60,754 bases of DNA. It comes from an uncultured Prevotellaceae bacterium. GTDB taxonomy: Bacteria; Bacteroidota; Bacteroidia; Bacteroidales; Bacteroidaceae. Shown piece after piece: positions 1-60,754 of this stretch (positions are counted from its first letter, which is position 1; each line of letters opens with the position of its first letter). The stretch is taken from contig ONJJ01000017.1 in NCBI GenBank assembly GCA_900318115.1, positions 1-60,754 of the forward strand, in the 5' to 3' direction. The translations under genes were made by a program, and so were the position numbers. Under the pieces are notes generated by a model. That model saw only the letters and a list, made by a program, of their open reading frames with translations, had not been told where the DNA came from and ran no database searches.

Positions 1-590
1 AGGATGGAGAACTATTTCAGCTTCTACAACCGTTTCTTCGCCTGCTACAACCCTTATCGCAAAGGCAGGGATAAGAGGATTCTGACCCCCTACGATGACC
101 TTCTAAAAGAATATTCCAAAAGCATCGGCTGGGACTGGAAACTGCTGGCCTCGCTCATGTGGAATGAGTCCCGCTTCAAGATAAGCGTAAAATCAAAGCG
201 CGGGGCGCAGGGACTGATGCAGGTCATGCCTGCCAGCGCGGCGAAATTCGGAATCACTGACCTTCTGGACCCTGAGGAGAACATCAAATGCTCTGTCCAG
301 ATTCTGAGCCGGCTTCAGGATATTCTTAAAGGATACGGAATAGAAGGGGCCGAATTGACGAAATACACCCTGGCAGCCTACAATGCCGGATCAGGGAATA
401 TTACAGATGCAATCTCCACGGCCCGCAGCAAGAAAGTCGATGTCAGCAGGTGGAGCAATTTCGCAGAATACTTTACCGGCGAAAGAAACGATGCCCTGAG
501 ATTCGAAGGTCTGGAGACAATCGCTTACGTCAGAGTCGTTCTGGGACGATACGACATATTCAGAGGCGTCGTGCCACAAAATTCTGCTCA
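1..590 (+). CDS. Lytic transglycosylase (SLT/MltF-like catalytic domain), partial at the left edge and broken at its 3' end
   Basis: Murein lytic transglycosylase domain that would cleave peptidoglycan glycan strands in the periplasm. The reading frame from the ATG at 4 carries the family motifs in order: WDWKLLASLMWNESRF with the catalytic Glu in NESRF, then GAQGLMQVMPASA, the Asn-rich DPEENIKCSV stretch, and TLAAYNAGSGN. It ends with YVRVVLGRYDIF, which in this family lies close to the natural C-terminus. No signal peptide is visible, so the ATG at 4 may be internal and the true start may lie outside the window. After about position 560-600 the frame, which stays open to 705, runs antisense through the neighbouring M60 peptidase gene, so those residues are not genuine. 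The family assignment is strong; the 3' boundary is approximate. Confidence 0.82.
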
Positions 591-2748
591 AGAAAAAGAG
601 ATAGAGCTGGAAGAACATACCGGTCGTCATCCAGATATTGCGCTCCAGCCACGGAGTCTCGCTGACCATGTAGTCGAAGTTCTGGCTGGGATAGTAGCGG
701 CGTGAATTGAGGATTCCGGACTCGAAAGTGTTGATATTCGAGAACAGGTTGTTGGAACTCTCGGTGGTGCCGATGACGTTGATGCTGCCCTGGTGGTTGT
801 GGCCGATCTCGTGGCTGGGTCCCCAGAGGTTGCCGCCGCCCGTGGACATCTTCTGGTAGTTCATGATGGTGGAGATGGTGCTCTCGTCGTACCAGGTGCC
901 GCGGGTGGTGGAATGCATGTAGGAGCTAGCTCCGCTGAAGGCGTTCCAAATGTTGTTGTAGCGTCCCTCGAAGTCCTCTACGCCCATGTAGCGGTCTTCG
1001 TTCTCTACGATGCGGTCCCAGATGCGCATCAGTCCTTCCATCTCCTTTGGCTCTGCGGCCGTGACGAGGTCCTTGTGCATCTGGAACACCAGGTGCTTGG
1101 TCTTCAGGTTGAGGTAGTTGCTGGCCTTGAGGAGGTCCTGCTGCAGCAGTTTCCAGTCGGCGTTGGTCATGCCGCGGGTGGCATCCCAGTAGCCTTGAAG
1201 CTGTCCGCCCTCGATGTGGATGGTGATGTCGGCATAGTCCTTCAGGTACTTCTTCGTGTCGGTGAGCTGGTAGAGGACGTAGAGCACCTTCTGCTCCGAG
1301 AAGCGGAAGAGGTTCAGGCCGGCTTTCAGGGCCGATGTCTCGCCGGAGGGATGATTGCCCGGCACGCCGTCGGTGCTGACGGCTTCGAGCTGGAGGATGC
1401 AGTCCTTGGGCACGCTGCTGCCGACATAGATGTAGATGATGTCGCCTGGGTTGGCCACGATGCCCGTAGGTCCGGACAGGCGGCCGAAGGCGTTGCTCAT
1501 GGTAAAGTTGTCGGCGTTGCCCATCTTGTCGCAGTTGCTATATACGTTGTAGTCGGCCAGGCGGAAGAACTTCTCGTAGCCGGCAGTGTAGCCCGTGGTC
1601 TTGTCGGTGAACTGCTGCCAGGTGTTGTTCTTCACCTTCAGCACCATGGCCTGCATGTCGGCCGACAGGGCAGCGAAGTCAGCGTTGGCAGCCATAGCCT
1701 CATCGGAGAGCGCCTGGATATCGGCCTTCAGCGTGCTGCAGGCCTTGTCCTCGAAGAGGGCGTCCAGGTGGGTTTGGTACTTGGCCGTGTTGGCCACGAG
1801 GTCGTTGAAGGCAGCTTCGGCGGCGCGGGCGGCAGCGATGTCGTCGGCAGAGAGCTCCACTTCCTCGAAGTACCACTCGCTGGCGGCGGCATTGGTGGAC
1901 CAGCGCACCACGTTGTGGCCCTGCGTGCTGGCATCATGCAGGCCCTGTGCCTCGCTGCCATAGTAGATGGTCCAGCGGTTGTCCCACTCGTCATTGACGC
2001 GGGAGACGGTGAAGGGCACCGCGCTGGAACCCATGTTGAAGGGGGTGCTCAGGGAGCCCTGGCGCTGGATATACTTCTGAGAGACCAGGCTCTGGAAGTT
2101 CCAGCCGGAACCGCTCTTGGTCAGCTGCCAGTACTGGTTGAAGTTCGTGGGATCCACGTTCTTGGTGCTGACGTTGTCGCCGGCGGTCATCACCAGGCCA
2201 TAGTAGCTGACGACGCGGTAGTATGCTCCGTCCTTGAGTGCGCTCACATAGGGCGACATACCGAGGATACGCTCGCGGATCTCATCCTGCGAGTAGTTCT
2301 CCACGGCTTCGATGAACCAGTCGCAGCCGTCGTCGAAGGAGTAGCTGAAGAGGTTGTGGCTGGTGTTGGTGTTGAGGAACTTGCCGTCGAAACCGCTGTC
2401 GGAGGAGATATTGTACAGCTCCTTGGAGGCGGTGGCATTGGGGCTCTTGCGGATGTAGAGGGTGACCTTGCCGGCGCCGGTGGCTGTGTAGCTGGCTTGC
2501 AGGTACTCGCCGGTGTTGGCATTGCGGAGGCTGTAGCCCTCACCGCTGGGCAGAAGGATCCACACTTGGTTCAGGGTGTTCAGGTTCCTCTCGGCTGTCG
2601 TGGCAGTGCCTTTGCTTGCGGACGTCAGATACCAGGAAGTGCGGTTGCTGCGCAAGCGCACCACTCCTGTGGCGAAGTCGGCAGCGCTGATGGTCATGCT
2701 TCCCACGAGGGTGAAAAGAGTAAGGAATAATAAAGAAAGTCGTTTCAT
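591..2748 (-). pseudogene. M60-like (enhancin/mucinase type) secreted metallopeptidase with beta-trefoil lectin domains, C-terminus lost
   Basis: Secreted zinc metallopeptidase, probably acting on O-glycosylated proteins such as mucins (family knowledge). The signal peptide is MKRLSLLFLTLFTLVGSM. Residues 25-290 form two ricin-like/beta-trefoil units (ending ASEWYFEEVELS), then a helical linker, then the M60 module from about residue 385. The zinc motif is GPSHEIGHNHQ with His646, Glu647 and His650, followed by a candidate third ligand Glu663 (TTES). The genuine sequence stops around residue 718 (TTGMFFQLYLFF), where relatives continue with the rest of the gluzincin fold. The frame stays open to 391 only by reading antisense through the transglycosylase. 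A promoter lies at 2791-2821. The same lectin-type module occurs in the protein encoded at 2959-6723. Confidence 0.8.
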
Positions 2749-2790
2749 TGCTTATCGGTTGATAGTTAGTTTAACAATTGTTTTGCGTTG

Positions 2791-2821
2791 CAAAAGTACG
2801 ACTTTCTGCTTGTCCGTGCAA
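2791..2821 (-). promoter_or_regulatory. Bacteroidetes-type promoter of the M60 peptidase gene
   Basis: Reading the minus strand, TTG (2821-2819) is followed after 20 nt by TACTTTTG (2798-2791), matching the phylum consensus TTG-N19-21-TAnnTTTG. It leaves a leader of about 35-40 nt before the ATG at 2748. Confidence 0.7.
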
Positions 2822-2880
2822 ATTTTCTCTGCTTTTTGTGCTTCGGGACGTGCAAAGTAGGGTGTTTTCATTACGGAAAC

Positions 2881-2938
2881 AGGAGGGAAGCGGCATTGCT
2901 TCCCTCCTGTCGGAGTCTATGAGGTCAGGAGTGACCTC
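2881..2938 (-). terminator. Two adjacent hairpins downstream of the 1254-aa surface protein gene
   Basis: AGGAGGGAAGC at 2881-2891 pairs perfectly with GCTTCCCTCCT at 2898-2908 (11-bp stem, 6-nt loop). A second hairpin, GAGGTCA with TGACCTC, lies at about 2921-2938. Both are just past the stop codon at 2959 in the direction of transcription. There is no long T-run, so termination is inferred from position and stem strength. Confidence 0.6.
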
Positions 2939-2958
2939 GGATGTTTCGTTCTGCGGGC

Positions 2959-5900
2959 TTACTTCACGATAACCTTCGTACCGTTGATGATGTAGGCACC
3001 CTTCGGCATGTTGGAGATGGTGTTGAGGTTGCCGTTGCCGACGAAGCGACCGTCGATGGTGTAGATGCCACCCATGCGGCTGACATTCTTCACAGCAGTC
3101 TGGATACCATCCTCGAGGCTTGCGTTGAATTCGATTTCGATCGTAGCCTTGCGGAAGAAGGAGCCTGCTTCCTCATCGGTATCGACGATGTAAGCGCGGT
3201 TGTCAGCGAGGGTGGTGCCCTTGTCGTAGAACGCGAGAGCTTCCTCGGCATGACCTACACCTGCGGTGAGGAACTTCTGCTGGATAGCACCGCCGTCGAA
3301 GACACCCTTCAGGTAGTTGGCAGTCTGAGGCTCGGTGATGAGATTGAGCTTGAAGCTTGCATCGACATATACGGGATCTTCGTCTTCTGCATCGGGATCA
3401 TATTCGCCAGCGGCAACGATGAAGAACGGGCGGCCAGCGGGAACGTTCAGGTCAGTGATCTTGGCCAGGGTGACCTTCACAGTTTCGGTAGTGCCTTCTG
3501 CATCGGGAGTGCGCTCCAGGCTATTGACGGTCCAGAGGGTAGCCTGATCGGCATTCTTGAACGTCACGGGAACAGCGTAGCAGCGGCTGTAGATGTCACC
3601 AGCCTTGAACTTCATCTTGAAGTCGCCATAAGCGTAGTCGGCAGCGACGTCTGCAACTTCCTCTACGTAGAAGCCACCGCGATGGTTGTCATATTCGCCC
3701 CAGCCGCTGGTGTTGCCACCCCACTGGGTCAGGATGTTCAGGCCTCTGGCGAGGTGCATGGGAGGCAGGGCGGTGTTCTGGATGCTCTTGGAGAAGAAGG
3801 AGTTCTGACCCCAGCCGAAGGCCTCCTGCTTGTAGAGGGCGGGATAGATGCCCAGACGGACATCACCACCTGTGGTAGGACGGGTGAGGAAGAGGCCGGT
3901 AGCCTTGTTCTGGATAGCATAGATGGTGTCACCAGTGATGTCGCCGTTGATGGCGCTGATGTTCACGAAGCGGAAGAGGGCCATGTCGGGATCCTCGATG
4001 TCTGCGAGGTCGTCGCCGAAGATGTAAGTGCCTTCAGCAGCTTCTTCCTTGCTGACGGGGAGAACGAGATTAGCGTTGTAGGGAGTGCCATCGTCGTTGG
4101 TGTCGATCTGCTCATAGCCTCTCACACCGACGGTCAGGTACTTACCGAAGATAGCTTCGTTGACGGGGATGTCACCGATGGTGTCGCCTTCGACAACGTG
4201 CCAGTCGGCTTCATTGCCAGTGCCTGTGATGTGACCCGTTTCCTGATCAAGGGTGCCCCATCCGTACTTGGCAAATTCCTCTTCAGTACCGAAGCGGATG
4301 CGATACCACTTGCCTTCCTTGATCTTGATGGGAGACTCGGCGAGGGTGGTCAGCTGTTCCTTGAAGGAAGCGAGAAGTTCGCTGCTCTTGGCGGGAGTGT
4401 AGGCGCCGGCCTCGTCATAAGCCTTGGCAGAAGTGATGGTGGAGCTCAGGTTGGTCTTGGAACCAGCGGGCCAGAAGCCGGGGTTGGTACCCTCGACGAC
4501 CTTATCCAGACGCTGTTCAGCCAGCTTGATGGTGTCGCGCAGGGCTGCGGGATTCACGTACTTGGCAACGAAAGCATCGTAAGCGGGCTTCAGGCGCTCG
4601 TAGTCAGCCAGGTCGAAGGCTTCCATATCGTAGTCTGCGAACTCTTCAATGAGAGCCTCGAGGTTCTTGGCCACATCGCCCATGGCAACATACTGCGACT
4701 TGGGATTATCGACGTCGTAGCAGAGCTGGATTTCAGAGAGGTGGAAGAATGCGCTACCGGCGTTGTTACCGTCGTTGTAGAAGCGGATGTACTTGAAGCC
4801 CTGGGTGTCGAAGTACTCGGACTTGTAGGACTCGGTCTGGTTGTTGGAGTGCCAGGGACTCTCGAAGGTAGCGAGTACTTCGCATTCGCCGTCAGCTGCC
4901 TCGGGATCGTTGGTGCCCTCGAACGACCAGTTGGTAATCTGGTTGTTGTTGGTGTCACGGCGAGTAAATCTCATGTAGATCTGCTGCTCGGCATTGAAGT
5001 CAGCAGGCATCTCGACCTGCAGATAGTGGCGGCCCTCGGGAACGACCTTGTCAGCAGAAGCCGACCAAACGCTGTGCCAATAAGTATTGGTCTTCTCATC
5101 AATGAGCACACCGTCGCGGAGATTTCCACCATCACCACCGCCGAGGTCGTTCTGGCTGAACGGGCTCGTCATCTGAGCGGCATCGGTGATGAGCTTAATG
5201 GTAGCAACGTCCTTGGCAATTTCAAGCATACCGGGAGCCTTATCGCGCATGACGATGAACTCGGCCTTCTGCTTATCTGCAACATCATCATAAGCATCGA
5301 TGATAGCCTTAGCTTCATCATCGGGCACTCTCTCGAAGTACCACTCAGAAGCCTTAGGACCTTCGTAGGTGTCCCAAGTGGTGCACCATCCGACGAGGAT
5401 AGCACCAGTGCCAGTGCCATCACCATGGTTGTTCTGATGGAGGTAGAAATAGTCATTGGCAGGCTGGCTGGCCAGACGGATATTGACGAAGTTAATCTCT
5501 TCTTCATGATTGGTAGCCACAGCATCGAAAGTCAGCAGGCTGTCGGATTCCTCGCTCATTTCCACGTCGGTGCTGCGTGCAACTTTGGTGAAGCGGCCCT
5601 TGTGGTACATGCTCTGAACGTCAAAAGTGGTGTCGGTGACAGCGGTAATCTTCCAGAGAGCCTGGATGTTTTCTTCTTCGACATCGAAGTCGGGGCTGAA
5701 CCACTTAGCCCACAGCTTACCATTAGCACGAGAGCCACCCATATATTTCTCGACGTTTTCGCCGTCGTTGGTGTACATCATACCAGCCTTAATGCGGTAG
5801 TAACCGTTTTCGATATTCTTAGCGGTGAAGGGAACCTTGGTGGGAGCGATAGCTTCGTAGGTGGCGATGATAGCGTCGCGGACAGCGTAAATCTCCTCTA

Positions 5901-6723
5901 CGGTAGCTGCGGTGGGCAGTGCGCTGTAGCTATCCAAAGCATCCAGGAATGCCTGAACGGCTTCCTCGCTGTAGTCACCGGGATCGGTACCCGTGCGGTC
6001 GTCGAAGGCATCCTGATATTCCTGATACTTAGCATAGGTCTCGTCCAGTTCTTTCCATGCCTGTTCAAGCTCATCCATCTTTTCTGCGGGGAAGATGTTG
6101 AAGCGGGACATGTGGAAGTAACCACGTGAGCCGTAGCCAGAACCATACTGCTCCTCGGAGTAGAAGCGGAGGTACTGGAACTCACCACGCTTGAAGACGC
6201 TGGACATCAGGGTCTCAGTGTTGTTGGTGAACGGAGTCTCAATATCGACTGCGATTTCCTCACACTCTTCCTTGGTGGCATTGGGGTCATCAGTACCCAT
6301 CACGCTCCAGAGGATGGTGTGGTCGTTGTCGGCAGCACGACGCTTGAAGACGAATGCGATGAGGGTCTCGGGGTCGAGGTCATCGGTCATCATCACTTGC
6401 AGGTAGTGGGTACCCTTGTCCTGATTGCCGTGGTGCCAGTCGGAGTGCCAGAAGTCCTGAGTGTTACGGTTGGTGATGTCATCGGGCTTCGACTCTCCCA
6501 GCAGAGCCCACTCGGAACCTTCGCCAGAGTCGCAGCAGGGGTTCAGTTCTCCTGCCTCGCCATAGAGCTGAGTCATGACGTCAGTAATCAGCGGGTTGTC
6601 TTCGTCGATCGTGTATCCGTCTCGGGAGATAGATGACAGATCGACGTCGAAACCCTGTGCAAACACATTCGAACCGAAGAACAATCCGAATAGCATTGCA
6701 AAAAGTAGGTAAACTTTCTTCAT
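2959..6723 (-). CDS. Large exported surface protein with two discoidin-like domains, a lectin-like domain and a sorting tail
   Basis: Exported 1254-aa protein with the signal peptide MKKVYLLFAMLFGLFFGSNVFA. Residues about 35-215 and 490-655 are two related galactose-binding (F5/8-type C-like) domains, each with the pattern FWHS.W / TYWHSVW, HYLQV, GTDDP / GTNDP and F.YLRFY / FKYIRFY. Helical FIVAR-like stretches follow each one. Residues about 295-475 resemble the beta-trefoil unit of the M60 peptidase (ending ASEWYFERV). The C-terminus, MPKGAYIINGTKVIVK, fits a type IX-like sorting tail. No catalytic motif is recognised. A role in binding glycans or anchoring at the cell surface is an inference from domain types. 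It is transcribed alone between two terminator structures. Confidence 0.75.
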   Translation of the reverse strand: MKKVYLLFAMLFGLFFGSNVFAQGFDVDLSSISRDGYTIDEDNPLITDVMTQLYGEAGELNPCCDSGEGSEWALLGESKPDDITNRNTQDFWHSDWHHGNQDKGTHYLQVMMTDDLDPETLIAFVFKRRAADNDHTILWSVMGTDDPNATKEECEEIAVDIETPFTNNTETLMSSVFKRGEFQYLRFYSEEQYGSGYGSRGYFHMSRFNIFPAEKMDELEQAWKELDETYAKYQEYQDAFDDRTGTDPGDYSEEAVQAFLDALDSYSALPTAATVEEIYAVRDAIIATYEAIAPTKVPFTAKNIENGYYRIKAGMMYTNDGENVEKYMGGSRANGKLWAKWFSPDFDVEEENIQALWKITAVTDTTFDVQSMYHKGRFTKVARSTDVEMSEESDSLLTFDAVATNHEEEINFVNIRLASQPANDYFYLHQNNHGDGTGTGAILVGWCTTWDTYEGPKASEWYFERVPDDEAKAIIDAYDDVADKQKAEFIVMRDKAPGMLEIAKDVATIKLITDAAQMTSPFSQNDLGGGDGGNLRDGVLIDEKTNTYWHSVWSASADKVVPEGRHYLQVEMPADFNAEQQIYMRFTRRDTNNNQITNWSFEGTNDPEAADGECEVLATFESPWHSNNQTESYKSEYFDTQGFKYIRFYNDGNNAGSAFFHLSEIQLCYDVDNPKSQYVAMGDVAKNLEALIEEFADYDMEAFDLADYERLKPAYDAFVAKYVNPAALRDTIKLAEQRLDKVVEGTNPGFWPAGSKTNLSSTITSAKAYDEAGAYTPAKSSELLASFKEQLTTLAESPIKIKEGKWYRIRFGTEEEFAKYGWGTLDQETGHITGTGNEADWHVVEGDTIGDIPVNEAIFGKYLTVGVRGYEQIDTNDDGTPYNANLVLPVSKEEAAEGTYIFGDDLADIEDPDMALFRFVNISAINGDITGDTIYAIQNKATGLFLTRPTTGGDVRLGIYPALYKQEAFGWGQNSFFSKSIQNTALPPMHLARGLNILTQWGGNTSGWGEYDNHRGGFYVEEVADVAADYAYGDFKMKFKAGDIYSRCYAVPVTFKNADQATLWTVNSLERTPDAEGTTETVKVTLAKITDLNVPAGRPFFIVAAGEYDPDAEDEDPVYVDASFKLNLITEPQTANYLKGVFDGGAIQQKFLTAGVGHAEEALAFYDKGTTLADNRAYIVDTDEEAGSFFRKATIEIEFNASLEDGIQTAVKNVSRMGGIYTIDGRFVGNGNLNTISNMPKGAYIINGTKVIVK

Positions 6724-6806
6724 ACTTTTAGATTAATTAAAAGGGTTAGTAATAAGTGTGATTAAAATTTCTCATGTCGTGGTTACGTTTTACAACGTTT
6801 CGGCTG

Positions 6807-6814
6807 CAAATATA
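6807..6814 (-). promoter_or_regulatory. Minus 7 box of the surface protein gene
   Basis: TATATTTG on the minus strand fits TAnnTTTG and leaves a leader of roughly 85 nt before the ATG at 6723. No clear TTG element is seen at the usual distance; the upstream side is occupied by the terminator hairpin at 6828-6874. Confidence 0.45.
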
Positions 6815-6827
6815 GGGGTAAACGTGG

Positions 6828-6874
6828 AAAAGATTAACGCTTCACGTGTTAAAATCGCGAAGCGTTAATCTTTT
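6828..6874 (-). terminator. Terminator of the DUF4954 gene
   Basis: A perfect 16-bp inverted repeat (AAAAGATTAACGCTTC at 6828-6843, GAAGCGTTAATCTTTT at 6859-6874) with a 15-nt loop and a short T-run on either strand. It lies 18 nt past the stop codon at 6892 and next to the promoter of the following gene. Confidence 0.75.
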
Positions 6875-6891
6875 TTAACAAAAAGGAGGGT

Positions 6892-8886
6892 CTAAAGGGC
6901 TTCCAGCATGGCAATAATGCGGTCGCCGAGTGCGCTTTTGCGCTCGATATGTGCCTGCACCTCGGTCACGAAGGGATTTGTTTCGAATTCGCCACGCACC
7001 TGCTCGAAATCGGCCTCTGCCGTCTGGCGGCTGGCGCCGTCGAATCCGAAGCCCGTGCGGGCCGAGAGGGAGAACTCCTTCTTGGCATCGGCATAGAGCA
7101 TCTGGTCGAGGTCCACGACGCTCTGCTTCCACTGGCGGACGATGGCGATGAGGTCCTCGATGGTGATGCGGTCGTCGGTGAGGTGATAGTACTGGAGAAT
7201 CTTCTCGTAGGCCCAGGTCCACTCGAGTTCGTAGTATTCTGCATGGATGGCACGCAGGGCAGCGTCGAACTCCTGCTGGCTGCCCACGCGACCTGCCTCG
7301 ACATCGTCCAGCAGGGCGTTGACGACCTCCTTCGGAGCGATGAGTCCAGCCAGGTCCACCCAGATGCCGAGTCCCTGCTTCAGGGTAGGTTTGATACCTT
7401 CGAGGACGCTCTCCACGCTGCTGCAGTCGATCTTCTCCAGGCGGGAGATGAGCGAGTTGCCGAGGAACTTCTGGATGCCGATGCGGTAGAGCTGCTGGCC
7501 GCGGTGCAGGGCGCTGTTGCTGATCTTGGCGCTCTGGTAGGCATAGACGTCGCTGGTGGCGCCGGAGAGTTGCTCCAGTTCCTCAAGGATGTGGAGGCCA
7601 TGGAGCATCTTGTCGATGGTGTAGGGCGAGAGGAGGTTGAAGTTCACCTGATCCAGGCGGCCTTCCTTGGCGCGGCGGTCGCGCTTGGGCCACTTCTGGG
7701 CATCGCGTACGGTGCCCACGGAGCGGAGGTTGACGGCCGGAGCGAGGTAGGTCTCGCCCTTCTTCTCGATGAGGTACGAGAAGGGGAGCATGGAGGTGTC
7801 GGGGTTGGAGGTGTGACGCCCCATGACGAGGGAGAAGGCTCCGATGCGGGCGGGCCAGAGGATGTAGCTGTCGCTGGAGGTCTTGGCACCGCGCTCCATG
7901 GCGCCCTGGTGGATGGGGCCGAGTTTGTACATGTGGTTGCTCTGGTTGGAGCCGGAGCCGGCGTTCATGAACGAGAAGAGGCCTGCGATGAGGAGGGTGC
8001 TCTTGTGGTGGGTGACGGTGAAGGGGCCGGCGAAGATGGCGCAGGCCTCGCCGTTCTCCTCCTGGCAGTTGCAGAAGAAGAGGCTGTCGGAGGCAGAGTA
8101 GCTGTGGCCGAGGGTGCAGGCCTGACCTACATAGACGCGCGTCAGTGTGGTGCAGTCCTCCACGGTGGAGCCGTCCTGGATGATGAAGTCGTCGGCAATG
8201 ACGCCGTAGCCGATGTGTATGGGGGCCTCGCGGCGGCTGTTCAGGGTGCCGTTCTTCAGTCGGCCGGCTCCTTCGACCTTCGCGTACGCGCCCACGTACA
8301 TATTTTTAATGTAACCGGTGTCCACAATGGTGCTGTGGTGGCGGATGGTGCCCCGGGTGGAGGTCTGCTCGGCGGCGCGCTGGGCAGCGAAGTGCTTTAG
8401 GCGGTCGATGAGCAGGGGACGATGGCGGTAGAAGGCCTCGAGGTATGCCTCGTGGGCGGTGAGGCGGTCGTGGATGGTGACCTCGCGCCCGCCGGTCTCG
8501 TTGAGCACCGCCACTTCCACTCCGTTGCCGAAGCTGGTGGGTCCGTCGCAGAGGATGATATCTACGTTCTCGATGAAGCAGTCGTTCTCGATGTCGTAGT
8601 TGGCGATGTAGTTCTTGATGTTCTCGATGCAGCAGTCGTCGCCGATGGTGACGTTGTGCAGCGTGGCATGGAAGAGTCCGGAGTGTTTGTGCATACCGCC
8701 GGGCAGTTCGAAGCTCTTCTGGAAATGGCCCAGGTGGATCTCGCCGGAGAAGCGCGTGGCGCGGATGTATTTCAGGCTGGCTTCGTCGGTGACGTAGATG
8801 GTGCTCCAGTCCTCAGCGGAGCATCCTTGTTCCTGCAGCTTGGCGACCTCTTGGGGGGTCAGTTGTCTTGTCGTGATGGATTCCAT
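6892..8886 (-). CDS. DUF4954 family protein with left-handed beta-helix (hexapeptide repeat) segments
   Basis: A 664-aa cytoplasmic protein without signal peptide, of the type called DUF4954 in Bacteroidetes and spirochaetes. The N-terminal half has hexapeptide-like runs typical of LpxA-fold acyl- and nucleotidyl-transferases (for example the stretches IGDDCCIENIKNYIAN and VGAYAKVEGAGRLKNG), and the C-terminal part is helical. I chose the ATG at 8886 (MESITTRQLTPQEV) because the longer frame would translate through the promoter box at 8915-8922. The substrate is unknown; a sugar-nucleotide-related role is sometimes assumed for the fold, but nothing here proves it. It diverges from the methyltransferase-like gene at 9000. 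Confidence 0.72.
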   Translation of the reverse strand: MESITTRQLTPQEVAKLQEQGCSAEDWSTIYVTDEASLKYIRATRFSGEIHLGHFQKSFELPGGMHKHSGLFHATLHNVTIGDDCCIENIKNYIANYDIENDCFIENVDIILCDGPTSFGNGVEVAVLNETGGREVTIHDRLTAHEAYLEAFYRHRPLLIDRLKHFAAQRAAEQTSTRGTIRHHSTIVDTGYIKNMYVGAYAKVEGAGRLKNGTLNSRREAPIHIGYGVIADDFIIQDGSTVEDCTTLTRVYVGQACTLGHSYSASDSLFFCNCQEENGEACAIFAGPFTVTHHKSTLLIAGLFSFMNAGSGSNQSNHMYKLGPIHQGAMERGAKTSSDSYILWPARIGAFSLVMGRHTSNPDTSMLPFSYLIEKKGETYLAPAVNLRSVGTVRDAQKWPKRDRRAKEGRLDQVNFNLLSPYTIDKMLHGLHILEELEQLSGATSDVYAYQSAKISNSALHRGQQLYRIGIQKFLGNSLISRLEKIDCSSVESVLEGIKPTLKQGLGIWVDLAGLIAPKEVVNALLDDVEAGRVGSQQEFDAALRAIHAEYYELEWTWAYEKILQYYHLTDDRITIEDLIAIVRQWKQSVVDLDQMLYADAKKEFSLSARTGFGFDGASRQTAEADFEQVRGEFETNPFVTEVQAHIERKSALGDRIIAMLEAL

Positions 8887-8914
8887 AATTTCGTTTTGTA
8901 AGGGATTTCGGGCG

Positions 8915-8972
8915 CAAAAGTACAGAAAATAGGCGAAACTCATTGCACTTTGACAACTTTTTCTTACTTTTG
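8915..8972. promoter_or_regulatory. Divergent promoters of the DUF4954 and methyltransferase-like genes
   Basis: On the minus strand TACTTTTG lies at 8922-8915, serving the ATG at 8886. On the plus strand TTG at 8943-8945 is followed after 19 nt by TACTTTTG at 8965-8972, serving the ATG at 9000. The plus-strand pair matches the consensus exactly; the minus-strand box lacks an obvious TTG partner. Confidence 0.6.
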
Positions 8973-8999
8973 CAGCGAAAAAAGCAGTATTTTTCGTCT

Positions 9000-9728
9000 A
9001 TGCGACTCTTCAGAAGGCCTTGGATTTGGTTGTCTCGGTTCCGTCAGCGTAAGGGCTACGGCGTTCATTCTCCCTTCGCCTACTCGTTCATCCGGGGGGT
9101 GGTATTGGAGTCGTCTGCGTACTACGCCTACGCAGACCTGGCGCACCTGCATCCGTGGTGGGTGCGCTGGTTCCGTCTCTACCCCATGCAGTGCAGGCGA
9201 CTGCTGTTCCGGTTGGCAAACTTCGCCGAGCCGCGCACGGTGGAACTGCGCACGGCAGACGAGGTGGCGGCGAGGTATGTCCGTGCCGCGGTGCCGATGG
9301 CAGAAGTGCGGCGCAAGGAGGGGGCGATACCTGGAGTGGTGCGGCGCAAGGAGGGGGGCTTGGCAGCGGTGCCTGAGGGTTCCCCCGAAGGAGAGGTGCT
9401 GCGCAAGGAGGGGGCGATACCTGGAGTGGTGCGGCGCAAGGAGGGGGGCTTGGCAGCGGTGCCTGAGGGTTCCCCCGAAGGCCGGGAGGCAGCGGACTTC
9501 GTCCTCGTGGGCAAGGAGCGGCTGGAAGAGGCGGCAGCGGTGGCCGCGAGGATGCCAGAGCGGGGGATGTTGGTTTGCGAGGGGATTCACGAAAGCCGCC
9601 GTGCCAAGGAAATCTGGCGCACCATCCGCGAAGCACCTCACACGGGCGTGACCTTCGATCTCTACACCTACGGCGTCGCCTTCTTCAATCCCAAATTGCA
9701 CAAGCAGCACTACAAAGTGAACTTCTGA
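9000..9728 (+). CDS. Methyltransferase-like conserved Bacteroidales protein carrying a REP-containing 90-bp tandem duplication
   Basis: A 242-aa protein of the Bacteroidales family that starts RLFRRPWIWLSRFR.RKGYG.HSPFAY and ends in a VTFDLYTYG.AFFN...KQ.Y.VNF block; it is often called SAM-dependent methyltransferase, although no clear GxGxG motif is visible here. The ATG at 9000 was chosen because the promoter box ends at 8972. Between about residues 103 and 162 the sequence changes to two near-identical 30-residue units rich in RRKEG and VPEGSPEG, encoded by a 90-bp direct repeat. The frame is kept through it. Outside this insert the family pattern is intact, so the insert looks like a recent in-frame expansion. 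Catalytic activity is uncertain. Confidence 0.65.
   Translation: MRLFRRPWIWLSRFRQRKGYGVHSPFAYSFIRGVVLESSAYYAYADLAHLHPWWVRWFRLYPMQCRRLLFRLANFAEPRTVELRTADEVAARYVRAAVPMAEVRRKEGAIPGVVRRKEGGLAAVPEGSPEGEVLRKEGAIPGVVRRKEGGLAAVPEGSPEGREAADFVLVGKERLEEAAAVAARMPERGMLVCEGIHESRRAKEIWRTIREAPHTGVTFDLYTYGVAFFNPKLHKQHYKVNF
9368..9391 (+). repeat. REP-like element, copy 1
   Basis: A 24-bp element beginning GGTGCCTGAGGG and ending CCCCGAAGG. It can fold into a short hairpin: GCCT pairs with AGGC-like sequence, GGG with CCC, with G/A mismatches between. Other copies are at 9458-9481, 10876-10899 (reverse) and 11013-11036. Confidence 0.8.
9458..9481 (+). repeat. REP-like element, copy 2
   Basis: Identical to copy 1; it lies 90 bp further on as part of the tandem duplication and is followed by C, completing the AGGC side of the hairpin. 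Confidence 0.8.
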
Positions 9729-10178
9729 GGGCAAAAAAACATTTTTTCACTCAGAAAAGACCGCACCTGTCACTTCGTCACAGCTCGTCACAACGTAAGT
9801 CACAACCTATCACGTTGTATATGAGTGATTTCTGGTGATTTGTGACGAAGTGACGTGACTTCTACTATCTCTCACGCGCCTGCGCGCGTATGGGAGCCGC
9901 ATGGCTTCGTCGGCCTCTTGCTTGTCCATCCACTCTCTCCCCCTGGCCCGCGCTGCTCCTACAGCAGGGTGCAGGGGACGATGGACCACGATGCAGGGGG
10001 CGATGGACCACGGTGCAGGGGGCGATGGACCACGATGCATGGGGCGATGGATCACGATGCATGGGGCGATGGATCACGGTGCATGGAGCCACACAGCAGG
10101 GTGTGTGGACGAGTACCAGCCGTGGTACAGGCAGATACGTGCGGACGTGTGGGCAGACACGTGCGGACGTGGTTGTTC
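9729..10178. other. Non-coding repeat-rich spacer between the methyltransferase-like gene and the transposase
   Basis: About 450 bp with no credible gene. It holds a 14-bp perfect inverted repeat (GTCACTTCGTCACA at 9769-9782, TGTGACGAAGTGAC at 9841-9854) with several further GTCAC words between the arms, the 22-bp minisatellite at 9979-10086, and a further 22-bp-spaced pair (GCAGAYACGTGCGGACGTG) starting at 10131 and 10153. Open frames here exist only because the repeats lack stop codons. Confidence 0.8.
9979..10086 (+). repeat. 22-bp minisatellite, 4.9 copies
   Basis: Five consecutive units starting at 9979, 10001, 10023, 10045 and 10067, each beginning CGATGGAYCACGRTGCAKGG. The unit length is not a multiple of three. 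There are no spacers, so this is not a CRISPR array. Confidence 0.95.
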
Positions 10179-11627
10179 CTAAGGTGTGTTCTGCAGGAGG
10201 GAGGAATAGTTCAAGATGCGGGCCTCGGTGGTCTGGCAGATGTCGCGGGCGAGGTCGTTGAGGGCGTGGAAGCGGCCGTAGTCCGAAGAGGCGTCGAGTG
10301 ACCAGGGAGCAAGGATCAGCAACCGCCCCTCGGCGCAGGCGTAGAAGCGGCCTTGTGGCGGCTTCCAGAACTCAGTGATGGGTTCCTTCTGGAGCAGGAT
10401 GAGGGGCAGGCGGGCGGCCAGGGCTGCTGCTACGACTCCCTGCTCGCCCTTGGAGATACCAGGGGTCACGAGCACGGCCCCTTCCTCCGCCGACCGCAGC
10501 AGTCGGGCTTGTTCGGCGGCGTACTCGGGGGTGAGGTGCGTGGGGGTTCCTTGGGCGTTCTTCCGATGGAAGAAGACTTGCACTTTATCGGGGTTCTTCA
10601 GGAGGAAGAGGTTGCCGAAGGCGGCGTATTCGCGATTGTGGATCCAGAGGTGAAGGCGCCGTTGCATGACGGTGGGGCACTCGCGGCGGATGATTGCGCG
10701 GAGGGGGTTCTCGTCCATATAGCGGCGGATGTTATCCAGCATTCCTTCGCGCTTGATGATGCGGTCGTGGTAGCCGGACTCGAAGAGGAGGGGGTACGAG
10801 GCCCAGTGGGCCGGGTAGAGGGCGCCTGCTGCTGCCCTGCCTTCGGGGGTCGACCTGCCTTCGGCCGCCTTCCTGCCTTCGGGGAAACCCTCAGGCACCA
10901 CTGCCCCGACCGGAGCGGTGGAGGAGGGCACGGGCATGGAGGGAGAAACGGGGGAGACAGGGGCGGAGGTGGAGGACAGCAAGGCAGAGGAAGAGGCAGG
11001 GGTCGTTGCTGTGGTGCCTGAGGGGTTCCCCGAAGGCAGGGAAGGCGCGACAGGAGCGGAGGGGGAGGGCGCGGGCATGGAGGGAGAAACGGGGGAGACG
11101 GGCGCGGTGGCGGAGGGCAGGGCGGAGGAGGGGGAGGGAGCGGGCATGGAGGGAGAAACGGGGGAGGCGGGCGCGGTGGTAGACGGGCAGGCAGGGAGGC
11201 CTCGTTCCTGGTCCATTAAGCGCCACCAAGCACGGGAGCAGCCGGTTTTGAAGCCACCGAGGACAAAGCCCAGGTGCTTCCCTTTCGGCAGGGGTTCTTC
11301 GACCCTCAAGAGGAGGTGGAGGTGGTCGGGCATCATCGCCACTCGCCACACCTTCACCATTGGATAATGCTTGGTGATCTTTGGGATCTCTTCTTCAAGG
11401 ATGGACTTCCCCAGGGGCGACAACACCAGCCTCGGGGCGTCGTAGCTCCCACGAGGTGCCTTTGAGGTGCCTTCGAGATGCCCAAAGAGAGGACGGCGCC
11501 CGGCAGTGATCAGCGTTATCATGAAGATACCTTTTTGGTTATAGTCATGCCATTGGGCACGGCGATGCTGCTGGTGCTTCACTTCTTCGGGGACATATCC
11601 CCGCGCTTGCATCTCTTCCTTGGTCAT
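10179..11627 (-). CDS. REP-associated tyrosine transposase (Y1/HUH, IS200-like) with a split catalytic domain and a Rossmann-like C-terminal domain
   Basis: A 482-aa HUH single-strand endonuclease of the TnpA-REP (RAYT) type. The fold starts at HDYNQKGIFMITLITAGRRPLFG; the metal-binding HUH motif is MPDHLHLLL (His102, His104); the candidate nucleophile Tyr286 is in FESGYHDRIIKREG, followed by LDNIRRYMDENP. Between them residues about 143-268 are a Pro/Ser/Ala-rich insert with repeated SPVSPSMPAPSPS units and two REP-like elements. Residues about 325-482 form a second domain (GNLFLLKNP, then GAVLVTPGISKGEQ and LPLILLQKEP) that resembles a Rossmann-type DprA/LOG-like fold; that resemblance is my inference. 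It starts 15 nt after the preceding gene's stop, so it is probably co-transcribed with it. Whether the split domain still cuts DNA is unknown. Confidence 0.82.
   Translation of the reverse strand: MTKEEMQARGYVPEEVKHQQHRRAQWHDYNQKGIFMITLITAGRRPLFGHLEGTSKAPRGSYDAPRLVLSPLGKSILEEEIPKITKHYPMVKVWRVAMMPDHLHLLLRVEEPLPKGKHLGFVLGGFKTGCSRAWWRLMDQERGLPACPSTTAPASPVSPSMPAPSPSSALPSATAPVSPVSPSMPAPSPSAPVAPSLPSGNPSGTTATTPASSSALLSSTSAPVSPVSPSMPVPSSTAPVGAVVPEGFPEGRKAAEGRSTPEGRAAAGALYPAHWASYPLLFESGYHDRIIKREGMLDNIRRYMDENPLRAIIRRECPTVMQRRLHLWIHNREYAAFGNLFLLKNPDKVQVFFHRKNAQGTPTHLTPEYAAEQARLLRSAEEGAVLVTPGISKGEQGVVAAALAARLPLILLQKEPITEFWKPPQGRFYACAEGRLLILAPWSLDASSDYGRFHALNDLARDICQTTEARILNYSSLLQNTP
10876..10899 (-). repeat. 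REP-like element, copy 3 (inside the transposase gene)
   Basis: On the minus strand it reads GGTGCCTGAGGG then TTTCCCCGAAGG, with one base different from copy 1. It encodes VPEGFPEG of the transposase insert. Confidence 0.8.
10931..11180 (-). repeat. Direct repeats encoding the Pro/Ser-rich insert of the transposase
   Basis: An identical 26-bp block starts at 10931, 11072 and 11141 (it begins CGGGCATGGAGGGAGAAACG on the plus strand), with spacings of 141 and 69 bp, both whole numbers of codons. The flanks are related too. The repeats encode the SPVSPSMPAPSPS units. Confidence 0.85.
11013..11036 (+). repeat. REP-like element, copy 4 (inside the transposase gene, opposite orientation)
   Basis: It reads GGTGCCTGAGGG then GTTCCCCGAAGG on the plus strand, opposite to copy 3. 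In the transposase frame it encodes LPSGNPSGTT. Confidence 0.8.
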
Positions 11628-11642
11628 CAGGCGTTCCTTGTC

Positions 11643-13460
11643 TTATTCCACCTCCAAGGCACGCAAGGCACGCAGGAGACGGTCGTTGTCGGCGGTGTCG
11701 CGCACGGCGATGCGGACGTAGTGCTTGCCGGCGAAGGCCTTCTTGTAGCCGCAATCCTTGATGAGGATGTTGTCGCGCTTGATGAGGAGGATGGCGAGTT
11801 CGGACGAGGTGAAGCGTTCGGTGACCTCGCAGAGGAAATAGTTGGCCTCGGAGGGGATGACGCGCAAGAAGGAGATCCGGCGTAGCGCGGCCTCGAAGCG
11901 CTCGCGCTCCTCGCGGAAAAGGCGACAGGCGCGGTGGTAGTCGGCCTCGTACTTGCCGTAGATCTGCATGTAGTACTCGCCGAAGGAATTGATATTCCAG
12001 ATGCTGACCTCGTGGCGGATGGTCCGGATGAGGTCGCCGTCGGCCGTGGCCAGCACGCCGAGGCGCAGGCCCGGCACGCCGTAGCTCTTGGAGATACTCT
12101 TCATGACGATGAGCGAGGGATGCTGACGCAGGAGGTCGTCGGAGAGCAAGGTGCCGTCCGGATAGCAACGGGCGAAGTCCACGAAGGACTCGTCCACCAA
12201 CAGACGCACGCCACGCGCCTCGCACCAGGCGAGCAGCCGCAGGACGTCGGCCCGCGGGATGTAGTTGCCGCTGGGGTTGTCGGGGTTGATGAGCAGAAGC
12301 ATCGCCAGGTCCTTGTCGGCGTAGAACGCCATGAGGTCATCGGCGGTGTAGGCGAAATCGGCGTTGGCGGGGGTGTAGATGACCAAGTCGGCGGGTGCCT
12401 TGCGGTTAGGGTATTCCTCAAAGGTGGGATAGACCACCCCGAGGCGTCCCGGCGTTTGCTCCATAACCACCTTGATGAGCTCTGCAGCCCCGTTGCCGGG
12501 CACCACGAGGTCCGGCGAGAGGCCCAGGTACTTCCCTGCCAGCAGGGAGTTGACGGCCATCCCGGAAGGATACTGCGTCAGCAGGGCATCGAAGCTGGCC
12601 ATCAGTTCTGACTTCAGGCGAGCCGAGGGGAAGTAAGGATTCACGAGGTAGTTGAAATCCAACATTCCCGGGAAGCGCCAGAAGCCGCCGAAGCGGCGGG
12701 AATACGAGCGCCAGAGGTCCTCGCCTTCGGCGAAGAGCGTCTCGGCGATGTCCAGGTCCTGGATGTCATCGATTTCGTACCAGTGCTCGTCGCCGATGGG
12801 CAGGGCTTTCAGCTCCGTTCGGTCGAGGAATGTGAGTACGCGCAACACTTGTTCGTAGTACTCGTTGTCGCCCACGGTTTTCATATAGACCTCGAGGAAG
12901 GGGACATATTTCGTGCAGAGGAAGTCGCGGCTGAACTTATAGACGTTGACGGTCTTGTAGTACTGGTCGCGCTCCTCGTAGTGGAAACTGCTCTTGGGCA
13001 CGAAGCTGGTGATGCAGAGGTCCTCGTCCAGACGAACCATGGTGCCGTCCATCCACGACTGGTACTTCGCCACGAGGGCGAGGTTCGGCCAGGGGTTGTC
13101 CAGCAGTAGCGGGAAGAGCCGTTCGTCGAGGATGAGGTCACTCTCGATGAGCAGGGTGTCGTCCTCCATGAGTTGCTGACGTGCCAGGGCGAGGGAGTAG
13201 ATGTTGTTGGTGCGGTCGTAGAGCTCATTCTCCACATACTCGATGTTCAGGTCCGGATAGCGGTCACCGATGTGGCGACGCAGCCCGTCGGCCTGATAGC
13301 CCACGACGATAACCACCCTGGTGAGGGGCAAGGCCTGCAACTGGGTGAGCATCCGGTCGATGAGGCGCACGCCTCCGACCTCGATCATGCACTTGGTCTG
13401 GTTGCGGGTGAGTTCGCCCAGTCGGCGTCCCATGCCCGCGGCAAGGATTATCGCTTGCAT
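11643..13460 (-). CDS. Bifunctional cytidylyltransferase-aminotransferase (LicC/PntC-like nucleotidyltransferase fused to a class I PLP aminotransferase)
   Basis: A 605-aa cytoplasmic fusion. Residues 1-about 240 are a sugar-nucleotide-type nucleotidyltransferase: MQAIILAAGMGRRLGELT is the CTP-binding loop with the signature G-x-G-x-R-L, followed by NQTKCMIEV with the conserved Lys and by ESDLIL with the metal-binding Asp. Residues about 255-605 are a HisC/CobD-like aminotransferase with LINPDNPSGNY, the Asp in LLVDESFVDF and the PLP lysine Lys458 in SISKSYGVPGLRLG. Similar fusions are known for PntC, which makes CMP-2-aminoethylphosphonate; activation of phosphocholine or phosphoethanolamine is the alternative. 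A licD-family gene starts divergently 150 bp away, supporting a role in adding a charged group to surface glycans. No PEP mutase gene lies in the window. Confidence 0.78.
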   Translation of the reverse strand: MQAIILAAGMGRRLGELTRNQTKCMIEVGGVRLIDRMLTQLQALPLTRVVIVVGYQADGLRRHIGDRYPDLNIEYVENELYDRTNNIYSLALARQQLMEDDTLLIESDLILDERLFPLLLDNPWPNLALVAKYQSWMDGTMVRLDEDLCITSFVPKSSFHYEERDQYYKTVNVYKFSRDFLCTKYVPFLEVYMKTVGDNEYYEQVLRVLTFLDRTELKALPIGDEHWYEIDDIQDLDIAETLFAEGEDLWRSYSRRFGGFWRFPGMLDFNYLVNPYFPSARLKSELMASFDALLTQYPSGMAVNSLLAGKYLGLSPDLVVPGNGAAELIKVVMEQTPGRLGVVYPTFEEYPNRKAPADLVIYTPANADFAYTADDLMAFYADKDLAMLLLINPDNPSGNYIPRADVLRLLAWCEARGVRLLVDESFVDFARCYPDGTLLSDDLLRQHPSLIVMKSISKSYGVPGLRLGVLATADGDLIRTIRHEVSIWNINSFGEYYMQIYGKYEADYHRACRLFREERERFEAALRRISFLRVIPSEANYFLCEVTERFTSSELAILLIKRDNILIKDCGYKKAFAGKHYVRIAVRDTADNDRLLRALRALEVE

Positions 13461-13491
13461 AATTCCTTCGGGTTTCTTTGGTTTCTGGGTG

Positions 13492-13581
13492 CAAAGATAC
13501 TGAAAAGTTGAAAGTTTAAAGTTGAAAGACTAAAGTTTTTGCGTTCGAGGCACCATTATATGAAACTTTTCCGTACCTTTG
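13492..13581. promoter_or_regulatory. Divergent promoter region of the cytidylyltransferase fusion and licD
   Basis: TATCTTTG on the minus strand (13499-13492) serves the ATG at 13460, and TACCTTTG on the plus strand (13574-13581) serves the ATG at 13611. Neither has a clear TTG at the standard distance. Between them is a slippage-prone AAGTTGAAAGTTTAAAGTTG run. Confidence 0.5.
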
Positions 13582-13610
13582 CCCTTGAATAAAGTCATTC
13601 CCTACGCAAA

Positions 13611-14426
13611 ATGCTCATATCCGAATCCGAAAATCAAGCCTTGCGCGAGCGGTTTGCTCCCGAAGGTTCGCTGCTCCACCGCCAACAAGAAAGGATGTTA
13701 GAGATGCTACGCTGGATCGACGGCGTCTGTCGTCGCCATCAAATCCGCTACTGGCTGGGCTCTGGCACCTTGCTGGGAGCCGTGCGCCACGGGGGGTTCA
13801 TCCCCTGGGATGACGATGTGGACCTCGAACTGCCGAAGGAGGACTACCAACGGTTGATGAAGGTGCTGCCCGAGGAATGTCTGGGGACGGACTACGCCCT
13901 CCAGACCCACGAGACGGACCCGGGGTACATCTTCACCTACGCCAAGCTCCGCGACCGCCGCAGCCACATCGAAGAGACCAACGGCTACGACCGCCACTTC
14001 CGCCTGCAAGGGCTCTTCATTGACCTCTTTTTTGTGGAGGAGGTGCCGGGGTGGTTGCACTGGCTCTCGAACCGCACCATCGGACACATCTATAAAATCA
14101 TGCGCGACCCCGAATACAACGACCAGCAGATTGAGCGGAAGACACGCAAACTCTTCGACCTGAACGTGCGCTACCTCTACCCTGCCCTCCGTGCCATCGG
14201 TCGCCTGTTTCCCCAGAAAGTGCTGCACTACGGGCTGGGAATCCCCTATGAGAGCACACGCCGCCCAGAGGACCTCTTCCCGCTGACGACCATTGACTTC
14301 GAGGGCTTTCCGTTCTTGGCGCCTCGCGACCCGGCAGCCTACCTCACCCGTATTTACGGCGACTTTCGCCGCATGCCGGACTTAGAGAAAGTCCAATTGC
14401 ACACGGCGAAAGTCGAGATTTACTGA
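13611..14426 (+). CDS. licD: LicD family phosphotransferase
   Basis: A 271-aa LicD-type enzyme, a family that moves phosphocholine, phosphoethanolamine or similar groups from a CDP carrier onto cell-surface sugars. The hallmark block is present: RYWLGSGTLLGAVRHGGFIP followed by WDDDVDLELPKEDY, whose Asp cluster is the catalytic and metal site. No signal peptide or membrane segment is seen, consistent with action at the cytoplasmic face. It is transcribed alone and ends at a strong terminator. The divergent cytidylyltransferase-aminotransferase would supply the activated donor, so the pair reads as one pathway. The acceptor glycan is unknown. Confidence 0.85.
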   Translation: MLISESENQALRERFAPEGSLLHRQQERMLEMLRWIDGVCRRHQIRYWLGSGTLLGAVRHGGFIPWDDDVDLELPKEDYQRLMKVLPEECLGTDYALQTHETDPGYIFTYAKLRDRRSHIEETNGYDRHFRLQGLFIDLFFVEEVPGWLHWLSNRTIGHIYKIMRDPEYNDQQIERKTRKLFDLNVRYLYPALRAIGRLFPQKVLHYGLGIPYESTRRPEDLFPLTTIDFEGFPFLAPRDPAAYLTRIYGDFRRMPDLEKVQLHTAKVEIY

Positions 14427-14427
14427 G

Positions 14428-14456
14428 AAACTGAGGACTAAGTCCTCAGTTTTTTT
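14428..14456. terminator. Bidirectional terminator between licD and the alpha-galactosidase gene
   Basis: A near-perfect palindrome, ACTGAGGACT then AGTCCTCAGT, flanked by A and T runs (AAACTGAGG...CAGTTTTTTT). It lies directly after the licD stop and overlaps the stop codon of the convergent GH36 gene. Confidence 0.85.
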
Positions 14457-16617
14457 AGACCTTCTTCAGACGGATAACGCGGCTGGAGAACATACCGCTG
14501 AGATAGGCGTCGATACCTGTTTCCATGAGGAAGCGACCGCTGAAGGTCTTGCCTTCGAAGTAGTGGGAACGCTCGGTGCTGCCGAACTCATTGAGCTGGT
14601 AGGTGGCGTCGGGGTCGAGACCGGCCATGTGCCAGCGCGGTGTCTGCAGACCCACGAAATGCTCGAACTTATAGCAGAAGAAGACGGCGTCGGACTTGTC
14701 CTCGCTGACGAACATCTCGCTGCAGTGGCCGTTGCCCTCGTAGGGCGAGAGCAGGCGGTACTGGTCGCCGAGCTGCACGATGGGACGGATTTCCTTGTAG
14801 AAGGCGACGGCCTTCTTGGCGTAGTCGAGTTCTTTCTCGTTGAGGTCGCTGGGCTTCATCTCCATACCGAGGCGGCCGGTCATGGCCACGTCGAAGCGGA
14901 ACTTCAAGGGAATGATGCGACCAGTCTGGTGGTTGGGCGAGGCACTGACGTGCTGCGCCATGGCCATCGTGGGATAGAAGTGGCTGGTTCCCCACTGGAT
15001 GTACAGGCGCTGGAGGGCATCGGTATTGTCGGAACACCAGAACTCATCGAAGTAAGGCATGAAGCCCCAGTTCACACGACCGCCGCCGCTGGCACAAAGC
15101 TGGATGACGAGGTCGGGATGCGACTTGCGGATGCGCTCTAAGGCACTGCGCAGGCCGAGGTGATAGTCCACGAAGAGGTGGCTCTGACGATCGGCGGTGA
15201 GGTAGCTGCTGCCGAAGTTGTTCATCGACATGTTGCAGTCCCACTTGATATAGTGCAACGTGGGGTTCTCCTTGACGAGGTTGTCCACGATGCCGACGAC
15301 AAAGTCCTGCACCTTGGGGTTGGACATATCCAGCACCAGCTGTGTGCCGCCGCGTCCCATGGCCAGCTCGCGGGTGGGGTGTGCTACGACCCAGTCGGGG
15401 TGTGCCTCGTAGAGCTCACTCTTGCTGTTGGTCATCTCCGGTTCGATCCAGATACCGAACTTCAGTCCGCGGTCCTCTGCCGCCTTGACGAGGGCGGGCA
15501 CTCCGTTGGGCAGTTTCTCGGTATCTGTCACCCAGTCGCCGAGGCTCTGGCTGTCGTTGGTGCGGCGGTACTTGCGGCCGAACCATCCGTCGTCGACGAC
15601 GAAGAGCTCACCGCCCAGTTCCTTGATGCCGTCCATCATCTTCTCGCAGACTTCCTGATTGACATTCATATAGACGCCCTCCCAGGAGTTCAGCAAGATC
15701 TCGCGCAGAGCACGGCCGTTGTGGAGCTGGCCGGCACGGCCCCAGCGGTGGAAGGCACGGCTGACGCCGCCCTTGCCTTCGGTGCTGTAGGCCAGCGCGA
15801 GCTTCGGGGTCTCAAAGGACTCGCCAGGCTTGAGGGTGTAGGCGGTGTGGAGGTCATCGATACCGGCGATGAGGGTGTGGCGGTAGTGGCCGCGGGTCTC
15901 CAGACGGAGCTTGTAGTTACCCGTCCAGCAGAGGGCTGCGCCGATGACGCGGCCGCTGTTTTCCTGGGGCTTGCCGTCGAGGCTGATCATCACCTCGGCG
16001 TGGTCGTTCATACCGTTGCGCACACCATCGTGGTTGACGATGGTCTTCAGCCCTTGCACCAGAGGTTCCTCGGTCATCTGGGCTTCCTGAGCCCAGGCGC
16101 CGTGGAAGTGAGTGATCCAGGCGCCTTCCTGACGCAGGGTCATCACGCCGCTGGCGTACTGCTCCAGGCGGATTGGTTTCTTCTCGCCATTGCGGATAAC
16201 GGTCCAGGTCTCGATGACGTCGCTCTTGTCATTGGACTTGTAGTAGAGGTCCACGAAGAAGTCGTACTTCTTGTCCTTCATGGAGATAATGGTGAGCTCG
16301 TCCTCGGTGCGGGTGCCGGTGATGGTGAGCTCGGTGGACATGTTACCGTCGGCGTGAGTGACGCTGAGGGCGGTTTCATCGTAGCTGTCGCGGCCGAAGG
16401 CGGGATAGGCGTCGTAGTTGATGCTCATGGCATCGATGACTTCCTGACGCTGGGCGGGCGAGATGCGCGAACCATAGTAGTGGATGCGGGGAGTGCTGCC
16501 GTTGTTGGCGGTCAGCATAAGGGTGGTCTTCGGGGTGTTGATGAAGACGTCTGCGGCAGCGGCGCTCAGCGAAAATGCGGCGGCGGTCAATAGCAGCAGG
16601 GGAAAGTTTTTTTTCAT
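14455..16617 (-). CDS. Exported GH36 alpha-galactosidase
   Basis: A 720-aa retaining alpha-galactosidase. The catalytic nucleophile is Asp460 in YIKWDCNMS and the acid/base is Asp530 in EFWCSDNTDA, both typical of GH36. Other family blocks include VDDGWFG and KFGIWIEPEM. I chose the ATG at 16617 because it gives a clean signal peptide (MKKNFPLLLLTAAAFSLSAA); the in-frame extension upstream is not plausible. It follows the GH2 beta-galactosidase on the same strand, 331 bp downstream, with the G-rich repeat array between them. The two enzymes would remove alpha- and beta-linked galactose in the periplasm from plant or mucin glycans. Confidence 0.9.
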   Translation of the reverse strand: MKKNFPLLLLTAAAFSLSAAAADVFINTPKTTLMLTANNGSTPRIHYYGSRISPAQRQEVIDAMSINYDAYPAFGRDSYDETALSVTHADGNMSTELTITGTRTEDELTIISMKDKKYDFFVDLYYKSNDKSDVIETWTVIRNGEKKPIRLEQYASGVMTLRQEGAWITHFHGAWAQEAQMTEEPLVQGLKTIVNHDGVRNGMNDHAEVMISLDGKPQENSGRVIGAALCWTGNYKLRLETRGHYRHTLIAGIDDLHTAYTLKPGESFETPKLALAYSTEGKGGVSRAFHRWGRAGQLHNGRALREILLNSWEGVYMNVNQEVCEKMMDGIKELGGELFVVDDGWFGRKYRRTNDSQSLGDWVTDTEKLPNGVPALVKAAEDRGLKFGIWIEPEMTNSKSELYEAHPDWVVAHPTRELAMGRGGTQLVLDMSNPKVQDFVVGIVDNLVKENPTLHYIKWDCNMSMNNFGSSYLTADRQSHLFVDYHLGLRSALERIRKSHPDLVIQLCASGGGRVNWGFMPYFDEFWCSDNTDALQRLYIQWGTSHFYPTMAMAQHVSASPNHQTGRIIPLKFRFDVAMTGRLGMEMKPSDLNEKELDYAKKAVAFYKEIRPIVQLGDQYRLLSPYEGNGHCSEMFVSEDKSDAVFFCYKFEHFVGLQTPRWHMAGLDPDATYQLNEFGSTERSHYFEGKTFSGRFLMETGIDAYLSGMFSSRVIRLKKV

Positions 16618-16948
16618 GTGGTTGAAAGTTATAATAAAGTGGATAGTTATCTCGAAGCTTACTCGGCAAATATGCCGAGCACCCAACCGAAGTTACTCTG
16701 CGGGCAGGGAGGGCAGGCGGGGAGGAACCCGCGGCGAGTGAGAGGGCCGGGCGGCGAGGAGGAACCTCGGCGGGCAGGAGGGCCGGGCGGCGAGGAGGAA
16801 CCTCGGCGAGCGAGAGGGCCGGGCGGCGAGGAGGAGCCTCGGCGGGCGGGAGGGAGGGCGGCGAGGAGGAGCCTCGGCGGGCGGGAGGGAGGGCGGCGAG
16901 GAGGAACCTCGGCGGGCAGGGAGGGCGGGGCGAAGGGCTGGCGGAGGG
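16618..16948. other. Intergenic region between the GH2 and GH36 genes, dominated by a G-rich tandem array
   Basis: No gene is credible here. About 185 bp are the 36/35-bp repeat array. The rest is a short AT-richer leader (16618-16660) before the alpha-galactosidase start, in which no clear TAnnTTTG box is seen, so the second gene may depend on read-through from the first. Confidence 0.7.
16741..16930 (+). repeat. G-rich tandem repeat array, 36/35-bp unit, about 5 copies, with G-quadruplex motifs
   Basis: The unit core GCGGCGAGGAGGANCCTCGG starts at 16751, 16787, 16823, 16858 and 16893 (spacing 36, 36, 35, 35). The plus strand contains GGGCGGGAGGGAGGG at 16844-16858 and 16879-16893 and GGGCAGGGAGGGCGGGG at 16914-16930, each meeting the four-G-run definition of a quadruplex. 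The mRNA of the flanking genes would be the C-rich strand. Confidence 0.92.
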
Positions 16949-21187
<4,239 letters not shown>

Positions 21188-21202
21188 CTAACTAACGCAT
21201 TT

Positions 21203-23533
21203 ATGAAGCATTTTCTGGTATCTTTCCTGCTTGCAGGGGCTTTCCTGACAGGCTACACAAACGAAATCGCAGCCCAAAAGGTGCTGCAGTTGGAGTCCTT
21301 GGCGTCTTCCGTCACGGCTTCCTACACCTCGCCGGAGCACTCTCTCCTCTATGTCAACGACGGCAAACAGCTCAGCTCGTCGCCCTACTGGAGCAACTAC
21401 CGCGACCGAGATCACTTCGGCACCGAGGACTATGTGGAATACCAGTGGGCACGAACGTGCGAGATTTCACGTATCCGCATCATCTGGAAGCAGGATGGCG
21501 ATAGTTTGCTGCTGCCCACTGAGGCTTATTTCATGGCCTGGGACGGCGAACAGTGGCAACGGGCAGCCGACCTGGCAGAGATCGAAGGACGGGGCGTTTC
21601 GACCAACACCGAGGTCTTCACTACCAGCCGCCTGCGTCTGTATATGCGCTCGGAAGCTGCTGTGGGCATCATCGAGTTCTATGTCTCCGGCACTCCCGTG
21701 GAGGAGCCTTTCGACCCGGACCAGGGTTTTCAGTGGCCCGGGTATATGCCCTCCCTCGATTATGACTTCCGCTCGGAATATCCGTCTCTGCCAGCTCCCA
21801 CCAAAGGACGGCTGCCCGAGAACGTCAATGTCGCCAAGCAGGTGGATGGCGAGTGGTGGAGCGTAGCGATAGGACCCAACGCCAACCCGCTCATCACGGA
21901 GGAGTCCATGCGCCTGCTGGTAAAGAAGATGGACGAGGATTTCGCATACTTCCGCAACGAGATGGGCTGGCCACCAGACAAACGTGCCCGCAACGGATAT
22001 TTCAGCCAGGTCTATGGCTACGGTAGCGGACTGAGCTTCGATGCCGGTACGCCCAACACCGCCACGGGCGGCTGGCAGAGTGCCACGACCTACAAGGGTT
22101 CCTCCTGGCCCATGGTGTTCCTAAGCTACTACCCCATCTACAGCTTTGACCCCAAATGCACCTATGGCGACCGTATCGCACAGCAGAACGCTTGTGTCCA
22201 TGAGGGTATTCATGCCACCTTCGCCGACCTCGAAGGATGCCGCAACTCCGCCTGGTTCCACGAAGGCGGAAACACCTGGCTGCAAGGCGAAGCAGAAACA
22301 CGCAAGAGCGGCAAGGCACCCGAAAGCATGGGATTCCTCAGTGCCGGCAATATGATTGCTCCCTTCATGCCCATCGAGTGCTACTCGGGATGGTTGCAGG
22401 ACGACTCCTTCGGCGGACCGTCAGCAGAAGGAGTGAATATGTATGGCGAATCCGGACAAATCTGCACCTGGCGCAACCTGCTCGGCGGCGTTCAGTACGG
22501 CGAACTCTTCCCGCACTTCCTCAGCGAGATCCTGGGCAAAGGATGTATCCCATGGATATGGCGCTACTGCAAGAACCGAGTGCTGCAGGGAATGGCAGAG
22601 GGCATCACGGAAAACGGGAAGAAAATTCCCGGACTGGGCGAAGAACAGATGCGACGCCTCATCCTGGAATACCGCGCACGGCAGGCCATGCTCGATGTGG
22701 GGGTATGGACAAAGGCCTGCGAAGCACTGCTTGACAACAACTGGCGAGTGGCCATCAAGGCTGAATGGCAACCATCCTGGAAATCTCCGAAGACATGGTA
22801 TGCCACGCCCTACGAACAGATGACCGCCATCACCAATCCCGACAGCACCCGCTGGTGGAAACCCGAATGGCGCACCACTCCCGGATGGAGCGGTGCCAAC
22901 CAGGTGGTCATCCACGTCAACCGCAAATTGGGCGAGACCGTGCGTATCGGATTCAAGCCCTTCGGGAAGAACATGGTGTGCCAGTTGGCCTACAAGACCC
23001 TGCGCGGTAAGATCTGGTACGGCGAACCGCTCTATGGCGAAGGCGAAGCCACGATTAAACTCAACGAGTTGCCGTCCAACAGCGTCATCTTTGCCATCAT
23101 CTGCAACACCGATTATATCTACACGGGCGAGACACAGCGCAAGACACATTATTATTACCACCTGCGTATGGGTGAAAATGCCTACATGCCCGCTTCGCCG
23201 AACTATAAGTGGTACAAGTACCGCCAGAACATCACCGACTCCACCTTCGACGGCATCCAGGACTTCACGGCCAGTGACGAGGCTGCTGAGTTTGCCGTGT
23301 GCCCTGCCCGCACCGTTGTCCGCGCTGGCGAGCAGCTGCCATTGGCCTTCAGTGGAGTGCAGAGTTGGCAGATTCCCGTGCAACTCTACAACGCCGGCGG
23401 CAACCTCATCTATCAGCACAGCTTCCTGCGCGATGGCGTGCTGCCCCTGCCCACGACTCTCACGCCGGGCCTCTACATCCTGCGAGCCCTGGACCACGGA
23501 CAGACGGCCACGGCCAAGATTATCGTGAAGTGA
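21203..23533 (+). CDS. Secreted HExxH metallopeptidase-like protein with N-terminal F5/8-like domain and sorting tail
   Basis: A 776-aa exported protein. The ATG at 21203 (MKHFLVSFLLAGAFLTGYTN) is chosen because the promoter box ends at 21173. Residues about 15-165 are a discoidin-like domain. The central region has HEGIH at 333-337 followed by WFHEGGNTW with Glu354, the gluzincin arrangement HExxH...E also seen in DUF6055-type putative peptidases. The C-terminal 80 residues are a beta-sandwich ending TLTPGLYILRALDH and then a basic tail, a type IX-like sorting signal. It diverges from the galactosidase operon and shares its regulatory palindrome, suggesting peptidase and galactosidases act on the same glycoprotein. 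Peptidase activity is inferred from the motif only. Confidence 0.72.
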   Translation: MKHFLVSFLLAGAFLTGYTNEIAAQKVLQLESLASSVTASYTSPEHSLLYVNDGKQLSSSPYWSNYRDRDHFGTEDYVEYQWARTCEISRIRIIWKQDGDSLLLPTEAYFMAWDGEQWQRAADLAEIEGRGVSTNTEVFTTSRLRLYMRSEAAVGIIEFYVSGTPVEEPFDPDQGFQWPGYMPSLDYDFRSEYPSLPAPTKGRLPENVNVAKQVDGEWWSVAIGPNANPLITEESMRLLVKKMDEDFAYFRNEMGWPPDKRARNGYFSQVYGYGSGLSFDAGTPNTATGGWQSATTYKGSSWPMVFLSYYPIYSFDPKCTYGDRIAQQNACVHEGIHATFADLEGCRNSAWFHEGGNTWLQGEAETRKSGKAPESMGFLSAGNMIAPFMPIECYSGWLQDDSFGGPSAEGVNMYGESGQICTWRNLLGGVQYGELFPHFLSEILGKGCIPWIWRYCKNRVLQGMAEGITENGKKIPGLGEEQMRRLILEYRARQAMLDVGVWTKACEALLDNNWRVAIKAEWQPSWKSPKTWYATPYEQMTAITNPDSTRWWKPEWRTTPGWSGANQVVIHVNRKLGETVRIGFKPFGKNMVCQLAYKTLRGKIWYGEPLYGEGEATIKLNELPSNSVIFAIICNTDYIYTGETQRKTHYYYHLRMGENAYMPASPNYKWYKYRQNITDSTFDGIQDFTASDEAAEFAVCPARTVVRAGEQLPLAFSGVQSWQIPVQLYNAGGNLIYQHSFLRDGVLPLPTTLTPGLYILRALDHGQTATAKIIVK

Positions 23534-23587
23534 CACCCTGCCCCATACAGCGGTCACCGACCAAGCAAAGGAATAACAAGCGAAAGA

Positions 23588-23613
23588 AAGGGACGGCCTC
23601 ACGGTCGTCCCTT
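23588..23613 (+). terminator. Terminator of the secreted metallopeptidase gene
   Basis: AAGGGACG pairs with CGTCCCTT around a short loop, followed by CTTCATT. It lies about 55 nt after the stop codon. Confidence 0.65.
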
Positions 23614-23689
23614 CTTCATTGTGCTGCGGTTTTCAAGGTAAAAACAGTCGAGCACTTGATTATTTTATAGAGAAAAAGCAAAAATGAAG

Positions 23690-24151
23690 TCAATTGGTGT
23701 AGGTCGAGTCGGCCTGTTCGGCGTTGGCAGAGCGGATATCGATGACCGTGGTCTCGGTGGCATCCAACTCATCTTCGCCCTCGAACGAGGCCTGAAGTTC
23801 CGGACTCTCGCTGTCATGACCTGGCGAAGCCTGCTCCACTGCCGTGCCCAGCACAATGGCAAAAGCCACGAAGGCAGCAGCCTTGAATAGAGGACGCATA
23901 CGCAGGCCGAAAGTGATACGGCGAGCTTTCACATGCTCCTCGCCCGTCATCTGCAGGATGCGCTGATCAAAGTGCTCGTCCAGATGGCTCGCGGCCAAAG
24001 ACTTTTCGCCGGCGAACAACGGCTGCCACTGCCGCAGGTGCTCGGGCACCTCGTCCTGTGCGAAGAACTCTCGCAGCAATCGCTCTTCCTGAACCGTCGT
24101 CTCGGCAGCGAAGTAGCGTTCCACCAGTTGTTCGATGTATTTGAAGTCCAT
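23690..24151 (-). CDS. Anti-sigma-factor-like single-pass membrane protein
   Basis: A 153-aa protein: residues 1-85 are a soluble acidic helical region (MDFKYIEQLVERYFAAETTV and onward), residues about 88-105 one membrane segment (LFKAAAFVAFAIVLGTAV), and the remainder an acidic tail outside the cytoplasm. In Bacteroidales this type of protein normally follows directly after the ECF sigma gene of the topA-aroK-speA-argB operon, which suggests an anti-sigma or sigma-linked role. Here it is separated from that sigma gene (26622-27155) by hsp20 and the symporter on the other strand. Function is inferred from position and architecture only. Confidence 0.55.
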   Translation of the reverse strand: MDFKYIEQLVERYFAAETTVQEERLLREFFAQDEVPEHLRQWQPLFAGEKSLAASHLDEHFDQRILQMTGEEHVKARRITFGLRMRPLFKAAAFVAFAIVLGTAVEQASPGHDSESPELQASFEGEDELDATETTVIDIRSANAEQADSTYTN

Positions 24152-24470
24152 ACGTTCTTTTTTGACGTTTCTACCATCATGACGATTCAGCGGACAGAAA
24201 GTTACAGGGGAACTCTCTTTTTAACATTCTTTCAGAAAGAAGCCTCTTTCAGCCGCTTCGGCGTCACGACCAAGAGAATAGCTGACAGGGTGTCACTTAT
24301 GTTAAAGATTTTAAGCTTGTTACGTCATATTTGTGGACAAAATGTCAGAGGATGGGCAGCAAAACGGCATTGGCACGCTAATTGCTTAATGAAGGGTGAA
24401 AGCCGATGCGAAAGCAGAGGCAAAACGAAAAGAAAATGTTTAACCCTTTAAAGTATAGGAGATTACAACT
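24152..24470. promoter_or_regulatory. Divergent regulatory region between the anti-sigma-like gene and hsp20
   Basis: No gene. It holds the sigma-54 promoter at 24371-24386 and two upstream palindromes that could bind an enhancer-binding protein: TTCTTTCAGAAAGAA at 24227-24241 and TGACAGGGTGTCA at 24283-24295, about 155 and 105 bp before the predicted start of transcription. No TAnnTTTG promoter for the minus-strand gene is obvious. Confidence 0.6.
24371..24386 (+). promoter_or_regulatory. Consensus sigma-54 (RpoN) promoter of hsp20
   Basis: TGGCACG at 24371-24377, four bases, TTGCT at 24382-24386. The invariant GG (24372-24373) and GC (24384-24385) are exactly 10 nt apart, as sigma-54 requires. 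Predicted transcription start is near 24397, leaving a leader of about 75 nt with the ribosome site AGGAG before the ATG at 24471. Confidence 0.82.
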
Positions 24471-24911
24471 ATGTTACCAGTAATGCTTAGAAACTCTTGG
24501 TTCCCCACCGTATTCGATGATTTCTTCGACAACGCATTTCCCACTCACACCACCAGCACTTGCACCGCTCCCGCAGTGAACGTCCGCGAAGATGCTACAG
24601 CTTACACCATGGAGGTGGCTGTGCCGGGTATCAAGAAAGAGTTCTGCCGCGTTAACCTCGACGAGAACGGTAATCTCAGAGTGGACATCGAGAACAAACT
24701 TGAGCACAAGGAAGCCGACAAGGAACAGCCTCGCCACCACTACCTCCGCAGGGAGTTCTCCTACTCCAACTACCAGCAGAGCTACACCCTGCCTGAGGAT
24801 GTCGAAAAGGAAAAGATTTCCGCTAAGGTGGAAGATGGCGTGCTGACCATCGTGCTGCCTAAGAAGACGAAGGAAGAAGTCAAACTCAGCCGTCAGATTG
24901 AGGTTTGCTAA
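24471..24911 (+). CDS. hsp20: Small heat shock protein, Hsp20/alpha-crystallin family
   Basis: A 146-aa ATP-independent holdase that binds unfolding proteins in the cytoplasm. The alpha-crystallin domain covers about residues 38-146 (PAVNVREDATAYTMEVAVPG, KEFCRVNLDENGNLRV, RREFSYSNYQQSYTLPEDV) and contains the conserved DGVLTIVLPK, equivalent to the A-x-x-x-n-GvL motif. The start is supported by AGGAG eleven bases upstream. Transcription is likely from a sigma-54 promoter at 24371-24386, an unusual control for this family, and ends at the terminator at 24958-25001. Confidence 0.95.
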   Translation: MLPVMLRNSWFPTVFDDFFDNAFPTHTTSTCTAPAVNVREDATAYTMEVAVPGIKKEFCRVNLDENGNLRVDIENKLEHKEADKEQPRHHYLRREFSYSNYQQSYTLPEDVEKEKISAKVEDGVLTIVLPKKTKEEVKLSRQIEVC

Positions 24912-24957
24912 AGACTTCCCGGCAACGCTACAAACGCAGCGAACATACTAAGTCAAC

Positions 24958-25001
24958 AAAGGAAATGCAGTCAAGCAACTGGCTGCATTTCCTTTTTTTT
25001 T
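24958..25001 (+). terminator. Terminator of hsp20
   Basis: AAAGGAAATGCAG at 24958-24970 pairs with CTGCATTTCCTTT at 24983-24995, followed by a T-run to 25001. Confidence 0.92.
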
Positions 25002-25152
25002 CGATGTTCCCCTTGGTCGTGAAGCTACATTGGCGGACAAAGTAAGCTTCCTTGCTTAACGTACCCGACCGCATTTAACAAGAAATCATTGGGAATGGCA
25101 GGTGATATCATCAAAATCCCTTGTTGGGAAGCGCGTTCTAAATAATTTTTTG

Positions 25153-25160
25153 TATTTTTG
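25153..25160 (+). promoter_or_regulatory. Minus 7 box of the AGCS symporter gene
   Basis: TATTTTTG fits TAnnTTTG, 30 nt before the ATG at 25191. The nearest TTG (25124-25126) is 26 nt upstream, longer than usual. Confidence 0.5.
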
Positions 25161-25190
25161 CGCCATCATTTCAAAAGGAAGACACGGCGA

Positions 25191-26606
25191 ATGAATGAGT
25201 TTATCACCCAATTGAACGATGCCCTCTGGAGCTACCTGCTCATGGGAGCTCTGGTGCTGTGCGGACTGTGGTTTACCTGGAAGACCCGCGGAGTACAATT
25301 CCAGATGATAGGTGAGATGCTACGTATGCTCGCCGACACCCCGCCAGCGAAGAATCAGCACTCCGATAAGAAACGAGGCATGAGGCACATCTCTTCGTTC
25401 CAGGCCTTCGCAGTGTCGGTGGCCACCCGTGTGGGGACTGGCAATCTGGCCGGAGTGGCCACGGCCATTGCCATCGGCGGTCCGGGCTCAGTGTTCTGGA
25501 TGTGGGTGATAGCGCTATTGGGCTCTGCCACGGCCTTCGTGGAGTCCACCTTAGGACAGCTATTCAAGCAGCGCCATGCCGAATCCTTCATCGGCGGACC
25601 CGCCTACTACATCCAGAAAGGATTGCACCTGCGCTGGATGGCGGTGTTGTTTGCCGTTTTGATCACGCTAACCTTCGGCTTGGCCTATAACTCCATCCAG
25701 AGCAACACCATCTGCGGTGCCATGCACGAGGCTTTCGGATGGAACCCTGCCGTGGTTGGCATAGTACTGACAACGATGGCCCTGATCATTGTGTTTGGCG
25801 GCATCCATCGCATTGCCAACGTCAGTTCGGTGCTGGTTCCCGTGATGGCCATCGGCTATTTCCTGCTCGTTGTCGTCATCATCGTGATGAATATTCAGTC
25901 GGTTCCCCACGTGCTGAAGATTATTGTCAGCGATGCCTTCGGTCTCCGGCAATCGGCAGGCGGCATGATTGGTGCCGCCATCATGAATGGTGTAAAACGA
26001 GGGTTGTTCAGCAACGAGGCAGGCGAAGGCAGTGCGCCCAATGTGGCAGCCACCGCCACGGTGTCGCATCCCGTGAAGCAAGGACTGATTCAGGCATTGG
26101 GGGTCTTCACGGATACACTCCTCGTCTGCTCCTGCACCGCCTTTGTCATTCTCATCAGCGGGCTTTACGAAGTGCCGGAACTCAATGGCATTGCACTTAC
26201 CCAGAGCGCATTGCAGTCCGAAATCGGCAACTGGGGCCCTACGTTCATCGCCGTTGCCATCTTCCTCTTCGCCTTCTCCTCCATCATTGGGAATTACTAC
26301 TACGGCGAGGCAAATATCCGATTCATGACTTCCAGCCGGGCAGTCCTGACGTTGTACCGATTGCTCTCGGGCGGTGTGCTGGTCATGTTTGGTGCCTTGG
26401 CCAGCCTGGAAGTCGTCTGGAACCTGGGTGACCTCTTCATGGCCCTGCTCACTGCCTGCAACCTGATCGCCATCGTCTGTCTGGGCAAGTACGCCTTCCG
26501 GCTCCTCGACGACTACCGCGAGCAGAAACGCCGTGGCATCAAGGACCCCGTCTTCCATCGCAGCCTATTGCCTGAGATAGAAAAAGAGTTGGAGTGCTGG
26601 GAATAA
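25191..26606 (+). CDS. Sodium:alanine/glycine symporter, AGCS family
   Basis: A 471-aa inner-membrane secondary transporter that imports alanine or glycine with Na+. The ATG at 25191 (MNEFITQLNDALWSYLLMGA) is preferred because an upstream in-frame ATG would lie inside the promoter box. About 10-11 membrane segments are visible. Family signatures include ATRVGTGNLAGVATAIAIGG with the Gly-rich substrate loop, FWMWVIALLGSATAFVESTLGQ and FSNEAGEGSAPNVAATA. It is transcribed with hsp20 orientation but from its own promoter. Together with hsp20 it interrupts the normal adjacency of the sigma factor gene and the anti-sigma-like gene. Confidence 0.93.
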   Translation: MNEFITQLNDALWSYLLMGALVLCGLWFTWKTRGVQFQMIGEMLRMLADTPPAKNQHSDKKRGMRHISSFQAFAVSVATRVGTGNLAGVATAIAIGGPGSVFWMWVIALLGSATAFVESTLGQLFKQRHAESFIGGPAYYIQKGLHLRWMAVLFAVLITLTFGLAYNSIQSNTICGAMHEAFGWNPAVVGIVLTTMALIIVFGGIHRIANVSSVLVPVMAIGYFLLVVVIIVMNIQSVPHVLKIIVSDAFGLRQSAGGMIGAAIMNGVKRGLFSNEAGEGSAPNVAATATVSHPVKQGLIQALGVFTDTLLVCSCTAFVILISGLYEVPELNGIALTQSALQSEIGNWGPTFIAVAIFLFAFSSIIGNYYYGEANIRFMTSSRAVLTLYRLLSGGVLVMFGALASLEVVWNLGDLFMALLTACNLIAIVCLGKYAFRLLDDYREQKRRGIKDPVFHRSLLPEIEKELECWE

Positions 26607-26621
26607 GTGGATAGGGAAGGC

Positions 26622-27155
26622 CTATTGCAACCCGTAGTTTTGCATCTTCATGTATTGCTCTCGCAGTTTCTGGCGAGCACGAAAGAGGTACACGCGGACT
26701 TGGTCTTCGGTGAGGCTGAGTTCGGTGGCTATCTCGCGGTAACTGAGTCCTTCGATGTCGCGCAGACGGATGATGTCATTCTGCGGCGGAGTCAGTTGTG
26801 CCATGAGCTGCGAGAGAATGCTCAGGGACTCGCGAGCCTCGAGGGTATCGGATAGATGGGGAGTGGAAAGTGCGCTGTGGGAGGTGGCAGGATCGAGGTG
26901 TGCGCCGGAAGAGGCGGAAGAGGAAAGAGTCCCTTCGTACTGCGAATGTTTCTTGCGGTCGAGGGCGAGGTTCCGACAGATTTGCGTGAGCCAGGCACTG
27001 ATGTTTTGTATCTCCGACCATTCGCCGCGCCGTTCCCAAGCGCGGAGCATGGTGTCTTGCACGATATCCTCTGCCTCGGCTGTGTGGAGCGTGATGCCGA
27101 GGGCCAGGCGATAGAGGCGGTCGCGGTGGGGAAGGATATCAGTGCGAAAGTCCAT
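26622..27155 (-). CDS. ECF-type sigma-70 family RNA polymerase sigma factor
   Basis: A 177-aa sigma factor. Region 2 covers about residues 8-75 (YRLALGITLHTAEAEDIVQD, AWLTQICRNLALD), a Ser-rich linker follows at 76-105, and region 4 with its helix-turn-helix is at about 115-170 (LTPPQNDIIRLRDIEGLSYR, EIATELSLTEDQVRVYLFRA). It starts 15 nt after the argB stop, so it is the last gene of the topA-aroK-speA-argB unit, an order shared by many Bacteroidales. The likely cognate membrane partner is encoded 2.5 kb away at 23690-24151. The regulon is unknown. Confidence 0.92.
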   Translation of the reverse strand: MDFRTDILPHRDRLYRLALGITLHTAEAEDIVQDTMLRAWERRGEWSEIQNISAWLTQICRNLALDRKKHSQYEGTLSSSASSGAHLDPATSHSALSTPHLSDTLEARESLSILSQLMAQLTPPQNDIIRLRDIEGLSYREIATELSLTEDQVRVYLFRARQKLREQYMKMQNYGLQ

Positions 27156-27170
27156 GTTCTATGGCACTGA

Positions 27171-28052
27171 TTACGCGGACGGCACGGCTTCGAGTGTAAT
27201 CACCGTTCCTCCTTGGAGGTCATTAATATTCGTGATGCGAACTCGGGAGACTCCTGCGCGGAGGGCGGTAAAGGCATTCTCCAACTTCGGAATCATGCCG
27301 CCAGCAATGGTTCCATCAGCAACGAGGGCTCGGAAATCGGACTCAGTGAGATGGGGAATGAGGGTGGAGGGGTCGGCAGGATTGCGCATGACGCCGGGGA
27401 GTTCGAAGCAGAAGGTGAGGGAGACGGGAGCAGGGCTGGCAGACGGACTGCCAGCAACGGGGGCGAGGGCTGTACTGGAGGCCGACAAGGCCTGAGCCAA
27501 GGCGGTGGCCACTGTCTGGGCCATGGTGTCGGCGTTGGTATTGAGGAGATTGCCCTGGCCGTCGTGGGTCAGGGGGGCGACCACGGGAGTGATGCCGCTG
27601 TGGAGCAGCTGTAGCAGACGCTGGCCGTCCGCACTATCTACGTCGCCCACGAACCCGAAATCCACGCCTTCGGGAGTGACGGGACGGCGATGAGCACGGA
27701 TGAGGTTGAGGTCGGCGCCCGTGAGCCCGAGCGCGTTGACACCCCGAGCCTGCAGCTGAGCCACGATGTTCTTGTTGACCAATCCTCCATAGACCATCGT
27801 CACCACGCGTAGCATCTCTGCATCCGTGATTCGGCGGCCGCCCACCATCCGGCTTTCGATGCCCAATTGCTCGGCCATTCGGGTGGCAGAGCGCCCGCCA
27901 CCGTGGACAAGAACCTTGGGACCTACGACCCGCACAAACCCATCCAGCAAGATAGCGAGCTGTACGGGGTCTTCGACGACGGCACCGCCGACTTTGATGA
28001 CAGAAAAACCGGCCCCACTGGCAAGAGACTTATTCAAGATAGGTGTATCCAT
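27171..28052 (-). CDS. argB: Acetylglutamate (or N-succinylglutamate) kinase with an extra linker encoded by a repeat
   Basis: A 293-aa amino-acid kinase for the second step of arginine synthesis: ATP phosphorylates the acylated glutamate gamma-carboxyl. Motifs are VIKVGGAVV near the N-terminus, KVLVHGGGRSAT for substrate binding, and AGGMIPKLENAF with the ATP-site lysine. The ATG at 28052 overlaps the end of speA by 23 bp, indicating translational coupling. Compared with relatives, which go nearly straight from VATAL to the strand SLTFCFE, this protein has about 20 extra residues (SASSTALAPVAGSPSASPAP). These are encoded by a hairpin-rich stretch that shares a 21-bp match with polA. Bacteroidetes enzymes may use the succinylated substrate. 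Confidence 0.9.
   Translation of the reverse strand: MDTPILNKSLASGAGFSVIKVGGAVVEDPVQLAILLDGFVRVVGPKVLVHGGGRSATRMAEQLGIESRMVGGRRITDAEMLRVVTMVYGGLVNKNIVAQLQARGVNALGLTGADLNLIRAHRRPVTPEGVDFGFVGDVDSADGQRLLQLLHSGITPVVAPLTHDGQGNLLNTNADTMAQTVATALAQALSASSTALAPVAGSPSASPAPVSLTFCFELPGVMRNPADPSTLIPHLTESDFRALVADGTIAGGMIPKLENAFTALRAGVSRVRITNINDLQGGTVITLEAVPSA
27435..27492. repeat. Dispersed repeat inside argB (family shared with polA)
   Basis: It contains a hairpin GCTGGCAG-acgga-CTGCCAGC (27435-27455), then GGGCGAGG, GC and TGTACTGGAGGCC (27461-27483), then CGACAAGGCC. The middle part matches polA 38749-38770 except for a 1-2 nt difference. Confidence 0.75.
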
Positions 28053-29922
28053 ACAATCCGGCACGATAATTAGAGATGAATTCCTTGCCCTCGCTCTCGG
28101 TAATCTTGCCGTCTTTAACGGCACGACTGACCCAGATCTCAAGCCGGCGAACCAGTTTCTTGGGATCGTACTGCACGTACTCCAGCACGTCGGCCACGGT
28201 CTCGCCATCGATGATCTGCTCGATTTCGTAGTCATCGCGCCCGACCGTGATGTGAACGGCGTTGGTGTCGCCGAAGAGGTTGTGCATGTTGCCTAAGATT
28301 TCCTGATAGGCACCCACAAGGAAGACACCGATGTAGTAATGCTCGTCGGCCTTGACGGGATGGAGCGGAATGTAATTCGTCTGGTGCCCACCGTTGACGT
28401 AGGTCGTGATCTTGCCGTCGGAATCGCAGGTAATGTCCTGCAACGTAGCGCTGCGCGTAGGCTGTTCGCCCAGGCGGGCAATAGGCATGATGGGGAACAA
28501 CTGATCCAGTGCCCAGGAATCAGGCATAGACTGGAAGAGTGAGAAATTGCAGAAGTACTTGTCGGCCATCTGTTTGTCCAGTGCACGGAGCTCATCCGGC
28601 ACGTGCTTCTGGTGGTGAGCCAGTTCGGCTACCTCGTGGCTGATGGCCCAATAGAGGGATTCTATCTGAGCACGGGTGCGAAGGTCGATGATGCCATGGC
28701 GGAAGAGGTCAAGGGCCTCCTCGCGGATATCCTCTGCGTCGTGCCAATCCTCGAGCAGGGAACGAGTCGAAAGCTTGTCCCAGATTTCCGTGAGGTCGTG
28801 AACGAGTTTATGATCTTTCTCTCCGGGCTGGAAGTCCTCTGGCATCTGAGGCGCCGAAACGCTCTCGAGCACATCCACGATGAGAACGCTATGGTGGGCT
28901 GTCAGCGAGCGACCGCCCTCAGTGATGATGTTAGGATGCGGAATGCCATTGGCATTGGCAGCCTCAACGAGGGTCCAGACACAGTCGTTGACATACTCCT
29001 GAATGGAGTAGTTCACGCTGGACTCGCTGTTGCTGGAACGGGTGCCATCATAGTCCACGCCCAGACCGCCACCGCAGTCGATGAACTCGATGCCAAATCC
29101 CATGGCGTGGAGTTGCACATAGAATTGGGCAGCCTCGCGCAGGGCGGTTGAGATGCGGCGGATCTTCGTAATCTGGCTACCGATGTGGAAGTGCAGGAGC
29201 TTCAGGCAGTCGCGCAGTCCCATCTCGTCCAGCAGTTGCAGGGCCATGAGCAATTCTGAGGAGTTGAGTCCGAACTTGGAGGCGTCGCCACCACTCTCGC
29301 TCCACTTGCCACTGCCGTTGGCAGCCAGCTTGATGCGGATTCCGAGGTTGGGACGAACTCCCAGCTGCTGGGCGGTCTCGGCAATAATCTTCAGTTCTGG
29401 CAGTTTCTCGATGACGAGGAACACACGCTTACCCATCTTCTGCGCCAGCAGGGCCAGTTCGATGAAGTTCTGGTCCTTGTGGCCGTTGCAGATAATCAGG
29501 CTGTCGCTGTCCATATTGGTGGCCAGCACAGCGTGGAGTTCGGGCTTGGAACCCGCTTCCAGTCCAAGGTTGTAACGTTTGCCATGGCTGATGATTTCCT
29601 CTACGACGGGGCGCATCTGATTGACTTTAATTGGGAAGATGATGAAGTGCTCTGCCTGGTAGTCATACTCTTTGGCAGCCTTGCGGAAGCACTCGTCGGT
29701 CTTCTCGATACGGTTGTCGAGGATATCAGGGAAGCGCAGCAGCACGGGTGCCGTGACGTGGCGTGTGGCCAGTTCGTCGATGACCTCCTTCAGGTCCACC
29801 TGTACGCTGTTCTTCTTCGGGGTCACATAGACGTGGCCCTTGTCGTTGATACCGAAATAGTTGACTCCCCAGCCCTTGATGTTATAGAGCTCTTCAGAGT
29901 CTTCGATGCGCCATTTCTTCAT
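28030..29922 (-). CDS. speA: Biosynthetic arginine decarboxylase
   Basis: A 630-aa PLP-dependent group IV decarboxylase that converts arginine to agmatine for polyamine synthesis, cytoplasmic. The PLP lysine is in IIFPIKVNQMRPVV. Further barrel motifs are LGLEAGSKPEL, ICNGHKD, LLHFHIGSQ and the phosphate-binding FIDCGGGLGVDYDG; the C-terminal beta domain has ITEGGRSLTAHHS. The length matches bacterial SpeA. It sits between aroK and argB on the same strand, with argB starting inside its last codons. Confidence 0.96.
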   Translation of the reverse strand: MKKWRIEDSEELYNIKGWGVNYFGINDKGHVYVTPKKNSVQVDLKEVIDELATRHVTAPVLLRFPDILDNRIEKTDECFRKAAKEYDYQAEHFIIFPIKVNQMRPVVEEIISHGKRYNLGLEAGSKPELHAVLATNMDSDSLIICNGHKDQNFIELALLAQKMGKRVFLVIEKLPELKIIAETAQQLGVRPNLGIRIKLAANGSGKWSESGGDASKFGLNSSELLMALQLLDEMGLRDCLKLLHFHIGSQITKIRRISTALREAAQFYVQLHAMGFGIEFIDCGGGLGVDYDGTRSSNSESSVNYSIQEYVNDCVWTLVEAANANGIPHPNIITEGGRSLTAHHSVLIVDVLESVSAPQMPEDFQPGEKDHKLVHDLTEIWDKLSTRSLLEDWHDAEDIREEALDLFRHGIIDLRTRAQIESLYWAISHEVAELAHHQKHVPDELRALDKQMADKYFCNFSLFQSMPDSWALDQLFPIMPIARLGEQPTRSATLQDITCDSDGKITTYVNGGHQTNYIPLHPVKADEHYYIGVFLVGAYQEILGNMHNLFGDTNAVHITVGRDDYEIEQIIDGETVADVLEYVQYDPKKLVRRLEIWVSRAVKDGKITESEGKEFISNYRAGLYGYTYLE

Positions 29923-30040
29923 GCTGTTCTCTTATTTACGCACGGGTTACACAGGACTCACGGTTTTTCTCAGTTGTCACACAGAAAACAGGAACCGCAT
30001 AATCCTTGTAATCCGTGCCTATAGCTTTTTTAGTTGCTTT
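29923..30040 (-). other. aroK-speA spacer with an imperfect inverted repeat
   Basis: GCACGGGTTACACAGGA at about 29939-29955 is the near reverse complement of TCCTTGTAATCCGTGC at about 30007-30022. A roughly 50-nt loop separates the arms. It could form a long hairpin in the operon mRNA; function unknown. Confidence 0.55.
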
Positions 30041-30568
30041 TTATAGATGCAGTAGCTCGCGAATGATGCGCACACTGTCCTGAATCTTACTCGCAGTGTC
30101 GAGGAGCGAGACATCAACGATGTGCTTTGCTTGGGAATAATAAGGTTCGCGCGCTGTGAGCATCTGGCGAATGGTGTCCTCCAGTTCCTCCGGAGACTTG
30201 CCTTCGAGCAGAGGACGTTTGCCCTTGCCCATACGCAGATGGGCCGCCAGCACCTCCGGCGTAGCCTTGAGGTAGATGGTATCAGCGAGGGAGTTCATAT
30301 AATCCATGTTGTCGAAGAAGCACGGAGTGCCTCCACCGCAGCTGAGGACGATGTCTTCAAACTCTGCCGCCTCATGAAGCATACGGCGTTCAAGGTCGCG
30401 GAAGCCCTCTTCGCCACGCTCGGCAAAGATTTCAGGCACCGACCGGCGGTAGCGTGTGGTGATGAACCAATCGAGGTCATAGAACGGCACACCGAGTTCG
30501 GCAGCCAAAGCCTTACCCACAGTGGTCTTGCCGGCTCCCATATAGCCGATGAGGATGATGCGTATCAT
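30041..30568 (-). CDS. aroK: Shikimate kinase
   Basis: A 175-aa P-loop kinase making shikimate 3-phosphate in aromatic amino-acid synthesis. The Walker A motif is GYMGAGKTTVGKAL (residues 8-21), followed by DLDWFI with the substrate-binding Asp, then the arginine in FRDLERRML, the glycine-rich SCGGGTPCF and the lid MGKGKRPLL. It is the second gene of the topA operon, 50 nt after topA; that spacer contains ATTAACAATTA duplicated words. Confidence 0.96.
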   Translation of the reverse strand: MIRIILIGYMGAGKTTVGKALAAELGVPFYDLDWFITTRYRRSVPEIFAERGEEGFRDLERRMLHEAAEFEDIVLSCGGGTPCFFDNMDYMNSLADTIYLKATPEVLAAHLRMGKGKRPLLEGKSPEELEDTIRQMLTAREPYYSQAKHIVDVSLLDTASKIQDSVRIIRELLHL

Positions 30569-30618
30569 GAGCGATTAACAATTACCTATTAACAATTAAC
30601 TACCGAAGTCAGGAACTC

Positions 30619-32973
30619 TTATTTACGCTTGTTGAACCGACGCCGACCATTGGCAGCTGCCTTGGGCTTCTCGTCCTGTTCCTTGATGAGGTCCATACAT
30701 TCGGCAAGCGTCAGCTCGGAAGCACGTTCCTGCATAGGTTTCGGCAGGCGATAGTTCTGTTCTTTATAGACAAGATAGGGTCCAAAGCGGCCACGGATGA
30801 TTTCCAGCTCAGGCTCCTCATCGAACCCCTTGATAAAGCGGTCGGCCTCGGCCTGACGACGTTCCTCGATGACCTTCACGGCATCCTCAAGGGTGATGCT
30901 CAGGGGATCGGTATCGGCAGGCAGGGAGATGAATTTCTTCTGGAAACTGACGTAGTTGCCATATCGCCCTGTGCCGACAACCACCTCTTCGTTCTCATAG
31001 GTTCCGAGGGTGCGTGGCAGGCGGAACAAATCCAGGGCCTCCTCGAGTGTGATGGTCTCGATACTCTGGCCCTTACGAAGCTGTGCGAAGCGGGGTTTCT
31101 CTGCATCTTCGGCGGAACCCACCTGAACGACTGGGCCGAAACGTCCAATCTTCACACTGACGGTCTTTCCGGTCTTCGGCTCCACGCCTAACAGGCGCTC
31201 GCCGGCCCTCAGTTCGTTCTTGGTGTTCATGGTCTCTTCCACCAACGGCTCGAATTTGGCCCAGAAATGACGGATCATGCCGGTCCATTCCTCCTTGCCG
31301 TCGGCGATGGCGTCGAATTCCTTCTCTACCTCAGCCGTGAAGTTGTAGTCCATAATCGAAGGGAAGTATTCCATCAGGAAGTCATTGACAACGATGCCCG
31401 TGTCGGTCGGCAACAGGCGGCCGCGTTCGGCTCCGAAGATAGCGGTATTGGTTTCGCTCTTGATACCCTCGTCCGTCAGGGTCAGGGTTACGAAGCTACG
31501 CTCCTCGCCTGGTTTGTCACCCTTGACCACGTACTCGCGCTGCTGGATGGTGCTGATGGTGGGTGCATAGGTGGAAGGACGTCCGATGCCCAATTCTTCG
31601 AGCTTGCGCACCAGGCTGGCTTCATTGAAACGTGCCGGACGCTGGCTGAAGCGCTCAATGGCAACGATCTCCACCCGCTTGAGTTGTTCGCCCATGGCCA
31701 CAGGAGGCAGCAAGGTTGCCGTCTCCAGGTCTGAGGAGTCGGATTGATCGGTAGCATCGTTCGTCTCGCGATACACCTTCAGGAAGCCATCGAACTTGAT
31801 GACCTCGCCCGTTGCGACAAACTGTTCCTCACGACCACTGATGCTGATGGTGGCTGTCGTCTTTTCCATCTCGGCATCTGCCATCTGGCTGGCGATGGTG
31901 CGTTTCCAGATGAGATCATAGAGGCGACGCTCCTGGGTGCTGTTGCCCTGAATTTCCGTGCGGTCCATGTAGGTGGGGCGGATAGCTTCGTGAGCTTCCT
32001 GAGCTCCCTTGCTGGAGGTGTGGTACTGACGTGTCTTCACGTACTCCTCGCCCATCATCTCGCTGATGACACCACGGCTGGCGCCGAGTGCAAGCTGCGA
32101 GAGGTTCACGCTGTCAGTACGCATATATGTAATGAGACCGCTTTCGTACAGGTGCTGTGCGATGAGCATCGTCTGTGCCACGGGAAGACCGAGCTTGTGG
32201 GCTGCTTCCTGTTGCAGGGTGCTGGTCGTGAAGGGGGGAGCCGGTGTACGGTGAACGGGACGGGTCTGGATATCTTCAATCGTGAAGGTTGCAGCACTCA
32301 CTTCCTTCAGGAAGGTCTCGGCCTCCTGGCGTGTTGCGAAACGACGATTCAGTTCAGCCTTCATCTGTCCGCCCTGAGCAGCACTGAAGAGGGCTGTTAC
32401 ACGATAGGATGCTTCGCTCTTGAAAGCCTGCACCTCGCGCTCGCGCTCCACGATGAGACGCACGGCCACGCTCTGTACACGTCCGGCGCTGAGCGAAGGC
32501 TTCACCTTGCGCCAGAGCACGGGCGAGAGCTTGAAACCGACAATACGGTCGAGTACACGACGAGCCTGCTGTGCATTCACCAAGGCCATATCCACCTGTC
32601 GGGGATTCTCAATGGCAGCGAGGATGGCAGGTTGGGTGATTTCGTGGAAGACGATGCGCCGCGTGGTTTCGGGCTTCAGCTTCAGCACCTCCTGCAGGTG
32701 CCACGAGATAGCCTCTCCCTCGCGGTCCTCATCGGATGCGAGCCATACCATTTCTGCCTTCTTGGCATTTTGTTTCAACTGGGTGACGATATGGACCTTG
32801 TCGGCAGGGACTTCGTACTGGGGCCGGAACGTATCGGTGTCTATACTGAAGTTTCGTTTCTTCAAATCGCGGATGTGCCCGTAGGACGACATCACCTTGT
32901 ACTCCTTACCCAAGAATTTCTCAATGGTTTTTGCCTTGGCAGGAGACTCTACGATAACCAGATTTTTTGACAT
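30619..32973 (-). CDS. topA: DNA topoisomerase I (type IA)
   Basis: A 784-aa topoisomerase that relaxes negative supercoils. The N-terminal TOPRIM domain has VIVESPAKAKTIEKFLG and LASDEDREGEAISWH; the catalytic tyrosine is Tyr283 in LITYMRTDSVNLS. The gate domains are complete. The C-terminal third has repeated RFGPVVQVG, RYGNYVSFQ and RFGPYLVYK units of the TopoI C-repeat type instead of Cys4 zinc fingers, and ends in a basic tail. It is the first gene of the operon with aroK, speA, argB and the sigma factor. TAGTTTTG at 33009-33002 on the minus strand is a plausible minus 7 box. Confidence 0.97.
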   Translation of the reverse strand: MSKNLVIVESPAKAKTIEKFLGKEYKVMSSYGHIRDLKKRNFSIDTDTFRPQYEVPADKVHIVTQLKQNAKKAEMVWLASDEDREGEAISWHLQEVLKLKPETTRRIVFHEITQPAILAAIENPRQVDMALVNAQQARRVLDRIVGFKLSPVLWRKVKPSLSAGRVQSVAVRLIVEREREVQAFKSEASYRVTALFSAAQGGQMKAELNRRFATRQEAETFLKEVSAATFTIEDIQTRPVHRTPAPPFTTSTLQQEAAHKLGLPVAQTMLIAQHLYESGLITYMRTDSVNLSQLALGASRGVISEMMGEEYVKTRQYHTSSKGAQEAHEAIRPTYMDRTEIQGNSTQERRLYDLIWKRTIASQMADAEMEKTTATISISGREEQFVATGEVIKFDGFLKVYRETNDATDQSDSSDLETATLLPPVAMGEQLKRVEIVAIERFSQRPARFNEASLVRKLEELGIGRPSTYAPTISTIQQREYVVKGDKPGEERSFVTLTLTDEGIKSETNTAIFGAERGRLLPTDTGIVVNDFLMEYFPSIMDYNFTAEVEKEFDAIADGKEEWTGMIRHFWAKFEPLVEETMNTKNELRAGERLLGVEPKTGKTVSVKIGRFGPVVQVGSAEDAEKPRFAQLRKGQSIETITLEEALDLFRLPRTLGTYENEEVVVGTGRYGNYVSFQKKFISLPADTDPLSITLEDAVKVIEERRQAEADRFIKGFDEEPELEIIRGRFGPYLVYKEQNYRLPKPMQERASELTLAECMDLIKEQDEKPKAAANGRRRFNKRK

Positions 32974-33066
32974 AGTCTTGCGTTTTGTGAATTTTCGGGC
33001 GCAAAACTACATAAAAAATGCGAACTACACCTTATTATATAAGAAAAAAAATGTTATTTCTCCGAA

Positions 33067-33867
33067 TTATGCCCTCTTGAAGCCCTCTTTTTGTACTGCT
33101 AAGAGGAGAATCACGAGGAAAAACAGACTCACGACGGCAGCAATGCCTGCGTTCGTCGGGCCACCAATAAAGTGGACAAGGCTGTCATCATCGCGCGAAA
33201 GCAAGGTCAACATGCAGGCTACGGAGTTGTTGATAATATGAATAGCTATGGGAGCGATAAGGGATCCGGACCACCAATAGGAAAAGCCCAGCAAAAGTCC
33301 CAGAATGAAGGCGACAGGTAACTGCGCAGGATTGAGATGGACAAAACTGAAGAGCAAAGAGCTGAAGACAATGGCCTTCGTTGGCGAGAAAGTGTGCAGC
33401 AAACTACGTTGCACGCCACCGCGGAAAAGCAGTTCCTCGCAGATGGGTCCTACGACTGCCACCACCAATAGCCCCACAGGATGCTGCATCAGTCCGAGCA
33501 TATTCTGCTCCCCTACCCAATCAGGCAGGCTGGGCAGCAGTTCTTGCATCAAGTTGACGAGGAAGATCAGCGGCGGAGCTATCAGCACGCAAAGACCACT
33601 GCGGTAGATCATCCGTCTCTGGCGAATCTCCTCCATGGTGATAGACCATCGGAGGTCAGACGGACGAACGATGAGCCAATAAGCGAGAAAAAACAGGATG
33701 CCCAACACATTGGCCGTGAGCAGGACAAGGACCATCATCTCGTCTTGCGAGAGATTCGTCATTCGCAGCATGAAAGCGGCAAGGCCACCCAGCACTTGAC
33801 TGACGGCGAAGATGCAGACAAAAAAGAAGGCCCATAGAATCTTTATAAAGTCTTTGCCGGTAAACAT
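33067..33867 (-). CDS. CPBP family intramembrane metalloprotease (CAAX protease-like)
   Basis: A 266-aa inner-membrane protein with about seven hydrophobic segments. The CPBP/Abi motifs are present: EELLFRGGVQ (Glu144, Glu145, Arg149), SFVHLNPAQ, and a late HIINN histidine. These Glu and His residues form the proposed active site of the family, related to Rce1. It starts 11 nt after the ribF stop, making it the last gene of ddh-ribF-CPBP. Substrate unknown. Confidence 0.9.
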   Translation of the reverse strand: MFTGKDFIKILWAFFFVCIFAVSQVLGGLAAFMLRMTNLSQDEMMVLVLLTANVLGILFFLAYWLIVRPSDLRWSITMEEIRQRRMIYRSGLCVLIAPPLIFLVNLMQELLPSLPDWVGEQNMLGLMQHPVGLLVVAVVGPICEELLFRGGVQRSLLHTFSPTKAIVFSSLLFSFVHLNPAQLPVAFILGLLLGFSYWWSGSLIAPIAIHIINNSVACMLTLLSRDDDSLVHFIGGPTNAGIAAVVSLFFLVILLLAVQKEGFKRA

Positions 33868-33878
33868 TGTCTTAGCGT

Positions 33879-34772
33879 TTATTGGTTAGTTAGAAGGATT
33901 GCACGAGCAGCCTCACGATCCTGCTGCAGCTGGGCAGCAAGGGCAGCCTCATCCACAAAGCGGCGTTCTTCGCGCAGGCGTGCGATAAAGAATAAGGTAA
34001 GCACGTGTCCGTAGAGGTCTCCCAGGAAGTCCAGCACATGAGCCTCCACGCTGGTGTCGCTGCCGTTGTCCAGCGTGGGGCGATGCCCGATATTGAGCAT
34101 GGCACCCCGCACCTCGCACTCTGCACTTTGCACCCTGACGGCATAGGCTCCGCGCGCCGGCAACAGCTTCTCTGGTTCCGTCGCCTCGAGGTTTGCCGTG
34201 GGGAAGCCCAACTGACGGCCTACGGCATGGCCGTGGACGACGCGGCCGCTCCAAGCATAAGGACGTCCAAGCAGCTGTGTTGCCAAAACCACATTCCCCA
34301 TCTCCAGCGCTCGACGGATAACGGAACTGCTGACGTGCTGGCCTTCCAGCTCTAACGCCCTCACGACCTCGATACCTACCTCGCGCCCAAAGGTGCAATA
34401 GTCCTCAAAACTCTCACCCTGCGGACGACCGAAATGGTGGTCGTAGCCGATGACAAGTGCATCCACGCCCAGTTGCTTCTTCAGCACCTGCTCCATGAAC
34501 TCACGTGCCGTCAGTGCCGCCATGGCTTGATTAAAGGGAAGAACATAGATATCATCCACCCCCGTAGCCCGCAGGAGTTCCATTTTCTCCTCGGCAGAAG
34601 TCAGCAGGCGAGGGGCATTGTCCGGAGCAAAAACCGACCGCGGGTGGCGATCAAAGGTGATGAGCAACGAGCGGGCATCACGCCTCCGTGCCTCATCCAG
34701 AACTTGCCGGATGAGACACTGATGGCCGCGATGGACGCCGTCGAAGAAACCTATGGAACAGACGATGGACAA
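33879..34772 (-). CDS. ribF: Bifunctional riboflavin kinase/FAD synthetase, without an ATG start
   Basis: Makes FMN and then FAD from riboflavin in the cytoplasm. The N-terminal FAD-synthetase domain has SIGFFDGVHRGHQCLI (nucleotidyltransferase HxGH-like motif), VIGYDHHFG and SSSVIRRAL. The C-terminal flavokinase has GRVVHGHAVGRQLGFPTANL and GAYAVRV. No in-frame ATG precedes the first conserved block. The best starts are TTG at 34772, giving MSIVCSIGFFDGVH, or TTG at 34817, which overlaps the ddh stop by 20 bp. I list the shorter form. Coupling to ddh translation may compensate for the weak start codon. Confidence 0.88.
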   Translation of the reverse strand: MSIVCSIGFFDGVHRGHQCLIRQVLDEARRRDARSLLITFDRHPRSVFAPDNAPRLLTSAEEKMELLRATGVDDIYVLPFNQAMAALTAREFMEQVLKKQLGVDALVIGYDHHFGRPQGESFEDYCTFGREVGIEVVRALELEGQHVSSSVIRRALEMGNVVLATQLLGRPYAWSGRVVHGHAVGRQLGFPTANLEATEPEKLLPARGAYAVRVQSAECEVRGAMLNIGHRPTLDNGSDTSVEAHVLDFLGDLYGHVLTLFFIARLREERRFVDEAALAAQLQQDREAARAILLTNQ

Positions 34773-34797
34773 TGTGGAACGGATTATAAATTCATTA

Positions 34798-35697
34798 TTA
34801 CACCAAGTGCCCCACAATCTCTTCCCGATCGCCAGGCAGCAGATCGATGACGGGGATTTCGATCATCGTGTAGCAGCCAGGCTGCTGACGCATGGAAGCA
34901 CGAGCCACATTGACCAGCACCTGAGCCGTCAGGGCTGGATTGTTGATTTTCATATTGAACTCGAAGAGCTGGTTGTGGGTCTGGCCCGAAACGCCCTTGC
35001 GTACAAGGTTCACGCCATGGCCTACGTCGTTCAGATCCTTGACGCACGGCACCTGCTGTACGTGGGTCTCATCGTTGACAAAGTAGGGGTCTTTGAGGAT
35101 TGACTGCTTCACAGTCTCGAAGTCAGCACCATCCTCCAATTCCACATAGACCATGCGACGATGGATGCCCGTGCCCAGAGGAATGGTCACGCTGAGGGCA
35201 TCCCGAACGCCAGCGATGGCGCGCACGGCAACCGAGTGCCCCATCGAACGGCCAGGACCGAAGTTCGTATAGCTGATGCCCTTCGGTGCCAAACTCTCCA
35301 TGAGCGTGCGGACAACGCTGTCCGAACCTGGATCCCAACCGGCACTGATGATGCTGACGGCACCTCCTGCCTTGGCGGCAGCGTCCAGCGAACGGCGCAA
35401 CTGCACAATCTGCGTGTGAATGTCAAAGGAGTCAACGGTGTTGATTCCCTGTGCAAGGATTTCCTTCGCATAAGCTTCCACACTACGGGTGGGAGTGGCC
35501 AGGATGGCAACGTCCACAGCCTCCAACTCGCGAATATCCTTCACGACCGTATAGTCTGCCAGTTCCTTGGGGCAATCTTCTGCGCCACGCCGACGCACGA
35601 TACCGGCGATCTCGAAATCGGGAGCCTCTACGAGAGCTTCCAGTGCATACTTTCCGATGTTGCCGTAGCCAACTACAGCTGCACGAATCTTCTTCAT
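34798..35697 (-). CDS. ddh: meso-diaminopimelate D-dehydrogenase
   Basis: A 299-aa NADPH-dependent enzyme that makes meso-DAP for peptidoglycan and lysine in one step from tetrahydrodipicolinate. The Rossmann motif is [18 protein letters not shown], followed by substrate-site blocks [27 protein letters not shown] and [13 protein letters not shown]. The gene starts the ddh-ribF-CPBP unit with a strong promoter at 35747-35777. Confidence 0.95.
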
Positions 35698-35746
35698 AAT
35701 GTTTGTGTATTAAGGGTTAAATGCTCTTTCTTTCTTAAATCCGCCG

Positions 35747-35777
35747 CAAAGGTAGCACAAAGCAAGCATTTCTCCAA
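35747..35777 (-). promoter_or_regulatory. Promoter of ddh
   Basis: Minus strand TTG at 35777-35775, 20 nt, TACCTTTG at 35754-35747; about 45-nt leader. Confidence 0.7.
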
Positions 35778-35820
35778 GCAATGCAGACAAAAAGAAAGCA
35801 AATCGCCCGTATATGTTTAC

Positions 35821-36828
35821 TTATTTAAGAATATTATCAATCATTTGTAACTCTTCGTTGCTAAATGCGGGACTTTGGAGGCAAGCAAGGTTGCGCTTCA
35901 GCTGCTCCGGCGAACTGGCTCCGATAATCACACTGGTGACCTCCTTATGATGGAGAATCCACGAGAGTGCCATCGTTGCCAGCGCCTCGCCTCGCTGTGC
36001 AGCCAAATCATTGAGGGCACGGATGCGAGCAAGCACCTCCGGCGTCAGCGAATCGGCCTTTAGGAAACGCGGGTCGTGGGCCATGCGGCTGTCGGCAGGA
36101 ATACCATGGAGATAACGGTCGGTCAACAAGCCCTGCGCCAAGGGCGAGAAACTGATGAATCCCGCTCCGGCCTGGTAGGCTGTAGCAAGTGTTCCATCAG
36201 CCTTCGGTGCCTGATCGAAGAGGTTCAGGCGCCCTTGATAGATCAGGCAGGGAACATCGTGGCGACGCAGGTAGTCGTAGCCGAAGCGGGCAGCCTCCTG
36301 TGGCCAGCGGGAGAGCCCCACGTACAGCGCCTTTCCCGAACGGACGATGTCCACCAGCGTCTGCAGCGTCTCCTCCAGCGGTGTCTCGGGATCATAGCGA
36401 TGACAATAGAAGAGGTCCACATAGTCCAATTGCAGACGGCGAAGGCTCTGGTCCAGGCTTGCCATCATGTGCTTGCGCGATGCCCAGGAGCCATAGGGGC
36501 CGTCCCACATATCATAGGCCGCCTTGGTGGCGATGAAGAGTTCGTCGCGATGGGAAGCTAAGTCATCCTTCAGGAACTTGCCCAGGCGCAACTCGGCAGC
36601 GCCGGGCAGAGGGCCATAGTTGTTGGCAAGGTCAAAGTGGGTGATGCCAGCGTCGAAAGCAGCACGCACAATGGCGCAACTCTGCTCTTCGGGCGTCACC
36701 TCGCCGAAGTTGTGCCAGAAACCCAGCGAGAGCTCTGGCAGGAGTACGCCCGAGCGACCGCACCTGCGGTACTTCATCTCGGCGTAACGAGAGGGATTAG
36801 CGGTGTACATATTATATATTCTTTTCAT
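35821..36828 (-). CDS. Aldo/keto reductase (YghZ/Kv-beta-like)
   Basis: A 335-aa NADPH-dependent oxidoreductase with the TIM-barrel AKR signature: FDLANNYGPLPGAAE holding the catalytic Asp and Tyr, FIATKAAYDMW with the Lys, and DLFYCHRYDPETPLEE with the His. The C-terminal VIIGASSPEQLKRNL binds the cofactor. Related enzymes reduce L-glyceraldehyde 3-phosphate or methylglyoxal. The first ATG (36828) lies 3 nt after the polA stop; a second at 36810 (MYTANPSRY) matches relatives better. It is co-transcribed with polA. Confidence 0.92.
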   Translation of the reverse strand: MKRIYNMYTANPSRYAEMKYRRCGRSGVLLPELSLGFWHNFGEVTPEEQSCAIVRAAFDAGITHFDLANNYGPLPGAAELRLGKFLKDDLASHRDELFIATKAAYDMWDGPYGSWASRKHMMASLDQSLRRLQLDYVDLFYCHRYDPETPLEETLQTLVDIVRSGKALYVGLSRWPQEAARFGYDYLRRHDVPCLIYQGRLNLFDQAPKADGTLATAYQAGAGFISFSPLAQGLLTDRYLHGIPADSRMAHDPRFLKADSLTPEVLARIRALNDLAAQRGEALATMALSWILHHKEVTSVIIGASSPEQLKRNLACLQSPAFSNEELQMIDNILK

Positions 36829-36831
36829 GCT

Positions 36832-39666
36832 TTAATGTGCCTCCAACCAGTTGCTTCCCCAACCCGCATCGGCTATCAGAGGTACGCGCATCTCTATAGC
36901 ACCTTGCATCTCGCTGACCACAATCTGCTCCACGCGCTCGCGTTCTTCGGGGAGGACAGAGAAGTTCAGTTCATCGTGTACCTGCAGAATCATGCGCGAC
37001 TGCAAGCCTTCCTCGCGGAAGCGGCGATGGATGCGCACCATGGCAATCTTGATGATGTCCGCCGCCGAGCCTTGAATAGGCGAGTTGATGGCGTTGCGCT
37101 CTGCGAAGCCCCGCACGGTGGCGTTGGCGGAGTTGATGTCGCGCAGGTAGCAGCGGCGATGGCAGATGGTCTCGGTGTAGCCCAGCTCACGCGCACGGTC
37201 GATGCTCTCCTGCATGAAGGCGTGGACGCGCGGATAGGTCTCGAAGTAACTGTCGATGAGCTCCTTGGATTCCGAACGGCTGATGCCCAGACGCTCCGTC
37301 AGCCCGAAGGCCGTGATGCCATAGATGATGCCGAAGTTGGCCGTCTTGGCCTTGCTGCGTTCCTCGCGGGTGACGGCCTTGATGCCCTCCTCAAGAGTAC
37401 TCTCCCGATGGAAAATCTTGGCGGCGGTGGCGGCGTGGATGTCGTGGCCCTGCCGGAAGTCCTCGATGAGACCCTCATCGCCGCTGAGATGTGCCATGAT
37501 TCGCAGTTCCACCTGCGAGTAGTCGGCCGAGAAGAACAGCTGACCCGGCTCCGGCACAAAGGCCTTGCGGATTTCCTTGCCATCCTCCGTACGCACGGGG
37601 ATGTTCTGCAGGTTCGGGTCGCTGCTGGACAGACGGCCCGTGGCAGTCACGGTCTGGTTGAAACTCGTGTGGATATGGCCCGTGCGGGGGTTGATGAGCT
37701 GCGGCAGGGCATCGAGGTAGGTGCTGATGAGCTTCTTCTTGCCCCGATACTCAAGAATCTTGTCCACGATGGGGTGTTTGGCGTGTATGCGCTGGAGGAT
37801 TTCCTCATTTGTGCTGTAGGCTCCCGCTTTGGTCTTCTTGGCGTTGGGCAGTAACTTCAGGTGATCAAAGAGCACCTCACCCACTTGTTTGGGAGAGTTG
37901 ATGTTGAATTCCATGCCCGCCGACTCGTAAATTTCCTGTTCCAGTGCCACCAGTTGTTCGCCCAGCAGTTGGCTGCTCTGCCGCAACGCATCTGTGTCAA
38001 TCCGCACGCCCGTCCGTTCCATGTCGGCCAGCACGGGCATCAGGGGCATTTCGATGTCCTCGAACAGGCGCGTAGCACCCTCGGCTTCCAGCATCGGACG
38101 GAACACATGAGCCAGACGCAGGGTGATGTCGGCGTCCTCGGCGGCGTAGGGACAGACCTCTTCCACTGGCACTTCGCGCATGGATTTCTGAGGCTTGCCG
38201 CGCTCCTTCTTGCCGATGAGTTCGTCGATATGTATGGTCTTGTAGTGCAAATAGACTTCTGCGAGGTAGTCCATCCCATGGCGCGACTCGGGCTGGAGGA
38301 GGTAGTGGGCAATCATCGTGTCCCACATCGGTTCAGCCAGACGCACACCATAGTTTTGCAGGACGTTGAAGTCATATTTCAGGTTCTGACCCACCTTCAA
38401 GATCTGAGCATTCTCATAGACGGGCCGGAACGCATCCACGACGGCCTGCGCCTCGGCACGGTCCTCGGGCACAGGGACATAGTACGCTTCGCCTTCCTTC
38501 ACCGCAAAGCTCAACCCCACCAGCTCTGCATCGATGGCCTCGGTGCTGGTCGTCTCGGTGTCGAGACTAACCTCCGGGGCTGCCAGCAGGAGTTTAATGA
38601 GATTCGCGCGCGAAGCCTCATCATCCACCAAATGGTAGGAAGCATCAGCGGCGGAATAGGCTGAAAGAGACTGCGGAGTTGCCACAGGAACTGCCTCGGC
38701 GGCTGCATCATTCGCCGCTGAGGCAAAGAGATCAAGCTGCCCCCCGGCGGGCGAGGATGTACTGGAGGCCTTGTCGGCTGGAGTTGCCATGGATGGGGAT
38801 TGCGAGCCGAACTTACGACTGATCAGCGAGCGCATCTCCAAGTCCGTGAAGCGGGCTATCAGCGCTTCGCGGTCAGGCTCCTTCGCCTCCAGCGCCTCCA
38901 TATCCAACTGGATAGGTACGTCCCTGATGATCTGCGCCAGCCAGCGCGAGAGTTCTATCTGCTCGCGCCCCGCCTCCACGCGTTCCTTCAGTTTGCCTTT
39001 AAGCTGGTCGGTGTTGGCCAGCAGGTTTTCGATGCTGCCGAACTGCTGGATGAGCGAGGAGGCAGTTTTCTCCCCCACCCCAGGGCAACCCGGGATATTA
39101 TCGGAGGCATCGCCCATGAGGCCGAGGATGTCCACCACCTGCTCCGGCCGCTCGATGCCCCACTTGGCACAGACTTCGTCCACACCAAGGATCTCAAAGC
39201 CCGGTCCCATGTTCCGCGGTTTGAACATCCGCACGTGGTTTGTCACCAGCTGACCGTAGTCCTTGTCGGGAGTCATCATGTAGGTGTCAATGCCCGCCGC
39301 CTCGGCTTGAGCTGCCAAGGTGCCGATGACATCGTCCGCCTCGAAGCCTGCCACTTCCAGCACGGGTATGCGATAGGCTGCAAGGATGTCCTTGATGACG
39401 GGCACGCCGAAGCGAATGGCCTCGGGCGTCTCGTCGCGCTGAGCTTTGTAGAGGGGATAGCGCTCGTGGCGGAACGTTCCGCCGTGGGGGTCGAAGGCTA
39501 CGCCGATATGCGTCGGCTGCTCCTTCGCCAGCACCTCTTCCAAGGTGTTGAAGAAGCCAAAGACGGCAGAGACATTTTCTCCGCGACTGTTAATGCGCGG
39601 ATTCTTAATGAGACCATAGTAAGCGCGGTAGATGAGCGCGTAGGCGTCGAGCAGGAATAGTTTCAT
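36832..39666 (-). CDS. polA: DNA polymerase I
   Basis: A 944-aa repair and Okazaki-fragment polymerase. The 5' nuclease domain (1-290) starts MKLFLLDAYALIYRAYYG; the ATG at 39666 is chosen by homology over an earlier one. The 3'-5' exonuclease domain (about 330-530) keeps DTETTS, and the polymerase domain has FFSADYSQVELRIMAHLSGD, AKTANFGIIYG and LQVHDELNF. The linker at about 295-330 contains KASSTSSPAGG, encoded by a stretch that shares a dispersed repeat with argB. It has its own promoter (39694-39701) and is followed by the aldo/keto reductase. Confidence 0.96.
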   Translation of the reverse strand: MKLFLLDAYALIYRAYYGLIKNPRINSRGENVSAVFGFFNTLEEVLAKEQPTHIGVAFDPHGGTFRHERYPLYKAQRDETPEAIRFGVPVIKDILAAYRIPVLEVAGFEADDVIGTLAAQAEAAGIDTYMMTPDKDYGQLVTNHVRMFKPRNMGPGFEILGVDEVCAKWGIERPEQVVDILGLMGDASDNIPGCPGVGEKTASSLIQQFGSIENLLANTDQLKGKLKERVEAGREQIELSRWLAQIIRDVPIQLDMEALEAKEPDREALIARFTDLEMRSLISRKFGSQSPSMATPADKASSTSSPAGGQLDLFASAANDAAAEAVPVATPQSLSAYSAADASYHLVDDEASRANLIKLLLAAPEVSLDTETTSTEAIDAELVGLSFAVKEGEAYYVPVPEDRAEAQAVVDAFRPVYENAQILKVGQNLKYDFNVLQNYGVRLAEPMWDTMIAHYLLQPESRHGMDYLAEVYLHYKTIHIDELIGKKERGKPQKSMREVPVEEVCPYAAEDADITLRLAHVFRPMLEAEGATRLFEDIEMPLMPVLADMERTGVRIDTDALRQSSQLLGEQLVALEQEIYESAGMEFNINSPKQVGEVLFDHLKLLPNAKKTKAGAYSTNEEILQRIHAKHPIVDKILEYRGKKKLISTYLDALPQLINPRTGHIHTSFNQTVTATGRLSSSDPNLQNIPVRTEDGKEIRKAFVPEPGQLFFSADYSQVELRIMAHLSGDEGLIEDFRQGHDIHAATAAKIFHRESTLEEGIKAVTREERSKAKTANFGIIYGITAFGLTERLGISRSESKELIDSYFETYPRVHAFMQESIDRARELGYTETICHRRCYLRDINSANATVRGFAERNAINSPIQGSAADIIKIAMVRIHRRFREEGLQSRMILQVHDELNFSVLPEERERVEQIVVSEMQGAIEMRVPLIADAGWGSNWLEAH
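38749..38778. repeat. Dispersed repeat inside polA (family shared with argB)
   Basis: GGGCGAGGATGTACTGGAGG continues as CC, then TTGTCGGC. The argB copy has GGGCGAGG, GC, TGTACTGGAGGCC and then the last ten or so bases in inverted orientation (CGACAAGGCC). Confidence 0.75.
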
Positions 39667-39693
39667 GGGCAGGTGGTTCCTTGAATTTGAGCA

Positions 39694-39726
39694 CAAAAGT
39701 ACTGCTTTTTATCGAATAAATCGCAA
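39694..39726 (-). promoter_or_regulatory. Promoter of polA
   Basis: Minus strand TACTTTTG at 39701-39694, with TTG at 39726-39724, a 22-nt spacing; a short leader of about 20 nt. Confidence 0.6.
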
Positions 39727-39817
39727 AAAACGGACATTCTTTTCAGAAAACAGGCACACCAGCACACAATTCATCCCTTATCCCAACTATTTTTCTGTAC
39801 ATACAAGCTACGACCGC

Positions 39818-39862
39818 GGCCAAACGGACCGCGGCCAGGGGACGAAATGCCGCACGTCCCTA
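39818..39862 (-). terminator. GC-rich double hairpin after the mini AraC gene
   Basis: GACCGCGGCCA occurs twice in direct order around AAACG, and the CCGCGG cores can pair. Then GGGACG and CGTCCC form a second hairpin ending at the stop codon at 39860. Terminator function is inferred from position; the block may instead be a dispersed repeat. Confidence 0.45.
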
Positions 39863-40201
39863 CTCCACCTTTGATTCCCGGTATTGGCTTGGAGCCAAGC
39901 CATAGCGCTGCTTGAACAGGCGACATAGGTTGGGTGGAGTGAGACCAACCTGACGAGCCACTTCCAAAATGGGCATCTCAGGATGAGTCAGGAGAAGTTC
40001 ATGCGCCTCGTTGAGGCGCAAATCATTAATGTATTGGGGGAAGGATTTTCCGTCTGCATAGTTAGTGAACAATTCGTTCAAACGATGACGACTGATAGCA
40101 AAGAGACGCATCACATCAGAACGCATGAGGTTGATGTTTGCATAAATTCTCTCGTTGCGGATGGTGTGATCGATGAGTTCGAAAAGTTCTAAATCTAACA
40201 T
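39860..40201 (-). CDS. Stand-alone AraC-type DNA-binding domain (mini regulator)
   Basis: A 113-aa protein consisting only of an AraC HTH domain plus a short lead-in (LFELIDHTIRNERIYANINL). The two helix-turn-helices are around RLFAISRHRLNELFTNYA and ILEVARQVGLTPPNLCRLFK. It aligns along its whole length with the C-terminal 105 residues of the neighbouring TPR regulator (LFETIDSTVREERLYANINL and onward). The ATG at 40201 is chosen because the longer frame is encoded by the promoter box at 40230-40237. It may compete with or modulate its full-length paralog; that is an inference. Confidence 0.82.
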   Translation of the reverse strand: MLDLELFELIDHTIRNERIYANINLMRSDVMRLFAISRHRLNELFTNYADGKSFPQYINDLRLNEAHELLLTHPEMPILEVARQVGLTPPNLCRLFKQRYGLAPSQYRESKVE

Positions 40202-40229
40202 ATTGACAGTAATTTTTGTGTTTACGCTG

Positions 40230-40259
40230 CAAAAGTACACAGAATAGACAAAAATGCAA
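40230..40259 (-). promoter_or_regulatory. Promoter of the mini AraC gene
   Basis: Minus strand TTG at 40259-40257, 19 nt, TACTTTTG at 40237-40230. Confidence 0.7.
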
Positions 40260-40329
40260 GAAAAAAAGATGCACGCATTTGGGTTGAAGCCCGAATCCGT
40301 GCATCAGGAAGGGTAATATACCGATATTC

Positions 40330-42087
40330 TTACATATTCTGTCGATATTCTGCCGGGGTCATGCCATACTGCTGCTTGAACTTGTCGCGCAGGTTGGCGA
40401 GCGAGAATCCCACGGCTGTGGCTACGGCAGTAAGGGTCATCTCTGGATTGTTGCGAAGCAGTTTCACGGCTTCCTCCATTCGGATTTCATTGATGTATTG
40501 CGTGAAGGAACGAACACCAGCATAGGTGGTGAGCAGGTTGTTCAGGGTATGGCGCCCGATGCCGAAACGACTGATGATGTCCTGACGCTGGAGGTTGATA
40601 TTGGCGTAGAGGCGTTCCTCCCGGACAGTACTGTCGATGGTTTCGAAGAGGGATTTGGAGGCAGCCAATCCCTGCTCATCGGCAATATCCTCCGAAACCT
40701 CTTTCGGATCGTCAGGAAGTTCGGAAGAATCGGCAGCGTCTGGAAACTCCAGCGGGGTGCCATTAATCATGCGCACGAGCGCGCGATTCTTTGAACTAAT
40801 GATATGGCGCAGACGATAGTAGTAGAGAAAGACGATTGAGAGAATGAAAAACAGGACCAGAATACCAACTAAAACCAGGGTGCGGATGCGCAGCGAGGCT
40901 TCGGCCTTCTGTGTTTTCAGTTGTTGTTCCTGCAGCTGATACCTGATGGCATAGGTATGAGCCTTGCTGGCCAGGAGGCTGTCATTGAGCTTGTCCTGCA
41001 GGGTGGCATAGCGTGCGTTGTAGTCGTAGGCCGCAGAGATCTGTCCGAGGTTGCGGGCAATGGCGGATCGCCCGCTGAGAATCACGGCATAGCTCTTGTT
41101 GAGAGTGTCTGTTCCCAACTTCTGTTCCATCTCATCTAAGATGGACCTTGCCCGATCATATTCGCCCAAATTTATGAGTGCCGGTACAATCATCTGCCGC
41201 AGGCTGAAGGTCAGTGCAAAGTTCGTCTGGTCAAAAAGGGTTAAATAGTAACGGGCAGAATCACGTTCAGCAAACGCGCAGGCGAGTGAGGCATAGGCCT
41301 GAGCGCGGCAGAAGTTGATGTAGCGAGCGCGATTCTCAGGGATTGGAGGCAGGCGGAAGCTGTCGTCGGCATAGTCGCCCTGGTGCTGCTCGAAATGATC
41401 GATCTTGGCGAGGATGGCACGTCCCTGGGATACGATTTCTTCATTTCGTCCCAGATCTTTGAGGATATTGATTTTTCGCCTCATGGCGAGGATGGAGATG
41501 TCCAGGCAATCCACGCTGTGAGGACGATTCAGCTCGCGGATGACTTTATCCAGCTTTGCCAGCGCCTTATCCGTCCACCCCAGGCCGGCCATGGAAACAC
41601 CGATTTCGACTTCTGTGCGCAAGGCTTCCAGCTCATCACCCGACTCGCGAAGCAGCTCCGCCAACTCCGTGTAGTAGTTCAAGGCCATCTCGCTGTCGGA
41701 TTTCCGATTATAGACGCTGCCGAGCTGGCGTAGCACTACAATACGATTCTCCTTGCCGCGGGGAGTCTTAATGTCGGTAGAATCCGATTCCAGCAACCGC
41801 TGACAAATCTGAATCGACGAATCCATCTGTTGTTCTTCGACGAGTGTATTGCCATAGATGATGGCACGGCACACGTCGGCGCAGAAAGGGGAGATGTTGC
41901 CTACGATGACGGCCGAATCCAGGATCTGAAAGGCTCGACCCGGATCAGTACCATAGACAAGCATGGCCTCTGTATCCGTGTAGAGCGAGTCCGATGGCTG
42001 AACTGTGCGATGACTTTTGCCGCTTCCGGTGCAGCTGAGACAAGCCAATACGACAGACAGAATAAGTAGAGAAAATAATTTGCGCAT
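40330..42087 (-). CDS. TPR-transmembrane-AraC one-component regulator
   Basis: A 585-aa membrane regulator. The ATG at 42087 gives MRKLFSLLILSVVLACLSC, a lipoprotein-like signal. Residues about 30-370 are helical TPR-type repeats predicted to be periplasmic, residues about 385-408 a membrane span (TLVLVGILVLFFILSIVFLY), and residues about 480-585 a cytoplasmic AraC HTH domain (ISRFGIGRHTLNNLL, LTAVATAVGFSLANLRDKFK). This Bacteroidetes architecture is thought to sense an outside signal and bind DNA directly. TACATTTG at 42128-42121 is the likely minus 7 box. Targets unknown; its mini paralog follows 128 nt downstream. Confidence 0.88.
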   Translation of the reverse strand: MRKLFSLLILSVVLACLSCTGSGKSHRTVQPSDSLYTDTEAMLVYGTDPGRAFQILDSAVIVGNISPFCADVCRAIIYGNTLVEEQQMDSSIQICQRLLESDSTDIKTPRGKENRIVVLRQLGSVYNRKSDSEMALNYYTELAELLRESGDELEALRTEVEIGVSMAGLGWTDKALAKLDKVIRELNRPHSVDCLDISILAMRRKINILKDLGRNEEIVSQGRAILAKIDHFEQHQGDYADDSFRLPPIPENRARYINFCRAQAYASLACAFAERDSARYYLTLFDQTNFALTFSLRQMIVPALINLGEYDRARSILDEMEQKLGTDTLNKSYAVILSGRSAIARNLGQISAAYDYNARYATLQDKLNDSLLASKAHTYAIRYQLQEQQLKTQKAEASLRIRTLVLVGILVLFFILSIVFLYYYRLRHIISSKNRALVRMINGTPLEFPDAADSSELPDDPKEVSEDIADEQGLAASKSLFETIDSTVREERLYANINLQRQDIISRFGIGRHTLNNLLTTYAGVRSFTQYINEIRMEEAVKLLRNNPEMTLTAVATAVGFSLANLRDKFKQQYGMTPAEYRQNM

Positions 42088-42228
42088 TGCTTCAGACTTG
42101 ATGTGGCTCTGATTTGCGGGCAAATGTACGCAAAAAGCGGGGAAGTCAGACACATCACACCCCGAAATTTTTCAATCAGGACCAAATGCGACGGTCATTT
42201 GACGAATATACATGCCACTTTTAGCCAT

Positions 42229-42885
42229 TCACTCGGGCAGTTTACGGATGATGGTGAGACCATCGCGCAGGGGAAGAATGACACGCTCCACTCCAGAATC
42301 CTTGGCAACCAGTTCGTTAAAGGCCATGATACCCAAGGTCTGGGCATCCTTGCCATTGGTGGCCTCGAGGCCGATGTCGTCCACGACGTGTCCGTCCCAC
42401 AGGGTGTTGTCCGCGAGGATGAAACCGCCGGGCGCCACCTTCGGCAGCACGGCGCGGTAGTAATCTACGTAGTGACGCTTGTCGGCGTCGATGAAGACAA
42501 GGTCGAAAGAGTTGGAATCAAGCGAGTTATGACTTATTAACTCCAAAGCATCGCCGATATGGAACCTGATACGGTCGGCCCAGGGCGAGTTCTCCAGCCA
42601 TGGGCGGGTGAAGTCTTCCTGTTCGTCGTTGATTTCTATGGTATGAATGATGGCGCCGGGAGCCAAGGCACTGGCCATGCACAGCGTGCTGTAGCCCGTG
42701 AAGGTCCCTATCTCGAGCACCGTCTGCGGACGAATCATGTGGACCAGCATCCGGAGCAAGCGACCCTGCAGATGACCGCTGGCCATACGAGGATAGTTCA
42801 GGTGCAGGTTCGTGGCCCGCCAGAGCCGATGCAGGTACTCCGGTTCAGGGTCGATGTGCGCAAGGATATAGTCGTCGAGGGACAA
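42229..42885 (-). CDS. O-methyltransferase (class I SAM-dependent, caffeoyl-CoA OMT-like)
   Basis: A 218-aa soluble enzyme. The SAM site is TVLEIGTFTGYSTLCMASAL with the acidic motif IHTIEIND; the metal and catalytic region is DLVFIDADKRHYVDYYRAVL and FILADNTLWDG, typical of Mg-dependent catechol-type O-methyltransferases. It is the last gene of ispB-like/aroQ/OMT on the minus strand, 32 nt after aroQ; that gap is a run of GGATTTAC-type octamers. Natural substrate unknown. Confidence 0.92.
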   Translation of the reverse strand: MSLDDYILAHIDPEPEYLHRLWRATNLHLNYPRMASGHLQGRLLRMLVHMIRPQTVLEIGTFTGYSTLCMASALAPGAIIHTIEINDEQEDFTRPWLENSPWADRIRFHIGDALELISHNSLDSNSFDLVFIDADKRHYVDYYRAVLPKVAPGGFILADNTLWDGHVVDDIGLEATNGKDAQTLGIMAFNELVAKDSGVERVILPLRDGLTIIRKLPE

Positions 42886-42917
42886 AGGATTTACGGATTT
42901 ACAAATTTACAGATTCA

Positions 42918-43340
42918 TCATAAACCGATCAACGCCTCCACGGCCAGGCGGTAGCTGTCCAGGCCAAACCCACAGATGACGCCGCGGCAGGCCGCACTGA
43001 TGAGGCTGTGGTGGCGAAACTCCTCGCGCGTGTGTACATTAGATATATGTACTTCCACAGCAGGCGCTTCAACTGCTCGCAAAGCGTCGTGCAACGCCAC
43101 GCTCGTATGCGTGTAGGCGCCCGCATTGAGTACAATGCCGTCTGCCTCGAAGCCGCAAGCGTGGATGCAATCGATGAGGTCGCCTTCGTGGTTACTCTGG
43201 AAATAGTCCAGCTGCACATCGGGGTACTGAGCACGCAGCTCCGTGAGATAGTCCTCGAAGCTACGGCTGCCATAGACACCCGGTTCGCGGCGCCCCAGCA
43301 GGTTGAGGTTGGGGCCGTTGATAATCTGAATCCTTTTCAT
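42918..43340 (-). CDS. aroQ: Type II 3-dehydroquinate dehydratase
   Basis: A 140-aa dodecameric enzyme of the shikimate pathway. IINGPNLNLLGRREPGVYG holds the catalytic Arg and Tyr, QSNHEGDLID and LNAGAYTHTSVA are the substrate loops, and EVHISNVHTREEFRHHS holds the catalytic His. It is 8 nt downstream of the polyprenyl synthase gene. Confidence 0.96.
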   Translation of the reverse strand: MKRIQIINGPNLNLLGRREPGVYGSRSFEDYLTELRAQYPDVQLDYFQSNHEGDLIDCIHACGFEADGIVLNAGAYTHTSVALHDALRAVEAPAVEVHISNVHTREEFRHHSLISAACRGVICGFGLDSYRLAVEALIGL

Positions 43341-43348
43341 TGTCCTAT

Positions 43349-44314
43349 TTATTGGTTGCGTTGTACGACGTAGTCCAGATAGAGGGCCAGGGCCTGTGCC
43401 ACCTCCCGGTCATGGAGTTCGCAGAGCAGTTCCCGGGCCTCGGCGCGCAGACGTTGCATCTCCGATTCGGCATAGGCGATGCCTCCGCGCTGAATCGTGA
43501 AATCCACCAATTCCTGGATTTCCAGTCGCGAGGCTTCGTGGGCACGCACCTTCAGCGCCAGCCGACGATAGTAATCATCGCAACCCTCGAGGGCGTGAAG
43601 CACGGGCAGTGTCAGCTTGCCCTCGCGCAGGTCATTGCCCTTGGGCTTGCCCACATTCAGCGACTCGTCGAAGTCAAAGATGTCATCGCGCAACTGGAAG
43701 CAGAGCCCCACGAGGTGCCCGAAGCGTTCCAGACGGCTGACGGTGGCCTCATCGGCACCACCTAGACGGGCTCCCAAACGGGCACAAGTGCTGAAGAGGG
43801 CTGCAGTCTTCTTGGAAATGACCTCGAAATAGGCATCCTGACAGAATGTGCTGCGCTGGGTGTTACTCAATTGCAGGAGTTCGCCGTCGGCAAGGGTCTG
43901 TCCCAGCCACGCCGTGCGCTCCACAGCTTCGAGGCTACGGGTCTGCGCAATCTCGGAAAGGGCTTTGGAAGTGATGAAATCACCAACAAGCACGGCAGCC
44001 TTGTTGTCGAAGAGCGCATTCACGGAACGCTGGCCGCGACGCATGTCGCTCTCATCCACGACATCATCGTGAACCAGGCTGGCGGTGTGCAACATTTCCA
44101 GTCCTGCTGCTGCATGCATGGCAGCCGGGGTGACCTCACCCCCTTCGCGGGCACAGAGGAGCACAAGTGTGGGGCGCATCATCTTTCCCAGACGACGCGT
44201 CAAGTGTTCAAGAGCTGCAGCCAGCAGAGAGTTGTCGGACTGCAGGACGGAACGAAAATGTTGCTGGTAGTTTTCCAGCTCCGTTTGAATAGGTTTTCGG
44301 ATGGAATCTAACAT
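43349..44314 (-). CDS. Polyprenyl diphosphate synthase (octaprenyl/solanesyl type)
   Basis: A 321-aa trans-prenyltransferase that builds the quinone side chain. The first aspartate-rich motif is LVHDDVVDESDMRRG and the second is FQLRDDIFDFDE; KMMRPTLVLL and DFITSKAL are also family blocks. The promoter box TAACTTTG lies at 44332-44325, very close to the ATG at 44314. It leads the unit with aroQ and the O-methyltransferase. Confidence 0.93.
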   Translation of the reverse strand: MLDSIRKPIQTELENYQQHFRSVLQSDNSLLAAALEHLTRRLGKMMRPTLVLLCAREGGEVTPAAMHAAAGLEMLHTASLVHDDVVDESDMRRGQRSVNALFDNKAAVLVGDFITSKALSEIAQTRSLEAVERTAWLGQTLADGELLQLSNTQRSTFCQDAYFEVISKKTAALFSTCARLGARLGGADEATVSRLERFGHLVGLCFQLRDDIFDFDESLNVGKPKGNDLREGKLTLPVLHALEGCDDYYRRLALKVRAHEASRLEIQELVDFTIQRGGIAYAESEMQRLRAEARELLCELHDREVAQALALYLDYVVQRNQ

Positions 44315-44405
44315 AATTCGGGTGCAAAGTTACAGTTTTTCTCGCAAATGGCACCCTGAAAGCAAAAAACTTTCGAGTTTCCACTTTCAACTTCCCACTT
44401 TTTTG

Positions 44406-44413
44406 TACCTTTG
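44406..44413 (+). promoter_or_regulatory. Minus 7 box of the radical SAM gene
   Basis: TACCTTTG, 10 nt before the ATG at 44423; this rules out the in-frame ATG at 44411. No clear TTG upstream. Confidence 0.5.
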
Positions 44414-44422
44414 CACCCAGAA

Positions 44423-45202
44423 ATGAGTACAATTATCTATCCTTCGCCCATCTTTGGGCCTGTCCACAGCCGCCGACTGGGCGTCTCGCTGGGCATCAAT
44501 CTCTTGCCGGCCGACGGCAAGGTATGCAGTTTCGACTGCCTCTATTGCGAATGTGGACTGAACGCAGAACGGCGTCCGCACCAGCCGCTGCCTACGCGCG
44601 AGGAAGTGACCACGGCCCTCGAAGCGCGCCTGCAGCAGATGAAGGCCGAGGGCCCGACGCCCGACGTCCTGACCTTTGCCGGAAACGGCGAGCCTACGCT
44701 GCACCCTCACTTTGCCGAAATCATCGGCGACACCATCCGCCTGCGCAACCAGTACTTCCCTCAAGCGCGCATCAGCGTTCTCAGCAATGCCACTCAGGTC
44801 TTGAAGCCCGCCGTCTTCGATGCGCTCTGCCGGGTGGACAACAACATTCAGAAATTAGACACCATAGACGCCGACTTCATCGGCACCCTGGACCGGCCCA
44901 ACGGGCACTACGACGTCCGCGCCATCATCGACGGCCTCGTCCGATTCCGCGGCCACGTCATCATCCAGACCATGTTCCTCAGTGGCACGAGCCCCGAAGG
45001 ACGTGAGCTGACGAACACCTCCGACCGTTTTGTTGATCCCTGGTTGCAAGCGCTGCAACAGATTACTCCCCAGAAGGTGATGATCTACACCATTGACCGC
45101 GAGACCCCTGTCAGTTCCCTCCGCAAGGCTGCTCCCGCCGAACTCGATGCCATTGCCGAACAGGTGCGCCAACTTGGTTTCGACTGCTCCGTCGCCTACT
45201 AA
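44423..45202 (+). CDS. Radical SAM protein (COG0731-like Fe-S oxidoreductase)
   Basis: A 259-aa enzyme with the cluster motif CSFDCLYC (C-x3-C-x2-C) after the block FGPVHSRRLGVSLGINLLP, which is typical of the COG0731 group. TFAGNGEPTLHP is the GGE-like SAM motif. No C-terminal SPASM or other accessory domain is visible. Substrate unknown; relatives are encoded singly in many gut Bacteroidales. A CCCATTAG-rich stretch follows the gene. Confidence 0.88.
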   Translation: MSTIIYPSPIFGPVHSRRLGVSLGINLLPADGKVCSFDCLYCECGLNAERRPHQPLPTREEVTTALEARLQQMKAEGPTPDVLTFAGNGEPTLHPHFAEIIGDTIRLRNQYFPQARISVLSNATQVLKPAVFDALCRVDNNIQKLDTIDADFIGTLDRPNGHYDVRAIIDGLVRFRGHVIIQTMFLSGTSPEGRELTNTSDRFVDPWLQALQQITPQKVMIYTIDRETPVSSLRKAAPAELDAIAEQVRQLGFDCSVAY

Positions 45203-45256
45203 CTCATTAACCCCATCAAGCCCATTAGCCCCATTCAGCCCATCCCCCTCCCCCAT
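45203..45256 (+). repeat. Degenerate CCCATTA repeat after the radical SAM gene
   Basis: Words CATTAACC, CCATCAAG, CCCATTAG, CCCCATTCAG and CCCATCC follow each other with a 9-10 bp period, then a C-rich run. No coding potential. Confidence 0.6.
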
Positions 45257-45265
45257 CAAAACAAA

Positions 45266-45290
45266 TAGCTCGCTGATGACCAGCGAGCTA
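45266..45290 (-). terminator. Terminator of tRNA-Gln
   Basis: TAGCTCGCT pairs with AGCGAGCTA (9-bp stem, 7-nt loop); on the minus strand it is followed by TTTGTTTT. It lies about 30 nt past the tRNA 3' end. Confidence 0.85.
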
Positions 45291-45318
45291 CTTGCGTCTT
45301 CAGGACCTTGCCTGTGCG

Positions 45319-45389
45319 TTGGGATACCCGGATTCGAACCAGGAAAAACAGAACCAAAACCTGTTGTGTTACCATTACACCATATCCCA
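45319..45389 (-). tRNA. tRNA-Gln (anticodon UUG)
   Basis: The minus strand folds as a complete 71-nt cloverleaf: acceptor TGGGATA/TATCCCA with discriminator A, D-stem GTGT/ACAC, anticodon stem ACAGG/TCTGT with the 7-nt loop TTTTGGT giving anticodon TTG, and T-arm CCTGG-TTCGAAT-CCGGG. CCA is not encoded. Confidence 0.95.
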
Positions 45390-45432
45390 ATCCTAAGGCT
45401 TTTATTGCTAAAAGCGCGGCAAAGGTAAGCAA

Positions 45433-45466
45433 AATTTACGATTTACGATTTACGTTTTACGATTTA
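45433..45466. repeat. ATTTACG heptamer repeat
   Basis: Three ATTTACG units and a TTTTACG variant in tandem between tRNA-Gln and tyrS. Related words occur at 42886-42912 (GGATTTAC, 8-bp period) and 46819-46850 (16-bp period). Confidence 0.75.
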
Positions 45467-45519
45467 TTTTTGCTTAGGAGCGTTATTTTCTGCATTTTTA
45501 CCCTTTGAGAGGGGTCTTT

Positions 45520-46815
45520 TTACTCTGCGATAAGCAGATAATAGTTCTTTTTGCCTTTCTGGACGAGGAGGTATCGGCCGTCGATGAGGTCGGCAGTGGT
45601 CACCGCCTGGTCGAAGGCTGCGAGCTTCTCCTTGTTGAGGCTCACGCCGCCGCCCTGGGCCATCTTGCGCATTTCACCCTTGCTGGGGAAGCACTGGGTC
45701 TCGGCGGCCATGAGGTCGATGGCCTTGATGCCCTCGCCCTCCAGCAGGCTGCGGCTGATGCGGAACTGGGGCACGCCATCGAAGACGTCGAGCAGCGTCT
45801 GCTCGTCCAGCGCCATCAGCGCTTCCTTGGTGGACTTGCCGAAGAGCATCTGCGATGCCTCCTGGGCAGCACGCAGATCTTCCTCGCTGTGCACCATCTT
45901 CGTGACTTCCTCGGCCAGACGGCGCTGCAGTTCGCGGCGGCCGGGGTCCTCGCGGTGACGGGCGATGAGGTCGTCGATCTCGTCCTTCGGCAGGGAGGTG
46001 AAGATCTTGATGTAGCGCTCGGCATCCTCGTCGGCCACGTTGATCCAGAACTGATAGAAGCGGTAGGGCGAGGTGTAGCGGCGATCCAGCCAGATATTGC
46101 CCTGCTCGGTCTTGCCGAACTTGCGGCCGTCGGACTTCGTGATGAGGGGGCAGGTCAGGGCGTAGGCCTCGCCACCGCCCATGCGGCGGATGAGCTCGGT
46201 GCCGGTGGTGATGTTGCCCCACTGGTCGCTGCCGCCCATCTGGAGCTTGCAGCCCTTGTGGGTGTTGAGGTAGTAGAAGTCGTAGGCCTGCAGCAGCTGG
46301 TAGGTGAACTCGGTGAACGAGAGTCCGTCGCGTGCCTCACCGTTCAGGCGTTTCTGCACGCTGTCCTTCGCCATCATGTAGTTGACGGTGATGTGCTTGC
46401 CCACGTCGCGCGTGAAGGCGAGGAAGGAGAAGTCCTTCATCCAGTCGTAGTTATTGACGAGTTCGGCACGGTTCGGCGCATCGCTCTCGAAATCGAGGAA
46501 GTGGGCCAGCTGAGCCTTGATGCAGGCTACGTTGTGCGCCAACGTGGCCTCATCCAGCAGGTTGCGCTCCTGACTCTTGCCACTGGGGTCGCCAATCATG
46601 CCGGTGGCGCCGCCAACGAGTGCCAGGGGCTTGTGGCCGCAGCGCTGCAGATGACGCAGCATCATCACGCCGCAGAGATGGCCGATGTGCAGGCTGTCGG
46701 CCGTGGGGTCGATGCCCACGTAGGCCGTCACTTGTTCTTTCTGGAGGAGTTCCTCCGTGCCCGGCATCATCTGGTGGACCATGCCGCGCCATGTAAGTTC
46801 TTCAACGAAGTTCAT
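45520..46815 (-). CDS. tyrS: Tyrosyl-tRNA synthetase
   Basis: A 431-aa class I aminoacyl-tRNA synthetase. The tyrosine pocket and HIGH motif are in [18 protein letters not shown], followed by the substrate-binding [12 protein letters not shown] and [10 protein letters not shown]; the KMSKS equivalent is KFGKTEQGN. The C-terminal S4 RNA-binding domain ends [16 protein letters not shown]. It is a single gene upstream of tRNA-Gln, with a TACCTTTG box at 46890-46883. Confidence 0.96.
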
Positions 46816-46882
46816 CTTTATGGATTTACGAATTTATGGATTTACGAATTCTTTGGAACGGATTTTTATCCGTTTGCGGGCG

Positions 46883-46961
46883 CAAAGGTACGACTTTTTT
46901 TCCGTTTTGAGGCTTTTTAGCACAAAAAAGTTGCTCATTCATTGTTTTTTAACTACCTTTG
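46883..46961. promoter_or_regulatory. Divergent promoters of tyrS and the NlpC/P60 gene
   Basis: TACCTTTG at 46890-46883 on the minus strand serves tyrS. On the plus strand TTG at 46931-46933, 20 nt, TACCTTTG at 46954-46961 serves the hydrolase at 47025. Confidence 0.65.
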
Positions 46962-47024
46962 CCACCGAAATTCACGAAGAATTCCCTGCGACAGGGTCCG
47001 TTCACCTACCAAAAGGAAATAAGA

Positions 47025-47630
47025 ATGACCAAGAAACTATTTGCACTGCTGCTGTGTCTGACCACAGTCCTTTTTGCCCGTACGCCCGTGCGCCACCGCA
47101 CGCTCTCGACGGAGCCGGACGCTGTGGTCAGCCCCCTGACTGTGCAGAAGCAGCTCTCTGCCATTCTGGCCCCCATCAGCCCCATGGTGCGTGCGAACCT
47201 GCTGACCGGGCTTGGCAGCACGGTGGCCTCGGACCTCATCAGCGCCGCCAAGCAACTCATTGGCTCGCGCTACCGCTCCGGCAGCAGCGGTCCCAACGCT
47301 TTCGACTGCTCGGGCTTCACCAGCTACGTCTTCCGCAAGATAGGCATCGAGCTGAAGCGTTCCTCCCGCGAGCAGAACACCCAGGGCCGGCGCGTGCCCT
47401 CCGTGGCAGAACTGCTGCCGGGCGACCTCGTATTCTTCGGCAGCAACGGACGTCGGGGCGAAGCCGTGAACCACGTGGGCATCGTCACCTCCGTGGACAG
47501 CGAACGCGGCACCTTCGAATTCATCCACAGCAGCAGTTCCCGCGGAGTGCGCATCGACAGCTACCCGGAAGCAGACTACTGGAATCGTCATTTTCTCAGC
47601 GGAAGACGCATCCTCGGAAGTGACAAATAG
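47025..47630 (+). CDS. Exported NlpC/P60 peptidoglycan hydrolase
   Basis: A 201-aa secreted cysteine peptidase that likely cuts the gamma-D-Glu-DAP bond of peptidoglycan stem peptides. The ATG at 47025 gives the signal MTKKLFALLLCLTTVLFA. The NlpC domain covers about residues 75-200 with the catalytic Cys in NAFDCSGFTSYVF, His in VNHVGIVTS, and the third polar residue in FIHSSSSRGV. LLPGDLVFF is the usual family block. It is transcribed alone. Confidence 0.93.
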   Translation: MTKKLFALLLCLTTVLFARTPVRHRTLSTEPDAVVSPLTVQKQLSAILAPISPMVRANLLTGLGSTVASDLISAAKQLIGSRYRSGSSGPNAFDCSGFTSYVFRKIGIELKRSSREQNTQGRRVPSVAELLPGDLVFFGSNGRRGEAVNHVGIVTSVDSERGTFEFIHSSSSRGVRIDSYPEADYWNRHFLSGRRILGSDK

Positions 47631-47715
47631 CCTTTTTTTCTCCTTATTTTATTAAAAAGGTGTATTCCGAAGCAAAAAAAATGCTGATTTCCTCTCTTTT
47701 TCGGAGGAAATGCAC

Positions 47716-47723
47716 TACATTTG
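47716..47723 (+). promoter_or_regulatory. Minus 7 box of the 1082-aa exported protein gene
   Basis: TACATTTG fits the consensus; the leader to the ATG at 47805 would be about 75 nt. No TTG at the usual spacing. Confidence 0.5.
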
Positions 47724-47804
47724 CGCCCGCAATTCCGCATTCACCCAACGCAGTTTACTAACGAATCTATACATTACATTGTTTACTAACTAAAACATCA
47801 AGTT

Positions 47805-50800
47805 ATGAAGAAAACTCTACTTCTCATGACACTGGGCGCCTTCGCTGCTATGTCCATGACAGCGCAGGAAATCGAAGACTACACCCAGTACATCGCCAAT
47901 CCTGGCTTCGACGAGGACCTCACCTTCCAGATTGATGGTACGATGAAGCCCGCCGTCGTCACAGACCACTCACTCAGCGACCGCAGCTGGGCCTACATCT
48001 CCGAGGACAGCACACTCTACGCTCGTCCTAAGAGCGACAGCAGCAAGAATCGTCCCGACGGTCGCAAGCTCGAGGCCGTGAACGGATTCATCGGCCGCAT
48101 CAAGGGCTGGACCGTGGAATCCAGCGCAGCGTTCCCCGGCTGTGAATGGGTGTATTTCGGCAACGTGCCCTACGGCCTCGGCGCTGAAGCCGTGCCCACC
48201 TCCGACGACACCAACGGTTTCCTCTACATGCCCGAAGTTCCGACAGAGTTCGGCGACGAGACCAATGTCGCTGCCGCCTACATGCGTGCCGGATGGGGCG
48301 GATGGGTCATCTACAAGCAGGAAGTCCGACTCCCGTGTGCTGAGTACCACCTCGAGTACTGGACCAAGAACTGCAACGCCAACTCCTCCGCTACCCCCGT
48401 CAACCTGACAAAGGTCACCTGCCGCCGCGACGTGTTCCAGGAGGAAGAGGGCAGCATGACATCCACCGAGTGGACCAAGCACGAGTTCGAGTTCACCCCT
48501 GTGGACAAGTTCACCATCCAGTTCGGCTTCCAGTCCGCCAACAGCTCCAGTAACGCCAACCCCTGGGTGCTCATGGACGGTATCAAGCTCTACAAGATCG
48601 GTGAGGCAGACCCCGCCGAGGTGCTCCGCTCCGACCTCTACTACTACACCGACGAGGAACTGGCCACCCTGCCCGACTCTCTGATTGGCGCAGAAGGCGA
48701 ATACTTCGACGGACTCATCCTGCAGGCCGAAGACCTCCAGAAGGAATACTTCTATGACGGCGACGACCTCGCACAGCTGCAGGAATCCATCAACAAGCTG
48801 AAGGGCCTCTTCGAGACCATGGTCGAGGCTGGTAATGCAGCACGCCGCCTCGAGGCCCAGTACCTCAAGGCTATGGCCGTCCTCGATGCCACCGACTACC
48901 CCGGCAAGGCTGAGTTCAGCGCATACTGCGAGAACGTCTACAAGCTCCTCTACTCCGAAGGCACCGCCGAGGCCATCGCAGCTGCCGAGACCGAGATGAC
49001 GGAAGCCCTGAACAAGTACTACTTCAGCCAGCCCGCTGACCTCGAGAATCCTGCCAACTACAGCTTCCTCGTGCCCTCACCCTGGTTCTGCCAGGAGAGC
49101 CGCGAGCCCGCAGACAACGAGATGGCTTCCGTAGCCGTAGCCGAACTCACCGCCGACGACATCAACGTCAATGGCGCTTGGGTCAATGGTTCCACAGCCG
49201 GTGCCACCGCCGGCGGTTACCTCAAGGTCGGCCGCACCTGCTATCAGCTCTGGGCCACCAACTTCGCCGGCTATCTGGATGCTCACACTGAACTGACCAA
49301 CCTGCCCAACGGTATCTACAGCGTCAGCATGGATATGATCACCAACGCCAACGCCCTCAGCGACCAGCACATCTATGCCACCTCCACCCTCGGCCAGGCC
49401 GAAGGCTACATGACTGAGGCCGGCGTCTGCTACGACTGGATCAGCGACGGCAACGGCTACCAAGGTGAATATCCCTTCGCAGGCGAAGATCCCTGGGAGA
49501 CCGTCACCACCACGCAGACCGTCATCGTCGTCGATGGCAAGCTGACCATCGGTGCACGCTCCACTCACAACGGCAACTGCGAGGACGAGGACATCAGCGA
49601 TGCACAGCGTCGCGGTAGCTTCTGGTTCACCAACGTCACCCTCCGCTACCACGGTGCCGCCACACAGGAACAGATCGACGCCGCCATCGCAGCTCGCCTG
49701 CAGACTGCCCAGGATCTGGCCGCTGCCATGCACTTCGCTATCGACAAGGCTGCCGTCAACGACTCCATCGCCGCTTACAACGAGACCAAGGACTTCGCCG
49801 TCCTCAACAACGGTATCGCCCTCGCAGAGACCTCCGAGGCTAAGTACAACGAGATCATGGAGGAAGGCAAGACCCTGCCCACCATCGCCGCTAACCTCGA
49901 GAGCGATCCCGAAGGCATCTATGGCGTAGCACTCGACGTCGTCAAGTTCGCCAACGATGCCACCCTCGCTTGGATTGCCTCCAGCAACGCTTCCTACCAG
50001 CAGGTGGACAGCATCCTGAATGTCACCAAGGCCTATGCCAACACCTACGCACAGGCTGCCATCGAGGCCAGCGAGACCGCTGCTGAGTTCCGCGCTACCG
50101 CACGCCAGGCCGTCAACACCGCCATCGCTGCTCAGAAGGAGCGCCTGACCACAGGTCACGAGATGCTCGAAGTAGCTGTCGTCGACGAGTTGGTCGCTGA
50201 GCTCAAGAAACTCATGTCCGTAGCTTCCGCTCAGGATGCCTACGAGCGCAACCCGAACGCCACAGACTACAGCGGATGGATCATCAATCCTGACTTCGCA
50301 GAAATCACCGGATGGGATGTCATCAAGGGCACCGGCAACGGTCCTCTCAACCAGGGTCAGTACTACACCGGCGACGCCGACCACAAGTACTTCGACAGCT
50401 ACAACGGCACCGTCGGCGAGCTGAACATCTACAGCGAGCAGGTCATCGAAGGTCTGCCCAACGGCACCTACACCGCACGCGTGGCTGCACGCACCTCCGG
50501 CGAGGGCGCATTCCTCTTCGCCGCTACAGGCGAGGCCAAGGCCGACACCATCTGGAAGGAAATCCCCATGGAGACCTATACCTACCTCGATCCCGTCACC
50601 GAAAAGGATACCACCGTCAACGCTACCGACATCTACGGCAGCATGTGGCTCGAAGCCTTCGAGAAGTACAACAACGGCGAAGCCGATGAGCTCGAGAGCG
50701 CCATCGCTACCTGCAACGGCAACAACGGCCGCGGCTGGAAGTGGGTCACCATCGAAGGCATCGTCGTCAACGACCACCGCATGACCATCGGTCAGACCAC

Positions 50801-51053
50801 CGACGGCACACGCTCCGGCAAGCCCTTCGCCGGCACCTGGTTCTCCGTCGTCGACTGGAGCCTGACACTCACCGCCAAGGGTAACAACGACGGCTGGAAC
50901 GGCCCGCTCACTGGCATCAACAGCATCAACGCTGCTCAGGGCGCTGCCGCAGACGGCATCTACGCCATCGACGGACGCCGCGTCAGCAACGCCGCACGCG
51001 GACTCTACATCGTGGTCCGCAACGGCAAGGCCAACAAGGTGATCGTGAAGTAA
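47805..51053 (+). CDS. Large exported multidomain protein with carbohydrate-binding-like modules and sorting tail
   Basis: A 1082-aa exported protein; signal MKKTLLLMTLGAFAAMSMTA. Three beta-sandwich modules of the CBM4/9 or galactose-binding kind can be seen: about 25-270 (ANPGFDEDLTF, GGWVIYKQEVRL), 405-630 (LPNGIYSVSMDM, ESTHNG-like region) and 815-1020 (YSGWIINPDFAEITGWDV, GLPNGTYTARVAAR). Helical, alanine-rich spacers separate them. The C-terminus (GIYAIDGRRVSNAARGLYIV) is a type IX-like sorting tail. Codon use is extremely biased (GGC, CTC, ACC, AAG), suggesting strong expression. No catalytic motif recognised; a role in binding or displaying glycans at the surface is inferred. Confidence 0.75.
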   Translation: MKKTLLLMTLGAFAAMSMTAQEIEDYTQYIANPGFDEDLTFQIDGTMKPAVVTDHSLSDRSWAYISEDSTLYARPKSDSSKNRPDGRKLEAVNGFIGRIKGWTVESSAAFPGCEWVYFGNVPYGLGAEAVPTSDDTNGFLYMPEVPTEFGDETNVAAAYMRAGWGGWVIYKQEVRLPCAEYHLEYWTKNCNANSSATPVNLTKVTCRRDVFQEEEGSMTSTEWTKHEFEFTPVDKFTIQFGFQSANSSSNANPWVLMDGIKLYKIGEADPAEVLRSDLYYYTDEELATLPDSLIGAEGEYFDGLILQAEDLQKEYFYDGDDLAQLQESINKLKGLFETMVEAGNAARRLEAQYLKAMAVLDATDYPGKAEFSAYCENVYKLLYSEGTAEAIAAAETEMTEALNKYYFSQPADLENPANYSFLVPSPWFCQESREPADNEMASVAVAELTADDINVNGAWVNGSTAGATAGGYLKVGRTCYQLWATNFAGYLDAHTELTNLPNGIYSVSMDMITNANALSDQHIYATSTLGQAEGYMTEAGVCYDWISDGNGYQGEYPFAGEDPWETVTTTQTVIVVDGKLTIGARSTHNGNCEDEDISDAQRRGSFWFTNVTLRYHGAATQEQIDAAIAARLQTAQDLAAAMHFAIDKAAVNDSIAAYNETKDFAVLNNGIALAETSEAKYNEIMEEGKTLPTIAANLESDPEGIYGVALDVVKFANDATLAWIASSNASYQQVDSILNVTKAYANTYAQAAIEASETAAEFRATARQAVNTAIAAQKERLTTGHEMLEVAVVDELVAELKKLMSVASAQDAYERNPNATDYSGWIINPDFAEITGWDVIKGTGNGPLNQGQYYTGDADHKYFDSYNGTVGELNIYSEQVIEGLPNGTYTARVAARTSGEGAFLFAATGEAKADTIWKEIPMETYTYLDPVTEKDTTVNATDIYGSMWLEAFEKYNNGEADELESAIATCNGNNGRGWKWVTIEGIVVNDHRMTIGQTTDGTRSGKPFAGTWFSVVDWSLTLTAKGNNDGWNGPLTGINSINAAQGAAADGIYAIDGRRVSNAARGLYIVVRNGKANKVIVK

Positions 51054-51076
51054 TACCGCGACACACAATCTATCCA

Positions 51077-51163
51077 GAGGCGCCTTTTCTACTCCTCCTT
51101 CCCCAACCCAAGGCGCCTCGCCCCCTACCTCATCTCTCCCGCCCCGAGGTAGGGGGTTTTTAT
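51077..51163 (+). terminator. Terminator after the 1082-aa exported protein gene
   Basis: CCCCCTACCTC at 51121-51131 pairs with GAGGTAGGGGG at 51146-51156 and is followed by a T-run. Upstream, GAGGCGCCTT (51077-51086) and AAGGCGCCTC (51110-51119) form a second inverted repeat. Confidence 0.88.
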
Positions 51164-51193
51164 ATCCTTTCGTCAATTATTTCCCATTTTTCT

Positions 51194-51223
51194 TTGCTCT
51201 TTCAGCGAAAAAATGTACTTTTG
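51194..51223 (+). promoter_or_regulatory. Promoter of the YpfJ-type peptidase gene
   Basis: TTTG ending at 51196, 19 nt, TACTTTTG at 51216-51223; leader about 40 nt. One of the best consensus matches in the window. Confidence 0.8.
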
Positions 51224-51267
51224 CCCCCAGAATCAGCAGATTATTCACCCTTTAAAGCAAATATAAT

Positions 51268-52146
51268 ATGGATTTGACAGGAAGAAGACAAAGTTCAAAC
51301 GTTGACGACCGCCGCGGCATGAGCACCGTCAAGAAAGCCGGCGTCGGAGGTATCTTTGGTATCATCATCGCCATGGCCATCGCCTACTTCACAGGAGGCA
51401 ACCCCTTGGAGGCAGGCATGCAAGCCTTTCAGCAATCGCTGGGCAACAACACAGAAGTCAGCAGCTCACAGCAGCGCGAGTTCACCGAGGAAGAGCAGCA
51501 ACTGGCCCTCTTCGCATCCCAAGTGCTCGCCAGCACCGAAGACGTATGGACCGAAGTGTTCAAGACACAGCTCGGCAAGACCTACATTCCACCACGCATG
51601 GTACTCTACACCGGCGCCGTGCAGACAGGCTGCGGACAAGGCACAGCCAGCGTGGGACCCTTCTACTGCTCCGCTGACCAGGCTCTGTACATCGACCTCA
51701 GCTTCTTCACCGACATGAAGAAGACACTCGGAGCCGACGGCGACTTCGCCTACGCCTACGTCATCGCACACGAAGTAGGACACCACGTACAGCACCTCCT
51801 CGGAACACTCAACGACTCACACGCTAAAATGGCCAGAATGAACGAAACAGACGCCAACAAGGTCAGCGTACGCATCGAACTGCAAGCGGACTTCTACGCC
51901 GGCGTATGGGGCCACCACGAGGGAAAAACCTACGGATCACTCGAGGACGGAGACCTCGCGGAAGCCATCAACTGCGCACAAGTCATCGGCGACAACTACC
52001 TCCAGGAGAAAGCTCGCGGCTACTCGCAGCCCGAATCCTTCACCCACGGCACCAGCGCACAACGCATGAAGTGGCTGAAGCTCGGACTCCAGACCGGCGA
52101 CATGAGCCGAGGTGACACCTTCGGCATCAGCGAGAGCCAACTCTGA
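51268..52146 (+). CDS. Neutral zinc metallopeptidase, YpfJ family
   Basis: A 292-aa putative zinc peptidase of the YpfJ/KPN_02809 type. The N-terminus is cytoplasmic with the family signature GRRQSSNVDDRRG, then one membrane segment (GGIFGIIIAMAIAYFTGG). The body contains GCGQGTASVGPFYCSADQAL and the zinc motif AYVIAHEVGHHVQHLLG (HEVGH), followed by the Glu-containing RIELQADFYAGVWGHH. The full family length is present. It is convergent with the phosphatase-GH115 gene, 50 bp away, with no clear terminator between. Substrate unknown. Confidence 0.93.
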   Translation: MDLTGRRQSSNVDDRRGMSTVKKAGVGGIFGIIIAMAIAYFTGGNPLEAGMQAFQQSLGNNTEVSSSQQREFTEEEQQLALFASQVLASTEDVWTEVFKTQLGKTYIPPRMVLYTGAVQTGCGQGTASVGPFYCSADQALYIDLSFFTDMKKTLGADGDFAYAYVIAHEVGHHVQHLLGTLNDSHAKMARMNETDANKVSVRIELQADFYAGVWGHHEGKTYGSLEDGDLAEAINCAQVIGDNYLQEKARGYSQPESFTHGTSAQRMKWLKLGLQTGDMSRGDTFGISESQL

Positions 52147-52196
52147 CAACACCTCTCATGATTTGACCTAATTGTCCATGTTTGTGCGCAGAGGAT

Positions 52197-55100
52197 TTAT
52201 CTGATGGCTACCTTCCTGCCATCGACAATATAGAGTCCACGATGGGGATTGGTCAGGTTAAGGCCAGCGGTATTGTAGATAGATCCTTTGTTCAGTCCTG
52301 CGTGTCCGTTGTCCATGCGCTGGGCATTGATGGCATCGGGGTCGCCTCCGATGCGGTGGATACGGAAGAAATCGACCTTGAACCATCCGGCATTGTCGTT
52401 GGTGGAACGCACTCCGTTGTTGCGTTGGTTACCCGTCTTGATGCCGATGGTGAGGTCTTCGCCTTCGCCCACCTCGACTTCCACCTCCATATCGCGGAGT
52501 ACGAAGTCCGTGGTGTTGCCTCCGGCATAGCCGGCATAAGTGTTCACCTCGTCCGGGGTGAGTAGGTTCGTATAGTCGTTCTCTGTGCCGTAATATTGAA
52601 CGTTGCTGTTGGCAAAGAGGCGGCAGTTTGTCTTCTTGTTGACCTCCACCCACAGTTTGCAGCAGACGCGGTAGGTGCCAGGTGTGAGTTTCGCCGCGGG
52701 AATGGTCTGGTAGAGCCAGAACTCATCGGGCATAGGCACGGAGTTGATCCAGCAAACGTTGTTGCCATGGTAGTTCGAAGCTCCTTGGTTGACACCGTAG
52801 GAATCAAGACCATTGGCTCCTTTCTTCAGTTCGCCTTTCGACTCCCATCCGCAGGGGATGCCTCGGCCGATATTGCCCACGGCGTTGAGCTGGCATTCAT
52901 GGTTATATTCGAAGTCGTAGTTCTCAATGAGCTTTTTGGTCAGCGTCAGGTCGTCCTCTTCGGCCAGACGGCTGCGAATGGCTTCGATGCGGGCGTCCAT
53001 CTCGAACTTGTCATCTGTGTCGTACCAGTGACTGAAGACTCCGTGCTCCGACGCTTTCAGGGCAGCCTTGGCTTCCTTGATGGCTTCGTAGGCAGCTGAT
53101 AGGTGGCCGTGGCGGTCGTCGTTCTTATATTTGTAGGCATGGACGAAGTGGTAGACGGCAGTGCTCAGTTGTTGCATATAGTGGGCGTAGGCCGAGAGGT
53201 GGTCGTAGAAGAAAGTCTGCGCTCCCTCAGGCAGTCGGCTTTGCAGCTCCTCGCACCGACGGGCCACGTTGGCAAAGGCTTTCATCTCGCGGCTCATGCC
53301 AGCCAGCACGCTGTCCACGGGGTTGCGACCCTCGATGCGGAAGGTGCGGCCAGTTACACTTTCATACCCAATCTCGGTGAAGGGGTTGGCCTTGAACGTG
53401 CTCCATGTGTTGTTGATCTGCTTGATTACCTGAGAATGACGCAAGTCCTGGAACACATACTGACGGTCGAAGCCGCCAGGGAAATCACTCTTCTTAGGGT
53501 TCCAGTAAGCGTAGTAATAGTCATGATAGAGCTGCGCTGCTTCTTCGGCATGTTCTTCTCCGAAGTACTGGGCACAGAAACGGCGGAGGAAGGCATCGGT
53601 GGTGTAGCCTTCGGAATCCCACATCATGGCGGCGTTGGCACTCATCTCCATGAGAAACTCACGTAAGTTGCCGGCATTGACGACGCTGAACGTCAAGGGA
53701 CCCTTGCCCTGGACGTAGCGGTAGTTATCCTCCATCTTCCAAGGTCCTTCGGCGGGTGCCAGATGAGCACCGGTTGAGTAGAACTGCAGATTCATGTAAT
53801 AACCCAGCTTCACGTTGTCGGTGTTCGTCCAGTTGACAAGATCATCGTAGGGATAATGATCGCGACGACCGGCCACGAAGGTCCACAGCATATTTGTGGC
53901 GGAGGGGGGCTTCAGGTAGCCGGCGGCCAGCAGCGTGGATATCTCATCGTAGAACGTCATGCGGACGAAGGGGTTGTCCTCGCCCGTTGAGGCACAGATC
54001 ATGTCGTATTGTTCCTTGACCATGCGGTTGATGACCTCGGCGCGTTCGCGGTCGGAGGCAGGAGCATCGGTGAACACCGACCAGAAAGGTTGGTCGGTCT
54101 TGCCGCGGAAAGCCACCTGCCAAAGGTTCTCCACGCCGCTTTTCATCACGGCATTGATGTTGTACTGCCAGAAATCGCGCAGCGAGGTCATATCTTTGAC
54201 CGACAATGCCGGAGGTGTGGTGTGCTTCACCTGTTGCCAGTAGGCGTCCCAGTTGGCAAAGCTGTTGTTCAGCGCTACCATATGATGGGAGGTGAGCACG
54301 AGACCATATTTCTTATAGAGCATAGCCTCGCCGTTGAGCGTGCCGGACGTAGTGACGGTGGCCGTGTATTCCACGGTGTTGAGTTTCAGACGGAGCATCG
54401 TCTCCAACCAGCGTTCGTTGTTGTCGGAGCTCTTACGTCGCCAGGGCACAAAGAGATCTTCATCGTTAGGGAACCAGGCACGATAGCGCACAGTGGGTGA
54501 AGGCTGGAAGTAATCGAAGTCGTCGGGAACGGCAATCTCGGCCTGCTGTTCGGGTTGCCAGTCGCACCAGTACCACAGAGGTGGCACGCCTAAGACCTGT
54601 TCACTGAAGCTGTAGATGGCATAGATGGTGCCTCGCATATCCGTTCCCTGCAAATAGATGCGGCGGTTCTGTGCATCGGCATAGACCGCGTGCGACTCAA
54701 AGCCTGCCAGTTCTTTCTGTGTACCGAGATTGCGTGCTCCTTCAGTGGCTTGATTGACAACCACGAGTTCCACCCCGTCGGTAGTCCCAAGGGTGTTGAC
54801 GACGGCAGGCTTGAAGCCCATGACCTTCTCGAAGTCGCGCTGTAAGGCAGCCACGGCGAGCTTGACCTGACTCGTCTCGCCCGATGGCATCACGATGGCC
54901 ACTTGACCGCCCTTCATCGTCAGACCTTCGGTGACATCTGCACTGACCTTGAATGGGAAGCGCGGGGAGATTTCGTTGTAGCCATCATCGCCGAAGAGCA
55001 CAGCGAAGTAGGTGCCAGCGTCGTTGATCGTGAACCGGATCGTGCCGTTGGCGGCGGAGGTGTACTTCCAGGCATACGACGGGTCGTTGCTGCCTGGGTG

Positions 55101-57014
55101 CTGGCTATGCTTGTAGATGCCGACCCATGCGTTCTTGCCCACGGGGGCATTCTCGTAGCTGACCGTGAGCGTGCCGCCAGGCTGTAGGGTTGTGGTGCTC
55201 AGCGTGAGACTCGGTGCCGTGGAACCCGTCACGCGGATAGTCTGCGGAGCGGAGTATTCGCTCCAGTCGAGGTTCATCGAACGGTTGCGGCAGCGAATAA
55301 AGTAGGTGCCGGAAGGCAGGTCAGCGGCGGCGACCTCAAGAGTCGTGACGGGCAAACCTTCGCGAACGTTCTTGGGCAGATATTTGTTATCCACATCGTA
55401 GAAATCCTCGAAGAGGAGGATGCGACTAAAGACTATGTCCGAGAACCCGGCATCGCGAGCTATCTGGTACTGGCTGCTGTGCAGCCCTCCAACGGCTGTC
55501 TGCTGCTGAATAGTGGCGGGCAGGGGGATGACATAGGCGGAGCCATCACGGGTAAACCGCGAAGCACAGTCTATGACAGGCGTGGCGGGGATGTCGGGCT
55601 GCGCGAGGCAGCGCGCGAAGCGGTCGATAAGCACATTGTCGAGAGCCAGGCGGCGGTTGCCGATGGAGTATGTCTCCACGGTCATCGTAGCGCTCGAGGG
55701 GTCGAATTCCAAGATCTGATAGGTCCATTGGTCGATGGTTTTCTGAACCTCATCGCGGTTGCGGTTGTCAGGCGTGCTGCCCCACAGCTGTTCGTAGTCC
55801 TGAGCCGAGGTGCCGACACCACCGCCGCTGATGATGTGGTACACGGGCCATTCTGTCATCTGACCGCGGGCATAGAGGTGATGGTGACCGGCGCAGTTGA
55901 TGACGTGTTTCTTGGACGACGAAAGGATGGGCATCACCTCATTGGTCATCCACGGATTGGTGTCGCCGGCCCATTGCTCGGCAAACATCGGGCGGTGCTG
56001 CACACTGACGATAAAACGCACCGAAGCATCGGCATCGGCGGCGGCGACCACACGCCGCACCCATTGTTTCTGGACGTCGGACGTACCGTCGGTATTCATC
56101 ACCACAAACAGCACGGGGCCTGCCTGATAGGCGTAGTAGAGAGCCGTGCCGCTTGTGATTCCCTGATAGGCGATGTTGCCGTAGGAAGCGTAATGGCGCT
56201 TATAAAGTTCCAGCTGCGGGTCCTTGAACAACTCGTGGTTGCCGACACAGGTCATGATAGGCACATGCGACATCACCTCGCGCGATTTATAAAGATGTGT
56301 AAACTCATACTGGCGCACGGAACCGGAGTCCACCTGGTCGCCCACATTCATGATTAGGCGCACATGCTCCTCCAAGGGTGCTTCACCATATTTAGCGTCG
56401 AGTGTACGCTTAGCCATGCGCAGCAGCCATTCGTAGTCCGACCGCTCGTTGCGCTGGTGGTCACCCACCATCAGTATGCGGAAGGGCTCGGTGCTGTCGG
56501 CTCCGGGCTGCGTGCGGAAGCGGAAAACCTCACTCATGCGCTCGCCGGCAACGACCTGATAGTAATACACCGTATTGGCTTCGAGACCCTCGAGGCGGGC
56601 CGAGTTCCAATAGTAGCTCGGGGCGACCTCACGGGCAGAGGATGCGACCTGGAGGCTGAGCTGGTCGGCGGCAGTTCCGTAGCGCACGACAGCGCCTTCG
56701 ACCACAGCGTTGGATTTCCAGCACACCTGAATACTGTGAGCGGTAGGCTCGTTGAGGTAGGGCGAAGTCATGGCGGCGGGCGTCTCCACAGGCAACACCG
56801 TCAGGCGTACCGCATTGAACGTGTTGTCACCGTTGTCAAAATAGTAGATGTCGGGCTCCGTCATCGTCACGTCGTTCACCGTTCGTGAACCTCCTTCCCG
56901 GATACTGTAGTCCCTGAACCGGCCTATCTGCTTCGCCTCCTGGCTGTGCAATGGAGCAGCCGCGGAAGCCAGCAGCAACATGGCGATGGCATTTAACAAA
57001 AGTTCTTTCTTCAT
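52197..57014 (-). CDS. Exported fusion of a purple-acid-phosphatase-like domain and a GH115 glycoside hydrolase, with sorting tail
   Basis: A 1605-aa exported protein; signal MKKELLLNAIAMLLLASAAA. Residues about 75-170 are the Fn3-like PAP N-domain; 175-465 the metallophosphoesterase with GDHQRN (Asp185), GDQVDSG (Asp226), GNHE (Asn259-His260), QHRP (His340) and GHHHLYA (His377-379). Residues 475-690 are Fn3/Ig-like. About 695-1300 match GH115, alpha-glucuronidases (QGTDMRGTIYAIYSFSEQVL, YRAWFPNDEDLFVPW, RLKLNTVEYTA). A helical region, a CBM-like module (about 1390-1560) and a tail RGLYIVDGRKVAIR follow. The combination suggests removal of both phosphate and uronic acid groups from one glycan; substrate specificity is inferred. 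A box TATCTTTG at 57139-57132 may be its promoter. Confidence 0.82.
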   Translation of the reverse strand: MKKELLLNAIAMLLLASAAAPLHSQEAKQIGRFRDYSIREGGSRTVNDVTMTEPDIYYFDNGDNTFNAVRLTVLPVETPAAMTSPYLNEPTAHSIQVCWKSNAVVEGAVVRYGTAADQLSLQVASSAREVAPSYYWNSARLEGLEANTVYYYQVVAGERMSEVFRFRTQPGADSTEPFRILMVGDHQRNERSDYEWLLRMAKRTLDAKYGEAPLEEHVRLIMNVGDQVDSGSVRQYEFTHLYKSREVMSHVPIMTCVGNHELFKDPQLELYKRHYASYGNIAYQGITSGTALYYAYQAGPVLFVVMNTDGTSDVQKQWVRRVVAAADADASVRFIVSVQHRPMFAEQWAGDTNPWMTNEVMPILSSSKKHVINCAGHHHLYARGQMTEWPVYHIISGGGVGTSAQDYEQLWGSTPDNRNRDEVQKTIDQWTYQILEFDPSSATMTVETYSIGNRRLALDNVLIDRFARCLAQPDIPATPVIDCASRFTRDGSAYVIPLPATIQQQTAVGGLHSSQYQIARDAGFSDIVFSRILLFEDFYDVDNKYLPKNVREGLPVTTLEVAAADLPSGTYFIRCRNRSMNLDWSEYSAPQTIRVTGSTAPSLTLSTTTLQPGGTLTVSYENAPVGKNAWVGIYKHSQHPGSNDPSYAWKYTSAANGTIRFTINDAGTYFAVLFGDDGYNEISPRFPFKVSADVTEGLTMKGGQVAIVMPSGETSQVKLAVAALQRDFEKVMGFKPAVVNTLGTTDGVELVVVNQATEGARNLGTQKELAGFESHAVYADAQNRRIYLQGTDMRGTIYAIYSFSEQVLGVPPLWYWCDWQPEQQAEIAVPDDFDYFQPSPTVRYRAWFPNDEDLFVPWRRKSSDNNERWLETMLRLKLNTVEYTATVTTSGTLNGEAMLYKKYGLVLTSHHMVALNNSFANWDAYWQQVKHTTPPALSVKDMTSLRDFWQYNINAVMKSGVENLWQVAFRGKTDQPFWSVFTDAPASDRERAEVINRMVKEQYDMICASTGEDNPFVRMTFYDEISTLLAAGYLKPPSATNMLWTFVAGRRDHYPYDDLVNWTNTDNVKLGYYMNLQFYSTGAHLAPAEGPWKMEDNYRYVQGKGPLTFSVVNAGNLREFLMEMSANAAMMWDSEGYTTDAFLRRFCAQYFGEEHAEEAAQLYHDYYYAYWNPKKSDFPGGFDRQYVFQDLRHSQVIKQINNTWSTFKANPFTEIGYESVTGRTFRIEGRNPVDSVLAGMSREMKAFANVARRCEELQSRLPEGAQTFFYDHLSAYAHYMQQLSTAVYHFVHAYKYKNDDRHGHLSAAYEAIKEAKAALKASEHGVFSHWYDTDDKFEMDARIEAIRSRLAEEDDLTLTKKLIENYDFEYNHECQLNAVGNIGRGIPCGWESKGELKKGANGLDSYGVNQGASNYHGNNVCWINSVPMPDEFWLYQTIPAAKLTPGTYRVCCKLWVEVNKKTNCRLFANSNVQYYGTENDYTNLLTPDEVNTYAGYAGGNTTDFVLRDMEVEVEVGEGEDLTIGIKTGNQRNNGVRSTNDNAGWFKVDFFRIHRIGGDPDAINAQRMDNGHAGLNKGSIYNTAGLNLTNPHRGLYIVDGRKVAIR

Positions 57015-57551
57015 AGTAACTATTTTATATTAACACTTTATTCGTCGTTCCATAATTTTGTTTGTGCTTGAAGAGTTAAGTAATTGAATGTGTTTGGGTA
57101 ATGAATTGATATATTAGGCTCATTTCGGACGCAAAGATATACATAATAATACGCACAAAACCAAAATAATATGTCATAAAAGAAAAAATATCGTTCAAAA
57201 GCAAGAATATTATCAGAAAGAACAAGTGTTTTGGTCCAAATCTACACTTTTTACCCCACATTTGGACACAAAGACAAGACGGAATCATTCAATCAGCCAA
57301 ATCTTTTGCCCATTTTCTGCATTTCGCCCCTTCCATTCCCCTTCGATTCCACATCATCGCTCCATGAGATTCCCGATACTCAGCGGGCTTAGCCCCCCTC
57401 TATAGACCCCTTATAGGGGGTCTTAAGAGGTGGGGCTCACGCCCTCGAGTTCGGCAGTCCTTGCCTAATCAAACCTCCTTCCCGTTCGGACATCTGCAAG
57501 CCAGCTTTCATGCCGCTCACTTAATCAGCGGGGCATGGGGGGAGATGGAAA
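57015..57551. other. 537-bp intergenic region upstream of the phosphatase-GH115 gene
   Basis: The first 230 bp are AT-rich and hold a likely minus 7 box TATCTTTG (57139-57132, minus strand). Further right is a hairpin AGACCCC/GGGGTCT at about 57404-57424, another GCGGGCT/AGCCC-like stem just before it, and an imperfect CATGCCGCT / AGCGGGGCATG stem at about 57509-57538 that could end transcription of the gene stopping at 57552. No convincing gene; a 70-codon open frame at 57076-57288 overlaps the promoter. Confidence 0.6.
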
Positions 57552-58037
57552 TTAGAGTGCTGCTACTTGTCCGATGGTCTTGCGCAGCGAGAAAGCTGGC
57601 CAGCCCATGCGGGCGATGAGGGTTGAGAAGGTGATGCGGTCGCGGGCAGGCACTTCCAACTGGTAGGTGTCGGTGGCAGGTTCCGCCTCGTCGGTCAGGT
57701 CGGTGGCATCGTAGTAGTAGCCGGCCTCTGGCAGCATCTCCTCGGTCATGTCTGAGGGTTGCAGTAGAGTGGCGGCTGTCAGCGTGTCGCCCTTAGCCTC
57801 TACCAGATAGAGGGCATTGTCCACCTCGGGGTGCTGGTAGGCATCACGCAGGTCGAGCTGGCCACCGGTGAATGCTATCAGTCGAGGCTCGGAAATCTGC
57901 ACGCCCAGATAGTGGTAGCAGTCGGCCGTCTGCTCGTAGAGTGTGCAGAGGTAGTGGGTGCCCGTGGCATCGACGGCGGTCAGAATCTGGGGCACGTCGT
58001 AGTATTCGAGGGTATCGGTCAGCGTGAGTGATCTCAT
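57552..58037 (-). CDS. Conserved hypothetical protein, DUF6575-like
   Basis: A 161-aa soluble protein without signal or membrane segments. The N-terminal part has the pattern LEYYDVPQILTAVDATGTHY, LCTLYEQ, GVQISEPRLIAFTGGQLDLR and DAY, which resembles what I know as DUF6575. The C-terminal part is shorter and acidic. The ATG at 58037 overlaps the stop of the preceding gene as ATGA, showing translational coupling. I do not know its function; the tight pairing suggests the two products act together. Confidence 0.65.
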   Translation of the reverse strand: MRSLTLTDTLEYYDVPQILTAVDATGTHYLCTLYEQTADCYHYLGVQISEPRLIAFTGGQLDLRDAYQHPEVDNALYLVEAKGDTLTAATLLQPSDMTEEMLPEAGYYYDATDLTDEAEPATDTYQLEVPARDRITFSTLIARMGWPAFSLRKTIGQVAAL

Positions 58038-58456
58038 ATCTGTAGCATTTTGAGGTTTGACATCTGGAACTGCCGGGTGCGCCACCATGTGTAGTGTGAG
58101 CGGTGAACACCCGTCTGCTTGAGCACTCCGTCCGCCGGGTTCAGCATGAGAGCGATGATGCCCTTGTACTGGCGGAACATGGGGAGTTTAAGATTGCGGC
58201 GGGCTTTCGCCTCGTTGTCTATCAGCGACAGCCCGACGGCAAGCGGCAACTGTTCACCCCAGTGACGCTGCGGACAGGCCTCGGCGTAGGTCTGAAAATC
58301 AGCCTCGCTGTAGGTGTCGGCCTGCTTTGCCAACCGGAAGAATGAGTGCTCCGAGGGCACAAGAACGTCGTCGGGCGGGCATCCGTCGGGCATTGTGCAT
58401 GTCCACGCAGGCTGGTACTCCTTGCAGTAGTCGGCAATCTTGTATGGCGTCAGCAT
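58034..58456 (-). CDS. Hypothetical protein, first gene of a coupled pair
   Basis: A 140-aa soluble protein, not recognised. It has a Cys/Trp/Tyr-rich N-terminus (MLTPYKIADYCKEYQPAWTC), a middle segment with FRLAKQADTYSEADF and HWGEQLPLAVGLSLIDNEAK, and a basic C-terminal third (HRSHYTWWRTRQF). It is preceded by TTG-N18-TAACTTTG at 58543-58515 and ends inside the start codon of the DUF6575-like gene. Two small coupled soluble genes between surface-protein genes may be a toxin-antitoxin or other accessory pair, but nothing in the sequence proves that. Confidence 0.6.
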   Translation of the reverse strand: MLTPYKIADYCKEYQPAWTCTMPDGCPPDDVLVPSEHSFFRLAKQADTYSEADFQTYAEACPQRHWGEQLPLAVGLSLIDNEAKARRNLKLPMFRQYKGIIALMLNPADGVLKQTGVHRSHYTWWRTRQFQMSNLKMLQI

Positions 58457-58514
58457 AATCGTTCTATCTTGTTTTTGTTCAACACAATTTATGATGTTTG
58501 AAGCGTTTCGGCTG

Positions 58515-58543
58515 CAAAGTTACAACTTTTTTGCGAATTGCAA
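58515..58543 (-). promoter_or_regulatory. Promoter of the coupled hypothetical gene pair
   Basis: Minus strand TTG at 58543-58541, 18 nt, TAACTTTG at 58522-58515. Confidence 0.6.
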
Positions 58544-58652
58544 GCGGTTTGAGTATAAAAAAGAGAAGAAAGGCGGGCGAAAGTGTTGCGTTTCGTCACT
58601 TTCGCCCGCCTGTAGAGTGCTTTTTACTTTGTTATGGAATGAATCACAACGA

Positions 58653-60578
58653 TTACTTCACCACGACCTTCTTACCGCCGACGATGAACAATCCCTTCGT
58701 GGGCTGCATCACGCGGCGACCCTGCAGGTCATAGACGGCAGCATCCTTGGTGTCAACAGTCGTCTTGACGGTGCTGATGCCAGTGGTCTCGCCCTCAAAG
58801 ACGATGCTCAGTGCACGGGCATGGGCGGGCGACGACGGAACAAGCTCAATCCAGCACTTGCCAGCGGCCAGCGTGCCGGCATCCTTCACCCATACGAAAT
58901 TGTGGCCGGTCAGCACGTAGTGGTCGGCGGCCTCCATGTCCTCGTCGGTGAACGTCTTGTCCACCAGCGTACCCTTGAAGTGCTCGCTGTCGTAGTCCAC
59001 GTTGTCGGCTTCCTCGCTGCTCACGATGATGCTCACCTCAACCTCCGTGTCGTTGTCGTTGTAGATGAAGTAAGGCATCTCGGCGGCTATCACGCTCAGT
59101 TCGGCGGTCAGTTCCACCTCCGTGTTGGTCACGCTCTTCACCGAGTAGAGCTTCACGCCCGTCACGGCATTCTCTATCTGTCGCTTGTCGGCATCGATGC
59201 GGGCCATGTAGCTCTTGGCAGGGATGGTCAGCGTGATGCGCGACACTTCCACCTTGGTAGTGTTGATGGCTGTGCTGAGTGCAGCGATGGCTGCTTCAAC
59301 CTGCTCCTGCGTAGCGTCGCCGTTATCCTTCACGGCCTTGGCAGCGTTGATGGCATCCAAGAGCGTAGCGGCAGCGGTGGGGTTGCTGTCCTTGATGCTG
59401 TTGTAGTAGGTCTCAGCAGCGGTGATGTCATCGTTCAGCGCGGTCTTGGTCTCGGTCAGCACGGTCTGCTCGGCTGTCGTCTTGGCACTCGCGAGTGCAG
59501 CAATGGCAGCGTCAACCTGCTCCTGCGTGGCATCGGTATTGTCCTTCACGGCCTTGGCAGCGTTGATGGCATCCAAGAGCGTAGCGGCAGCGGTGGGGTT
59601 GCTGTCTTTGATGCTGTTGTAGTATGCCTCTGCGTCGGTGATGTCGTCGTTCAGTTCGTTCTTGGTCTCTGTCAGCACAGCATCCTCGGCAGTAGTCTTG
59701 GCCGTATTGAGTGCCGACAGGGCATTGTTGACTTCCTCCTGCGTAGCGTCGCCCTTTTCCTGCATGGCCTTGGCCGTGTCGATGGCAGTCTTCAGTGCGG
59801 CTGCAGCCTCAGTGTGGTCGTCCTTGATGCTGTTGTAGTAGGTCTCGGCCTCGGTGATGGCGGTGTTCAGCGCGGTCTTGTCAGCCAAAATGGTAAAGTT
59901 GGCAGTAGCTGTGCCACTGTAGTTACCCATACCTGTGACGGTCACGGTGGCGGTGCCTGTCTCCACGTTGTTCGAGTAGGCCACGGTGTAGTCGGTGTTC
60001 AAGACGAGCGTGGTCTCGCCGTCCATCACGGTGACAGTCGGCGTAATTGCACTGCCCGTATAGGTCTGGTCGGCGATGGTCTGAATCCAAGCGTCCTGCA
60101 GGTTCTTCGTATAAGTCACCACTACCCATACGTTAGCCTCGGGCATGGTGAACGTCCAGGTGCCGTCCTGCTGCTTCGTCACTTCTACCTCGTCCATAAG
60201 GCTGGGAGCGCGGAAGGAGCGTGCGGCTGATTCCCATGAGGTATAGGCGCGGACGGTCACGTCCTTTGCCGAGTAGCCCTCGTCGGGAGTCACCGTTACG
60301 GTCACCACGTCGTCATAGCAGGCCTGCGTAGCGGCAGCACCGCCCACGCTGAAGGCCACCGTGCCGTGCAGCGACTCGCCAACCGTCAAATCGAACAGCG
60401 TTGTGGCATAGTATTCAATCTCCAGCTCCACGTCGTAGGCGGGCATCGATGCCAAAGTCCATTTGTTTGTTTGGGCATCATACGTCAGGTTGATTGGGTC
60501 GGGCTCCTGTGCCCATGCGCCCGTCACTACTGCTACCAGCAGCGCGAGCATTGAAAACACTTTCTTTTTCATATTCAT
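58653..60578 (-). CDS. Exported repeat protein with three FIVAR-like helical repeats and sorting tail
   Basis: A 641-aa exported protein; signal MNMKKKVFSMLALLVAVVTG. Residues about 25-60 are a short ASMPAYDVELEIEYYAT unit of the kind repeated in Prevotella surface proteins. Residues about 155-225 are an MBG/YDG-like beta domain (IADQTYTGSAITPTVTV). Residues about 228-445 are three 72-residue helical repeats, each with YYNSIKD, AINAAKAV or similar, and DATQEQV. The C-terminus YDLQGRRVMQPTKGLFIVGG leads into a basic sorting tail. No enzymatic motif. A stalk or adhesin-like surface role is inferred. It follows a truncated gene with a similar N-terminus. Confidence 0.75.
   Translation of the reverse strand: MNMKKKVFSMLALLVAVVTGAWAQEPDPINLTYDAQTNKWTLASMPAYDVELEIEYYATTLFDLTVGESLHGTVAFSVGGAAATQACYDDVVTVTVTPDEGYSAKDVTVRAYTSWESAARSFRAPSLMDEVEVTKQQDGTWTFTMPEANVWVVVTYTKNLQDAWIQTIADQTYTGSAITPTVTVMDGETTLVLNTDYTVAYSNNVETGTATVTVTGMGNYSGTATANFTILADKTALNTAITEAETYYNSIKDDHTEAAAALKTAIDTAKAMQEKGDATQEEVNNALSALNTAKTTAEDAVLTETKNELNDDITDAEAYYNSIKDSNPTAAATLLDAINAAKAVKDNTDATQEQVDAAIAALASAKTTAEQTVLTETKTALNDDITAAETYYNSIKDSNPTAAATLLDAINAAKAVKDNGDATQEQVEAAIAALSTAINTTKVEVSRITLTIPAKSYMARIDADKRQIENAVTGVKLYSVKSVTNTEVELTAELSVIAAEMPYFIYNDNDTEVEVSIIVSSEEADNVDYDSEHFKGTLVDKTFTDEDMEAADHYVLTGHNFVWVKDAGTLAAGKCWIELVPSSPAHARALSIVFEGETTGISTVKTTVDTKDAAVYDLQGRRVMQPTKGLFIVGGKKVVVK
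59280..59900 (-). repeat. Three 216-bp tandem repeats in the exported repeat protein gene
   Basis: The word CAYGGCCTTG recurs at 59331, 59547 and 59763, exactly 216 bp (72 codons) apart. The first two units share long identical blocks around 59341-59397 and 59557-59613; the third is more diverged. Confidence 0.92.
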
Positions 60579-60618
60579 TATTGTTTTAGTTGTTTGAAAC
60601 TTCTTTGTTTAACAATGA

Positions 60619-60754
60619 TTACACAGAATTCTTGGTGTAGTATGTCACTTCCAGTTCGACGTCGTATTCGGGCATCGTGCTGAGTGTCCACACCGTACCG
60701 TCGGCACTGGGCGTGAGGTCGATGGGGTCAGGGTCTTGTGCCCATGCGCCCGTC
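60619..60754 (-). CDS. 3' end of a short gene duplicating the N-terminal region of the exported repeat protein
   Basis: Partial gene running off the right edge. The 44 visible codons read TGAWAQDPDPIDLTPS then TVWTLSTMPEYDVELEVTYY and end TKNSV-stop at 60619. They align with residues about 19-60 of the downstream protein (TGAWAQEPDPINLTYD, ASMPAYDVELEIEYYAT). The stop codon comes where the paralog continues, so this is either a mini exported protein of about 60 aa or a truncated duplicate. It ends 40 nt before the next start codon. Confidence 0.6.
   Translation of the reverse strand, partial: TGAWAQDPDPIDLTPSADGTVWTLSTMPEYDVELEVTYYTKNSV

Follow-up and report, generated by a model that had tools for sequence, protein, structure and literature searches.

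Two questions about REPs, namely by what route they move through genomes in cells and why a part of them come to lie in genes, are raised by a stretch of 60,754 nucleotides from an uncultured Prevotellaceae bacterium (the whole stretch is referred to below as the window). There, one short hairpin element lies both in a RAYT-like transposase gene and in the gene beside it. Our reading, to which we assign a probability of roughly 0.7, is that the locus is a REPtron with hairpins inside the RAYT frame, and that these hairpins are spread as units by a RAYT-DprA enzyme. The source is a rumen bacterium.

A first-pass annotation of the window had described a 24-bp element occurring four times, in both orientations, and this was borne out. 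The pattern CCTGAGGGNNNCCCCGAAGG gives four perfect matches (9372+, 9462+, 10876- and 11017+), plus one match with 3 mismatches elsewhere in the window, against a mean of 0.41 matches (maximum 3) at ≤3 mismatches in 100 dinucleotide shuffles of the window. The four exact copies of the hairpin element itself lie at 9369+, 9459+, 10876- and 11014+. As annotated, two of them (9369..9391 and 9459..9481, both on the plus strand) fall in the neighbouring ORF (9000..9728, plus strand, 242 aa), where they are read sense and in frame as AVPEGSPEG, and two fall in the transposase ORF (10179..11627, minus strand). The neighbouring ORF had been called 'methyltransferase-like'; a Pfam search returned no family for it at E ≤ 0.001, and of 61 genus genomes, the source genome among them, 51 contain a match to its product. 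Its two copies both belong to a 90-bp direct tandem duplication on the plus strand (unit 1 at 9302..9391, with the element at its end, and unit 2 at 9392..9481, the units being 98% identical) and are, therefore, not independent. A 165-bp segment holding both elements (9324..9488, plus strand, ends approximate) is missing from the syntenic orthologue in genome G043: the contig G043:C2 aligns to query residues 1-108 and 164-242 on adjoining bases, and the DNA alignment agrees that the whole segment is absent.

Confinement to these four positions, which the first-pass annotation had named as refuting its reading, is not what the source genome shows. Searched genome-wide at ≤2 mismatches, a 23-mer containing a 3-base wildcard has six matches, all exact (the four in the window, C40:117920- and C71:25916-), and its reversed control has 0. 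A 20-mer at ≤3 mismatches gives 27 matches versus 12 for the control, counts in which chance largely plays its part. Plain pattern counting was replaced by a covariance model of the hairpin, which finds 14 matches in the source genome at E ≤ 0.1. Folded alone as DNA, three of the window copies reach -3.1, -6.4 and -5.8 kcal/mol (z -0.2, -2.1 and -1.6). They are modest hairpins energetically and, given this weak single-sequence folding, the structural evidence is comparative rather than energetic.

The transposase ORF (482 aa) comprises an HUH core (approximately 11199..11537, minus strand, with its DHLH motif at 11316-11327), a hypervariable linker (10800..11195, minus strand, ends approximate, delimited in an alignment of 10 RAYTs), a tyrosine helix and a C-terminal DprA-like Rossmann domain (10230..10664, minus strand, about residues 322-466). 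The residues D101, H102 and H104 are invariant in the alignment of 10 RAYTs, and both DH[LI]H and the tyrosine of YMx[ED]NP are kept in 10 homologues, as in enzymes of the HUH, single-tyrosine Y1 type. Tyr303 (codon 10719..10721, minus strand, within YMDENP) is presumed to be the catalytic residue by analogy with the Y motif of the family; it is invariant in that alignment and in a second one, built from 52 of the 124 usable C halves plus the window. The window ORF matches the NF047646 model (REP_Tyr_transpos) with 32.1 bits and E 8.9e-8, below the curated cut-off of 80, and the gene is, therefore, called RAYT-like here. All ten aligned homologues match this model (best E 9.2e-12), and seven of the ten match Pfam Y1_Tnp, weakly. 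Sequence searches with the window RAYT returned nothing from Pfam at E ≤ 10 and nothing from the PDB at E ≤ 1. Fold comparison places its model, from residue 31 onward, on the IS200-family transposases, with matches to IS608, ISDra2, IS200 and TnpA-REP (4er8), that is, to the Y1 HUH fold, and the C-terminal domain has the DprA Rossmann fold. The gene thus encodes a RAYT-like HUH/Y1 enzyme, in line with the first annotation, fused to a DprA-like domain that putatively binds single-stranded DNA. Such a RAYT-DprA fusion is new as far as literature searches show, none being seen among the papers listed.

The linker, between the HUH core and the tyrosine helix, is where the hairpins sit. In the window, a forward copy (10876..10898, minus strand) is sense to the RAYT and encodes VPEGFPEG, and an inverted copy (11014..11036, plus strand) is antisense to it and read there as PSGNPSGT. 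This place is fixed among close relatives (at least 45% identity in both halves): a sense hairpin occurs in the linker of 57 of 67, and the inverted pair in 34 of 67. A first set of 32 close RAYTs (which excludes the loci L082, L132 and L154) has the sense hairpin in 28, the inverted one in 22 and the order inverted-then-sense in 20, while 300 codon shuffles give means of 1.1, 2.5 and 0.02 (maximum 1 for the ordered pair). A second set, from which 8 of 80 loci were unusable and 11 more duplicated the first set, adds 35 close RAYTs with 29, 15 and 14, respectively, versus means of 0.75, 2.4 and 0.005 in 200 shuffles. Distant RAYTs mostly do without a linker sense hairpin (5 of 46 have one in the first set, 0 of 26 in the second), so that the feature does not extend to the RAYT family at large. 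Across 78 homologues the linker measures 27 to 480 nt, and in 76 of them its length is divisible by 3.

The arms of these stems covary between species. An earlier covariation test gave an inflated figure because its hairpins had been picked for pairing, and the test was repeated without that choice, on sites located by the motif GTK[CT]C alone, which 56 of the 67 close RAYTs have in the 100 nt preceding the C half. Their 45 unique arm pairs make, of 8 possible standard pairs, 6.5, versus 5.03 (sd 0.14, highest value 5.49 among 2000) for arms exchanged at random between genes, and at the same motif elsewhere in close RAYT genes 7 pairs were reached in 0 of 213 cases. The first-pass description of a dispersed REP-like hairpin with G.A mismatches is upheld. 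Its foot is neither GTAG nor GTGG: 50 hairpins begin with GT[GT] and have C or T as the next base (a constancy by choice, as they were searched with that start), and the window copies read GTGC.

Compared with known systems, the locus shares with the E. coli RAYT/TnpA_REP and its flanking REPs (PDB 4er8) the HUH and single-tyrosine Y1 fold, the dispersed hairpins and the inverted pairs. It differs in that the hairpins lie inside the gene, whereas those of the E. coli REPtron mainly flank it, in the foot (GTAG in E. coli) and in the DprA-like C-terminal domain. REPs inside a RAYT gene are not new: for TnpA_REP subclass 2.4, PMC6006769 describes in-frame REPs in the tnpA_REP gene itself, placed between the HuH and Y motifs. 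That position, with the frame kept, is also found in the window RAYT family, and according to the same paper the G-C stem bottom is common to both and subclass 2.4 is reported in Bacteroidetes. The signatures are not those of the subclass, given there as NH[IFV]H, WQ and YIxNNP, and here being DH[LI]H, LF[EQ] and YMx[ED]NP; DprA is not mentioned anywhere in the main text of PMC6006769. In-frame REPs are likewise known, GTAG and CGTC copies being described in housekeeping and DNA-metabolism genes in PMC3733652. The inverted hairpin doublet of REPINs is present here in the RAYT linker; dispersed copies, by contrast, mostly look single or direct tandem by inspection, with doublets seen at L228 and L190.

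Dispersal extends across the genus. The covariance model has matches in 45 of 101 genus genomes, and at least 5 matches in 19. Taking the RAYT and hairpin surveys to cover the same 101 genomes (the listed handles agree) and with counts that ignore kinship, 41 of the 58 genomes with a detected RAYT have matches, versus 4 of the 43 without one, the latter four totalling 6 matches. The level of at least 5 matches is reached by 19 of the 58 and 0 of the 43; when genomes are divided by the presence of a close RAYT, it is reached by 16 of the 32 that have one versus 3 of the other 69. The earlier claim that copies are tied to the RAYT thus holds for these counts, but not throughout: the association is imperfect, as 3 of the 19 high-copy genomes have no close RAYT. 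These are G018, G067 and G135, with 31, 56 and 15 matches, distant RAYTs only and an assembly completeness of 80-91%. The association with dispersed REP-like hairpins expected of a RAYT is therefore found, with exceptions in these three genomes and in G141. The RAYT hairpin of G141 differs by 8.1 mismatches on average from the copies of its own genome and is, thus, not cognate to them; the idea of an invariably cognate RAYT and hairpin was rejected on this ground.

Within genes, the copies largely keep to one strand and one frame. From 12 genomes picked among the 101 for high copy number, 206 copies outside RAYTs were classified with our own codon-usage script rather than a standard gene finder, 122 being in genes and 84 called intergenic. 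They represent only part of the 112 + 162 matches: 85 of 94 in a first batch (2 duplicates and 7 weak matches dropped) and 120 of 128 in a second (8 duplicates dropped), with the tandem pair in the window gene entered as a single copy. Of the 122 coding copies, 107 are sense in a single frame, encoding [TA]VPx[GA]SPxG; counted by gene, 81 of 91 are sense and in this main frame. Proportions vary by genome, classified copies being mostly intergenic in four of the twelve (G010, G124, G135 and G027), and G141 has a mixture of coding copies, of which 8 are antisense and 5 sense (4 of these in the main phase and 1 in a different one). Among the copies called intergenic, some are in long open frames and could be coding. 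The family thus resembles GTAG-type REPs in being a short imperfect palindromic hairpin with many copies, but is not predominantly extragenic, whereas most REPs are intergenic in PMC3733652. In-frame coding copies, first annotated as unusual, are common in several of these genomes and no oddity of this locus. Stop codons were rejected as the cause of the frame lock, as five of six unit frames are open in both types tried. An orientation bias acting at insertion only is insufficient as the full cause, co-directional intergenic copies being 27 sense and 12 antisense versus 83 and 8 for coding genes (p 0.003).

Host genes include those for AckA, LigA, AsnRS, IleRS and GcvT. The AckA copy is present in G055 and G019, is longer in G018, and is absent from six other genomes whose alignments span the site; the LigA copy is present in G018 and absent from six others spanning it (G015 does not span the site in either gene, nor G003 in LigA, and G029 has no LigA row). 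Conservation extends over about 30 nt (GTTACNGT[TG]-hairpin-[TC]). Compared with their orthologues, AckA (in two genomes) and LigA have each gained a net 24 nt, which keeps the reading frame. Aligned with solved homologues, the element lies in or beside a gap or break in AckA, LigA, AsnRS and IleRS; GcvT showed no clean gap at the element. With many copies inside protein genes, nearly always in one reading frame, a probably mobile DNA element thus adds short peptides to proteins. In-frame palindromic inserts in unrelated protein genes are also the mark of the Rickettsia and Wolbachia palindromic elements (RPE and WPE), which lie in non-structured segments according to PMC2996958. The likeness is in kind only; the present element is tied to a RAYT-like gene with the same hairpin and belongs to another phylum. 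Literature searches returned no paper on palindromic in-frame insertion in Bacteroidales, none joining REP and RAYT with Prevotella, and none on Rickettsia palindromic element reading frame and orientation; as far as they show, a REP-like family that resides for the most part in coding sequence, and there in a single frame, is new.

It must be considered whether the hairpins are mobile but spread by another enzyme, such as the distant RAYTs of the same genomes, or by recombination, this RAYT being only a frequent host gene. The copy-rich genomes without a close RAYT and the non-cognate hairpin of G141 would fit this, as would the up to 8 RAYT matches per genome. We nevertheless hold it unlikely, as 34 of 67 close RAYTs carry the inverted pair in the same position, versus 3 of 72 distant ones, and as, over nine genomes (several of which share one hairpin type), copies are closer to the hairpins of their own RAYT than expected (permutation p 5e-5). 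Chance similarity in GC-rich, low-complexity linkers deserves practically no credence: the linkers are indeed repetitive and the copy at 9459 is a tandem duplicate, but the codon and arm shuffles, the RAYT-negative genomes and the element-free orthologues all contradict it.

A selected peptide, with [TA]VPx[GA]SPxG functioning as a linker or processing motif and the DNA hairpin a by-product, would explain the single frame and strand of 107 coding copies, many of which lie in Pro/Ala/Ser-rich linkers. This is quite improbable in view of the 84 intergenic calls, of the inverted RAYT-linker copies, which encode other peptides, and of the two variable residues, which covary as base pairing dictates (E-E, D-S, S-E, G-P, V-T and A-A; mutual information 1.12 versus 0.18 shuffled, maximum 0.40). 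Still harder to credit are hairpins acting as RNA (terminators, mRNA stability or RAYT autoregulation) with spread as a secondary matter. Hairpins inside genes would be transcribed, and the mostly intergenic class of G010 has a GC-rich stem; but Rfam gives only sub-threshold matches across 8800-11700 and none at gathering score, 92 tabulated flanks contain no T-run, and more than half of the classified copies are inside open frames of unrelated genes.

The reading of the window as a REPtron of unusual build would, thus, run as follows. Its presumed recognition hairpins form an inverted pair of the form GT[GT]-N8-N4-N8 in a tolerant linker of the RAYT's own coding sequence. The enzyme would bind the hairpin on single-stranded DNA and cut beside it, the linker pair serving as donor, and single units would be pasted elsewhere; we infer mobilisation of the hairpins by this RAYT. 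Since five of six unit frames are stop-free, insertions into loops and linkers could survive. The sense, one-frame bias ([VA]-[TA]-V-P-x-[GA]-S-P-x-G) would then arise via selection, perhaps with some insertion orientation bias, and tandem duplication would multiply some copies, for example, in the gene next to the RAYT. A bolder version, which is possible but which we regard with some doubt, has an HUH-DprA transposase with its substrate in its own frame spreading hairpins of codon-multiple length into housekeeping proteins. The lock on one strand and one frame would then come from the insertion mechanism (e.g., targeting of the transcribed strand, the lagging strand or codon-phased sites) and not only from selection. 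If true, this would be a REP family that is protein-coding by habit, in which dozens of unrelated proteins show covarying amino acids that reflect DNA pairing.

The fusion of a RAYT with a DprA-like domain suggests that the processing of REPs may be connected with the handling of single-stranded DNA. A single genus here offers an element together with its likely enzyme, recent insertions in proteins of essential type, and species with and without the element, and the mobility, target choice and cost of small in-frame inserts can, therefore, be tested.

The window is contig 55 of a 3.33-Mb genome (G000) with a completeness of 87%, whose nearest named records are Bacteroidaceae/Prevotella assemblies, for the most part derived from ruminants; the genus is probably confined to the rumen branch of the Bacteroidaceae and is represented here by metagenome bins. 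The RAYT-like HUH/Y1 transposase with a C-terminal DprA-like domain (10179-11627, minus strand) contains a hypervariable linker between the HUH core and the tyrosine helix. In close RAYTs (at least 45% identity in both halves), this linker mostly carries a hairpin, GT[GT]-N8-N4-N8, just ahead of the C half, often with an inverted partner upstream. In a first set, sense hairpins, inverted hairpins and ordered pairs were found in 28, 22 and 20 of 32 close RAYTs, versus codon-shuffle expectations of 1.1, 2.5 and 0.02, and in 5, 6 and 3 of 46 distant ones. A second set, drawn from named records without overlap with the first, gave 29/35, 15/35 and 14/35, and a linker hairpin in 0/26 distant relatives. 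Linkers hold 9.3 hairpins per kb, the remainder of the same loci 0.62 per kb, and linker length is divisible by three in 76/78.

The stems vary from species to species while pairing is kept: 45 unique arm pairs, from hairpins taken without selecting for pairing, average 6.5 of 8 standard pairs versus 5.03 after shuffling among genes, and similar motifs elsewhere in the same RAYT genes reach at least 7 pairs in 0/213. At three loci (L079, L106, L109), hairpins flank the gene or lie near its 3' end, additional to or replacing those in the linker. In the RAYT genes of L079, L093 and L109, inverted hairpins occupy one shared position close to the 3' end, some 525 nt inside the C half, where the pair may have an alternative site.

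A covariance model built on 50 linker hairpins (E ≤ 0.1) yielded 403 matches in 45 of 101 genus genomes, RAYT-internal ones counted. With RAYT presence defined at E ≤ 1e-10 and kinship ignored, at least one match occurs in 41/58 positive and 4/43 negative genomes (6 matches in the latter). Because RAYTs themselves hold hairpins, a comparison at five or more matches is fairer: 19/58 versus 0/43, and, kinship again ignored, 16/32 genomes with a close RAYT versus 3/69 others. Three genomes (G018, G067, G135) are exceptions, having many copies and distant RAYTs only. Across nine genomes with a close RAYT, copies resemble the hairpin of their own RAYT above expectation (p 5e-5), several of the nine having one hairpin type in common; G141 clearly departs from this resemblance. 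A second hairpin class, GTGCCCTCGCC-GTCN-GGCGAGGG, occurs at loci L188-L200 of G010, where the classified copies of this class are intergenic, and once in the window's genome (L206, G000:C31:80931); it may belong to a different RAYT.

Outside RAYTs, 206 copies from 12 high-copy genomes were classified, 122 as coding and 84 as intergenic. Of the coding copies, 107 share a single sense phase, 2 are sense in a different phase and 13 are antisense; counted once per gene, the main sense phase holds 81/91. Five of the six frames of the element unit are open, and a binomial test of the single-phase excess against 1/5 gives 2e-45. Copies are mainly coding in G000, G018, G019, G040, G055, G146 and G067, mainly intergenic in G010, G124, G135 and G027, and in mixed frames in G141. 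In the encoded peptide, the two variable residues show the covariation expected from pairing (mutual information 1.12; maximum after shuffling 0.40). Selection has likely filtered the coding copies for sense orientation and a single frame: antisense copies make up 12/39 between co-directional genes, a larger share than the 8/91 among coding genes (p 0.003). The antisense peptide PSGEPSGT seems no more harmful than TVPEGSPEG, and an insertion bias may therefore contribute. One locus (L308, G141:C53:22000-34000) contains a 3999-aa open frame with four copies, all antisense.

Hosts identified by solved-structure match include acetate kinase, NAD-dependent DNA ligase, asparaginyl- and isoleucyl-tRNA synthetases, and GcvT. 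The element lies at or adjoining an alignment gap or break in the first four; GcvT showed no clean gap there against its solved homologue. Between fixed anchors, AckA measures 48 nt in G055 and G019, 60 in G018 and 24 in six other site-spanning orthologues; LigA measures 48 nt in G018, 24 in five others and 21 in one. The net gain is thus 24 nt, versus a conserved stretch of about 30 nt, GTTACNGT[TG]-hairpin-[TC] (flanks of 92 copies), so the insertion boundaries are approximate. Near position 1969 of L207 (G000:C72:11000-15100), a protein that we take to resemble TatC bears two variant copies, AVPEGSSEG and AVPESSPEG, in its C-terminal tail.

The window's neighbour gene (9000-9728, plus strand) has two sense copies within a 90-bp tandem duplication. 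Its G043 orthologue lacks aa 109-163, the segment bearing both, with flanking DNA about 80% identical, which is a gain in the window's line or a loss in that of G043. The same G043 contig encodes a RAYT (C-half identity 90%) whose linker has nearly the same hairpin, in one sense and three inverted copies. Directly downstream of the host gene lies a 25-nt inverted repeat (9769-9854; 80% complementary, spacing 36 nt), and between host gene and RAYT (9965-10118) about five units of a 22-bp GTGCAGGGGGCGATGGACCAC-like tandem repeat.

IS200-group HUH Y1 enzymes cut and join single strands next to hairpins. By analogy with these and with E. coli TnpA_REP, the RAYT would act likewise beside its hairpin, using the linker pair both as its resident substrate and as the donor, while ssDNA would be bound by the DprA-like domain. 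Partial repeats are frequent among copies, and those such as VTVPEGS-VTVPEGSPEG suggest insertion repeated at older copies or slippage beside them.

Protein-coding palindromes have already been described in Rickettsia. PMC2996958 cites them, and PMC3733652, PMC6006769 and PMC8266576 describe, respectively, REPs in frame within genes, REPs between HuH and Y within tnpA_REP genes (subclass 2.4), and cleavage at CT next to REP by E. coli TnpA_REP. The present family does not match the signature motifs of subclass 2.4 and, unlike GTAG-type REPs, has no GTAG foot; it is therefore not assigned to that subclass. Neither a RAYT-DprA fusion nor a REP family locked to a single coding frame was reported in the literature searched, which most subscription papers fall outside; both are new within that scope. 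Kiritimatiellae bins from ruminants contain RAYT-like matches (L453, L455, L457; 30-32% identity), so the fusion may extend beyond Bacteroidota.
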